From the NCBI GenBank assembly GCA_015065295.1, contig SVQN01000023.1, forward strand, positions 1-37,080: a stretch of 37,080 nt of DNA, in the 5' to 3' direction. The stretch is from Oscillospiraceae bacterium. GTDB lineage: Bacteria > Bacillota > Clostridia > Oscillospirales > CAG-272. Shown here piece by piece: positions 1 through 37,080 of the stretch (position 1 is its first letter; each line of letters opens with the position of its first letter). The notes under the pieces are model-generated. The model was not told the DNA's origin. It made no database searches and was given only the letters and a program-made list of their open reading frames with translations. Position numbers and translations under genes: made by a program.

Positions 1-456
1 GGAGCAGCATTTACGGCAGCGTGTATGGCTGTCGGGCAATCGTCCACTTTGGATATGCTGATGTATTATGATGCAAGACCGTGTGCGTTCTGCGGTATGT
101 TTGATTTTTATACCTATCGTCCGCTGAAAGGTTATTATCCCTTTGTCATGTATTCCCGGCTGTATCAGCTCGGCACATATGTGGAATGCGCTTCGGATGA
201 CGATGATTTGTATGTAACGGCAGCAGCCGGAGAAGATGAATACGGACTGATGCTGACACATTACCGCAAAGATAAAGTTCAGGCAGATAAAACAGCCAGC
301 CTGTACATTACCGGTGTACCGGACGGGACCTGGCAGGCAGAAATTCTGGATCGGGATCATACGATGGAAAAACGATCTGTGACAACGGAAAACGGTGTGA
401 TGGAACTGCAGATGCCGGAGGATTGTGTTATCCTTCTGACAAGAAGCAGAGAATAG
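1..456 (+). CDS. C-terminal part of a glycoside-hydrolase-like protein (partial)
   Basis: The reading frame is open to the left edge, so the gene begins outside the window; 151 codons plus a stop are visible. The visible part runs from the end of a barrel-like domain (residues around SSTLDMLMYYDARPC and MFDFYTYRPLKGYYPF) into a short beta-rich tail ending in ILLTRSRE. From memory this pattern resembles the C-terminal region of GH39-like or related clan-A glycoside hydrolases of gut Clostridia; this is family recall, not a search. The catalytic acid/base and nucleophile would lie upstream and cannot be seen. The internal ATG at 25 has no convincing ribosome binding site, which supports a truncated gene. 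It is convergent with rnr and shares a terminator with it. I am confident it is coding and moderately confident of the class. Confidence 0.55.
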   Translation, partial: GAAFTAACMAVGQSSTLDMLMYYDARPCAFCGMFDFYTYRPLKGYYPFVMYSRLYQLGTYVECASDDDDLYVTAAAGEDEYGLMLTHYRKDKVQADKTASLYITGVPDGTWQAEILDRDHTMEKRSVTTENGVMELQMPEDCVILLTRSRE

Positions 457-481
457 AACAGGGAACTCACCATATAAAAAC

Positions 482-513
482 AGCAGGAACGCTTGTTACA
501 GGCGTTCCTGCTT
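482..513. terminator. Bidirectional intrinsic terminator between the hydrolase and rnr
   Basis: An 11-bp perfect stem (AGCAGGAACGC / GCGTTCCTGCT) with a 9-nt loop lies between two convergent genes. Read on the minus strand it is followed by a T-rich run (TGTTTTTATAT), which fits termination of rnr. On the plus strand only three Ts follow. Confidence 0.75.
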
Positions 514-517
514 TGCA

Positions 518-2698
518 TCAATCCCGTTTCGGTTCAAACGTAATCTTCCCCGCGGCAATATCGACATCGTACAATACCGCCGTCAGCCGACTGCCGAGCG
601 TATACACCACCCCGTCCGCCGCCAGCGTCATGAATTCGTCGTTCACCTTTGCATCCTTCCAGCACGCCGCCGGAATGAATCCTTCCACCAGATTGTCGCA
701 CTGGACGAACATTCCGCTGCGGATGACCGAGCAGACCGTCACGTCAAATTCCTGACCGAGCTTGTCCGACATATAGATCGCCATATACAGGTCGGTGATG
801 TCCCGTTCCGCCGTCTGTGCGCGCAGTTCCGCGTCACTCGACGATACCCCGCGGTCGTATGCTGCCGATGCCAGTTCGCCGACGCAGGTTTTGTCAGCAT
901 CGCCGCTGAACCGGTCGAGATACGGCAGTCCGGTCTTTTCCAGCACCGTCGTGATGACCGTGTGGACAAACAGGTCGGGATACCGCCGGATCGGGGAAGT
1001 GAAATGGCAGTACACCGGTGCGCCCAGTCCGAAATGCGGCGCGCAGACCGACTGGTATTTCGCTTTCATCATGCTCCGTAGAAGCACCGTCGAGACGATC
1101 CCGCCGATTCCGCGTTCGTCCGCTTCGTCGAGAATGTCCATCAGCTTTGCCGACAGCGCGGCGATTTCCTTCATGGAAACGGGCGCGTCGTCCTCATCGT
1201 CCCGCAGACGTTTCGGGAGCTTTTCGTCCGTATAGATTCCGCGCGTGTCCAGTCCGAGATTATGCGCGAATACGGCGAATGCCTGCATTTTTTCACGGTC
1301 GGGCTTGTCGTGCGTCCGGTACAGACAGGGAAGACCGAGCGTTTTCAGCGTTTCCGCAACGCCGTAGTTTGCCTGAAGCATGAACTGTTCGATCAGCTTT
1401 TCGCCGTCCCCGCGTTCTCTGCGGACGATGTCCACGGGCTTTCCTTCGCCGTCGAGCAGGATGACCGCCTCACTGTCTTCCAGTTCCATCACGCCGCGTT
1501 CCCGGCTGTTTTCCGCGAGAATCCGGTAAAGTTCGTGCATTTCCGTCAGCATCGGATAAACTTCGCGGTATTTGTCGTAATATACGCTCGCTTCTCCGTC
1601 AGCAAACAGGGCGTTGACCTCGTCATACACGCCGCGCACGGTGCTTCGGATGAGGGATTTGAAAATTTTCGTACGCACACGCCGTCCGTCGGGAGCGAGC
1701 GTGATTTCCGCGGAGAGGGCATATTTGTCCGTTCCCGCGTTCAGGGAACACGCGCCGTTCGAGAGGGATTCCGGCAGCATCGGCACCACCTTGTCGGTGA
1801 AATAAACGCTTGTGCCGCGTTCGCGCGCTTCGTATTCGGTCGGCGTATTCTGCCGGACATAGTGCGACACATCCGCGATATGCACGCCGAGAACCCAGTT
1901 TCCGCCGTCGCGTTCGAGCGAAATGGCGTCGTCGAGGTCTTTTGCTCCGGCACCGTCGATCGTGAGAATGAGTTTGTCCCGCAAATCCACGCGGTTTTCA
2001 ACAGGAGCAATTTTTTCCGCCGAAACTTCATCCGCGTGACGGAGAACCGCTTCCGGGAATTCCGTACGGATGCCGTTTGAATAAAGGATTGCCGCATAGT
2101 TTGCATCTTTGGTCAGCGCACTGCCGAAGACGTTCGCAATTTCGCCCATTGTGTCAAAATACGGCATATCGTACGGACCGCGCACCGAGATCGAACGGGT
2201 ACGGGTGAAAAATTCCTCTTCATACGGACGGACTTCCACCTTCAGCAGGTCGGAATTCGCGTCGCACACCGCATCGGCGGCGGTTTCGGGGATGTAGATT
2301 GTCACGCCGAACCGCTTGCTGTCCGGCACAACGTAGGAATAGCCGCGTTTCCGGTGAAGCGTCCCGATGATGGAGTCACACGCGAACTCCACATCTGCAA
2401 CTTCACCCTCGATTTTTTCACCTTCCGCACGTCCGCCCAATTTCACTTTGATCCGGTCGCCGGACATTGCGCCCATCGTCATGCGCGGCGGAATAAAAAT
2501 ATCCGGCAGTCCGTAATCCTCGTCGGGGATGCAGAAGCCGAAGCCGCGTCCGCTGTAGGCGAAGGTACCTTCGACGGTCACGTCAAAGGAGGTTTTGTTT
2601 TTGAAGTCGTGACGACGTCGTCTGGCGTTTTTCACCTTGCGGTCGCCGGTTACGATCTTGCGGAAGTCCTGTTTTTTGGTTTTGATTCTGTTGGACAA
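518..2698 (-). CDS. rnr: Ribonuclease R (RNB-family 3'-5' exoribonuclease)
   Basis: This 726-residue protein is the processive 3'-5' exoribonuclease that degrades structured RNA and helps with rRNA and tmRNA quality control. The N-terminus is basic (KNARRRRHDFKNK), followed by cold-shock/OB domains (about residues 35-200), then the RNB catalytic domain with the signature LTIDGAGAKDLDDAISL, whose aspartates bind the catalytic magnesium, and a C-terminal S1 domain (about 640-720). Length is normal for RNase R. The start is TTG at 2698: AAGGAG lies 6 nt upstream and no in-frame ATG fits better. In many Bacillota rnr follows secG and precedes smpB. Here secG is upstream but has its own terminator, an R repeat separates them, and smpB does not follow. 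Confidence 0.95.
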   Translation of the reverse strand: MSNRIKTKKQDFRKIVTGDRKVKNARRRRHDFKNKTSFDVTVEGTFAYSGRGFGFCIPDEDYGLPDIFIPPRMTMGAMSGDRIKVKLGGRAEGEKIEGEVADVEFACDSIIGTLHRKRGYSYVVPDSKRFGVTIYIPETAADAVCDANSDLLKVEVRPYEEEFFTRTRSISVRGPYDMPYFDTMGEIANVFGSALTKDANYAAILYSNGIRTEFPEAVLRHADEVSAEKIAPVENRVDLRDKLILTIDGAGAKDLDDAISLERDGGNWVLGVHIADVSHYVRQNTPTEYEARERGTSVYFTDKVVPMLPESLSNGACSLNAGTDKYALSAEITLAPDGRRVRTKIFKSLIRSTVRGVYDEVNALFADGEASVYYDKYREVYPMLTEMHELYRILAENSRERGVMELEDSEAVILLDGEGKPVDIVRRERGDGEKLIEQFMLQANYGVAETLKTLGLPCLYRTHDKPDREKMQAFAVFAHNLGLDTRGIYTDEKLPKRLRDDEDDAPVSMKEIAALSAKLMDILDEADERGIGGIVSTVLLRSMMKAKYQSVCAPHFGLGAPVYCHFTSPIRRYPDLFVHTVITTVLEKTGLPYLDRFSGDADKTCVGELASAAYDRGVSSSDAELRAQTAERDITDLYMAIYMSDKLGQEFDVTVCSVIRSGMFVQCDNLVEGFIPAACWKDAKVNDEFMTLAADGVVYTLGSRLTAVLYDVDIAAGKITFEPKRD

Positions 2699-2777
2699 TG
2701 GTTACTCCTTGAAAAATTTTATAATTCTATCGTTTGCAGAATCCGGGATTTTATCCGCCGTATAAACAGCGTAAATC

Positions 2778-2897
2778 CTTCAAATTTGCACAGACTCTGT
2801 AATTTTTTATCGTCGGAACGTTTTTTGAAAGGGGGGCGGCGGAGATTCCCTCCGGGAACTCCAAACTTTTTTCTGAAAAAGTTTTCCCCGAGAAACA
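2778..2897 (-). repeat. R-family palindromic repeat, copy R1 (degenerate)
   Basis: Read on the minus strand, the element starts with CTCGGGG and a decayed hairpin (GGGGAAAACTTTTT, AAAAAAGTTT), continues with CCCCCCTTTCAAAAAACG and an A/T-rich spacer, and ends with a box reading GTGCAAATTTGAAGG. The distal half aligns closely with copy R2 (CAGAG..GTGCAGATTTGAAG). It lies between secG and rnr, just after the secG terminator. Confidence 0.75.
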
Positions 2898-2910
2898 CCT
2901 CCCTCACCAA

Positions 2911-2942
2911 CAAAAAAGCGGAACACATGGCTCCGCTTTTTG
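2911..2942 (-). terminator. Intrinsic terminator of secG
   Basis: On the minus strand AAAAAGCGGA pairs with TCCGCTTTTTT around an 8-nt loop and runs into a T tract, about 10 nt after the secG stop codon. secG therefore has its own 3' end before rnr. Confidence 0.85.
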
Positions 2943-2952
2943 TCGTTTTCAG

Positions 2953-3327
2953 TTACGGTTCGGTTACTTCGCCTTCTTCAGCGTGATCGTGGTCGTGTTC
3001 TTCCACAGCGGCACCGTCGGTAACGGTTTCGCCGAGAGCTTCGGTAACAGCAGACGCGTCAGCAACGGGCGCGGTGTAGCTGCTCAGGTCAATGGTATCC
3101 TGCATGAAGTAGGACACGAGAACGAGGAGAGCGAACACGATTGCAACAACGGTGGTCAGCTTGGACAGCTTGTTATTGATAGAAGAGCCCTTTTCCTTGC
3201 CGAAGAAAGTGTCCGCACCGCCGGAGATAACACCGGACAGGTTGTGGCTCTTACCCTGCTGCATGAGAACAGCAACGATAAGGAAGAGTGCGGCAATGAT
3301 CAGAACAATACCAATAGCGATTTGCAT
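2953..3327 (-). CDS. secG: Protein translocase subunit SecG with acidic, His-rich tail
   Basis: SecG is the small accessory membrane subunit of the SecYEG protein-export channel. There are two membrane helices, at about residues 3-22 and 55-76. Between them is the conserved cytoplasmic loop (MQQGKSHNLSGVISGGADTFFGKEKG), which identifies the family. The protein has 124 residues against roughly 75-80 usually. The extra 40 residues form an acidic tail containing EEHDHDHAEEGE. With the usual SecG topology both termini are extracytoplasmic, so the tail would lie outside the membrane. GGAGG lies 8 nt before the ATG, and a sigma-A-type promoter precedes it. Confidence 0.93.
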   Translation of the reverse strand: MQIAIGIVLIIAALFLIVAVLMQQGKSHNLSGVISGGADTFFGKEKGSSINNKLSKLTTVVAIVFALLVLVSYFMQDTIDLSSYTAPVADASAVTEALGETVTDGAAVEEHDHDHAEEGEVTEP

Positions 3328-3391
3328 CTTTTTGCCTCCGATAAATCGTTATAGTATAACCATGATACGGTTATAAGAACTTAGCCTATCT

Positions 3392-3420
3392 ATTGTATCA
3401 CAGAATACCGGAAAAAGCAA
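3392..3420 (-). promoter_or_regulatory. Sigma-A-type promoter of secG
   Basis: The minus strand reads TTGCTT-N17-TACAAT with an extended -10 (TGATACAAT), about 65 nt before the secG start. The leader contains a small inverted repeat, ATAACC/GGTTAT. The -35 overlaps the terminator of the upstream gene. Confidence 0.65.
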
Positions 3421-3449
3421 TACTTTTTTGAAAAAAGTATTGCTTTTTG
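3415..3449 (-). terminator. Intrinsic terminator of the ceramidase-like gene
   Basis: A perfect inverted repeat (AAGCAATACTTTTTT / AAAAAAGTATTGCTT) follows the stop codon of the upstream minus-strand gene by about 18 nt and ends in a run of Ts. Confidence 0.8.
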
Positions 3450-3466
3450 AAATTTTATCGGATTGG

Positions 3467-4936
3467 TTATTTTCCGGCTTCGTTCAGAGCTTTCAGCGTT
3501 GCCTCAAAGGCTTCGGCGATGCGGTGCGCTGTACGGATGCCGAGGGAGTTGGTTTCCTCATAATGGTTTTCGCCCTTGTGGTCGTCGATCTTGTCAAAAT
3601 ACGGGGCCTCTTCGGACAGCAGGAAGTCGTTCGGCGGGACAATGTAGCCGATTTCGTCGTTCGCAAGTCCGCAGATCAGCAGATTGCCGTAGCCGTACTG
3701 TGCGGCGATTTCCACAAGAGGCATCGGATTTTCGTTTTCCGGAGAGGCGGCGATCGTATCGTCAAAATATCCGCCGTAGACCAGTTCGGGGAAAATTTCG
3801 CCCGGAATCAGCGTCAGCGTGAGATTGCCGAGCGTGACAACCGACATTTCGGTTTCGAGCGCGTAGCCGGTGTCGCTTTCGGCAGGAACTGCCGACGTGT
3901 CAAGAATACCGAGGAAGCGGTAATACATGAATGCCGTGTTGTCAAGCGGAGCGGTGAAGCAGGTACGCGCGGCGGTCATCACCGGTTCCACGACGACTTC
4001 GTCCGCTTCCGGAATGGCGAGCAGGTAGTCTGCCATGCGGCGGCCTGTGTAGTGCATATTTTCCTCGTAGGTGACAAAGCCCATTTCCTGACAGAAATCG
4101 CGGGTCATCAGCAGACCGCCGATTGCCGCAGGCATATACATCATGTTGTCGCCGGTTTCCGCTTTGAAGATATTCGACATTTCGCCCGGGAAGTCGCGGC
4201 TCAGAAACGTGTTGTCCCCGCGCAGGGATTCCGCGTGCGCCGTGTAGGAAATGATGCGGGTACCGTCCGAACCATCGTCCGGCTTGAAGCGGAGCTGATG
4301 CAGGAAGGGGTCGTAAACCTGCGGATCACGCGAATCGCGCAGGGAATCAACCGTTTCGGCGGAACTGTAGGTCAGCGTACCGGTACGGCGGTTTTCGTAT
4401 GCCTGGCAGGCGGCGTCAAACGCACCTTCCACGAGAATCTGCTGGAAGTCCGAATTTTTGCCTTCCATGCAGACCGGCCCCCAGAGACCAAGCGTGTCGA
4501 TCCCGGCATGGGTGTGGGTTGCGTAGATGTGAACGACCGCGCATCCCCATTCGGCGCACTTGGCCGCCAGATCGGTGCGGATGTCGTTCACCGTCTTGCT
4601 CGACAGGGCAATGCAGTCGATCCCGATCAGAAGAACGCCTTCACCGCCGCAGTCCAGCCAGACTGCCGACGCGCGCTGTTCGTCGAGGATGTAGTCGATT
4701 TCCCAGCCCTGATTGTAGCCGGCGATATAGATCGGTTCGTCGGAATCTTCCGGATAGGGCAGAATCGCCTGTCCGAAGCCGACCGTCCACTGAGCGGAGG
4801 TTTCGGAGGACGGATTGGTTAAATCAAAAACTTCCGTAGTCATGGTATCTCCCGAAGCACATCCTGCGAAAAGGGGCAGTCCGAGGACGAGCACCAGCAG
4901 GAGGGCAAGATATTTGATAAAAGCAGTATGTTTCAT
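3467..4936 (-). CDS. Lipoprotein related to neutral/alkaline ceramidase N-terminal domain
   Basis: This 489-residue exported protein has a lipoprotein signal peptide (hydrophobic LALLLVLVLGLPLF, then lipobox FAGC), so it is probably anchored on the outer face of the membrane. The mature part starts with a motif seen in neutral/alkaline ceramidases and related metal-dependent amidohydrolases: VGFGQAILPYP, then LLIGIDCIAL, and IYATHTHAG, whose histidines are expected zinc ligands. A true ceramidase is longer and has a C-terminal immunoglobulin-like domain, which is absent, so the substrate is uncertain. A GTG lies three codons further upstream, but it falls inside the ribosome binding site (GAGGTGA), so the ATG at 4936 is preferred. 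It lies about 10 nt downstream of a small membrane-protein gene, probably in one transcript. Confidence 0.75.
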   Translation of the reverse strand: MKHTAFIKYLALLLVLVLGLPLFAGCASGDTMTTEVFDLTNPSSETSAQWTVGFGQAILPYPEDSDEPIYIAGYNQGWEIDYILDEQRASAVWLDCGGEGVLLIGIDCIALSSKTVNDIRTDLAAKCAEWGCAVVHIYATHTHAGIDTLGLWGPVCMEGKNSDFQQILVEGAFDAACQAYENRRTGTLTYSSAETVDSLRDSRDPQVYDPFLHQLRFKPDDGSDGTRIISYTAHAESLRGDNTFLSRDFPGEMSNIFKAETGDNMMYMPAAIGGLLMTRDFCQEMGFVTYEENMHYTGRRMADYLLAIPEADEVVVEPVMTAARTCFTAPLDNTAFMYYRFLGILDTSAVPAESDTGYALETEMSVVTLGNLTLTLIPGEIFPELVYGGYFDDTIAASPENENPMPLVEIAAQYGYGNLLICGLANDEIGYIVPPNDFLLSEEAPYFDKIDDHKGENHYEETNSLGIRTAHRIAEAFEATLKALNEAGK

Positions 4937-4946
4937 TTGTGTCACC

Positions 4947-5426
4947 TCACAGCAGTCCGGCTAAAGCATCCAGATTTTCGGCGAGCGAGAAAGCAAGATC
5001 GGAAAAACGGATGTCATTTACTTCCGTCAGAAGGATCGAAACGGCAAGCGATACGACGAACAGCAGCAGTCCCACCAGAACGGCAAGAACGATGCTGACA
5101 ACAAAGCGTGCGCCGCCATGCTTCCGGCCGGTCCGCAGAATCATTCCGACTCCGAACGAAAATACGAGGGCGAGAATCGAGGGGATGAGTGCGTGAACTT
5201 CCAGAACCGCGTGATCAAGCGCAGCAAAGACTTCGGCAAACAGTCCCATGGTATAGTCATCTTCGGAAAGGGAGAGGAAGATATTGTCAATGTTACGGAT
5301 TATGGTAGCGGCGAGCGAGCTGCTCAGGATTGTGAGCAGAATGGCGGCGAGCAGGACATAGACGAAAAAGAGTTTCCAGCTCATCGTACGGCGCGGGATC
5401 GGTAGGGGTATGGACGAATCGTTCAT
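4947..5426 (-). CDS. Three-helix membrane protein of unknown function
   Basis: The product has 159 residues and no family I recognise. Hydrophobic segments lie at about residues 17-40 (LFFVYVLLAAILLTILSSSLA), 80-96 (LIPSILALVFSFGVGMIL) and 108-132 (VVSIVLAVLVGLLLFVVSLAVSILL). Charged loops separate them, including an acidic loop (LSEDDY). AAGGAG stands 8 nt before the ATG. It ends just before the ceramidase-like lipoprotein gene and is probably co-transcribed with it, so the two may act together at the membrane; that is inference. No signal for a catalytic domain is visible. Confidence 0.75.
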   Translation of the reverse strand: MNDSSIPLPIPRRTMSWKLFFVYVLLAAILLTILSSSLAATIIRNIDNIFLSLSEDDYTMGLFAEVFAALDHAVLEVHALIPSILALVFSFGVGMILRTGRKHGGARFVVSIVLAVLVGLLLFVVSLAVSILLTEVNDIRFSDLAFSLAENLDALAGLL

Positions 5427-5537
5427 AAATACAGCTCCTTTTTTGATGGAAATTTGGAATATGAAAATATTTTATCATAATTTCGGCGAAAATGGAAGAA
5501 GAAGAAGCGATTTTAATGTAAAATTTATAAAATACTA

Positions 5538-5566
5538 TTGAAATCATAGCGAAGATATATTAAAAT
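5538..5566 (+). promoter_or_regulatory. Sigma-A-type promoter of the cotH-family gene
   Basis: TTGAAA-N17-TAAAAT lies about 65 nt before the start codon, in a very A/T-rich divergent intergenic region (5427-5631). The minus strand of the same region carries TGATAAAAT, a possible extended -10 for the gene starting at 5426, with a poor -35. Confidence 0.7.
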
Positions 5567-5631
5567 TATGGATATCCTTGTGATTTTATAAAATTAAACT
5601 ATTCTTAAAATTATCGGAGGTTTTCCATACA

Positions 5632-8600
5632 ATGAAAAAGGCAAACTCCCCGTTCCGGATTTCCGCTCTCGCTCTGCTGACGGCGGCACTTCTTCTCCCG
5701 GGGACCTTCCTTTCCTGCGAAAAGACCAAGCCGATCACACCCGTCCCGGCGGAAACCGTTGAGGATGCGGCTCCTTCGGCGGACAGTTCTTCCGGCGATA
5801 CGGCTGAGGAAGAACCGGCGGCAGTCGAGAAAAAGCCCGACGGCACCGTGGACAGCGATGCGGATTCGCTGGAAGGAATCAAGATCCGTTCGGCAGCCGA
5901 TCTGGGGAAGATCGGGAAAAACGCAAAATACCCCATCGACGGGGACTATGTTCTCGTTGCGGATATTGATATGTCTGCGTCGCACTTCACTCCCATCGGC
6001 GGTGCCGCAAGTGAATGCGGGATTGTAGCCGGCGACAATGTGTTCAGCGGTACGTTTGACGGACGCGGACACACCATCACCGGTCTGAAGATCAACGTGA
6101 CGGCATCCCAGCGCGTCCACGTTGGTCTGTTCGGATCGGTCGGCTCCCGCAAGAAGGACGATCCGGCGATTGTCAAGAATCTCATCCTGAAGGATGTCAA
6201 TGTCAAGGGTACCGCAAACAGCAGCGCGACCTACGGCGTTCTCTGCGGACAGGTGTCCGGTCATGCGGTGATCGACAACATCTCGATTATCTCCGGTACG
6301 CTGGACGTGGAAAACGGTTCCGGCGATATTCTCGGGATCGGCTCGCTCATCGGGCAGTGCCGAACCAAGACCGACACCGGCTGCTCCAACGAAACGATCC
6401 ACATTTCCAACATCTTCACGAATGTGGACGTAACCGGCGACAACAACGGCAATGCCAACTATACGAGCGGTCTGATCGGGCGTATCCGCGCTTCCGATCT
6501 CGGTTCTCTCAAGAACGTTCTCCAGCTCGGTACGGTTGTCCATGAAGGCGGCGAAGGCAATGCCATCACCGGCGGCGACTCCGATGTCCGCGATATGGAA
6601 AACGTGTACTACCTCACCGGCGTCGGCAAGGAACACCGCGGCATCGGTCAGGCGAAGTCCTACGAATCCCTCTGCGGCGGCAATCTGCCGATGGACGAGA
6701 ATTACTGGCATCTGGAAGACGGTCTGTACCCGCTTCCCAAGGATACATACGAAAGCCCGCTGTTCTCCGTTCTCGATTTTGTCACCGTGACCCTTGCGGA
6801 CGGTGAAACGGCGGACAAGGTCGAATCCAACTTCACGCTGGTCGATGAAGTCATGGGCAAGAAGATCACATGGAAGACCAGCGATGAATCCGTTGTGAAG
6901 ATCGACGGCAAGAACGCAAAGGTCACCAGGCCCGAATTCGGTTATGCGGATGTAACCATTACCGCCCGTGCGGACGGCATTATGAAGCCCTTTGATCTGC
7001 GGATTTTCTCCGGCGTTGTCGGCTATATTGAACGCGAAGGCGATACGCTGGTGGCGAAGAATTATCCGGAAAACTCCACGTTCAAGTGGATTATCAAGAA
7101 CGCGGCGAGCGGCGCAACGCTCGGTACGACCTCCACGAAGGACGGAACCTATACGCTTCAGGCACGCGACGAAAACAGCATGGTGACCGTTCAGGTCGAA
7201 GGTCACGAAGACGCGGTTTATTACCACAGCAGCATCCCGACCTTCTACATCGAAAGCAAGGCGGCGTACTATGACATTTCCAAGGGCGGCTACAGCAGTG
7301 CGAAGCTCGAAATCATGACCACGCCGGAATTTGCGGACACAAAGTATGACGGCGATATGCTGATTAAGCTGCGCGGGAACTCGACGGCTTATCAGGCAAA
7401 GCGTCCGTTCCGCATCAAGCTCGACAGCAAAGCGGCTCTGTTCGGCATGGAGGAAAGCAAGCACTGGTGCCTCCTTGCGAACGTCTACGACCGCACCAAC
7501 CTCCGCAACAAGATTTCCTATGACTTCGGTATGGATCTCGGACTTGCAACCTGTGAATCCACGTTCGTCAATGTAATCTTCAACGGCGAATACTACGGTA
7601 TGTATCAGCTTACGGAAGCGATCCGTGCGGAACCCGGACGTGTGGACATCTTCAACTGGGAAGAAGAAGCCGAAGACGTTGCCAAGGCGATTGCCAAGAA
7701 GGAAGGCCTCTCCAAGGAAGACCGCGACAAGCTCGAGGACAATCTGACAAAGAATCTTGAGTGGATCACGTCCGGCAAGTTCGGCAACTATACCATTTCC
7801 GATTATGTGGACACCTCCGATTACGACATTACCGGCGGTTATCTCATCGAAAACGACTTCTATTACGATGAAGCGTCCAAGTTTACGACCAAAAACGACA
7901 TGAAGCTCCAGCTCCAGAATCCGGAATATCTCCGTTCCAATGACGATATGATGAATTATCTCAAGGACTATATTCAGGATATGGAAGACGCGATCTATTC
8001 CGCGAACCGTTTGAATGCCGACGGCAAACATTATTCCGAATACATGGATGTACCGTCCTTCATCGACTTCTGGATGGTCAACGAAGTGTTCAAGAACGTC
8101 GAGCTTCTGTACAAGAGCTGCTACCTCTACAAGGATGTCGGCGGCCTGATTACTTGGGGCCCGATCTGGGATATGGACTGGACGTCCGGCAACCACGTCA
8201 ACCTCGGCGGCAACGGCGGCAAGTACAATACCTGGTGGCACAGCGAAAGCCAGGACCGCGAATACTGGTACCGTGCGCTGTACAATGACCCGTGGTTCGT
8301 CCTCCAGCTCTACGAACGCTGGTACGAAATCCAGGGCAGCATCGACAAGGTAATGGAACAGTTCGACTACTGGGCAGAAGAAATCGCCGGCCCCGCTGCA
8401 ATCGACAATACCCGTTGGGGCTACGACTGGACCTACACCAAGGAAGTCGAAACGCTCCGCAAGTGGCTGATCGACCGCCGCGAATGGATGCAGAAGCAGA
8501 TGGAAACGCCGGAAAGCCTCGTGGAATCCTTCGGCTACTATCTGGAATCCAAGAAGATCGAGATCGCATCCGTGAGTGAAGGCGCAGGCTTCTATGACCT

Positions 8601-8856
8601 GACGCTGAAAATCGCGGACGACAAGATCAAGTCCGTCGATCTGCTCATCAACGGCAAGCTCGTCCGCAGCGAAGCGGTTTCCGACGGTACGGTGCTCCGG
8701 ATCGAAGCCTCCGAACTGCGCGAAGCAGGAAAGTACAACTCCATCGAAGTCCTCGCCAAGAAGGAAGACGGCAGCTACATCATCAACAAGCGTCGTCAGG
8801 GACAGAACGGTACTTCGGCAATGGAAGCGGACTATGTGTATATTATCAATAAATAA
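5632..8856 (+). CDS. CotH-kinase-family surface lipoprotein with GLUG-like repeats
   Basis: The product has 1074 residues. The N-terminus is a lipoprotein signal (ALALLTAALLLPGTFLSC). Residues about 75-360 contain GLUG-type beta-helical repeats (GTFDGRGHTITGLKI, HVGLFGSVG, TSGLIGRI). An Ig-like segment follows at about 385-460, with ITWKTSDESVVKIDG. A CotH kinase domain then runs from about 575 to 870: LRGNSTAYQAKRPFRIKL, LANVYDRTNLRNKISYDF, YYGMYQLTEAIR and the catalytic-type WGPIWDMDWTSGN. The C-terminus is another beta domain. CotH proteins are atypical kinases known from spore coats and surface adhesins, and are also found linked to extracellular matrix or cellulosome-like modules. GGAGG lies 11 nt before the ATG. 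The gene has its own promoter and terminator. The substrate is unknown; an anchored surface role is inferred from the lipobox. Confidence 0.88.
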   Translation: MKKANSPFRISALALLTAALLLPGTFLSCEKTKPITPVPAETVEDAAPSADSSSGDTAEEEPAAVEKKPDGTVDSDADSLEGIKIRSAADLGKIGKNAKYPIDGDYVLVADIDMSASHFTPIGGAASECGIVAGDNVFSGTFDGRGHTITGLKINVTASQRVHVGLFGSVGSRKKDDPAIVKNLILKDVNVKGTANSSATYGVLCGQVSGHAVIDNISIISGTLDVENGSGDILGIGSLIGQCRTKTDTGCSNETIHISNIFTNVDVTGDNNGNANYTSGLIGRIRASDLGSLKNVLQLGTVVHEGGEGNAITGGDSDVRDMENVYYLTGVGKEHRGIGQAKSYESLCGGNLPMDENYWHLEDGLYPLPKDTYESPLFSVLDFVTVTLADGETADKVESNFTLVDEVMGKKITWKTSDESVVKIDGKNAKVTRPEFGYADVTITARADGIMKPFDLRIFSGVVGYIEREGDTLVAKNYPENSTFKWIIKNAASGATLGTTSTKDGTYTLQARDENSMVTVQVEGHEDAVYYHSSIPTFYIESKAAYYDISKGGYSSAKLEIMTTPEFADTKYDGDMLIKLRGNSTAYQAKRPFRIKLDSKAALFGMEESKHWCLLANVYDRTNLRNKISYDFGMDLGLATCESTFVNVIFNGEYYGMYQLTEAIRAEPGRVDIFNWEEEAEDVAKAIAKKEGLSKEDRDKLEDNLTKNLEWITSGKFGNYTISDYVDTSDYDITGGYLIENDFYYDEASKFTTKNDMKLQLQNPEYLRSNDDMMNYLKDYIQDMEDAIYSANRLNADGKHYSEYMDVPSFIDFWMVNEVFKNVELLYKSCYLYKDVGGLITWGPIWDMDWTSGNHVNLGGNGGKYNTWWHSESQDREYWYRALYNDPWFVLQLYERWYEIQGSIDKVMEQFDYWAEEIAGPAAIDNTRWGYDWTYTKEVETLRKWLIDRREWMQKQMETPESLVESFGYYLESKKIEIASVSEGAGFYDLTLKIADDKIKSVDLLINGKLVRSEAVSDGTVLRIEASELREAGKYNSIEVLAKKEDGSYIINKRRQGQNGTSAMEADYVYIINK

Positions 8857-8883
8857 AGTCCCGTAAATTTGGACAAATCCATA

Positions 8884-8920
8884 AAAACGGAGGGAACGAC
8901 AAAAGTCGCCCTCCGTTTTT
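8884..8920 (+). terminator. Intrinsic terminator of the cotH-family gene
   Basis: AAAACGGAGGG pairs with CCCTCCGTTTT, with a nested CGAC/GTCG inner hairpin, followed by a T-rich tail. It lies about 28 nt after the stop codon. Confidence 0.88.
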
Positions 8921-8945
8921 GTTGTTGATTTAGACAAATATACCA

Positions 8946-8974
8946 TTGAATATTTGGTGGAATTGTGGTATGAT
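8946..8974 (+). promoter_or_regulatory. Sigma-A-type promoter of the first solute-binding gene
   Basis: TTGAAT-N17-TATGAT, followed about 20 nt later by AGGAGA and the ATG at 9013. Confidence 0.75.
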
Positions 8975-9012
8975 AAGGCGTAAAAAACGATTACAGGAGA
9001 ACGAATATTTTT

Positions 9013-10533
9013 ATGAAAAAAACCTTATCCCTGATTCTTGCGATGCTCATGCTTCTTTCCGCGTTCACCGCCTGCTCCGAAGGCGGCACGGCAGCGGAAG
9101 ATACCACGGCGGCTGTATCCGATACCGTGGACAGTGCATCAGATGCTCCGGCAGCGGAAGATACCGAAGCCGAACCCGCAGAAACCACCCGTGAAGACGT
9201 AAAGGACGGTCTCGGTGACTACAATTTCAACGGTACATCCTTCCGTGCGGCACAGCCGGAAAGCAGCTCGTATGAATTCTACGCAGAAGAACTGACCGGC
9301 GAATCCACCAATGACGCTGTTTACAACCGGAATCTCCGCGTCGAAGAACGCTTCAACGCAGAAATCGAAACGATCAACTTCGCCAATACCACGGCGGTTC
9401 TCACCGAAGTGAACAATCTCGTGGCATCCGGCAGCGATGCCTTTGAAGTAGCAACCCACGTTGCATACAAGGCATACACCCCTATCGGAAACGGTGCCTA
9501 CCGTAACTGGTATGACGTTCCCACGGTGGACTTCACCCGTCCGTGGTGGAACAACCTCGCCAACACCCAGAACACCATCAACGGTATTCTGTATACCGCA
9601 ACCGGTGACATCAACATCACCTCTCTGCTGAACACCTACGCGATGTTCTTCAACATGGAAGTTGCCGCGAACTTCGGCATCATGGCGGCAGACCTGTACA
9701 ACTACGTTTATGAAGGTACCTGGACGATCGACAAGATGATCGAACTGACGTCCTCCATCTATGTGGACGAAAACGGGGACGGCATCCGCGACAACGGCGA
9801 CACCTACGGCTACGCAGCATGGCCGGGAATCTCCTCCGACGCATGGCTTGCCGCATTCGACCAGCCGATTTCCACGAAGGACGACGAAGGCTTCCCGCAG
9901 GCAGCGATCATGACGGACAAGACCGTTGCTGCTCTTGAAAAGATCTACAACTTCTACTATAACACCGACGGTGCGCTCGGCACGACGTCCGCGCTCGTTT
10001 CCGCCGAATACGAAGTCACGATGTTCGTGAACAATCAGGTTGTGATGGTTCCGTCCATCTTCAACGACGCGTTCACCGAATACCGCCACATGGATGCAAC
10101 CTACGGCATCATCCCCTATCCGAAGTGGGACGAAGCGCAGAGCCAGTACCTGACCAACGCGCGTGACCAGTACACCGTCATCGGCATCCCGCTGTCCAAG
10201 ACCGACGATTCTCTCGAATTCATCGGCGTCATCACCGAAGCACTCGCGGCGGAAAGCTGGAAGACCGTCTTCCCGGAATACTACAACGTTGCTCTGAAGG
10301 GCAAGTATTCCTCCGACCGTGACACCGCGAACATGGTTGACCTCGTCCTCGCAGGCCGTAACTTCGACTTCGCGTTCCTCTTCGGCGAACAGCAGTTCCA
10401 GCGCCTCCCGTACTTCTTCCGCGACCTCCTCGCGGCCGGAGACACCAACTTCGCCTCCAAGTACGCCAAGATCGAAAAAGCCCTCAACAAAACCCTCGGC
10501 AAGATCCGCGAGTTTTATGGGTATGAAGGGTGA
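9013..10533 (+). CDS. Extracellular solute-binding lipoprotein (orphan, paralogue 1)
   Basis: The product has 506 residues with a lipoprotein signal (LILAMLMLLSAFTAC) and an acidic, Ala/Thr-rich linker before the folded domain at about residue 65. The fold resembles sugar-type (family 1-like) substrate-binding proteins: ERFNAEIE, the aromatic PWWNNL motif, TGDINITSL, TWTIDKM, and a calcium-loop-like DENGDGIRDNGDTYG near residue 255. It is a clear paralogue of the protein at 33864-35372 (ELTGE, YRN, PWWN, TGD.N.T, G.WT.D.M and NGDG in the same order). No permease or ATPase genes of an ABC transporter lie beside it, so it must use components encoded elsewhere or act as a sensor. The ligand is unknown. 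An R repeat begins immediately after its stop codon. Confidence 0.85.
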   Translation: MKKTLSLILAMLMLLSAFTACSEGGTAAEDTTAAVSDTVDSASDAPAAEDTEAEPAETTREDVKDGLGDYNFNGTSFRAAQPESSSYEFYAEELTGESTNDAVYNRNLRVEERFNAEIETINFANTTAVLTEVNNLVASGSDAFEVATHVAYKAYTPIGNGAYRNWYDVPTVDFTRPWWNNLANTQNTINGILYTATGDINITSLLNTYAMFFNMEVAANFGIMAADLYNYVYEGTWTIDKMIELTSSIYVDENGDGIRDNGDTYGYAAWPGISSDAWLAAFDQPISTKDDEGFPQAAIMTDKTVAALEKIYNFYYNTDGALGTTSALVSAEYEVTMFVNNQVVMVPSIFNDAFTEYRHMDATYGIIPYPKWDEAQSQYLTNARDQYTVIGIPLSKTDDSLEFIGVITEALAAESWKTVFPEYYNVALKGKYSSDRDTANMVDLVLAGRNFDFAFLFGEQQFQRLPYFFRDLLAAGDTNFASKYAKIEKALNKTLGKIREFYGYEG

Positions 10534-10630
10534 GTTTTCCGGGGAGAAACTTTTTGGAAAAAGTTTCTCCCCGGACCCCTTTTCAAAAACTTTCCAACTA
10601 TAAAAATAGACAGAGTAAGTGCAGATTTGA
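10534..10630 (+). repeat. R-family palindromic repeat, copy R2
   Basis: It starts directly after the stop codon of the solute-binding gene. CCGGGGAGAAACTTTTT pairs with AAAAAGTTTCTCCCCGG around a minimal loop, then CCCCTTTTCAAAAACTTTCC, a TATAAAAATAGACAGAG spacer and the GTGCAGATTTG box. The stem differs from other copies at several positions, with matching changes in both arms. Confidence 0.88.
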
Positions 10631-10672
10631 AGATACAAACCGTTTGTCAGGCTTACAGACAGTTTGGTATTC

Positions 10673-10769
10673 CCGAATCTGCACTCTCTTTGTCTGGACA
10701 TTTGTTTGAAAAGGTTTTTGGAAGGGGTTCGGGGAAACCTTTTTCCTCAAAAAAGGTTTCCCCGAGAAA
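10673..10769 (-). repeat. R-family palindromic repeat, copy R3 (inverted to R2)
   Basis: Minus orientation, starting directly after the stop codon of the mazF-like gene: CTCGGGGAAACCTTTTTT, loop, AAAAAGGTTTCCCCGAAC, CCCTTCCAAAAACC, A/T-rich spacer, and the box GTGCAGATTCG. R2 and R3 face each other. The 44 bp between their boxes also form an imperfect hairpin (ATACAAACCGTTTGTC / GACAGTTTGGTAT), so 10534-10769 is one large inverted structure. Confidence 0.88.
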
Positions 10770-11123
10770 TCACTCCTCCCCATTCAGCCCCAGGCTGATG
10801 GTGATGGCGTTGTTGACGGCGGTCATGGTGGCGGGATCGAGGTGGCCCATTTTTTCGCCGAGGCGGCGTTTGTCGATGGTACGTACTTGTTCGAGCAGGA
10901 TGACGGAATCTTTCTGGAGACCGACCTGATCGGCGTATATGTCGATGTGGGTGGGCAGTTTCGCCTTTCCGACCCGGCTGGTGATGGCCGCTGCGATCAC
11001 GGTCGGGCTGTACTTGTTGCCGACATCGTTCTGCACGATGAGTACCGGACGGATGCCGCCCTGTTCGCTTCCGACTACGGGACTGAGGTCCGCGTAATAA
11101 ATATCGCCCCGTCTGATTGTCAT
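10770..11123 (-). CDS. MazF/PemK-type endoribonuclease toxin (EndoA-like)
   Basis: The 117-residue product matches MazF-family (NdoA/EndoA) sequence-specific mRNA interferases over its full length: [48 protein letters not shown], and [18 protein letters not shown]. The typical length is 116-117. The start at 11123 is preferred because family members begin MT/MI[11 protein letters not shown] and AAGGAA lies upstream; a longer frame to 11201 exists. In most Bacillota the antitoxin gene (ndoAI/mazE-like) lies just upstream, often after alr. Here the upstream region leads to divergent murD, and I see no small antitoxin frame. The toxin may be an orphan, paired with a distant antitoxin, or used in housekeeping RNA control. 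Confidence 0.9.
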
Positions 11124-11318
11124 TTTGCTGTGTTCCTTTCTTCCTTTGAGACTTCTCTCTGCACATCCATAGTATGGTCTGCGGTTCCGGAAATTAAACA
11201 TCCCTCCGTGATTTTTTCCGGAGCCCTTTGTCCACAGGATATGCGTCCCCGGCAGGGTTGGTGCGTACAGAATGTGCGTTTTTTCTTCCTCCGCACAGAC
11301 GAAACCGTCGGAAATCTA

Positions 11319-11347
11319 TTGCCAAACGGAGACGGTTGGTATATAAT
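11319..11347 (+). promoter_or_regulatory. Sigma-A-type promoter of murD
   Basis: TTGCCA-N17-TATAAT, with a leader of about 35 nt to the ATG at 11389. The -35/spacer region sits within a partly symmetric stretch (CCGTC...GACGG). Confidence 0.82.
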
Positions 11348-11388
11348 ATGTATAAGTATCATGACACAACAAGTATATGGAGTTTTCA

Positions 11389-12810
11389 ATGAAAATATCC
11401 CTTGACGATCTTTTCCGCGGAAAGTCGGTCTCTCTGCTCGGCGCGGGCGTATCGAATATGCCCCTCGCGGAAGCGGCGGCACGTTCTGCGGCAAAACTGA
11501 CCGTGCGCGACAAAAAATCTCCGGCAGAACTTGGTGCGGCGGCCGATACGCTGACCTCGCTCGGCGCGGAACTGATTACCGGCGAAGCCTATCTCGACGG
11601 CATTACGGAGGATCTGGTTTTCCGTTCCCCCGGCATCCGTCCCGACCTGCCCGGACTGACGGCGGCGGTCGAACGCGGCTCAACGCTTACGTCCGAAATG
11701 GAGCTCTTCCTTTCGCTCGAACCCTGCCCCGTCTACGCAATCACCGGCAGCGACGGCAAGACGACCACCACGACGATCACGTCGCTCCTGCTCGAAGCGG
11801 GTCTGGGGAAGGAACACGTCTTCCTCGGCGGCAACATCGGGGAACCGCTCCTGCACCGTTATCCGAAAATCACGTCCGACGATGTGGTTGCGGTGGAACT
11901 GTCGAGCTTCCAGCTCATGACGGTGGACGCGCCGGTCGAAGTGGCGGCGATTACCAATATGTCCCCGAATCACCTCAACTGGCACACGGACATGGACGAA
12001 TATGTCCGGGCGAAAAAACGTCTGCTGGCGAAATGCGGACGCGCGGTTCTCAATTACGACAACGATCTTACCAGAGAAGCGGCGTTTGAGATGCAGAAAA
12101 CCGGTACGCCGGTCACGTTCTTCTCGCTGAAACCGATTCCGGACGGTGTTCTCCGGGATATCGACAGCGCGGTCTGGCTGGACGGTGATGGAATTTACTC
12201 GGATTTCCCCGGCGAAGGTGTGCGCGAAGTGATGAAGCGGAGCGATATCCGGCTTCCCGGTATTCACAACACGGCGAACTTTATGACAGCGATTGCGGTC
12301 ACGCACGGGAAGGTTTCGTACGAAGCGGTACGGGAGATTGCGCGGACGTTCGGCGGCGTGGAGCATCGGCTGGAGTTTGTGCGCGAGCTGGACGGAGTGA
12401 CGTACATCAACGGCTCGATTGACTCGTCCCCCACGCGGACGGCGGCGGCGTTGTCTGCGCTGGATGACCGGCCGGTGGTGCTGATTGTCGGCGGTTCGGA
12501 CAAAAATCTCGACTATGCTCCCCTGGCGGAGACGGTGTTTGCGTCCACGGTTCACACGCTTGTGCTGACCGGCGAGACGATGGAGAAGGTATACGCGGCG
12601 GTCACGGAAGCGGACGGGTATGCGGATGCAGCAGCGAAGGGGCTGAAGATTGTGAAGAATCCCTCGTTCGACGGAGCGGTTGCGGATGCCCGTGCATTGG
12701 CGAAGGCGGGGGATACGGTGATTCTGTCCCCGGCGGCGGCTTCGTTTGATGCTTTCCCGAACTTTATGGTGAGAGGGCGGCATTTCAAGGAACTTGTGAT
12801 GGGGTTCTGA
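11389..12810 (+). CDS. murD: UDP-N-acetylmuramoyl-L-alanine--D-glutamate ligase
   Basis: This cytoplasmic ATP-dependent ligase adds D-glutamate to UDP-MurNAc-L-Ala in peptidoglycan synthesis. The 473-residue product has the three Mur-ligase domains: N-terminal Rossmann-like (LLGAGVSNMPLA), central ATPase with P-loop TGSDGKTTTT (about residue 118), ELSSFQL and NMSPNHLNWH, and C-terminal domain with GGSDKNLDY and LSPAAASFDAFPNFMVRGRHFKELV. The start at 11389 is chosen over the ATG at 11377 because GGAG lies 6 nt before it. murD usually sits in a dcw cluster with mraY, ftsW and murG; here it is isolated next to a mazF-like toxin, with its own promoter. Confidence 0.95.
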   Translation: MKISLDDLFRGKSVSLLGAGVSNMPLAEAAARSAAKLTVRDKKSPAELGAAADTLTSLGAELITGEAYLDGITEDLVFRSPGIRPDLPGLTAAVERGSTLTSEMELFLSLEPCPVYAITGSDGKTTTTTITSLLLEAGLGKEHVFLGGNIGEPLLHRYPKITSDDVVAVELSSFQLMTVDAPVEVAAITNMSPNHLNWHTDMDEYVRAKKRLLAKCGRAVLNYDNDLTREAAFEMQKTGTPVTFFSLKPIPDGVLRDIDSAVWLDGDGIYSDFPGEGVREVMKRSDIRLPGIHNTANFMTAIAVTHGKVSYEAVREIARTFGGVEHRLEFVRELDGVTYINGSIDSSPTRTAAALSALDDRPVVLIVGGSDKNLDYAPLAETVFASTVHTLVLTGETMEKVYAAVTEADGYADAAAKGLKIVKNPSFDGAVADARALAKAGDTVILSPAAASFDAFPNFMVRGRHFKELVMGF

Positions 12811-12841
12811 GGGACGACGGGGAGAATACCGGATTGTTTCT

Positions 12842-12980
12842 GTTCTTTTTCTCTTCTTTCTTGAAGAGAGAAAAAGAACCAAAAAGAGAAGAATCGCTTC
12901 TCAGGCCAGAGAGTTTCGCGGACTGCGGTCCGCGACAAGGGACGCTGTCCCTTGACCCTGCCAACTTTCGAGAAAGTTGG
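12842..12980. repeat. Cluster of four consecutive perfect or near-perfect hairpins
   Basis: Four inverted repeats follow each other: GTTCTTTTTCTCTTC / GAAGAGAGAAAAAGAAC (12842-12879), CGCGGACTGCGGTCCGCG (12917-12934), CAAGGGACGCTGTCCCTTG (12936-12954), and CCAACTTTCGAGAAAGTTGG (12961-12980). The first could terminate murD, about 30 nt upstream. The other three have no T tracts. From memory, the GGGACGCTGTCCC and CAACTTTCGAGAAAGTTG units recur between genes in gut Clostridia; that is recall and needs a search. Confidence 0.8.
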
Positions 12981-13022
12981 ATCAAAGCTTTTCGACGGAC
13001 AACGTGCAGTTTGGATTTCTTG

Positions 13023-13113
13023 TGATCTGCACGAAACCTTGTCTATCTATTTATTTTGAAGTTTTTTGGAAGGGGTTCGGGGAAACCTTTTTGCAAAAAG
13101 GTTTCCCCGAGAT
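13023..13113 (-). repeat. R-family palindromic repeat, copy R4
   Basis: Minus orientation: CTCGGGGAAACCTTTTT, loop, AAAAAGGTTTCCCCGAAC, CCCTTCCAAAAAACTTC, ATAGATAGACAAGG spacer and the box CGTGCAGATC. Unlike the other copies, its palindrome end faces the start of a gene (the first M42 peptidase, 30 nt away), not a stop codon. Confidence 0.85.
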
Positions 13114-13142
13114 ACTCCTTTTAATAATAAACGGAGGAAACT

Positions 13143-14186
13143 ATGCTCGAATACAAAACTTTGCTCCGGCAGCTTTGCGGAATTATGTCGATTCCCGGCT
13201 GTGAACGGAGTGCCTTCGGGGACGTGAAAGCCCTCGTCGGCGACCGGTTCGACGATATGTACTGCGATCCCGCGCGCAATATCGTCCTTGTGAAAAAATC
13301 CGCGAATCCCGGTGCCCCCCGCATCATGCTCGACGCGCATTTCGACGAAGTCGGCATGATCGTCACCGGCGTGACCGACGAAGGCTATCTTCGCGTCATC
13401 AATGTCGGCGGTATCGACCGCCAGCTTCTGCCCGCATCCGATATGTGGGTCTACGCACCGCAGGGCAAGCTCTACGGCGTGTTCGCATCCCTCGCTCCCC
13501 ATCTCGTCAAGCCCGGTCAGGACAAGGTTCCCGAATGGAAAGAACTTCTCCTCGACATCGGCTGCCGCACAAAGGAAGAAGCGGAAAAGCTCGTTCCCCT
13601 CGGCACGCCCGTCGGCTACTACAACGAAGGCGACGACCTTCCGAACAACCGCATCACCGGACGCGGTTTCGACGACAAGACGTGTGCTGCCGGCCTGATC
13701 TGCGCGGTGGACGCGATCCCCGCCGAAGATCTTGCGTTTGACGTGTACATCACCCTGTCCTCCGGCGAAGAAGTCGGCGGCGGCGGTGCGGGACGTGCGG
13801 CGTTTGCCATCCAGCCCGAACTGGCGATCATCACCGACGTGAACTTCGCGCTCACTCCCGGCGTATCCGGCGACGAAGGCGGCAAGTTCGGCGAAGGTCC
13901 CATGATTTCGCTTTCCGCTGTGACCGACCGCAGGCTCACCAAGAAGATCATTGCTCTTGCGGACAAGCTCGAAATGAAGCATAAGAAGGTTGTGGAAGCA
14001 ACTTCTACCGGCACCAATTCCTCCTGCGTTTACTGCGTCAACGAGGGGATTCCGGTGGCTGTCGTCAGCATTCCGCTTGCCAATATGCACTCGTTCAACG
14101 AATCGCTCTGTCTCGACGACGCCGAAGCGTTCATCAAGCTCATCGGCGAAATCGTGAAGGATAAAGAAATCGGGGGTACAAACTGA
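13143..14186 (+). CDS. M42-family metallo-aminopeptidase, first of three
   Basis: M42 (TET/YsdC/FrvX-type) enzymes are cytoplasmic di-metal aminopeptidases that form large tetrahedral dodecamers and trim peptides. The 347-residue product keeps the metal and catalytic residues: LDAHFDEVGM (His about 66, Asp), GRGFDDKT (bridging Asp), SSGEEVGGGGA (Glu-Glu pair), ITDV, and the C-terminal ligand His in LANMHSFNE. GGAGG lies 5 nt before the ATG. Its stop overlaps the start of the next M42 gene by one base, so translation is probably coupled. Confidence 0.93.
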   Translation: MLEYKTLLRQLCGIMSIPGCERSAFGDVKALVGDRFDDMYCDPARNIVLVKKSANPGAPRIMLDAHFDEVGMIVTGVTDEGYLRVINVGGIDRQLLPASDMWVYAPQGKLYGVFASLAPHLVKPGQDKVPEWKELLLDIGCRTKEEAEKLVPLGTPVGYYNEGDDLPNNRITGRGFDDKTCAAGLICAVDAIPAEDLAFDVYITLSSGEEVGGGGAGRAAFAIQPELAIITDVNFALTPGVSGDEGGKFGEGPMISLSAVTDRRLTKKIIALADKLEMKHKKVVEATSTGTNSSCVYCVNEGIPVAVVSIPLANMHSFNESLCLDDAEAFIKLIGEIVKDKEIGGTN

Positions 14187-15289
14187 TGTCCAAATACGAA
14201 AATTACACTCCCACAGAACTTCTCCGTGAACTTTCCCTCACGTTCGGCCCGTCCGGATGCGAAGGAAACGTTGCGGATATCATTAAGGAATTCGTCGCTC
14301 CCTACGCGGATGAAGTGACTTCCGACCGTCTCGGCACGGTGATTGCCGTATACCGCCGTTCAGAAGACTGCGTACGTTCCGCCGATCCCGACGAAGAACC
14401 CGTTACCAGAGAAGGAAAGCCGGAAATCGACAAGCTGATGTTCGCGGCGCACATGGACGAAGTCGGCTTTATGATTAAGTCCATCGACGGCGACGGCTAT
14501 CTCAAGATCGCGGCACTTTCCGGACGTGACCCGAAGACTCTGGCCGGCAGAAATGTCACCGTCGGCGATGAAACCAAGCAGTACAAGGGATATTTCGGCG
14601 TGAAGCCCGCACATCTCGGCGGTTCCGGCAATTTTGATTCTCTGTACATCGACATCGGCGCGAAGAACAAGGAAGACGCCGAAAAGATGGTTGCTCCCGG
14701 CGATTTCGGTACCTACCGTTCCGATTTTGTCCGCTTCGGCCCCGACGGCGCGTACCTCAAGGGCAAGGCAATCGACGACCGTCTCGGCTGCACGGTTCTC
14801 TGTATGCTCCTGAAGAAGCTCCGCGAAGACAATGTGAAGCTTCCGTATGACGTATACTTCTGCTTCACCGTCCGTGAAGAGATCGGTTCTTCCGGCGCGC
14901 AGACGGCGGCGAACAAGATTCAGCCCGACATCGGCATTGTCATCGAAGCCACGGCAGTCGATGAAACCAAGGGCAAACAGTACGGCAGCGTAGCCAAGCA
15001 GGGCGCGGGCGGCTGCATCTCCTTCATGGACCGCAGCACGATCTACGACCGCGAAGTTTATGATTTCGTTCTTGAAACCGCGAAAAAGCACAACATTCCG
15101 GCACAGCCGAAGTGCTATGTAGCAGGCGGCAACGATGCGGGCTACATCCACAAGGCGGGCGTCGGTGCGAAGTGCGCGGCGATTTCCGCTCCGACTCAGT
15201 ACATCCACACCGCTTCGAACGTGGTCAAGGAATCGGATATGCTCTCCATCATTGATCTGGCGTATGCGGTCATGATGGAAATGAAGTAA
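14186..15289 (+). CDS. M42-family metallo-aminopeptidase, second of three
   Basis: The 367-residue protein belongs to the same family as its neighbours. Conserved residues are AAHMDEVGFM, GKAIDDRLGC, TVREEIGSSGAQTA, IEATAVDE (Glu in place of the Asp ligand region of copy one) and QYIHTASNV (ligand His). An insertion at about residues 60-80 (RRSEDCVRSADPDEEP) distinguishes it from the third copy. It overlaps the first gene by one base and is followed 40 bp later by the third. Specificity cannot be told from sequence alone; in organisms with several M42 enzymes, the paralogues often differ in preferred N-terminal residue. Confidence 0.93.
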   Translation: MSKYENYTPTELLRELSLTFGPSGCEGNVADIIKEFVAPYADEVTSDRLGTVIAVYRRSEDCVRSADPDEEPVTREGKPEIDKLMFAAHMDEVGFMIKSIDGDGYLKIAALSGRDPKTLAGRNVTVGDETKQYKGYFGVKPAHLGGSGNFDSLYIDIGAKNKEDAEKMVAPGDFGTYRSDFVRFGPDGAYLKGKAIDDRLGCTVLCMLLKKLREDNVKLPYDVYFCFTVREEIGSSGAQTAANKIQPDIGIVIEATAVDETKGKQYGSVAKQGAGGCISFMDRSTIYDREVYDFVLETAKKHNIPAQPKCYVAGGNDAGYIHKAGVGAKCAAISAPTQYIHTASNVVKESDMLSIIDLAYAVMMEMK

Positions 15290-15329
15290 GACATCGAACT
15301 GAATTTATATACAAAAACAGGAGATCATT

Positions 15330-16307
15330 ATGTTTAACTTAACGAAAAAGATTCTGAAGCCCGTATCGGTTTCGGGTCGTGAAGAAGCCGTAGTCGGCGT
15401 GATTGCAGAAGAAATCGCTCCTTATGTAGATTCTCTCACTACCGACGCGATGGGCAACCTGATCGCATTCAAGGCCGGTGTCGGCGAAAACAAGAAGAAG
15501 GTTATGTTTGCGGCGCACATCGACGAAATCGGCTTTATCGTAACCTATATCGAAGAAAACGGCTACATCCGCTTCAACACGCTCGGCGGTATCAACTTTA
15601 CCTCCGCGTCCTTCACCCATGTGGTCTTTGAAAGCGGTCTGCGCGGCGTGCTTGTTCCGGATGCAAGCGGCAGCCATGTCGTTGACATCGGCGCAAAGAA
15701 CCGCAAGGAAGCGGAACGCCGCGTCAAGATCGGCGACACGTTTGCAGTGGTTTCCGACATTGTCAAGCTCGCGGGAACCCGTGTGGCAGGCCGTCCGATG
15801 GATGACCGCATCGGCGCGGTTGTACTTATCGAAGCGGCAAAGCGTCTCAAGGGCGTTGACGTGAAGAACGACATTTACTTCTGCTTCACGGTACAGGAAG
15901 AAGTCGGCTGCCGCGGTTCCAAGACGGCGGCGTACGCGATCATGCCCGACATCGGCATCGCGCTCGATGTTACGGCGACCGGCGACACGCAGGGTGCGGC
16001 TCCGATGGCAGTCAAGCTCGGCGGCGGCGCGGCGATCAAGATCAAGGACTCCAGCGTTGTCTGCGACCGCGGTCTTGTGGAAATCATGAAGAAGGCGGCC
16101 GAAGCGGGCAAGATCAAGCATCAGTTTGAAATCCTGACCGGCGGCGGCACGGACACTTCGTCTATGCAGCAGACGGGTATCGGCTGTCTCGCAGGATGCA
16201 TCTCCATCCCGACCCGCTACATCCACTCCAGCGTAGAAACCATCGACATGGCCGACGTAGAAGAAAGCGTCAAGCTCACCATGGCTCTGTGCGACGTGGA
16301 ATATTGA
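15330..16307 (+). CDS. M42-family metallo-aminopeptidase, third of three
   Basis: The 325-residue protein is the shortest and most canonical copy. It has AAHIDEIGFI, GRPMDDRIGAV, TVQEEVGCRGSKTA, IALDVTATGDT, GGGTDTSSMQ and TRYIHSSVETI, so all di-metal ligands and the catalytic glutamate are present. AGGAG lies 6 nt before the ATG. The three peptidases probably form one operon, and co-expression would allow mixed TET-type assemblies, which is an inference. An R repeat starts right after the stop codon and an intrinsic terminator follows about 80 nt later. Confidence 0.93.
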   Translation: MFNLTKKILKPVSVSGREEAVVGVIAEEIAPYVDSLTTDAMGNLIAFKAGVGENKKKVMFAAHIDEIGFIVTYIEENGYIRFNTLGGINFTSASFTHVVFESGLRGVLVPDASGSHVVDIGAKNRKEAERRVKIGDTFAVVSDIVKLAGTRVAGRPMDDRIGAVVLIEAAKRLKGVDVKNDIYFCFTVQEEVGCRGSKTAAYAIMPDIGIALDVTATGDTQGAAPMAVKLGGGAAIKIKDSSVVCDRGLVEIMKKAAEAGKIKHQFEILTGGGTDTSSMQQTGIGCLAGCISIPTRYIHSSVETIDMADVEESVKLTMALCDVEY

Positions 16308-16308
16308 T

Positions 16309-16372
16309 TTTTCTCGGGGAAACCTTTTTTGAGGAAAAAGGTTTCCCCGAACCCCTTCCAAAAACCTTTTTG
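16309..16372 (+). repeat. R-family palindromic repeat, copy R5 (distal box missing)
   Basis: It starts at the stop codon of the third M42 gene: CTCGGGGAAACCTTTTTT, loop, AAAAAGGTTTCCCCGAAC, CCCTTCCAAAAACC. The GTGCAGATTTG box seen in most other copies is absent; the M42 terminator follows in its place. Confidence 0.88.
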
Positions 16373-16390
16373 GACTGGAAAGGGAATAGG

Positions 16391-16424
16391 AAAAGGCTTC
16401 CTTGAAATTCAGGAAGCCTTTTTG
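16391..16424. terminator. Intrinsic terminator shared by the M42 operon and the XRE gene
   Basis: AAAGGCTTCC / GGAAGCCTTT around a 10-nt loop, followed on the plus strand by TTGG and preceded by AAAA, giving a T-tract in both directions. It lies between convergent genes. Confidence 0.8.
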
Positions 16425-16431
16425 GTTTGGT

Positions 16432-17277
16432 TCAGTCTTTGATGATATCTATATTGACGTACTTTTCAAAAGAATTTTCGATGGGTTCGTCAGAGGAAAC
16501 GTGCGGGAGTTCCTTAGCGAAATTCAGCATAGCGATAAAACCGGTACTGTAGCTGGGTTTGTACATAACCATTTCTTCGTCGTCCATTTCGATGATTTCT
16601 TTTTCGAGCAGGTGGTAGTCAAGCAGTTTGTTCAGGACATTTTCTGCGGTTTCTTCGCTGAAGCCGAGTTGTCTGGTCAGGAGTTTCGGGGTAAAAGAAC
16701 GGCGGGATTCGCGTGTCATAAGGAAGCGCACGGCATTAAAGAACGGTTCATCCGAAAGATCGCGGAACAGTGCGGGATAGTTTTTGTTCTGGAACAGAGC
16801 TTTGTCCGTGTCGGCAAACGGCGGAAGATGCAGAAAGTACGAGGAATTCCGTGATTTGTGAACCGTGGAAACGCCTCTTCCGTTTCGTACACTGAAAAGC
16901 AGAGCGTTCGTATCTGCATCGAGTGTGAAGTCCTCCGGTTCCTCGTTCGGATTGTCCGTACTGAGAGTGTGGACGAGAAGGGCACAGATATCCAGTGCTT
17001 TCTCCATCCGTTCCTCCATGGGAACACTGTGGATAGTTTCAAACAGTGTATTCCAGAGAGAACCGGTTGCGATCATGTCTCTGGCGAAAAGGGCATCAAT
17101 GGAAATGTGGAAGAAATCCGCGATTTTCGGGAGCAGGTCGGTGTCGGGCATACCGCCGTTTTCCCATTTGGAAACCGCCTGTACGGAAACGCCGACAAAA
17201 TTGGCGAGTTCCTCCTGCTTGATCTGACGTTCATGGCGAAGTCTGGCAATCGTTGCGCCGATGGTATTGATATTCAT
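16432..17277 (-). CDS. XRE-family transcriptional regulator with C-terminal winged-helix-like part
   Basis: The 281-residue protein has an N-terminal helix-turn-helix of the XRE/Cro type (residues 4-60: IARLRHERQIKQEELANFVGVSVQAVSKWENGG, split over helices 1-3). The middle region is unrecognised. Residues about 190-245 (RRSFTPKLLTRQLGFSEETAENVLNKLLDYHLLEKE) look like a second, winged-helix-type domain. The start at 17277 is chosen because AAGGAG stands 8 nt upstream; a longer frame to 17349 lacks a binding site. Promoter and a 12-bp palindrome lie just upstream, suggesting self-regulation. It may also control the YitT gene encoded upstream on the same strand. The signal is unknown. Confidence 0.87.
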   Translation of the reverse strand: MNINTIGATIARLRHERQIKQEELANFVGVSVQAVSKWENGGMPDTDLLPKIADFFHISIDALFARDMIATGSLWNTLFETIHSVPMEERMEKALDICALLVHTLSTDNPNEEPEDFTLDADTNALLFSVRNGRGVSTVHKSRNSSYFLHLPPFADTDKALFQNKNYPALFRDLSDEPFFNAVRFLMTRESRRSFTPKLLTRQLGFSEETAENVLNKLLDYHLLEKEIIEMDDEEMVMYKPSYSTGFIAMLNFAKELPHVSSDEPIENSFEKYVNIDIIKD

Positions 17278-17318
17278 AAAATTTCTCCTTGTTTTGTGAT
17301 ATTTGGGGGATAATTGTC

Positions 17319-17330
17319 TGAAAGCTTTCA
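17319..17330. promoter_or_regulatory. Candidate operator for the XRE regulator
   Basis: The perfect 12-bp palindrome TGAAAGCTTTCA covers about +1 to +12 of the predicted XRE transcript. Its size and place fit a Cro-type dimer site for negative autoregulation. Only one copy is seen. Confidence 0.5.
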
Positions 17331-17337
17331 TGTCTAT

Positions 17338-17366
17338 AGGATACCACACAGTCGATCAAGTTTCAA
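17338..17366 (-). promoter_or_regulatory. Promoter of the XRE regulator gene
   Basis: The minus strand reads TTGAAA-N17-TATCCT with an extended -10 (TGGTATCCT), giving a leader of roughly 55 nt. Confidence 0.65.
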
Positions 17367-17380
17367 TGGAGCTGTTTTTG

Positions 17381-17436
17381 AGAAAATCAAATGAGGTTTG
17401 ACTGGAAAAATTCAATCAAACCTCATTTGATTTTCT
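17381..17436 (-). terminator. 21-bp perfect inverted repeat overlapping the end of the YitT gene
   Basis: AGAAAATCAAATGAGGTTTG(A) pairs perfectly over 21 bp with its complement across a 14-nt loop. One arm encodes the last residues and stop codon of the YitT-family gene (QKIK-stop). The outer end of the stem is TTTTCT, which may act as the T-tract, so this is probably its terminator. The length and perfection are unusual. Confidence 0.7.
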
Positions 17437-18034
17437 GTACCCATCCGATAATCTGTCCGGACAGGACAACGGTCAGCAGGGAATATAAAATCCGCGTCAG
17501 CGGGATGTAGACGAGCGACAGTGTCAGAACGGTCAGGTCGCTGATGAGGTACACCCACTGGATTCCCACGCCGGTGAGTTTCGACAGGCTCAGTGCCAGC
17601 GAATCGTCACCGCTCGGCGCACTTTCCTCACGCACACACAGTCCGACGCCCACGCCGACGAATACCGCGCCGAGAATCGACGCCAGCAGCGGCATCTCCG
17701 CAATTCCCGGATAAACCGGCGGGAAACACTCGAAAATTGCGTAAAATCCTGCGTACCCGACGGCGGCAATCGCGGAATTCACGAGAAATTTTTTCCCAAG
17801 CGTCCGCCATCCGAACAGGTAGCACAACCCGTTCAGCACCAGACTTGTCCACGCCGGAGACAGCCCGAATAAATTGTCGAGCAGCAGCGTCAGCCCGAGC
17901 ACACCGCCCTCCGTTACGCCGGACAGCGCATGAATATTGTATAACCCGAACGTCAGAATCAGACAACCGGCAAGAATCCGCAGAACCGACCCAATCGTCA
18001 CAAATTCAAAAAGATCACGAAATTTTTTCATCAT
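17423..18034 (-). CDS. YitT-family (DUF161) integral membrane protein
   Basis: The 203-residue protein has about five hydrophobic segments and the YitT pattern: LTFGLYNIHALSGVTEGGVLGLTLLL, GLSPAWTSLVLNGLCYLFGWRTLGKKFL, GAVFVGVGVGLCVREESAPSGDDSLAL. The C-terminal DUF2179 domain found in longer YitT proteins is missing, so this is the short form. The family is widespread in Bacillota and its biochemical role is not established; some members are suspected transporters. The start is uncertain: in-frame TTG at 18067 gives a longer frame, but the tandem ATGs at 18034/18031 give a cleaner N-terminus (MMKKFRDLFEF). No good ribosome binding site is visible. The upstream leader is taken up by the distal box of repeat R6. 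Confidence 0.78.
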   Translation of the reverse strand: MMKKFRDLFEFVTIGSVLRILAGCLILTFGLYNIHALSGVTEGGVLGLTLLLDNLFGLSPAWTSLVLNGLCYLFGWRTLGKKFLVNSAIAAVGYAGFYAIFECFPPVYPGIAEMPLLASILGAVFVGVGVGLCVREESAPSGDDSLALSLSKLTGVGIQWVYLISDLTVLTLSLVYIPLTRILYSLLTVVLSGQIIGWVQKIK

Positions 18035-18050
18035 CCCATAAAACAAAAAT

Positions 18051-18150
18051 ACGACAAATCTGCACAATCCATCGTATCATTTCCCAGTATAAAAGTTTTT
18101 GAAGAGGGGTTCGGGGAGGGACTTTTTTCAAAAAGTCCCTCCCCGAGAAA
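18051..18150 (-). repeat. R-family palindromic repeat, copy R6 (recoloured stem)
   Basis: Minus orientation, starting about 10 nt after the aminotransferase stop codon: CTCGGGGAGGGACTTTTT, loop, AAAAAGTCCCTCCCCGAAC, CCCTCTTCAAAAACTT, spacer, and the box GTGCAGATTTG. The stem reads GGGGAGGGAC instead of GGGGAAACC, with matching changes in the other arm, which is good evidence that the hairpin itself is conserved. Confidence 0.88.
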
Positions 18151-18160
18151 CTCTATTTGA

Positions 18161-19450
18161 TTAAGCCTTCAGCATCTTTTCCGCTGCTGCGAGACGGATG
18201 CAGGAGCAGAGGATTTCGATGGCGAGCTTGAGTTCGTCGTTTTCGGGGTAGGTGGGGGCGATGCGGAGGTTGTTGTTGTGCGGGTCACGGCCGTAGGGGT
18301 AGGTGGAACCGGCGGTGGTCAGGGTAACGCCGACGGAGCGGGCGAGCTGGTAGACGCGGCGGGCGCATCCGTCCGGAACGTACAGGCTGATGAAGTAGCC
18401 GCCCTTGGGTTCCGTCCAGTGAGCGATGTCAAGACCGCCGAGTTCGCTGCGGAACAGGCCTTCCACGAGTTCAAACTTCGGACGGAGGATCGCTGCGTGG
18501 TGTCTCATGTGCGCGCGGAGACCGGCTGCGTCCTTGAAGAACTTGACGTGGCGCATCTGGTTGATCTTGTCGTAGCCGATGGTCTGGGTGGCGATGATCG
18601 GACGGATCTGTTCGAGGTTCTTTTCGGAAGCCGCCATGATCGCAAGACCGGAACCGGGGAAGGTGATCTTCGACGTGGATGCGAAATAGAAGATGTTGTC
18701 TTCGGTACCATATTCCTTCGCCAGCTTGAAGATGTTCGCCAGCGGAACGTGTTCGTCGTACAGTTCGTGAACGGCGTAGGCATTGTCCCAGAAAATACGG
18801 AAGTCCGGAGCCGCCGGCTTCATGGCTGCCATCAGGTCAACGATTTCGTCGGAGTAGGTCACGCCTTCCGGGTTCGAGAACTTCGGAACGCACCAGATGC
18901 CCTTGACCGACGGGTCGGAGCAGGCGATGTTGTAGACTTCGTCCATGTCGGGACCGTCCGCGTTCAGCTTCACGGGAATCATTTCGATACCGAGCGTGCG
19001 GCACATCGTGAAGTGACGGTCATATCCGGGAGAGGGGCAGATGAACTTGATTCGGCCCTGACGTGACCACGGTTCATACCCGCCCGCAACGCCGAACAGC
19101 ATCGCACGGACGAGCGTGTCGTACATGACGTTCAGGGACGAGTTGCCGAGAACGAGAATCTGTTCCGTCGGGATGTCAAGAAGGTCGCTGAAAAGCTTTT
19201 TCGTTTCCGGCAGACCGTCGAGAATACCGTAGTTGCGGCAGTCGAGACCGCTTGCGCTGAAGCAGTCGCCGCGGTCGCTGATGATGGACAGCATTTCGGA
19301 GGAAAGGTCGAGCTGGGCCTGATTCGGCTTGCCTCGCGTGAGGTCAAGGGTCAGGTTCCGTTCGGACCATTTGTCGAGTTTTGCCTGTTCGCGTGCGTAG
19401 ACGGCCTGAAGTTCTTCCGTCGTCATTGCAGAAAAAGCCTTTGCATTCAT
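18161..19450 (-). CDS. Class I/II-fold aminotransferase (aspartate aminotransferase, MocR-like / class Ic type)
   Basis: The 429-residue enzyme is PLP-dependent. Visible landmarks are LDLTRGKPN near residue 37, the substrate/PLP region GNSSLNVMYD, PSPGYDRHF, PKFSNPEGVTYS, FWDNAYAVHEL (Asp holding the PLP ring nitrogen), FASTSKITFPGSGLA (the Lys forming the Schiff base, about residue 256) and NNLRIAPTYP (Arg for the substrate carboxylate). The RGKP and SNPEG patterns fit the Aminotran_MocR/class Ic group, for which aspartate:2-oxoglutarate activity is known in some members. Exact amino-donor specificity is not shown. AGAGG lies about 10 nt before the ATG. It is downstream of sufCB on the same strand, separated by a palindrome and a repeat. 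Confidence 0.88.
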   Translation of the reverse strand: MNAKAFSAMTTEELQAVYAREQAKLDKWSERNLTLDLTRGKPNQAQLDLSSEMLSIISDRGDCFSASGLDCRNYGILDGLPETKKLFSDLLDIPTEQILVLGNSSLNVMYDTLVRAMLFGVAGGYEPWSRQGRIKFICPSPGYDRHFTMCRTLGIEMIPVKLNADGPDMDEVYNIACSDPSVKGIWCVPKFSNPEGVTYSDEIVDLMAAMKPAAPDFRIFWDNAYAVHELYDEHVPLANIFKLAKEYGTEDNIFYFASTSKITFPGSGLAIMAASEKNLEQIRPIIATQTIGYDKINQMRHVKFFKDAAGLRAHMRHHAAILRPKFELVEGLFRSELGGLDIAHWTEPKGGYFISLYVPDGCARRVYQLARSVGVTLTTAGSTYPYGRDPHNNNLRIAPTYPENDELKLAIEILCSCIRLAAAEKMLKA

Positions 19451-19506
19451 TGTGGTATACCTCTGAGTCTAAGTTTTACGTTGTGTTTGAAAGGAGAGAG
19501 AATAAA

Positions 19507-19612
19507 AACTAAGGACTAAGGACTAATAGTGAATGACTATGTCAGGCGTTACGTCTATTTGCTGACGGAGAGTTTTGAGTAGTCATTAACCATTCACCTT
19601 TAGTCATTAGTC
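19507..19612. repeat. ITR-type repeat (M family), copy A
   Basis: About 106 bp with long imperfect terminal inverted repeats. The left arm contains ACTAAGGACTAATAGTGAATG and the right arm CATTCACCTTTAGTCATTAGT. The core contains TATGTCAGGCG and GCTGACGGA. It is related to copies B and C through the arms and the TGTCAG core. It lies between sufB and the aminotransferase gene and holds no open frame. Confidence 0.85.
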
Positions 19613-19638
19613 AAACGGTTTACTTAAGTAAACCGTTT
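19613..19638. repeat. 26-bp perfect palindrome over the sufB stop codon
   Basis: The half-site AAACGGTTTACTT is followed by its exact complement with no loop, so the 26 bp are fully self-complementary. It encodes the last residues and stop of sufB and abuts the M-family copy A. There is no T tract. It may act as a transcript 3' end, or as the site next to which the repeat inserted. Confidence 0.7.
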
Positions 19639-20537
19639 AATATTTTTTCTTCCGCTTCTTCGGCGGTGAGTCCGAGGGTCATGAGCTTGAGAATCTGGTC
19701 GCCGGCAATTTTTCCGATCGCCGCTTCATGTACGAGACGTGCGTCCACGCAGTTTGCGCAGATTTCCGGAATGGAGCGGATTTTCGCGTCGTCCATGATG
19801 ATGGAGTCGCACTGGACGTGACCGAAGCAGTCCGCGTTGCCGGTGAGCTTCGGGTAGAAGAGCTGGGTGGAATTCCCCTTGGCGACGGAACGGCTGTTGA
19901 TGCGCGCCTTGGAGTCCGCACCGTTGAGGATGATTTCGGTGTCGCTGACAACGTCCTGATGACCGTCGGTCATGAGACGTTCGGAGAGAAGCACTTCGCA
20001 CTTTGCTTCGGCGGTGATGACGGTCTTGCGGTTGGTGGAGTCGATGCCGCCGATCTGGACGGATTCGATTTCCATGGACGCACCTTCTGCGAGATGCGCG
20101 GTCATTTCGGGATTCATGATGCGCTCGCCGGAGCCGTTTCCTTCGCCATAATGCTTTTCGATGTAGCGGACGTGGGAATTTTTGCCGACTTCAAAACTGT
20201 GTACGCCGTCGTGTGCGCTCGCTTCGTCGCCGGTATTGTGGATGCCGCATCCCGCAACGATCAGCACGTCGCAGTCGTCGCCGATGATAAAGTCGTTGTA
20301 GACCAGTTCGGTCAGACCGGTTTTTGTGATGAGAACGGGGATGTGTACGCTTTTATTTTTGGTGCCGGACTTGACGATGATGTTGATGCCCGGCTTGTCG
20401 GTTTTTGTTTCGATGACGATCTCGTCGGTGTTCTGACGGATGCTTTCGCCGTTCTCACGGATATTATACGCGCCGGCGGGAACATCGTGCAGATCGGCAA
20501 TTTTTTTGAGAAGTCCTCGGCGGATGTCCTGATTCAT
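19620..20537 (-). CDS. sufB: SufB/SufD-family Fe-S cluster scaffold (short, minimal-SUF type)
   Basis: The 305-residue beta-helical scaffold partners the ATPase SufC in Fe-S cluster assembly. It carries the family core: AGCGIHNTG, HDGVHSFEVG, YIEKHYGEGNG, and the C-terminal GNADCFGHVQCDSIIMDD and IPEICANCVDARLVHEAAIGKI, with several cysteines available for clusters. Standard SufB is about 465 residues and SufD about 430. This short form without sufD, sufS or sufU nearby matches the two-component minimal SUF (SMS-type, SmsCB) described for archaea and anaerobic bacteria. AAGGAG lies 7 nt before the ATG and sufC is 15 bp upstream, so they form one operon. The sulphur donor is not encoded here. 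Confidence 0.9.
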   Translation of the reverse strand: MNQDIRRGLLKKIADLHDVPAGAYNIRENGESIRQNTDEIVIETKTDKPGINIIVKSGTKNKSVHIPVLITKTGLTELVYNDFIIGDDCDVLIVAGCGIHNTGDEASAHDGVHSFEVGKNSHVRYIEKHYGEGNGSGERIMNPEMTAHLAEGASMEIESVQIGGIDSTNRKTVITAEAKCEVLLSERLMTDGHQDVVSDTEIILNGADSKARINSRSVAKGNSTQLFYPKLTGNADCFGHVQCDSIIMDDAKIRSIPEICANCVDARLVHEAAIGKIAGDQILKLMTLGLTAEEAEEKILNGLLK

Positions 20538-20552
20538 GCGGATGCTCCTTTC

Positions 20553-21290
20553 TTACTTGTCCATTTCAACCATGCAGGGCTTTTCTTCGACATCATCAAT
20601 GGAGGGAAGAATGTCTTCCGGCTTGCCGCGGAGACTGAGCTTGCCGTCGGCGATGAGGAGAACTTCGTCCGCCTGACTGATGATGCGTTCCTGATGGGAA
20701 ATGATGATGATGGTGCAGTTCGACTGTTCGTGGAGTTCGCGGAACGTCTTGGTGAGACGGTGGAAGCTCCAGAGGTCGATGCCGGCTTCGGGTTCGTCAA
20801 AGATGAGAACCTTGGAGGTTTCCGCGCGTGCGAGAACGGTTGCGATTTCGATTCGCTTGACTTCACCGCCGGAAAGGGACGTGTCCACTTCCCGGTTGAT
20901 ATATTCGGTGGCGCACAGACCGACCTTGGTCAGAAGATGGCAGGCGTCGTCTTTCTTCAGTTTTTTCTTGGCCGCGATGGAGAGAAGGTCGCGGACAGTG
21001 ATGCCTTTGAAGCGCGGAGGCTGCTGGAAACCGTAGGAAATTCCGACTTCGGAACGCGCGGTCACGTCCAATGCGGAGATATCCATACCGTCGAGGATAA
21101 TGCGTCCGGAGTCCGGCTTGACCAGACCCATGATGACCTTGGCGAGGGTCGTCTTGCCGCCGCCGTTCGGACCGGTCACGACAACGTAGCTGCCGTCTTC
21201 GATATCGAGGGTCACGTCGTCGAGGATTGTATTTTTACCGCCTTTTTCATTCTGCGGAACAGTGAAAGTGACATTTTGCAGTCGCAGCAT
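20553..21290 (-). CDS. sufC: SufC-family ABC ATPase of Fe-S cluster assembly
   Basis: The 245-residue cytoplasmic ABC-type ATPase drives conformational change in the SufB scaffold. Walker A is GPNGGGKTT (about residue 40), the Q-loop is in GFQQPPRFKG, the signature is LSGGEVKRIEIA, Walker B is VLIFDEPEAGID, and the switch His is in ISHQERI. VLIFDEPEAGID and the PPRFKG segment are typical of SufC rather than transporter ATPases. It is the first gene of the two-gene sufCB operon. A weak purine-rich site (AAAGAGAG) precedes the ATG. It may be regulated from the A/T-rich divergent region upstream. Confidence 0.92.
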   Translation of the reverse strand: MLRLQNVTFTVPQNEKGGKNTILDDVTLDIEDGSYVVVTGPNGGGKTTLAKVIMGLVKPDSGRIILDGMDISALDVTARSEVGISYGFQQPPRFKGITVRDLLSIAAKKKLKKDDACHLLTKVGLCATEYINREVDTSLSGGEVKRIEIATVLARAETSKVLIFDEPEAGIDLWSFHRLTKTFRELHEQSNCTIIIISHQERIISQADEVLLIADGKLSLRGKPEDILPSIDDVEEKPCMVEMDK

Positions 21291-21591
21291 AATTTTTGGC
21301 TCTCTTTCGCAGGTTGTCCTGTTGGATTGTTCTTTATTTTTGCATTTTCCGAAACATCATTATTCAAAAAATGCGGAATTTCGGGGAGTTTTCAGTTAGA
21401 AATGAAAGTATGGATTTAAAAACTTGCAGAATGTTTTTTCATACTTATATACTATCTTGTATATTATATGATATTTTTACCGAAAAAACAATATCAAATC
21501 GTAAAAATTTCAAATTCGTTGATATATTATTTTCATATCTTTTGATGTATAATAGACATAACGGAAAAAATACAGAAAAGGAAGGAACATA
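21291..21591. other. A/T-rich divergent intergenic region between sufC and the radical SAM gene
   Basis: About 300 bp much richer in A/T than its surroundings. It holds a plus-strand -10 element (TATAAT, 21548-21553, preceded by TG) for the radical SAM gene, without a clear -35, and AAGGAAGG before the ATG at 21592. A loose inverted repeat (AATATCAA...TTGATATATT) lies at about 21490-21530. No coding frame is convincing. A sufC promoter must lie here, but I could not pick one with confidence. Confidence 0.6.
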
Positions 21592-22596
21592 ATGGCACAG
21601 AAAGACACCAACCCCTACCCGTACAGCGATTCCAACAAACGCTACATGACCTACGACTGGTATATGAAGGCGCGTTTCGGAGGAAAAACGGCGAAGGTTT
21701 CCCTTGATATCGGCTGCACCTGCCCGAATCTCGACGGGACGCGCGGTCACGGCGGCTGCATTTACTGCAAATCGGGAAGCCGGAGCGCGGTCGGAGATAC
21801 CATGGGCGAACAGTGGCGTATGGGTGTGGCGACGGCCTGCCGCAAATGGACGCCCGTCGGATTTATTCCGTACCTCCAGTCCAACACGAATACATACGGT
21901 GATCCGGACGCTTTGCGCGGATTTTACGACCGTGCGGCGGCGATGGATAGGGCGGTCATGCTCGATATCGCCACCCGTGCGGACTGCCTGTCGGATGAAA
22001 TTCTGGCGATTTTAGCGGAAACGGCAGAAAAAATCCCGCTGATGGTGGAACTCGGCCTTCAGACGACCAACGACCGTACAGCGGAACGTATCAACCGCTG
22101 CCATACTTACGCGGAATTTGCGGACGGGTATGCCCGTCTGAAGAAAACGGCGGATGCCGTGAACGCGGCGTTTGATGACGGTGTTTCCACAAACGGCCTC
22201 CCGTTCAGGCGGTTTACGATCGGCGTTCACCTCATCAACGGTCTTCCGGGCGAAACGGCGGACGATATGCGGCAGACGGTACGCGACGTTGCCGAGCTGC
22301 ATCCGGATATGGTGAAAATCCACCTCGCGCACGTTCTCAGCGAAACGGATCTGGCGGCGATGTACGAGCGCGGGGACTACGTTCCCATGACGCGGGAGGA
22401 GTATGTTGCCGTGACCTGCGATCAGCTCGAACTTCTGCCGACCGATACGATCATCGGTCGCGTGACGGGAGACGGTATGGCAGACGACCTGCTGGCACCC
22501 CAGTGGAGCCGCCGGAAGACGGAAGTTGCCAATGAGATTGACAAGGAACTGTACCGGAGAGGAACGTATCAGGGCTGTCGGGCAGTTTCGGAGTAA
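21592..22596 (+). CDS. TIGR01212/YhcC-type radical SAM protein
   Basis: The 334-residue protein has a radical SAM cluster of the unusual spaced type: CTCPNLDGTRGHGGCIYC at about residues 42-59, where the last two cysteines form CxxC. It continues with PYLQSNTNTYG, VELGLQTTNDRTAERINRCH, and GVHLINGLPGETADDMRQT. This pattern matches the YhcC/YtqA group (TIGR01212). B. subtilis YtqA has, as I recall, been linked to wobble-uridine modification of tRNA (with YtqB); whether this copy does the same is unproven. No methyltransferase partner is adjacent. It is monocistronic and convergent with a small membrane-peptide gene, sharing a terminator. Confidence 0.9.
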   Translation: MAQKDTNPYPYSDSNKRYMTYDWYMKARFGGKTAKVSLDIGCTCPNLDGTRGHGGCIYCKSGSRSAVGDTMGEQWRMGVATACRKWTPVGFIPYLQSNTNTYGDPDALRGFYDRAAAMDRAVMLDIATRADCLSDEILAILAETAEKIPLMVELGLQTTNDRTAERINRCHTYAEFADGYARLKKTADAVNAAFDDGVSTNGLPFRRFTIGVHLINGLPGETADDMRQTVRDVAELHPDMVKIHLAHVLSETDLAAMYERGDYVPMTREEYVAVTCDQLELLPTDTIIGRVTGDGMADDLLAPQWSRRKTEVANEIDKELYRRGTYQGCRAVSE

Positions 22597-22597
22597 C

Positions 22598-22632
22598 AAA
22601 AAAACCGTACGGGTCACTTCCGTGCGGTTTTT
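22598..22632. terminator. Bidirectional intrinsic terminator
   Basis: AAAAACCGTACGG and CCGTGCGGTTTTT pair almost perfectly around GTCACTT. On the minus strand the stem ends in TTTTTTTG, an excellent terminator for the 35-residue gene. On the plus strand it ends the radical SAM transcript. Confidence 0.88.
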
Positions 22633-22738
22633 AGCGTTTGTATTTGGCGAGGAGCGTCAGGACACCGGTTACGATGATAAGCACTACAATAAGTACCGCG
22701 ATGTCGAATGTCGCCGGGGCTAACAGGATTTCTTCCAT
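22631..22738 (-). CDS. Small single-span membrane peptide (35 residues), unknown function
   Basis: A short frame encodes 35 residues: an acidic start (MEEILLAPATFD), one hydrophobic helix (about residues 13-30, IAVLIVVLIIVTGVLTLL) and a basic end (AKYKR). The charge pattern predicts one membrane span with the basic end in the cytoplasm. Evidence for a real gene is unusually full for its size: GGAG 9 nt before the ATG, a TTGACA-N17-TACAAT promoter about 30 nt before that, and a strong terminator overlapping the stop. It lies downstream of the 558-residue membrane-protein gene but has its own promoter. It could be a small regulatory membrane subunit or a hydrophobic toxin-like peptide; nothing in the sequence decides this. 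Confidence 0.78.
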   Translation of the reverse strand: MEEILLAPATFDIAVLIVVLIIVTGVLTLLAKYKR

Positions 22739-22773
22739 TTTCTGTTTCTCCGTTCTTCTTTCGCTGCGTACCT

Positions 22774-22802
22774 ATTGTAGCACATTATCCGTCGTTTGTC
22801 AA
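22774..22802 (-). promoter_or_regulatory. Consensus sigma-A promoter of the 35-residue gene
   Basis: The minus strand reads TTGACA-N17-TACAAT: a perfect -35, optimal spacing and a five-of-six -10. The leader to the ATG is about 30 nt. Confidence 0.88.
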
Positions 22803-22882
22803 TGGTTCTGTGGTTTTTGATTCATAATTTTTATCTATTATATTCACAAATTATCCATCGAGACTAATTTTGTCGTTTCTTG

Positions 22883-24559
22883 TCACCGTTCGAATTTCAC
22901 AACGGGAATGACACCGTCCAGGTCGGCGGCATCCGCGTACCAGACCGTGATCGAATCGCCTTCATCCACAAACAGAATGTCTTCGCTGAAGTTCAGGCGG
23001 TAAACGCTGCCTGCGGACTTGATGTAGACAACGGTTTCGCCGCTCTGCGTGATGTAGAGAAGCTCATCGACCATGATCGTTTCTTCCGCCAGAAGATCGT
23101 CGGAGAGCGCACTGCCCGTGGACTGGCTGAGAGCCGTCTTGTACTTGCGGAATACATCGTCCTGCGTGTCGCTCGTTACAACGATGTTGTAGTTGCGGAC
23201 GTTGACCATGGAGTACATCTTCACGATACCGGAAGCGTCCTTCAGCACCATGATGTAGGTCGCTTCACCGTCCACGTTAATGAGGGTCGGGAAGGACGCA
23301 CGGTAGCTGTACTGCTGGACGGCACCTTCCGCTGCCGACATCGCGCTGTATTCTTCCGCACCCGGAACGGCATAGTATTTGTAATCGCCGGTACGGGAGT
23401 TTGCGAGAATGAAGCCGATGTTCGCTTCGTCGTTGGAAGTGGAGGTCACGCCGGTGAAGATGTAGACGTCGTTGCCGATGATCTTGTAACCGAAGTCGTC
23501 GGTCGTGACTACACAGTCGGTCTGCGAGAATGCGGAGTTGATGTAGCCGCCGCGGAGCATCCCGTGCCAGTCGTATTTCTGGCAGATGAGGTTGCCGGAG
23601 TAGACGATGTCGATCCAGTCGGGGGATTCGGCGGGGGTATACTGCGCGGTTTCACCGGTGCAGGCATCGAGAGTGACAACGGAGTCCACGTCAAACGCGC
23701 CGAACAGCCCGGCATTCGGCTTCATGACGGATGCGATCCAGTAGGGATGACCGTTGTCGTCCACTTCAAAGTAGACGGAGCCGAAAATGGCGGTGGGATA
23801 TGCGAACCGGAGCGCGCGCATGAGGTCTTTTCCGAAGTAAGCCGAGTCGGAATACTTGATGTAGTCGCCGGTCAGACGGACGAATTCCGCGTCAAAGCGG
23901 ACGGGGTCAACCTTGACGTATCCGGGAATACCGGATTTGCTGTTGGTGAGCCACTTGAAGAAGGAAGCGTACTCGAGCGGTGCCACCTTATAGGGAGCGG
24001 CAGTTCCGCCGGGTTCCATCATGGCAATCTGGGTGTAGGCATTTGCGACATTGTACTGGGAAACGAGGTCGGACAGCGTCCCGAGCGTACGCGCACCGAT
24101 GATGCGTGCGGACGCGGAGTCCATCAGCGCGATATCGGAGACGTACTCGGTCTCGGCGATGTCGGACGCAAAGTCAGCGTTTTCCACCGTGATGAGGGAA
24201 CTGTAGGTCTTCGCGCGGAACATTTCCGAGGAGACCAGCGAACCGAGAAAGAGGAACGCGACAACGAGCAGGGTCAGGACTGCCTGTACCTTCACGAAGC
24301 CGAGCCGTTTCAGCACACCGGACTGGAAGTCGATGTGGCCGGACGGCAGGCGCATAAATGTGCCGAACAGTTTGCCGGAGAGCGTCCCGATCACAAGGAA
24401 GGAGACGAATACCACGGCATCGACAAAGAAGAAGAACGTCCAGAACGCGCCGGAGTAGATGGAGAGCGGCGGAAGGGTGACGTAGTAGACGATGCCAAGG
24501 AAAATGAGTACGGCGGCGATATAGGCAAGGATTGCCGCCGTGCGGGTGGATTTTTTCAT
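22883..24559 (-). CDS. Large membrane-anchored protein of unknown function
   Basis: The 558-residue product has three N-terminal hydrophobic segments (about residues 8-27 IAAVLIFLGIVYYV, 35-58 GAFWTFFFFVDAVVFVSFLVIG, 92-112 VQAVLTLLVVAFLFLGSLV). About 440 residues follow, predicted to lie outside the membrane. Memorable segments of this part are FGYKIIGNDVYIFTGVTS, NIGFILANSRTGDYKYYAVPGAEEYSAM and INVDGEATYIMVLKD. I recall similar proteins in Clostridia labelled only as hypothetical or Tat-signal proteins, but no twin arginine is visible here. A C-terminal beta-rich stretch ends in VIPVVKFER. It has its own promoter. No enzymatic motif is apparent. Confidence 0.8.
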   Translation of the reverse strand: MKKSTRTAAILAYIAAVLIFLGIVYYVTLPPLSIYSGAFWTFFFFVDAVVFVSFLVIGTLSGKLFGTFMRLPSGHIDFQSGVLKRLGFVKVQAVLTLLVVAFLFLGSLVSSEMFRAKTYSSLITVENADFASDIAETEYVSDIALMDSASARIIGARTLGTLSDLVSQYNVANAYTQIAMMEPGGTAAPYKVAPLEYASFFKWLTNSKSGIPGYVKVDPVRFDAEFVRLTGDYIKYSDSAYFGKDLMRALRFAYPTAIFGSVYFEVDDNGHPYWIASVMKPNAGLFGAFDVDSVVTLDACTGETAQYTPAESPDWIDIVYSGNLICQKYDWHGMLRGGYINSAFSQTDCVVTTDDFGYKIIGNDVYIFTGVTSTSNDEANIGFILANSRTGDYKYYAVPGAEEYSAMSAAEGAVQQYSYRASFPTLINVDGEATYIMVLKDASGIVKMYSMVNVRNYNIVVTSDTQDDVFRKYKTALSQSTGSALSDDLLAEETIMVDELLYITQSGETVVYIKSAGSVYRLNFSEDILFVDEGDSITVWYADAADLDGVIPVVKFER

Positions 24560-24602
24560 GGACGGAGCCAGCCTTTCGTAAAAATATCTTGGTTATGGGG
24601 AT

Positions 24603-24631
24603 ATTTTACCATGAAACAGACGGATTGACAA
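24603..24631 (-). promoter_or_regulatory. Sigma-A-type promoter of the 558-residue membrane protein
   Basis: The minus strand reads TTGTCA-N17-TAAAAT with an extended -10 (TGGTAAAAT), about 45 nt before the start codon. Confidence 0.75.
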
Positions 24632-24678
24632 TGGGGGGAGGGGATTTTTAATGCGGATTTAATGTTGGGTTAATGCAT

Positions 24679-27516
24679 TTATACCCCCAGCTTCTCCCGC
24701 AGATACTGCCCGGTATACGATTGTTCACACATCGCCACCTCTTCCGGCGTACCTTTGGCGATGACCGTGCCGCCGCCGTCTCCGCCTTCGGGACCCATGT
24801 CGATGATATAGTCCGCCGACTTAATCACGTCGAGGTTGTGTTCGATCACGACGACCGTATTGCCGGAATCCACGAGCTGCTGCAGAATGGCGATCAGACG
24901 TTCCGCGTCTGCGGAGTGAAGCCCTGTCGTCGGTTCGTCGAGGATGTAGATCGTCTTGCCCGTCGAACGTCTGGACAGCTCCGTTGCCAGCTTCACGCGC
25001 TGTGCTTCGCCGCCGGAGAGGGTTGTCGAGGACTGCCCGATTTTGACATAGCCCAGCCCCACATCGCACAGGCACTGGAGCCGGCTGCCGATTTTCGGGA
25101 TGTCGCGGAAGAATTCCACCCCTTCCGCCGCTGTCATATCCAGAACGTCCGCGATGCTCTTTTCCTTGTACTTGACTTCGAGCGTTTCGCGGTTGTACCG
25201 TCTGCCGTGGCATACATCGCAGGTGACATAGACGTCCGGCAGGAAGTGCATCTCGATTTTTTTCACACCGTCGCCCTCGCAGGCTTCGCACCGTCCGCCT
25301 TTGACGTTGAACGAGAACCGCCCGCTCTTGTAGCCGCGCATTTTTGCTCCCGGCGTTTTCGCGTACAGATCGCGGATGTCGTTGAACAATCCCGTATACG
25401 TTGCCGGATTCGAGCGCGGCGTGCGTCCGATCGGCGACTGGTCAATGGCGATGATCTTGTCGAGATGCTCAATGCCGCGAATCTCGTCGTGCTCGCCGGG
25501 ATAAGTGACCGCGCGCATGAGCTGACGTGCCAGCGTCCGGTACAGAACCGCGTTGACAAGGGACGATTTGCCCGAACCGGACACCCCCGTCACGCAGACG
25601 AAACAGCCGAGCGGGAAATCGACCGTGATATTTTTCAGATTGTTCTCCCGCGCACCGACTACGGTCAGGAATTTTCCGTTTCCGGCACGGCGGGTTTCGG
25701 GGACGTTGATTTTCCGTCTGCCGGAGAGAAAATCCCCCGTGACGGAGGCCGTACACGCCGCAACTTCCGCAGGTGTGCCGCACGCGACGACTTCGCCGCC
25801 GTGAACGCCTGCCGCAGGTCCGATGTCGATGATATAGTCCGCCGCCATCATGGTTTCTTCGTCGTGTTCGACCACGAGGACGGAGTTGCCGAGGTCGCGC
25901 AGATGCTTCAGGGTGTTGATGAGTTTGCTGTTGTCGCGCTGATGCAGACCGATCGAGGGTTCGTCGAGGATGTACAGTACCCCTGCAAGGGATGAACCGA
26001 TCTGCGTCGCCAGACGGATGCGCTGTGCCTCGCCGCCGGACAGGGTCGCGGATTTGCGTGCAAGCGTGAGATAATCCAGCCCCACGCTCACGAGGAATCC
26101 GAGACGGCTTTTCAGTTCCTTGATGATCTCGCGCGCAATCTGCATTTCCGTTTCGGTGAATTGCAGGGATTTTGTGAATTCGAGCGATTCCGCCACGGAC
26201 ATCGTGCAGAATTCGTGGATGTTTTTTCCGCCGACCGTAACGCCGAGCGCATCCTTTTTCAGCTTCGCGCCGCCGCAGTCCGGGCAGACCGTGTCGGTCA
26301 GGAACTGTTCGTAATATTCGGGGTCCCACGCGTTCGGATCGCTGCGGTTCCCGATCATGCGGAGAATACCGTCGAACTGGATGGTCTGCGTCTGGCTCCG
26401 TTCGCCGAACCAGCGGGTGACGGTCAGCTTTTCCGGCAGACCGTGCAGAAGAACGTCGTACGCCGCTTTCGGGAAATCTTTGATCGGCATATCGAGGTTC
26501 GCGCCGTATTTTTCGATGGCGGCGGCGATCAGCGGACCGTTCCAGCTGTCTTCAGTCAACGTTTTGAACCCGTTGACGACGATCGCGCCGTCGCGCAGAC
26601 TAAGACTTTTGTCGAGAATGATTTTTTCCGGATCGACCGCGCGGAGAACACCCAGACCCGTACAGGTCGGACACGCGCCGAACGGATTGTTGAACGAGAA
26701 CATCCGGGGTTCCAGTTCGCCGAAGCTGATGCCGTGTTCGGGGCAGGCGTAGTTGGTCGAAAATTCGGTTTCTTCCGGCTTTTCGTCGGAATTCCGCCCC
26801 GCCACCGTCGCGCAGATGACCGAGCCTTCGGATTCGCGGAGCGCACATTCCACGGAATCGGTAAGCCGTCCGCGGATGCCGTCCTTCATGACGAGACGGT
26901 CGATGACCAGTTCAATGGAGTGGCGGAGGTTTTTGTCCAGTTCGATCTCTTCGGACAGGTCGTAGACGATGCCGTCGATGCGGACGCGGACGTAGCCGTT
27001 TTTCTTCGCATCGGCGAGGACTTTTTCGTGACGCCCCTTCTTGCCGCGTACAACGGGGGAGAGAATCATGAACCGCGTTCCTTCCGGAAACACCATGATT
27101 TTGTCAATAATCACGTCGGTCGAGGTCTGACGGATCTCACGTCCGCAAACCGGACAGTGCGGCACGCCGAGACGGGCGTACAGCAAACGGAGGTAGTCGT
27201 AAATTTCCGTAACGGTGCCGACGGTGGAACGCGGGTTCTTGGAGGTCGTCTTCTGGTCGATGGAAATAGCGGGGGAAAGTCCTTCGATGGAGTCCACGTC
27301 GGGCTTGTCGAGCTGCCCGAGGAACATCCGGGCATAGGAGGACAGCGATTCAACGAACCGGCGGTGTCCTTCGGAATAAATGGTATCAAACGCAAGCGAG
27401 GATTTCCCCGAACCGGACAGACCGGTCAGGACAACGAGCTTGTCGCGGGGAACATCCACGTCAATATTTTTCAGGTTGTTCATCCGTGCGCCGCGCACAG
27501 AAATAAAGTCAGGCAT
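24679..27516 (-). CDS. uvrA: UvrABC system protein A (excinuclease ABC subunit A)
   Basis: This 945-residue protein is the damage-recognition ATPase of nucleotide excision repair. Both ABC modules are intact: Walker [20 protein letters not shown] and [12 protein letters not shown], signatures [17 protein letters not shown] and [16 protein letters not shown], and Walker [11 protein letters not shown] and [10 protein letters not shown]. The C-terminal zinc-finger module (CEACEGDG ... CDVCHG) is present, as are the other cysteine pairs (CPVCGRE, CPTC, CPDCGG). AAAGGAGG stands 5 nt before the ATG. uvrB and uvrC are not adjacent. It is downstream of the TerB/ATPase/helicase module on the same strand, with an M-family repeat ending just before its ribosome binding site, so read-through from the module is possible. 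Confidence 0.97.
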
Positions 27517-27528
27517 AAAACCTCCTTT

Positions 27529-27642
27529 TGACTAATGACTAAGGGTGAATGGTGAATGGCTATCCATAATTGAATGTCAGCGGACAGACGTATGATTCCG
27601 CCTTAGTCATTCACCATTCGTCTTTAGCCCTTAGCCCTTTCC
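27529..27642. repeat. ITR-type repeat (M family), copy B, overlapping the helicase stop codon
   Basis: About 112 bp. The left arm has GACTAATGACTAAGGGTGAA, then TGGTGAATGGCT; the right arm has TTAGTCATTCACCATTCG and TTTAGCCCTTAGCC. The core contains AATGTCAGCGGACAGACG. The right arm supplies the last codons (AKG) and stop of the helicase gene. The left arm ends directly before the uvrA ribosome binding site. Confidence 0.87.
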
Positions 27643-29825
27643 ATGATTTCGTCCGCGCGGAGCTTGTCTTCGCGGTAGGCTTTGCGGAGAAGCTCCGACG
27701 GAATGTATTCGTCGTATTTGTCAAAGACCGGGGCTTCGCTCGGGCTGATGAGGGAATCGAGGTCGATGCCGTCTTCCGCGATTTTCTGCATGATTTCGCG
27801 CATCAGGTCGTCGCCGCGTCCTCCTTCGAGCTTGAACGTCATATAGTAGCAGCCTTCGAATTCCATGCCGGTCAGCTTGAACCGTCCGGCGTTGCGGACA
27901 AGATAGCGTCGGAGTGTGCGGAAGCTGCGCGTTCCGAGCCATGGGAACAGTACCCATGTGTAACCGCCGAGCGGGAGGATGCAGTTGGTTGTCACGCCGG
28001 TATTGCGGGCAATGGCGCGCGCCACGCGGAGACGTTTCAGTGCGCCTTCACGGAGGTACGGGTATTCCGTGTCCTCGCGCAGTACCTGAAGCATCCGCTC
28101 CAGAATCCGCGTGTGGATTTCGCCGTAGTCGCCCGGCCAGCTGATTTCCATTTTGCCGCTGACCCGCTTGACGTAGATCAGGTGGCGCGGCAGGTCGAGT
28201 TCTTCGACTTCCCAGACCCGTCCGGCAAGGGCAAACCGGTCGCCGACCGGCGGGGGAGTCGTGATGACGCCGATTTCGTCCGATTCGCACCGGACGGTGT
28301 AGTCTTCGGAATCCTTGAACACGGCGTAGAATTTGAAGGAATTGGTCAGTTTTTCGCCGCGCAGTCCGACGATCAGTTCCCGTTCGTCCGTCATTTCCAG
28401 CCAGTCGTTGTTAATCATCGACAGAAGAAGCGTTTTGTAGTCCCGTTCCTCAATATGCGCGAACGGCGGCAGGGACAGAACCCTTGCGGCAAGCTCCTTC
28501 GCCGTGATTGCACCGCTTGACGCAACAATGGACAGCGTCTGCTGGAAGAGCAGGCTGTACGGACAGTTCCGGATGAACGGCGGTTCGATGAAGCGTTCCT
28601 CGATGTACAGCTGCACGATGGCGATCGCCTGCAGGAGATTCCATGGGATAAGCTGGGGCAGGGGCGTGTTCGGGAGAGCGGTTTCCTCGCGGAAGACCAT
28701 CATCATTTCCGGAGGATCGCCGCGCCGTCCGCTTCGTCCGAGACGCTGGAGGAACGACGACACCGTATTCGGCGAACCCTGCTGGATGACCCGTTCGAGC
28801 CGTCCGATGTCGATCCCAAGTTCGAGCGTGACCGTCGCGCAGGCAACCGCTTTCATTTCGTCGTTCTTCATCTTCATTTCGGCTTCCTCGCGGATGCTCG
28901 CCGACAGGAAACCGTGGTGGATCAGGAATACGTCCGGTTCATGCCGGTATTCCGCGATTTCGCGCAGGGTCGCGCAGATATATTCCGTCTCCTCGCGGGA
29001 GTTGGAGAACACGATGGCCTTTTTGTCCTTCGTGGATTCGTAGATATATTCGTAACCGGGGTCCATCGAAATTTCTTCTTTCCGCTGATTTCCTTCCGGC
29101 GTGGGAAGATCGGCGACATCCGGCCCGTTGATGTAAAAATGCTCCATCCCGAGCCGCCAGCGGATTTTCGCCGGAGGAATGTCCGGAATCACCGTATCGC
29201 GGCCGCTTCCCGCACCGAGCCACTGTGCCGCACGGGACATATCGCCGAGCGTTGCGGACAGCCCGATCCGTCGCGGGGATGCACCCGTTTTTGCGCGCAG
29301 ACGTGCAAGCTGACAGATGATCTGGTTCCCGCGGTCGCATCCGGTGAGGGTGTGGATTTCGTCGATGACAACATACCGCAGGTCTCCGAACAGACGGATG
29401 AGGTCGGACGAACGGGTCATCAGCATACATTCGAGCGATTCCGGCGTGATCTGGAGAATGCCGCGCGGGTCTTTGAGTGCCTTTGTCTTGTGCGACTGCG
29501 CGACGTCGCCGTGCCAGTGATAGACGGGAATTCCCGTTTCGTCGCAAAGCTCGGAAATGCGCCCGAACTGGTCGTTGATGAGGGATTTCAGGGGTGCAAT
29601 GTAAATCGCGCCGATGGAGGTCGGCATATCGTCATAGAATTCGGAGAGAATCGGAAAAAACGCCGCTTCCGTTTTGCCGGATGCCGTCTGGGACGGAAGC
29701 AGCAGGTTGGTATCGGAACCGAAAATAACTTCCGCCGCCGAAACCTGTACGGGAGAAAGTGATTCCCACCCGTGAGTATAGATAAATTCCCGGATAAACG
29801 GGGAGTAGCTGTCAAATACGCTCAT
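27624..29825 (-). CDS. Lhr-like superfamily II DNA helicase (BrxHI-like)
   Basis: The 733-residue helicase contains both RecA-like lobes. Motif I is PSQTASGKTEAAFF (about residue 40), Ia APLKSLINDQ, Ic ITPESLECML, II VVIDEIHTL, III GLSATLGD, IV VFSNSREETEY, V TVTLELGIDIG and VI QRLGRSGRRGDP. After these come about 330 residues with a winged-helix/Lhr-type C-terminal region (DRFALAGRVWEVEEL). It is closest in type to helicases of the Lhr/BrxHI group, which occur beside BrxD ATPases in type 2 BREX phage-defence loci. TTGGAG lies 5 nt before the ATG. The ATPase and TerB-domain genes are upstream on the same strand, and M-family repeats flank this gene on both sides. The last three residues and the stop lie in repeat copy B, so the original C-terminus may have been altered. 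Confidence 0.9.
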   Translation of the reverse strand: MSVFDSYSPFIREFIYTHGWESLSPVQVSAAEVIFGSDTNLLLPSQTASGKTEAAFFPILSEFYDDMPTSIGAIYIAPLKSLINDQFGRISELCDETGIPVYHWHGDVAQSHKTKALKDPRGILQITPESLECMLMTRSSDLIRLFGDLRYVVIDEIHTLTGCDRGNQIICQLARLRAKTGASPRRIGLSATLGDMSRAAQWLGAGSGRDTVIPDIPPAKIRWRLGMEHFYINGPDVADLPTPEGNQRKEEISMDPGYEYIYESTKDKKAIVFSNSREETEYICATLREIAEYRHEPDVFLIHHGFLSASIREEAEMKMKNDEMKAVACATVTLELGIDIGRLERVIQQGSPNTVSSFLQRLGRSGRRGDPPEMMMVFREETALPNTPLPQLIPWNLLQAIAIVQLYIEERFIEPPFIRNCPYSLLFQQTLSIVASSGAITAKELAARVLSLPPFAHIEERDYKTLLLSMINNDWLEMTDERELIVGLRGEKLTNSFKFYAVFKDSEDYTVRCESDEIGVITTPPPVGDRFALAGRVWEVEELDLPRHLIYVKRVSGKMEISWPGDYGEIHTRILERMLQVLREDTEYPYLREGALKRLRVARAIARNTGVTTNCILPLGGYTWVLFPWLGTRSFRTLRRYLVRNAGRFKLTGMEFEGCYYMTFKLEGGRGDDLMREIMQKIAEDGIDLDSLISPSEAPVFDKYDEYIPSELLRKAYREDKLRADEIMERAKG

Positions 29826-29840
29826 AGAAACTCCAAAAAA

Positions 29841-29947
29841 GGCTAATGACTAAGGGTGAATGGTGAAGGACTGAACCGAACTGTATGTCAGCCGACAGAA
29901 CGGAAATTTTGGAAAGTCATTCACCATTAGTTCTTAGCTATTAGCCT
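29841..29947. repeat. ITR-type repeat (M family), copy C
   Basis: About 107 bp. The left arm reads GGCTAATGACTAAGGGTGAA and the right arm TCATTCACCATTAG, TTCTTAGCTATTAGCC. The core contains CTGTATGTCAGCCGACAGAA. It sits between the ATPase and helicase genes inside the presumed operon; the helicase ribosome binding site lies just outside the left arm. Confidence 0.87.
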
Positions 29948-29973
29948 TATTTTACACTCATGTGTTCGCTTAG

Positions 29974-29993
29974 TGTTTACGAAATTGTAAACA
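29974..29993 (-). repeat. Small hairpin after the ATPase gene
   Basis: TGTTTAC / GTAAACA around GAAATT, within 10-30 nt of the ATPase stop codon. No T tract follows. It may be an attenuator or an mRNA-stabilising hairpin between the ATPase and helicase genes. Confidence 0.5.
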
Positions 29994-30001
29994 TTGTTCG
30001 T

Positions 30002-31399
30002 TTAAAATTCGATATCGTCGAGGGTGATTTTCGGACGTGCGTCGGCAGGCTTTGCTTCCGGAATCGCGGTGACGGAGGGAGCATTGTCTGCGTCGGCATC
30101 GTCTACGTTCGAGGATACGGTGGAACGCTGTACCGCGCCGGCAATATCGGCGAAGGACTTGTTCGTATTGGTGTACAGCAGGTCGAGCAGGGTCACGAAA
30201 TCGCGGATGATCTCACGCGGGGTAATCATCGTGTCCGCGCCGGTACGGTCGAGGGAAGTCATGAGGAAGGCTTTCATGTCGTCTTCCGTGACGCGGACAT
30301 CCCATTTGTGGTACTCGCCGTGGAGCGCGGCCAGACGGATGACGAGTGCGTACAGTTCGCTGTCCGACAGGCGTTTCAGACGGATGACCGGCTGCATGAG
30401 ACTTTTCAGTTCCCCACCGCCGTAACGTCCGTCCGCCAGACGGCTCCGCAGGGCTTCGTAGCTGAACAGGCCGCGTCGGCTGTCCTCGAGGAACTGCGGG
30501 GTTCCGCCGAAGACGATCATCAGACCGGGCGCGCGTCCCTGCATGGTGTCGTTGAACATGGCGAGGATTTTTTCGTAGTTGTTTTCGCGCGAAATACGGT
30601 TCGGGATTTTGTAGAGGTTGACGCATTCGTCAATGTAGATGCACAGACCGCTGTAGCCCGCGAGACGTGCAAACGACGTGAACAGCTTCAGGTAATCGTA
30701 CCAGTTGTCGTCGCTGATGATGGACAGCGAACGGATGCCGACCGCCTGACGTGCTTCGGTGCGGGTGTTGTATTCGCCGCGCAGCCATTTCAGGCACGCG
30801 GACTGCTTCATATCGTCGTCGGTCTGCCATGCGTTGTAGTATTCGCGCAGGACGGTCGCAAAGTCGAAGCCGCCCACGTCCGATTCGAGTTCGCGCAGAT
30901 TTTTCATGATGCGCTTGCCGAATTCCGCGTGATACGCTTCCGTGTCCGCGGTGATTCCTTCGTCCACCAGCTCTTCGCCGACGGTTGTGAACCATTTCCC
31001 GAGAATCACGGGAAGTGCGCTGCCGTCCGGAGAGGATTTGCAGGCGATGTTTTTCATCAGTTCGCGGTAGGTCGCAAGTCCGCTTCCGTTCGCTCCTGAG
31101 AGCTTCCTCTCAGGGGAAAGGTCAGCGTCGGCGGTGATGAAGCCCCGGTCAAGGGCATAGCCGCGCGAGAGCTGGATCAGGAAACTTTTCCCCGAACCGT
31201 AGCGGCCGATAATGAATTTGGTCGCCCCTTCGCCGTCCGCAACCCGGTCAAGCGAGGTGACGAGGGATTCGATTTCGTCGTTCCGTCCGATGGCGATGTA
31301 CGGCGCGCCCGCACGCGGAACAACGCCGGCCGACAGGGACGAGAGCAGGGTGCCGAGAATGCGGCGGGGGACTTTTGCGGTTGTATTCGGTTTGTTCAT
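30002..31399 (-). CDS. BrxD-like P-loop ATPase (DUF2791 type)
   Basis: The 465-residue AAA/STAND-like ATPase has Walker A GRYGSGKSF at about residue 65, Walker B LCIYIDECVNL at about 220, and a sensor-like segment LMIVFGGTPQFLEDSRRGLFSYEALRSRL. The early segment PRAGAPYIAIGRNDEIESL matches the N-terminus of BrxD-type ATPases (ATP-binding proteins formerly DUF2791). BrxD is part of type 2 BREX. The start is the ATG at 31399, which overlaps the TGA of the TerB-domain gene by four bases (ATGA), so translation is coupled; a longer frame to 31411 is less likely. A hairpin and M-family copy C follow its stop. It probably works with the Lhr-like helicase as a regulated DNA-loading or sensing unit; this is inferred from the families. 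Confidence 0.88.
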   Translation of the reverse strand: MNKPNTTAKVPRRILGTLLSSLSAGVVPRAGAPYIAIGRNDEIESLVTSLDRVADGEGATKFIIGRYGSGKSFLIQLSRGYALDRGFITADADLSPERKLSGANGSGLATYRELMKNIACKSSPDGSALPVILGKWFTTVGEELVDEGITADTEAYHAEFGKRIMKNLRELESDVGGFDFATVLREYYNAWQTDDDMKQSACLKWLRGEYNTRTEARQAVGIRSLSIISDDNWYDYLKLFTSFARLAGYSGLCIYIDECVNLYKIPNRISRENNYEKILAMFNDTMQGRAPGLMIVFGGTPQFLEDSRRGLFSYEALRSRLADGRYGGGELKSLMQPVIRLKRLSDSELYALVIRLAALHGEYHKWDVRVTEDDMKAFLMTSLDRTGADTMITPREIIRDFVTLLDLLYTNTNKSFADIAGAVQRSTVSSNVDDADADNAPSVTAIPEAKPADARPKITLDDIEF

Positions 31400-33588
31400 T
31401 CTTCCATCCAAGTTTCGATGTCCTCCCTGTAATCTTCAATAATTGTATAACTTTTTCCGTTTTCCTCAAGGACGATGTCACCGAGGATGTCGAGGAATTT
31501 CGTGTTGATCCGGTCGGCGAGAACGCCGTCATAAATCTGATGATCGCGGCAGAAATCGTGGAAATGTCCGTTCAGCGCGGCGGACAGTGCCTCACGGAGA
31601 AGATCATCTTCGGCGGAAGCATCCGCTTTTTCCGGAACTGCGGAGTTTTCCACAGGATGTTCCGCCGGATTTTCCGGTGCCGGAATTTCCGGAGCCGGAA
31701 GTTCTTCTGCTTTTTCAACAGGAGCCGGTGCAGGAATCGCTTCGCTGAGGTCGGGCGCATCTTCGCCGGATTCCGTGAGTTCGGGGATTCCTTCAAATTC
31801 GCCCTGCGTGAGAAGCGTCGTATTCTGCCATGACCGGCGTTCGATCTCGGCAGCCGCGCCGAAGTCAAATCCGGAGTCCTCCGATTCGTAATTTTTGAGG
31901 TAATCCTCCGGCATATACTGATCTTCCTTCGGTTTGACGGTCTTCTGCGGAAGCATCGGGGCAAAATACGCGTCCAGAAGCACGCTGTCTTCCGGAAGAA
32001 TGCCGTCCACGCCGAGCTTGGACTTGATGCCGAGTGTGAGACGGAGTTTGTTTTCCGCATATTTCACGATGGCCGTGACTGCGCGGCGGGTTTCCGCCGA
32101 ACGGGTGAACGAGCAGAATTCGATGTTCATCCGCCGCTTGACGCTGATCGAAACGATCGCACCGCAGTAACTGTCACGGGACATTTTGTAGGTTTTATCG
32201 CGGGCAAAAACGCCGTTTCCGTTGGCAATGGAGTGTTTGATGACGGAAACGACCGCGAGGGGCAGATGATGTTCGTAGGCATCGCGGTTGGCGGTGTAAT
32301 ACCGGCTGCGGCGGTAGTCGTAGTCGGACGAGACTTCGATGAATGTTTTGGCGAGGGTGAGGTAATCTTCATCCGCCGCCTTTGCCGGATTGAAGTCGAG
32401 GTAAAATTCCTTGAACTGCGCCTTCGGAACGATTTCCGGCAGGAGGGACTTGAGCTTCTCCGGCATCGGACAGGCATGGATCATGCAGTAATCGGGCAGC
32501 CATTCGCAGAGATAGCCGTCGAGACGAGGTTCCGTCCGGCGGTAATGGAGCCAGATGCCCGCGAGCTGTGCCGCGCCGTATTCCGGCGGGATCAATTCGG
32601 GAAGGTTCAGAATTTCGTAAATATAAAGCTGGATATACGACGGATCGCAGTCCGGATACCGTCCGTGTCGGATATTTTCGCGTACCCAGCGGTAGAAATC
32701 GAGCTGCGCGCGGCTCATGTGCGAATACTGCGGGACATACGAAAAATAGGATACCCGCGGGTAGTCGGAGGTATACGGAACCGTGGACTGCGCCGAGTGG
32801 CTTTTTTCCGCGTTTTCCAGAAAGCGTTCGTAAAAATCAATGTCGGACGTCCAGCTCCGCACCTCGATTTCCCGGAGGAGAAGCCCGTCCGGCGTGTATC
32901 TGGCGAGGACTTCATCTCCGGTATGACGTTTCCGGCGTTCGGTCTGTTCCGCGTTTTTCTGCGGATTGAAGCTGCCGTGCCGCTTGTAGGAACCGTAGCC
33001 GTGGGAACCGGTCGGATAACGCGGCGGCGCGTCGTGGACAATGGTCTGGCGGCCGTCGGATGTGGTGGCGGTCGTGGTCTTCGGGCGTTCCGGGATGGTC
33101 ATGCCGTTCATTGCAGAAACCGTGGAGACCGTCTCATCGGGGGTACGTTCCGGAAGATCGTCGAACAGGTCGGAGAGAATGTCCGTATTGTCGGCGGGAC
33201 GGTAGTTGAGACGGGAGTGACTGCCGCGCGTGACAGGAGCTTCCGCAGGACGTGCATCCGGAGAGATAGCTTCCGGACCGGTAACCTCCCGGTCAAGGTC
33301 GACGGTGTTGTCCACGGCGGTCAGTTCGACGGGAGAATCGGAGAAGTCCGGCTTTTTATACACCCGCGGTTTCGGGCGGCCGAGGTTCCAGAAATCGTCG
33401 TCCCTGTCACTGGCGGCAGGCGGAGTGTCGTGAACGATCTTCCGACCGTCTGTAAAGAGGGAATCCACCTCAAAGGAAGCAGTTCCGTAATTTTCGGGGA
33501 AGGGATCTCCGGTAATGTTTTCCACAAGTTTTCGGATATTCTTTTTCAGATTCGCAAGTTCTTCGGGGGATTTTCGTTCGTTTTCCAT
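31396..33588 (-). CDS. TerB_N / TerB_C domain protein, first gene of the module
   Basis: The 730-residue protein has a charged, low-complexity N-terminal third (about residues 1-215, probably disordered). A TerB_N domain follows at about 230-440: YSHMSRAQLDFYRWVRENIRHGRYPDCDPSYIQLYIYEILNLPEL is its hallmark. A middle region at about 450-570 is unrecognised. A Pro/Glu-rich linker (APAPVEKAEELPAPEIPAPEN) precedes a TerB_C domain at about 665-730 (INTKFLDILGDIVLEE, YTIIEDYREDIETWMEE). TerB-linked proteins are associated with tellurite-resistance-type stress systems and predicted DNA-processing gene clusters. It starts ATGGAAAACG with AGGA 5 nt upstream and is driven by a full-consensus promoter. 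It overlaps the ATPase gene by four bases. Direct function unknown; perhaps a sensor or scaffold for the ATPase and helicase. Confidence 0.87.
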   Translation of the reverse strand: MENERKSPEELANLKKNIRKLVENITGDPFPENYGTASFEVDSLFTDGRKIVHDTPPAASDRDDDFWNLGRPKPRVYKKPDFSDSPVELTAVDNTVDLDREVTGPEAISPDARPAEAPVTRGSHSRLNYRPADNTDILSDLFDDLPERTPDETVSTVSAMNGMTIPERPKTTTATTSDGRQTIVHDAPPRYPTGSHGYGSYKRHGSFNPQKNAEQTERRKRHTGDEVLARYTPDGLLLREIEVRSWTSDIDFYERFLENAEKSHSAQSTVPYTSDYPRVSYFSYVPQYSHMSRAQLDFYRWVRENIRHGRYPDCDPSYIQLYIYEILNLPELIPPEYGAAQLAGIWLHYRRTEPRLDGYLCEWLPDYCMIHACPMPEKLKSLLPEIVPKAQFKEFYLDFNPAKAADEDYLTLAKTFIEVSSDYDYRRSRYYTANRDAYEHHLPLAVVSVIKHSIANGNGVFARDKTYKMSRDSYCGAIVSISVKRRMNIEFCSFTRSAETRRAVTAIVKYAENKLRLTLGIKSKLGVDGILPEDSVLLDAYFAPMLPQKTVKPKEDQYMPEDYLKNYESEDSGFDFGAAAEIERRSWQNTTLLTQGEFEGIPELTESGEDAPDLSEAIPAPAPVEKAEELPAPEIPAPENPAEHPVENSAVPEKADASAEDDLLREALSAALNGHFHDFCRDHQIYDGVLADRINTKFLDILGDIVLEENGKSYTIIEDYREDIETWMEE

Positions 33589-33646
33589 GGAATCCTACTT
33601 TCTCAGTCTGCTGCAAACAGGAAATTGCATTCGTTCGTAATAAATA

Positions 33647-33675
33647 ATTATAGCATGATTTTTATGCAGTGTCAA
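33647..33675 (-). promoter_or_regulatory. Full-consensus sigma-A promoter of the TerB/ATPase/helicase module
   Basis: The minus strand reads TTGACA-N17-TATAAT, preceded by TG one base before the -10 (extended). All twelve hexamer bases match. The leader is about 50 nt. It is divergent from the promoter of the second solute-binding gene. Confidence 0.92.
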
Positions 33676-33780
33676 TAAGTTGGATAGATGTTCGTGCGGT
33701 CATGGCGAAAAACAGGGAATGGCAGCGGGACGGGAAATGTTAAAAAACATTAAATATCAGGGGGAATCTCAAGAAAACTC

Positions 33781-33819
33781 TTGACAAAATGTGAGAATAT
33801 GATATACTGAAAACAGTAT
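33781..33819 (+). promoter_or_regulatory. Promoter and operator-like hairpin of the second solute-binding gene
   Basis: TTGACA-N16-TATACT with TGA before the -10. A perfect 6-bp-stem palindrome (ATACTGAAAACAGTAT) overlaps the -10 and start point at about 33804-33819. This may be a regulator site. Confidence 0.65.
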
Positions 33820-33863
33820 TTATTGTGGATTTTGAAATTAATCTCAGAAAAGGAGTCATAACG

Positions 33864-35372
33864 ATGAAGAGAAGACATTTATCCGAAACTTTGGCGATGC
33901 TTCTCGCGGTTCTGATGATACTGCCGTCGCTGACCGCGTGCAGCGAGACGCCGAACGCTGAGGAAGCGGGGCAGACAGTCCCCTCGGCGGACGAACCCGG
34001 AATCGCGGAGGAAGCCGTTCCGGAAGAAACCGAGATCACCCGTGAAAATGTGCCGGACACCCTTCCGTCCGATCTGGATTACAGCGGGAAGACGTTTACG
34101 ATCTATTACAGCAACGGATTTAACTGGACGGAACTGATCGAAGGCGGAGAAGAACTGACCGGCGAAGTTGTTGCGGATGCCGTTATTGAGAGCAATCTGT
34201 CGGTTGCCGAACGTCTGAACATCGATTTGCAGTTTTTTGCGGAGAACACCGGGAACTACGGTACCATCGCGTCTCTGGTAAGCAATTTAATCATGGCAAA
34301 CGACAGTACCTTCGATGTATATCTCGGCGAACAGTACGGTCTGGCGCAGACGGCAACGAAAGGCTATTACCGGAACGTACTGGAACTGCCGTACCTCGAT
34401 TTTGAACAGCCGTGGTGGAACACGACGTTTATGGAGAATCTTCAGATCACGAGCGACAACCGGATGTTCCTGACCGGGGATTTCAATTTGACGACCCTGT
34501 GCCAGCTTTTCGTACAGTATTTCAACAAGAATCTTTACAATGATCTTTTCGGAAATCCGGATGACCTTTACAGCCTTGTTCTTGAAGGAAAATGGACGCT
34601 TGACGCAATGAGCGAAAAGATCGAAGCCGCATACATCGACCTGAACGGTGACGGACAGACCGACCCGGAGGATCAGCTCGGATATGTAGCTTACCAGACG
34701 TATTCTACGGTTGACCCGTTCATGTACTGCGGCGATATTCCGTATACCTCGTTTGGCGAAGACGGCCGGGTTGTTCTCAACATGAATCAGGAACGTGCGG
34801 TTACGCTGACGGAAAAAGTGGTGAAACTCTTCAATCAGAAGGGAACCTATAAGGTGGACACATCGCCGTTTCCTGTGGGAAAGGCCTTGTTCTGCAACGG
34901 TTTGCTGCGCGGTGCGCGCGATTTCCGCGATATGACGGACGACTTCGGGTTCCTGCCTTCCCCGAAGCTGGACGAAACGCAGGAATCCTATCAGAATCTT
35001 GTCGGGGATTGTGTACTCTTCACGGTAATTCCCGTAACCTGTGCCGATGCGGAAATGGCGGCGGCGGTTCTGGAAGCACTGAACGCTCAGACCTACCGTA
35101 CAGTTACTCCCGCATGGTATGAAGTGACTCTGAAGATGAAATATTCCCGGGACATGATTTCTGCGGACATTATCGACCTGATTCACGATTCGATCTACAC
35201 GAGTTTCCTCTTTGCGTACTCGCCGGTACTGAGCCAGATGGGACAGGTCATGCGTGATCTTGTTACAAACAACAACACGGACTATATGTCTCTGGTAAAA
35301 TCGAAGGAAAAGGCTTCGCAGAAGATGCTCGAGCGAATGTACAAGGATATCGCGGAAAGCCAGAATCCGTAA
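33864..35372 (+). CDS. Extracellular solute-binding lipoprotein (orphan, paralogue 2)
   Basis: The 502-residue protein has a lipoprotein signal (LLAVLMILPSLTAC) and an acidic linker. The folded domain shares with the protein at 9013-10533 the ordered motifs EELTGE, YRNVLELPYLDFEQPWWN, LTGDFNLTTL, GKWTLDAM and a calcium-loop-like DLNGDGQTDPEDQLGY. The start at 33864 is chosen because AAAAGGAG lies 8 nt upstream; the frame extends further left without a binding site. It lies upstream of an AraC-family regulator, a frequent pairing for sugar uptake, but no permease or ATPase gene is near. The ligand is unknown. Confidence 0.85.
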   Translation: MKRRHLSETLAMLLAVLMILPSLTACSETPNAEEAGQTVPSADEPGIAEEAVPEETEITRENVPDTLPSDLDYSGKTFTIYYSNGFNWTELIEGGEELTGEVVADAVIESNLSVAERLNIDLQFFAENTGNYGTIASLVSNLIMANDSTFDVYLGEQYGLAQTATKGYYRNVLELPYLDFEQPWWNTTFMENLQITSDNRMFLTGDFNLTTLCQLFVQYFNKNLYNDLFGNPDDLYSLVLEGKWTLDAMSEKIEAAYIDLNGDGQTDPEDQLGYVAYQTYSTVDPFMYCGDIPYTSFGEDGRVVLNMNQERAVTLTEKVVKLFNQKGTYKVDTSPFPVGKALFCNGLLRGARDFRDMTDDFGFLPSPKLDETQESYQNLVGDCVLFTVIPVTCADAEMAAAVLEALNAQTYRTVTPAWYEVTLKMKYSRDMISADIIDLIHDSIYTSFLFAYSPVLSQMGQVMRDLVTNNNTDYMSLVKSKEKASQKMLERMYKDIAESQNP

Positions 35373-35415
35373 TTCCGTGAGAACGGCGGATGCAGTAAAA
35401 AAACGGTATAACAAG

Positions 35416-35463
35416 GACAAAGTGGGTGCGGAGCCGGAGGGATGCGCTCACTTTGTCTTTTTG
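35416..35463 (+). terminator. Intrinsic terminator of the second solute-binding gene
   Basis: GACAAAGTG pairs with CACTTTGTC; the stem continues imperfectly inward with GTGCG/TGCGC and is followed by TTTTTGATTTTT. Confidence 0.85.
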
Positions 35464-35470
35464 ATTTTTG

Positions 35471-35554
35471 ATTCTGTAAAAAAATGTTTGGAAGACCAAG
35501 ATTTACAGAAATATTACAATTATCCGTATAGGATATTCGCAAACATTCTGTAAA
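35471..35554. promoter_or_regulatory. Three copies of a TTCTGTAAA box upstream of the AraC-family gene
   Basis: ATTCTGTAAA at 35471-35480 and 35545-35554 on the plus strand, and the reverse complement TTTACAGAA at 35502-35510. Between the last two is a palindrome, TATCCGTATAGGATA (35521-35535). The boxes lie 50-130 nt before the AraC start and may be operator half-sites. I see no clean -35/-10 pair here. Confidence 0.5.
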
Positions 35555-35601
35555 ATTAGGAAAACGCTGCGAAAATTAAGACGAAAGATGGAGGACGCAC
35601 A

Positions 35602-36468
35602 ATGTTTCTTGCCGCATATCCGGAAATGATGGAAGGATTGCCCGTCTATGTCCGCGGGGTAGGAATGGACTATCCGCAGGAGGCAGAGACGTACCGCCAT
35701 GGAAATGGCGAGGATTCGCTTCTTCTGTTTTCCGCGAAAGGAACGGGCGAACTTGAGATCGACGGGAACGTCTGCGAGCTTCCTGAGGGAAGTGCCGTCT
35801 ATGTGAACGGGAGCACGGGCTGCCGCTACCGTCCGAAGAGCCGGGACTGGGTGATCGGGTGGGTCACGTTCGGCTGCGGGATTCCCGCGTGTGCGTCGAT
35901 GCTGTTTCTCGGGGAGGCGTGGTGCTTGTTTGCCGGCGGCCGCCGGGACGAACACCGCCGGATGCTGCGGGAGCTGTACGATACGGTAACGCAGGAGCGC
36001 AGTGCGCCGCGTGCATCAGCTCTCCTGTACGGGATTCTCACGGAACTGGACGGCGGTCTGCGCGGGACGCTGACATCGCGCCGTTCCTCCGGCAATCCGG
36101 CACTGGAACGCATTATCGCCTACCTGAACGACCACTACACGGACGACATCACGCTGGATCAGCTCTGCGAGGCGGCGGGCGGCTTATCCGAGCAGTACCT
36201 CTGCCGTCTCTTCAAGCAATCCACCGGTCTGCGCCCGATGGAATACATGCTCTCCCGCCGTGTCAGTGCGGCGCGCGTCTACCTCGAAACGACCGATCTC
36301 CCCATTTCCTCCGTTGCCTCCCGCTCCGGTTTCCACAACACCAGCTACTTCTACCGCAGTTTCCGCAAGTTCGTGGGTATGAGTCCTTTGGCTTACCGGC
36401 AGGCTTCTCTGGGCGTGGAGGTTGTGGACGGGGGGGATGGTGCGGATTTCTTGGGGAAACCTTTTTGA
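35602..36468 (+). CDS. AraC-family transcriptional regulator
   Basis: The 288-residue protein has an N-terminal cupin-like sensor domain (about 20-110: LLLFSAKGTGELEIDG, VYVNGSTGCRYRP) and a C-terminal double helix-turn-helix of AraC type (about 175-272: ITLDQLCEAAGGLSEQYLCRLFKQSTGLRP, then LPISSVASRSGFHNTSYFYRSFRKFVGMSPLAYRQ). Such regulators usually sense a sugar or related metabolite and control uptake genes nearby. GGAGG lies 7 nt before the ATG. It is downstream of the second solute-binding gene but has its own upstream region with repeated boxes. The C-terminus after PLAYRQ is a glycine-rich extension whose final residues (LGKPF) and stop are encoded by repeat R7, so the native end was probably replaced. 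Confidence 0.9.
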   Translation: MFLAAYPEMMEGLPVYVRGVGMDYPQEAETYRHGNGEDSLLLFSAKGTGELEIDGNVCELPEGSAVYVNGSTGCRYRPKSRDWVIGWVTFGCGIPACASMLFLGEAWCLFAGGRRDEHRRMLRELYDTVTQERSAPRASALLYGILTELDGGLRGTLTSRRSSGNPALERIIAYLNDHYTDDITLDQLCEAAGGLSEQYLCRLFKQSTGLRPMEYMLSRRVSAARVYLETTDLPISSVASRSGFHNTSYFYRSFRKFVGMSPLAYRQASLGVEVVDGGDGADFLGKPF

Positions 36469-36536
36469 GGAAAAGGTTTCCCCAAACCCCTTCCAAAACC
36501 TTTTTGATCTGTTGTAGCCATTTGGTTATTGCAGAT
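36448..36536 (+). repeat. R-family palindromic repeat, copy R7, overlapping the AraC stop
   Basis: CTTGGGGAAACCTTTTT, loop, AAAAGGTTTCCCCAAAC, CCCTTCCAAAACC, spacer, and a weaker box (ATTGCAGATTTTTTG). One base pair of the stem is changed in both arms relative to R5 (CTCGGGG to CTTGGGG, with CCCCGA to CCCCAA). The first arm encodes the last five codons and stop of the AraC gene. Confidence 0.88.
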
Positions 36537-36694
36537 TTTTTGTTTTTTTATGGGAGAGATAAGGGGATTTTTGTGCAGCTGACAGCGGGAACTGCCTACA
36601 ATGTATAAGAAGCCGTGGAGCGAGCTCGCAGGGGCCGCCGAGACCCTGCTCGCCACAGACGGTTTGAGTGTGCAGGATGAAGTGAGGCAATATA

Positions 36695-36848
36695 GAATTC
36701 AGCTACAGTATGTCATCCCCCGCACTCCTTGGCTGTCGCCGTTCGTGCTTTTCAAAGAAAACTGTATGTCAGCCAACCAAACGAACGCAAAGCGCGGACG
36801 GCGGGTTAGCCAAGACGCGCGGAAACCTAATAAAATGTAGCTGAATTC
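36695..36848. repeat. 154-bp inverted-repeat element
   Basis: It is bounded by perfect 13-bp terminal inverted repeats (GAATTCAGCTACA and TGTAGCTGAATTC). The interior arms are also imperfectly complementary (CTTGGCTGTCGCCGTTCG against CGGACGGCGGGTTAGCCAAG), so the whole element can fold into a long hairpin. The core contains CTGTATGTCAGCC, as in M-family copy C. No clear target-site duplication is visible. Confidence 0.75.
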
Positions 36849-36887
36849 AAAAGTGGCGTACTGTATTTTGCAGTCGAAAAATGGCGT

Positions 36888-36921
36888 GGGAAGTCAGGGT
36901 CTTGGCGGAGCCTGACTTCCC
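36888..36921. repeat. Hairpin with 11-bp perfect stem
   Basis: GGGAAGTCAGG / CCTGACTTCCC with a 12-nt loop. There is no T tract, so it is not a standard terminator; it may belong to another repeat family. Confidence 0.6.
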
Positions 36922-37053
36922 CAGAACGATTTTCGAAGAGATTCAAACCAGCCCCATGTCAACGGGCCGAACACTCTTCAGCCGTACTCCACGGAGTTTT
37001 TTCCTTTTCCCCCTCCCCATCATATCAGCTACACAAACCGGCAACAACCGCCT

Positions 37054-37080
37054 AAAAAGGTTTTGGAGAGGGGTTTGGGG
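37054..37080 (-). repeat. R-family repeat, copy R8 (cut by the window edge)
   Basis: AAAAAGGTTTTGGAGAGGGG followed by TTTGGGG matches the CCCCAAAC CCC(C/T)TTCCAAAACC part of R7 in minus orientation. The palindrome would lie beyond the window. Confidence 0.7.

Follow-up and report, generated by a model that had tools for sequence, protein, structure and literature searches.

A largely vertically inherited Shango (SngABC) locus in an Oscillospiraceae lineage

Does a compact cluster of genes for a TerB-domain protein, a BrxD-like ATPase and a Lhr/BrxHI-like helicase represent a mobile defence system, a fragment of a larger one, or a DNA-processing machine of the host itself? The question is raised by a 37,080-nucleotide stretch of Oscillospiraceae DNA (the window), for which the original prediction proposed a three-gene candidate defence or DNA-processing module. 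As claimed, the ORF list places three genes on the minus strand at 33588–31396, 31399–30002 and 29825–27624, and the ATGA overlap between the TerB_N/TerB_C gene and the ATPase gene is borne out. The first gene, sngA (31396..33588), encodes a TerB_N and TerB_C protein of 730 aa; sngB (30002..31399) encodes a BrxC/BrxD-type P-loop ATPase of 465 aa counted from its ATG, a longer version of the ORF beginning at TTG 31411; and sngC (27624..29825) encodes a 733-aa SF2 DEAD/H helicase of the BrxHI/Lhr/YprA kind. A sigma-70 (SigA-type) promoter, TTGACA-17-TATAAT with a TG extension before the −10 element, lies 5′ of sngA on the same strand (33647..33675) and agrees with the consensus at 12 of 12 positions; a scan of the region returned five promoter-like sites with at least nine matches versus 2.9 expected. 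Both hexamers are unchanged in the window and in four aligned upstream regions of relatives, despite diverged flanks. The trio had been predicted to start from one promoter; the promoter stands, and a single sngABC transcript, which would have to cross a 176-bp sngB–sngC gap containing a repetitive palindrome, is plausible only.

That imperfect palindrome (29835..29952, no strand assigned) and a second one (27532..27640, likewise), which covers the last part of sngC and reaches into the 107-bp sngC–uvrA gap, belong to one genome-wide repeat family and are incidental to the system. The family is REP/MITE-like, with 51 genome sites for a 27-mer at up to 3 mismatches versus 0 for the reversed control. 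Directly 3′ of sngC, on the same minus strand and outside Shango, lies uvrA (24679..27516). The remaining recognised genes among the 20 window ORFs scanned are ordinary (an RNB-domain RNase, a Mur ligase, M42 peptidases, YitT, an aspartate aminotransferase, a radical SAM protein and an AraC regulator).

To identify the trio, we compared its proteins with Pfam and with defence-system models. Pfam recognised TerB_N and TerB_C in the first protein, BrxC_BrxD (PF10923, 493 bits) in the second, and DEAD and Helicase_C in the third, with a WH_Lhr match under its cut-off; it recognised no nuclease domain in any of the three. The PADLOC models for Shango matched all three over most of their profiles: SngA with 149.3 bits (E 7.2e-44, profile positions 81–527 of 528), SngB with 529.8 bits (E 1.5e-159, positions 4–426 of 439) and SngC with 800.9 bits (E 3.6e-241, positions 5–714 of 720). 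The gene order A-B-C is the published Shango order, a TerB-type protein followed by an ATPase and a DEAD/DEAH helicase, and the same order occurs on one plasmid each from Klebsiella, Salmonella and Paenibacillus, the Sng models fitting the Klebsiella and Paenibacillus copies. Thus, judged by model scores and by the gene order shared with plasmids, the trio belongs to an already known kind of system, Shango (SngABC). Shango was described in the P. aeruginosa hotspot cDHS1 as a system of TerB-like protein, ATPase and DEAD/DEAH helicase that changed the efficiency of plating (EOP) 10-100-fold for many, not all, phages (Johnson et al. 2023, PMC10250203). The same paper cites Millman et al. 2022 and, for E. 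coli Shango, cites the inhibition of two phages. The original prediction's statement that this compact form has no known experimental function is consequently not supported, given the phage restriction demonstrated in P. aeruginosa (PMC10250203), while its proposal of a compact, non-BREX module of defence type is supported by the Shango model scores. A 2026 review places Shango among systems of unknown mechanism (PMC12926258).

Type 2 BREX contains a homologous ATPase and helicase, the BrxD–BrxHI pair, and the predicted matches to TerB_N, TerB_C, BrxC_BrxD and BrxHI models were all obtained. However, the Sng models outscored those for BrxD and BrxHI. The BrxD model reached 172 bits on SngB (E 5.9e-51), 358 bits behind the SngB model, and the BrxHI model reached 398 bits on SngC, 403 bits behind the SngC model; SngB also missed the cut-off of the BrxD equivalog NF033438 (170.7 versus 350 bits). 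PglZ (PF08665, E 1e-10) was found in 2 of 196 genomes of the family and was not detected in the window's own genome (71% complete), and a Pfam scan of 23 window ORFs returned no PglX, PglW or BrxC/PglY. In place of PglZ, the window has a TerB_N/TerB_C partner. On the model scores and the missing PglZ, we rejected a type 2 BREX remnant.

In the window SngA, TerB_N spans residues 279–384 and TerB_C residues 626–725, preceded by a long non-matching N-terminus; each domain is present in 56 of 62 aligned SngA homologues. A central TerB domain (PF05099) is given as a Shango feature in PMC10952713. It was not detected in the window SngA at E values up to 1, and TerB is absent from the best 25 of 43 families matched among the 62 homologues. 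The Klebsiella plasmid SngA carries PF05099, which was not detected in the Paenibacillus SngA, a protein scoring 360 bits with the SngA model; by these models, PF05099 is therefore not universal in Shango. An AlphaFold model of residues 225–730 (mean pLDDT 87.8) displays a body rich in alpha helix, a linker of low confidence and, at the end, a small helical tail bearing a beta hairpin, and in this model the TerB_C tail looks winged-helix-like. A fold search of the PDB and of viral libraries gave nothing below E 0.001. Its best plausible matches were LysR-type winged-helix domains (probability ≤0.93, E ~1), which are only a hint that the tail may be a winged helix. Another weak match (E 3.4, probability 0.60) was BFVD A0A8S5LZC6, a viral TerB-C domain fragment from Siphoviridae sp. 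ctCsv15, indicating that phage-encoded TerB_C pieces may exist. In the one Nostoc SngA scanned (L083, 8543–9889), TerB_C is kept and a coiled coil takes the place of TerB_N; this differing architecture adjoins the same kind of SngB.

The two enzymes retain their motifs. Among 30 family members examined, the Walker A pattern of SngB is present in all 30 and a simple Walker B pattern in 28, and helicase motif patterns I, II, III and VI of SngC are present in 30 of 30. Compared by sequence with PDB entries, SngC matches B. subtilis YprA best, with the helicase core alone aligning, and then two chains named 'ATP-dependent DNA helicase' that we take to be Lhr. SngC missed the full-length repair-type DEXH models TIGR04121 (210.3 of 850 bits) and TIGR03817 (128.7 of 874.1 bits), presumably the Lhr-like and YprA-like families. 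The YprA/MrfA and Lhr repair helicases share with SngC the SF2 helicase core and the weak Lhr-type winged-helix match, and we know of no SngA or SngB partner for them. In a published helicase tree, SngC falls with BrxHI, DruE and DpdJ into a clade of potential defence helicases (PMC12278908), a placement that favours retained defence, and in a preprint the YprA family has two branches, one of defence and one of DNA repair (PMC12458937).

How widely is the system carried? All 25 genomes sampled from the genus, including the window's own, matched PF10923, one of them twice. Across the family, the SngB model was matched in 138 of 196 genomes and 55 of 71 genera, and all 138 also passed E 1e-60; at least 7 of the 138 copies are of a foreign type. 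When only good genomes (≥90% complete, ≤5% contaminated) are counted, 87 of 116 carry SngB and 29 lack it. Thus, SngB is fixed in the genus sample and is common, not universal, in the family. At wider scales, SngB was found in 49 of 197 genomes of the order (family members being re-used and two weak matches included) and, at E 1e-60, in 16 of 299 genomes across the phylum including the window's (15 of 295 good ones). As controls, the type I restriction domain HSDR_N was matched in 43 of the 196 family genomes (32 of 71 genera), and PglZ in the 2 mentioned above. The closest named relatives are metagenome-assembled genomes (MAGs) labelled Clostridia, Oscillospiraceae or Ruminococcus, from ruminant guts where the source is titled. 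One genome, SIG670, has two sngABC-uvrA loci on different contigs (L062 and L064, SngB 70% and 68% identical to the window), reflecting a duplication or a mixed bin.

To follow the descent of the system, we compared SngB and SngC with rpoB. The tree sample comprised 26 of 30 chosen SngB genomes, leaving out two without an rpoB match, one whose rpoB lacked the frame-picking motif and one whose SngC was truncated in the retrieved sequence. Distances were correlated between rpoB and SngB (Mantel r = 0.63), rpoB and SngC (0.66) and SngB and SngC (0.82), values that none of 2000 permutations reached. All nine genera with at least two members are monophyletic in the rpoB, SngB and SngC trees, and 13 of 23 splits are common to rpoB and SngB, versus at most 3 in 1000 label shuffles. 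No splits at support 0.9 conflict between rpoB and SngB; three do between rpoB and SngC, a sign of some transfer or of error in the trees. Mapped onto an rpoB tree of 57 selected genomes, native SngB requires 8 changes (against a mean of 16.6 and a minimum of 11 in 1000 shuffles) and is present on both sides of the midpoint root; 17 genomes without SngB were picked deliberately for this tree and 3 carry the foreign type, and 17/57 is accordingly not a frequency. In a 159-sequence SngB tree, from which short or interrupted sequences were dropped and in which cyanobacteria were thinned, 101 native copies and L070 form one clade (support 0.94) with no foreign-type copy inside. Three genomes (G030, G032 and G161, with loci L137, L132 and L131) carry foreign-type Shango with SngB 46–47% identical to the window, and their sisters in the sampled rpoB tree lack SngB. 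Shango here is thus largely vertical in descent, the SngB and SngC trees following rpoB; the simplest account is that it was present in the family ancestor, followed by several clade losses and a few later gains of mobile types. A literature search yielded, among the matches listed, no title or abstract start about vertically inherited or split Shango.

The components of the system are not always linked. The SngC model (E 1e-150) was matched in 128 of 196 family genomes: 126 carry both SngB and SngC, 12 SngB alone, 2 SngC alone and 56 neither (Fisher p 2e-34, with no correction for kinship). Of the 12 SngB-only genomes, nine are less than 90% complete; the other three, G063 (96%), G104 and G124 (90% each), suggest that SngC may be dispensable or fragmentary there, and G104 has a partial SngC piece. 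The two SngC-only genomes, G044 and G149, belong to genus g21 and have a SngC-like helicase (~750 bits); two other g21 genomes have both genes. In the 126 genomes with both, SngB and SngC lie within 300 bp in 62, a recurrence indicating that the trio arrangement is more than chance, within 6 kb in a further 12, and on different contigs in 52. Because some of these 52 cases must be assembly breaks, the SngC stretches of 15 were fetched. SngC was truly unlinked in 13 of 13 genomes where both loci could be inspected: no SngC lies in the 6–12 kb 3′ of SngB, SngA is within the SngB stretch, and neither SngA nor SngB occurs around SngC (flanks of ~7 kb on both sides in 12 genomes; 1.6 kb on one side in G121). 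Inspected by eye, the neighbours of split SngC are shared within genera, being aminoacyl-tRNA synthetase-like genes in one genus and a UvrD/PcrA-like gene in another. In Nostoc and related cyanobacteria selected for SngB, 18 of 18 genomes have a SngC of 820–858 bits, and 15 of the 18 have no SngC within ~10 kb of SngB.

The adjacency of uvrA, which the original prediction allowed might be chance, is not a one-off: uvrA lies within 2.5 kb 3′ of the system on the same strand in 16 of 99 loci with room for it. Thirteen of these belong to the window's closest relatives (SngB 67–94% identical to the window), two to a sister genus, and the last is L070. This lineage-specific distribution argues against a general functional link, and uvrA as a general functional partner was rejected, 83 of the 99 loci having no nearby same-strand uvrA. 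The adjacency is old local synteny and not family-wide. A defence-model scan of 10 window ORFs matched UvrA alone, to mad3 and mad8, and these matches look UvrA- or ABC-like. The UvrA match to PADLOC mad3 reached 2e-104; this model resembles UvrA, and false defence calls are possible if it is used alone. Among 117 neighbour ORFs of related loci (E 1e-15), there were four matches to mad2, three to mad3 and one each to two PDC models, with none to restriction-modification (R-M) or CRISPR models. In close relatives, the picture named beforehand as telling against a defence module, a fixed core position without defence neighbours, thus holds in part, but elsewhere Shango is widespread and experimentally validated; the window accordingly represents a core-genome lineage of a genuine defence system.

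Elsewhere Shango is mobile: a SngB query matches 692 plasmid records, 542 of them typed conjugative, and a SngC query at E 1e-100 matches 23. The full trio was inspected on three plasmids, one conjugative and two non-mobilizable. No SngB match at E 1e-5 was found in 50,697 phage records. Shango in P. aeruginosa is a variable cassette of a defence hotspot (PMC10250203) and known Shango also resides on enterobacterial plasmids, whereas the window's lineage is largely vertical and can be split.

The Sng genes are under strong purifying selection. Across five close pairs, dN/dS was 0.020–0.039 for SngC, 0.032–0.068 for UvrA, 0.055–0.075 for SngB and 0.135–0.213 for SngA; SngC was below UvrA in four pairs and slightly above it in L061–L067. 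Median dN over 66 pairs follows the same order (SngC 0.128, UvrA 0.148, SngB 0.188 and SngA 0.534). Inside SngA, the values are close to 0.1 for the folded core and close to 0.5 for the linker. SngC is thus about as constrained as UvrA, and nothing suggests decay in the Sng genes.

Our reading is of a domesticated, vertically inherited Shango: in this lineage, the system has probably become part of the inherited chromosome, with a role in defence or in guarding the genome. In the mechanism we envisage, SngA would act as an adaptor or sensor through its flexible linker and winged-helix-like TerB_C tail, and, perhaps together with SngB, would recognise DNA that is abnormal or foreign, or intermediates of replication. 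The BrxD-like AAA+/ORC-type ATPase SngB would then load and activate SngC, as BrxD has been suggested to load or activate BrxHI (PMC12839542). SngC, a SF2 Lhr/BrxHI-like DNA translocase, would translocate on and remodel the target DNA, such that phage or plasmid replication stalls. We infer the sequence of these steps, the DNA acted upon, the winged-helix tail and a continued defence role of the Clostridia version.

The spread, dispersal and UvrA-level constraint of the genes favour a role on the host genome, and these properties, together with the single copy, are as compatible with a housekeeping DNA enzyme as with defence. It is possible, if on balance doubtful, that the trio is a housekeeping complex for DNA repair or replication-fork processing, akin to the Lhr/YprA(MrfA)-type repair helicases, and that antiphage Shango is its mobile derivative or relative. 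In favour of such a complex are the family spread with largely vertical descent, the SngC dN/dS below that of UvrA in four of five close pairs, and genes that, dispersed into housekeeping-looking surroundings (by eye), are still co-retained; the conserved consensus promoter, the adjoining uvrA in close relatives, YprA as the best PDB sequence match of SngC, and the DNA-repair branch that the YprA family has besides its defence branch (PMC12458937) point the same way. However, 29 of 116 good family genomes lack SngB, with clade-wise losses on the rpoB tree, and three sampled genomes without a native copy have foreign-type ones; both features resemble those of a dispensable defence function. In addition, relatives of the trio are antiphage, and SngC has been placed in the potential defence clade (PMC12278908).

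Two further explanations fare much worse. A recently acquired mobile defence cassette that came to lie beside uvrA by chance would be in keeping with the mobility of Shango elsewhere, as seen in the plasmid records matched by SngB and the three plasmids inspected for the trio, but it is very improbable: uvrA adjoins the trio in every one of the 13 close-relative loci with room for it, the trees are congruent, and the subset of window ORFs scanned contained no transposase or other defence gene. We give equally little credence to a type 2 BREX surviving as a remnant or in compact form and made up of BrxD and BrxHI, for which the 493-bit PF10923 and 398-bit BrxHI matches would speak, given the higher SngB and SngC scores (530 and 801 bits), the missed BrxD equivalog cut-off and the rarity of PglZ. 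Still more tentatively than the housekeeping complex, one may picture Shango as a chromosomal genome-guarding machine at its root, with a trans-acting SngAB plus SngC complex kept on the chromosome in this family of gut Clostridia and in Nostoc-type cyanobacteria despite distant coding loci, in the Clostridia at a constraint like that of UvrA, and the antiphage cassettes of plasmids and hotspots as mobile derivatives of this maintenance role.

For the domesticated Shango that we favour, the gene set is ordinary and it is the mode of inheritance that is unusual. An inherited, partly split yet co-retained Shango offers a natural experiment on which of its parts work together, and the same lineage a test for a host-genome role of the system. 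It would also carry a warning that a defence label need not imply a mobile, recently acquired system.
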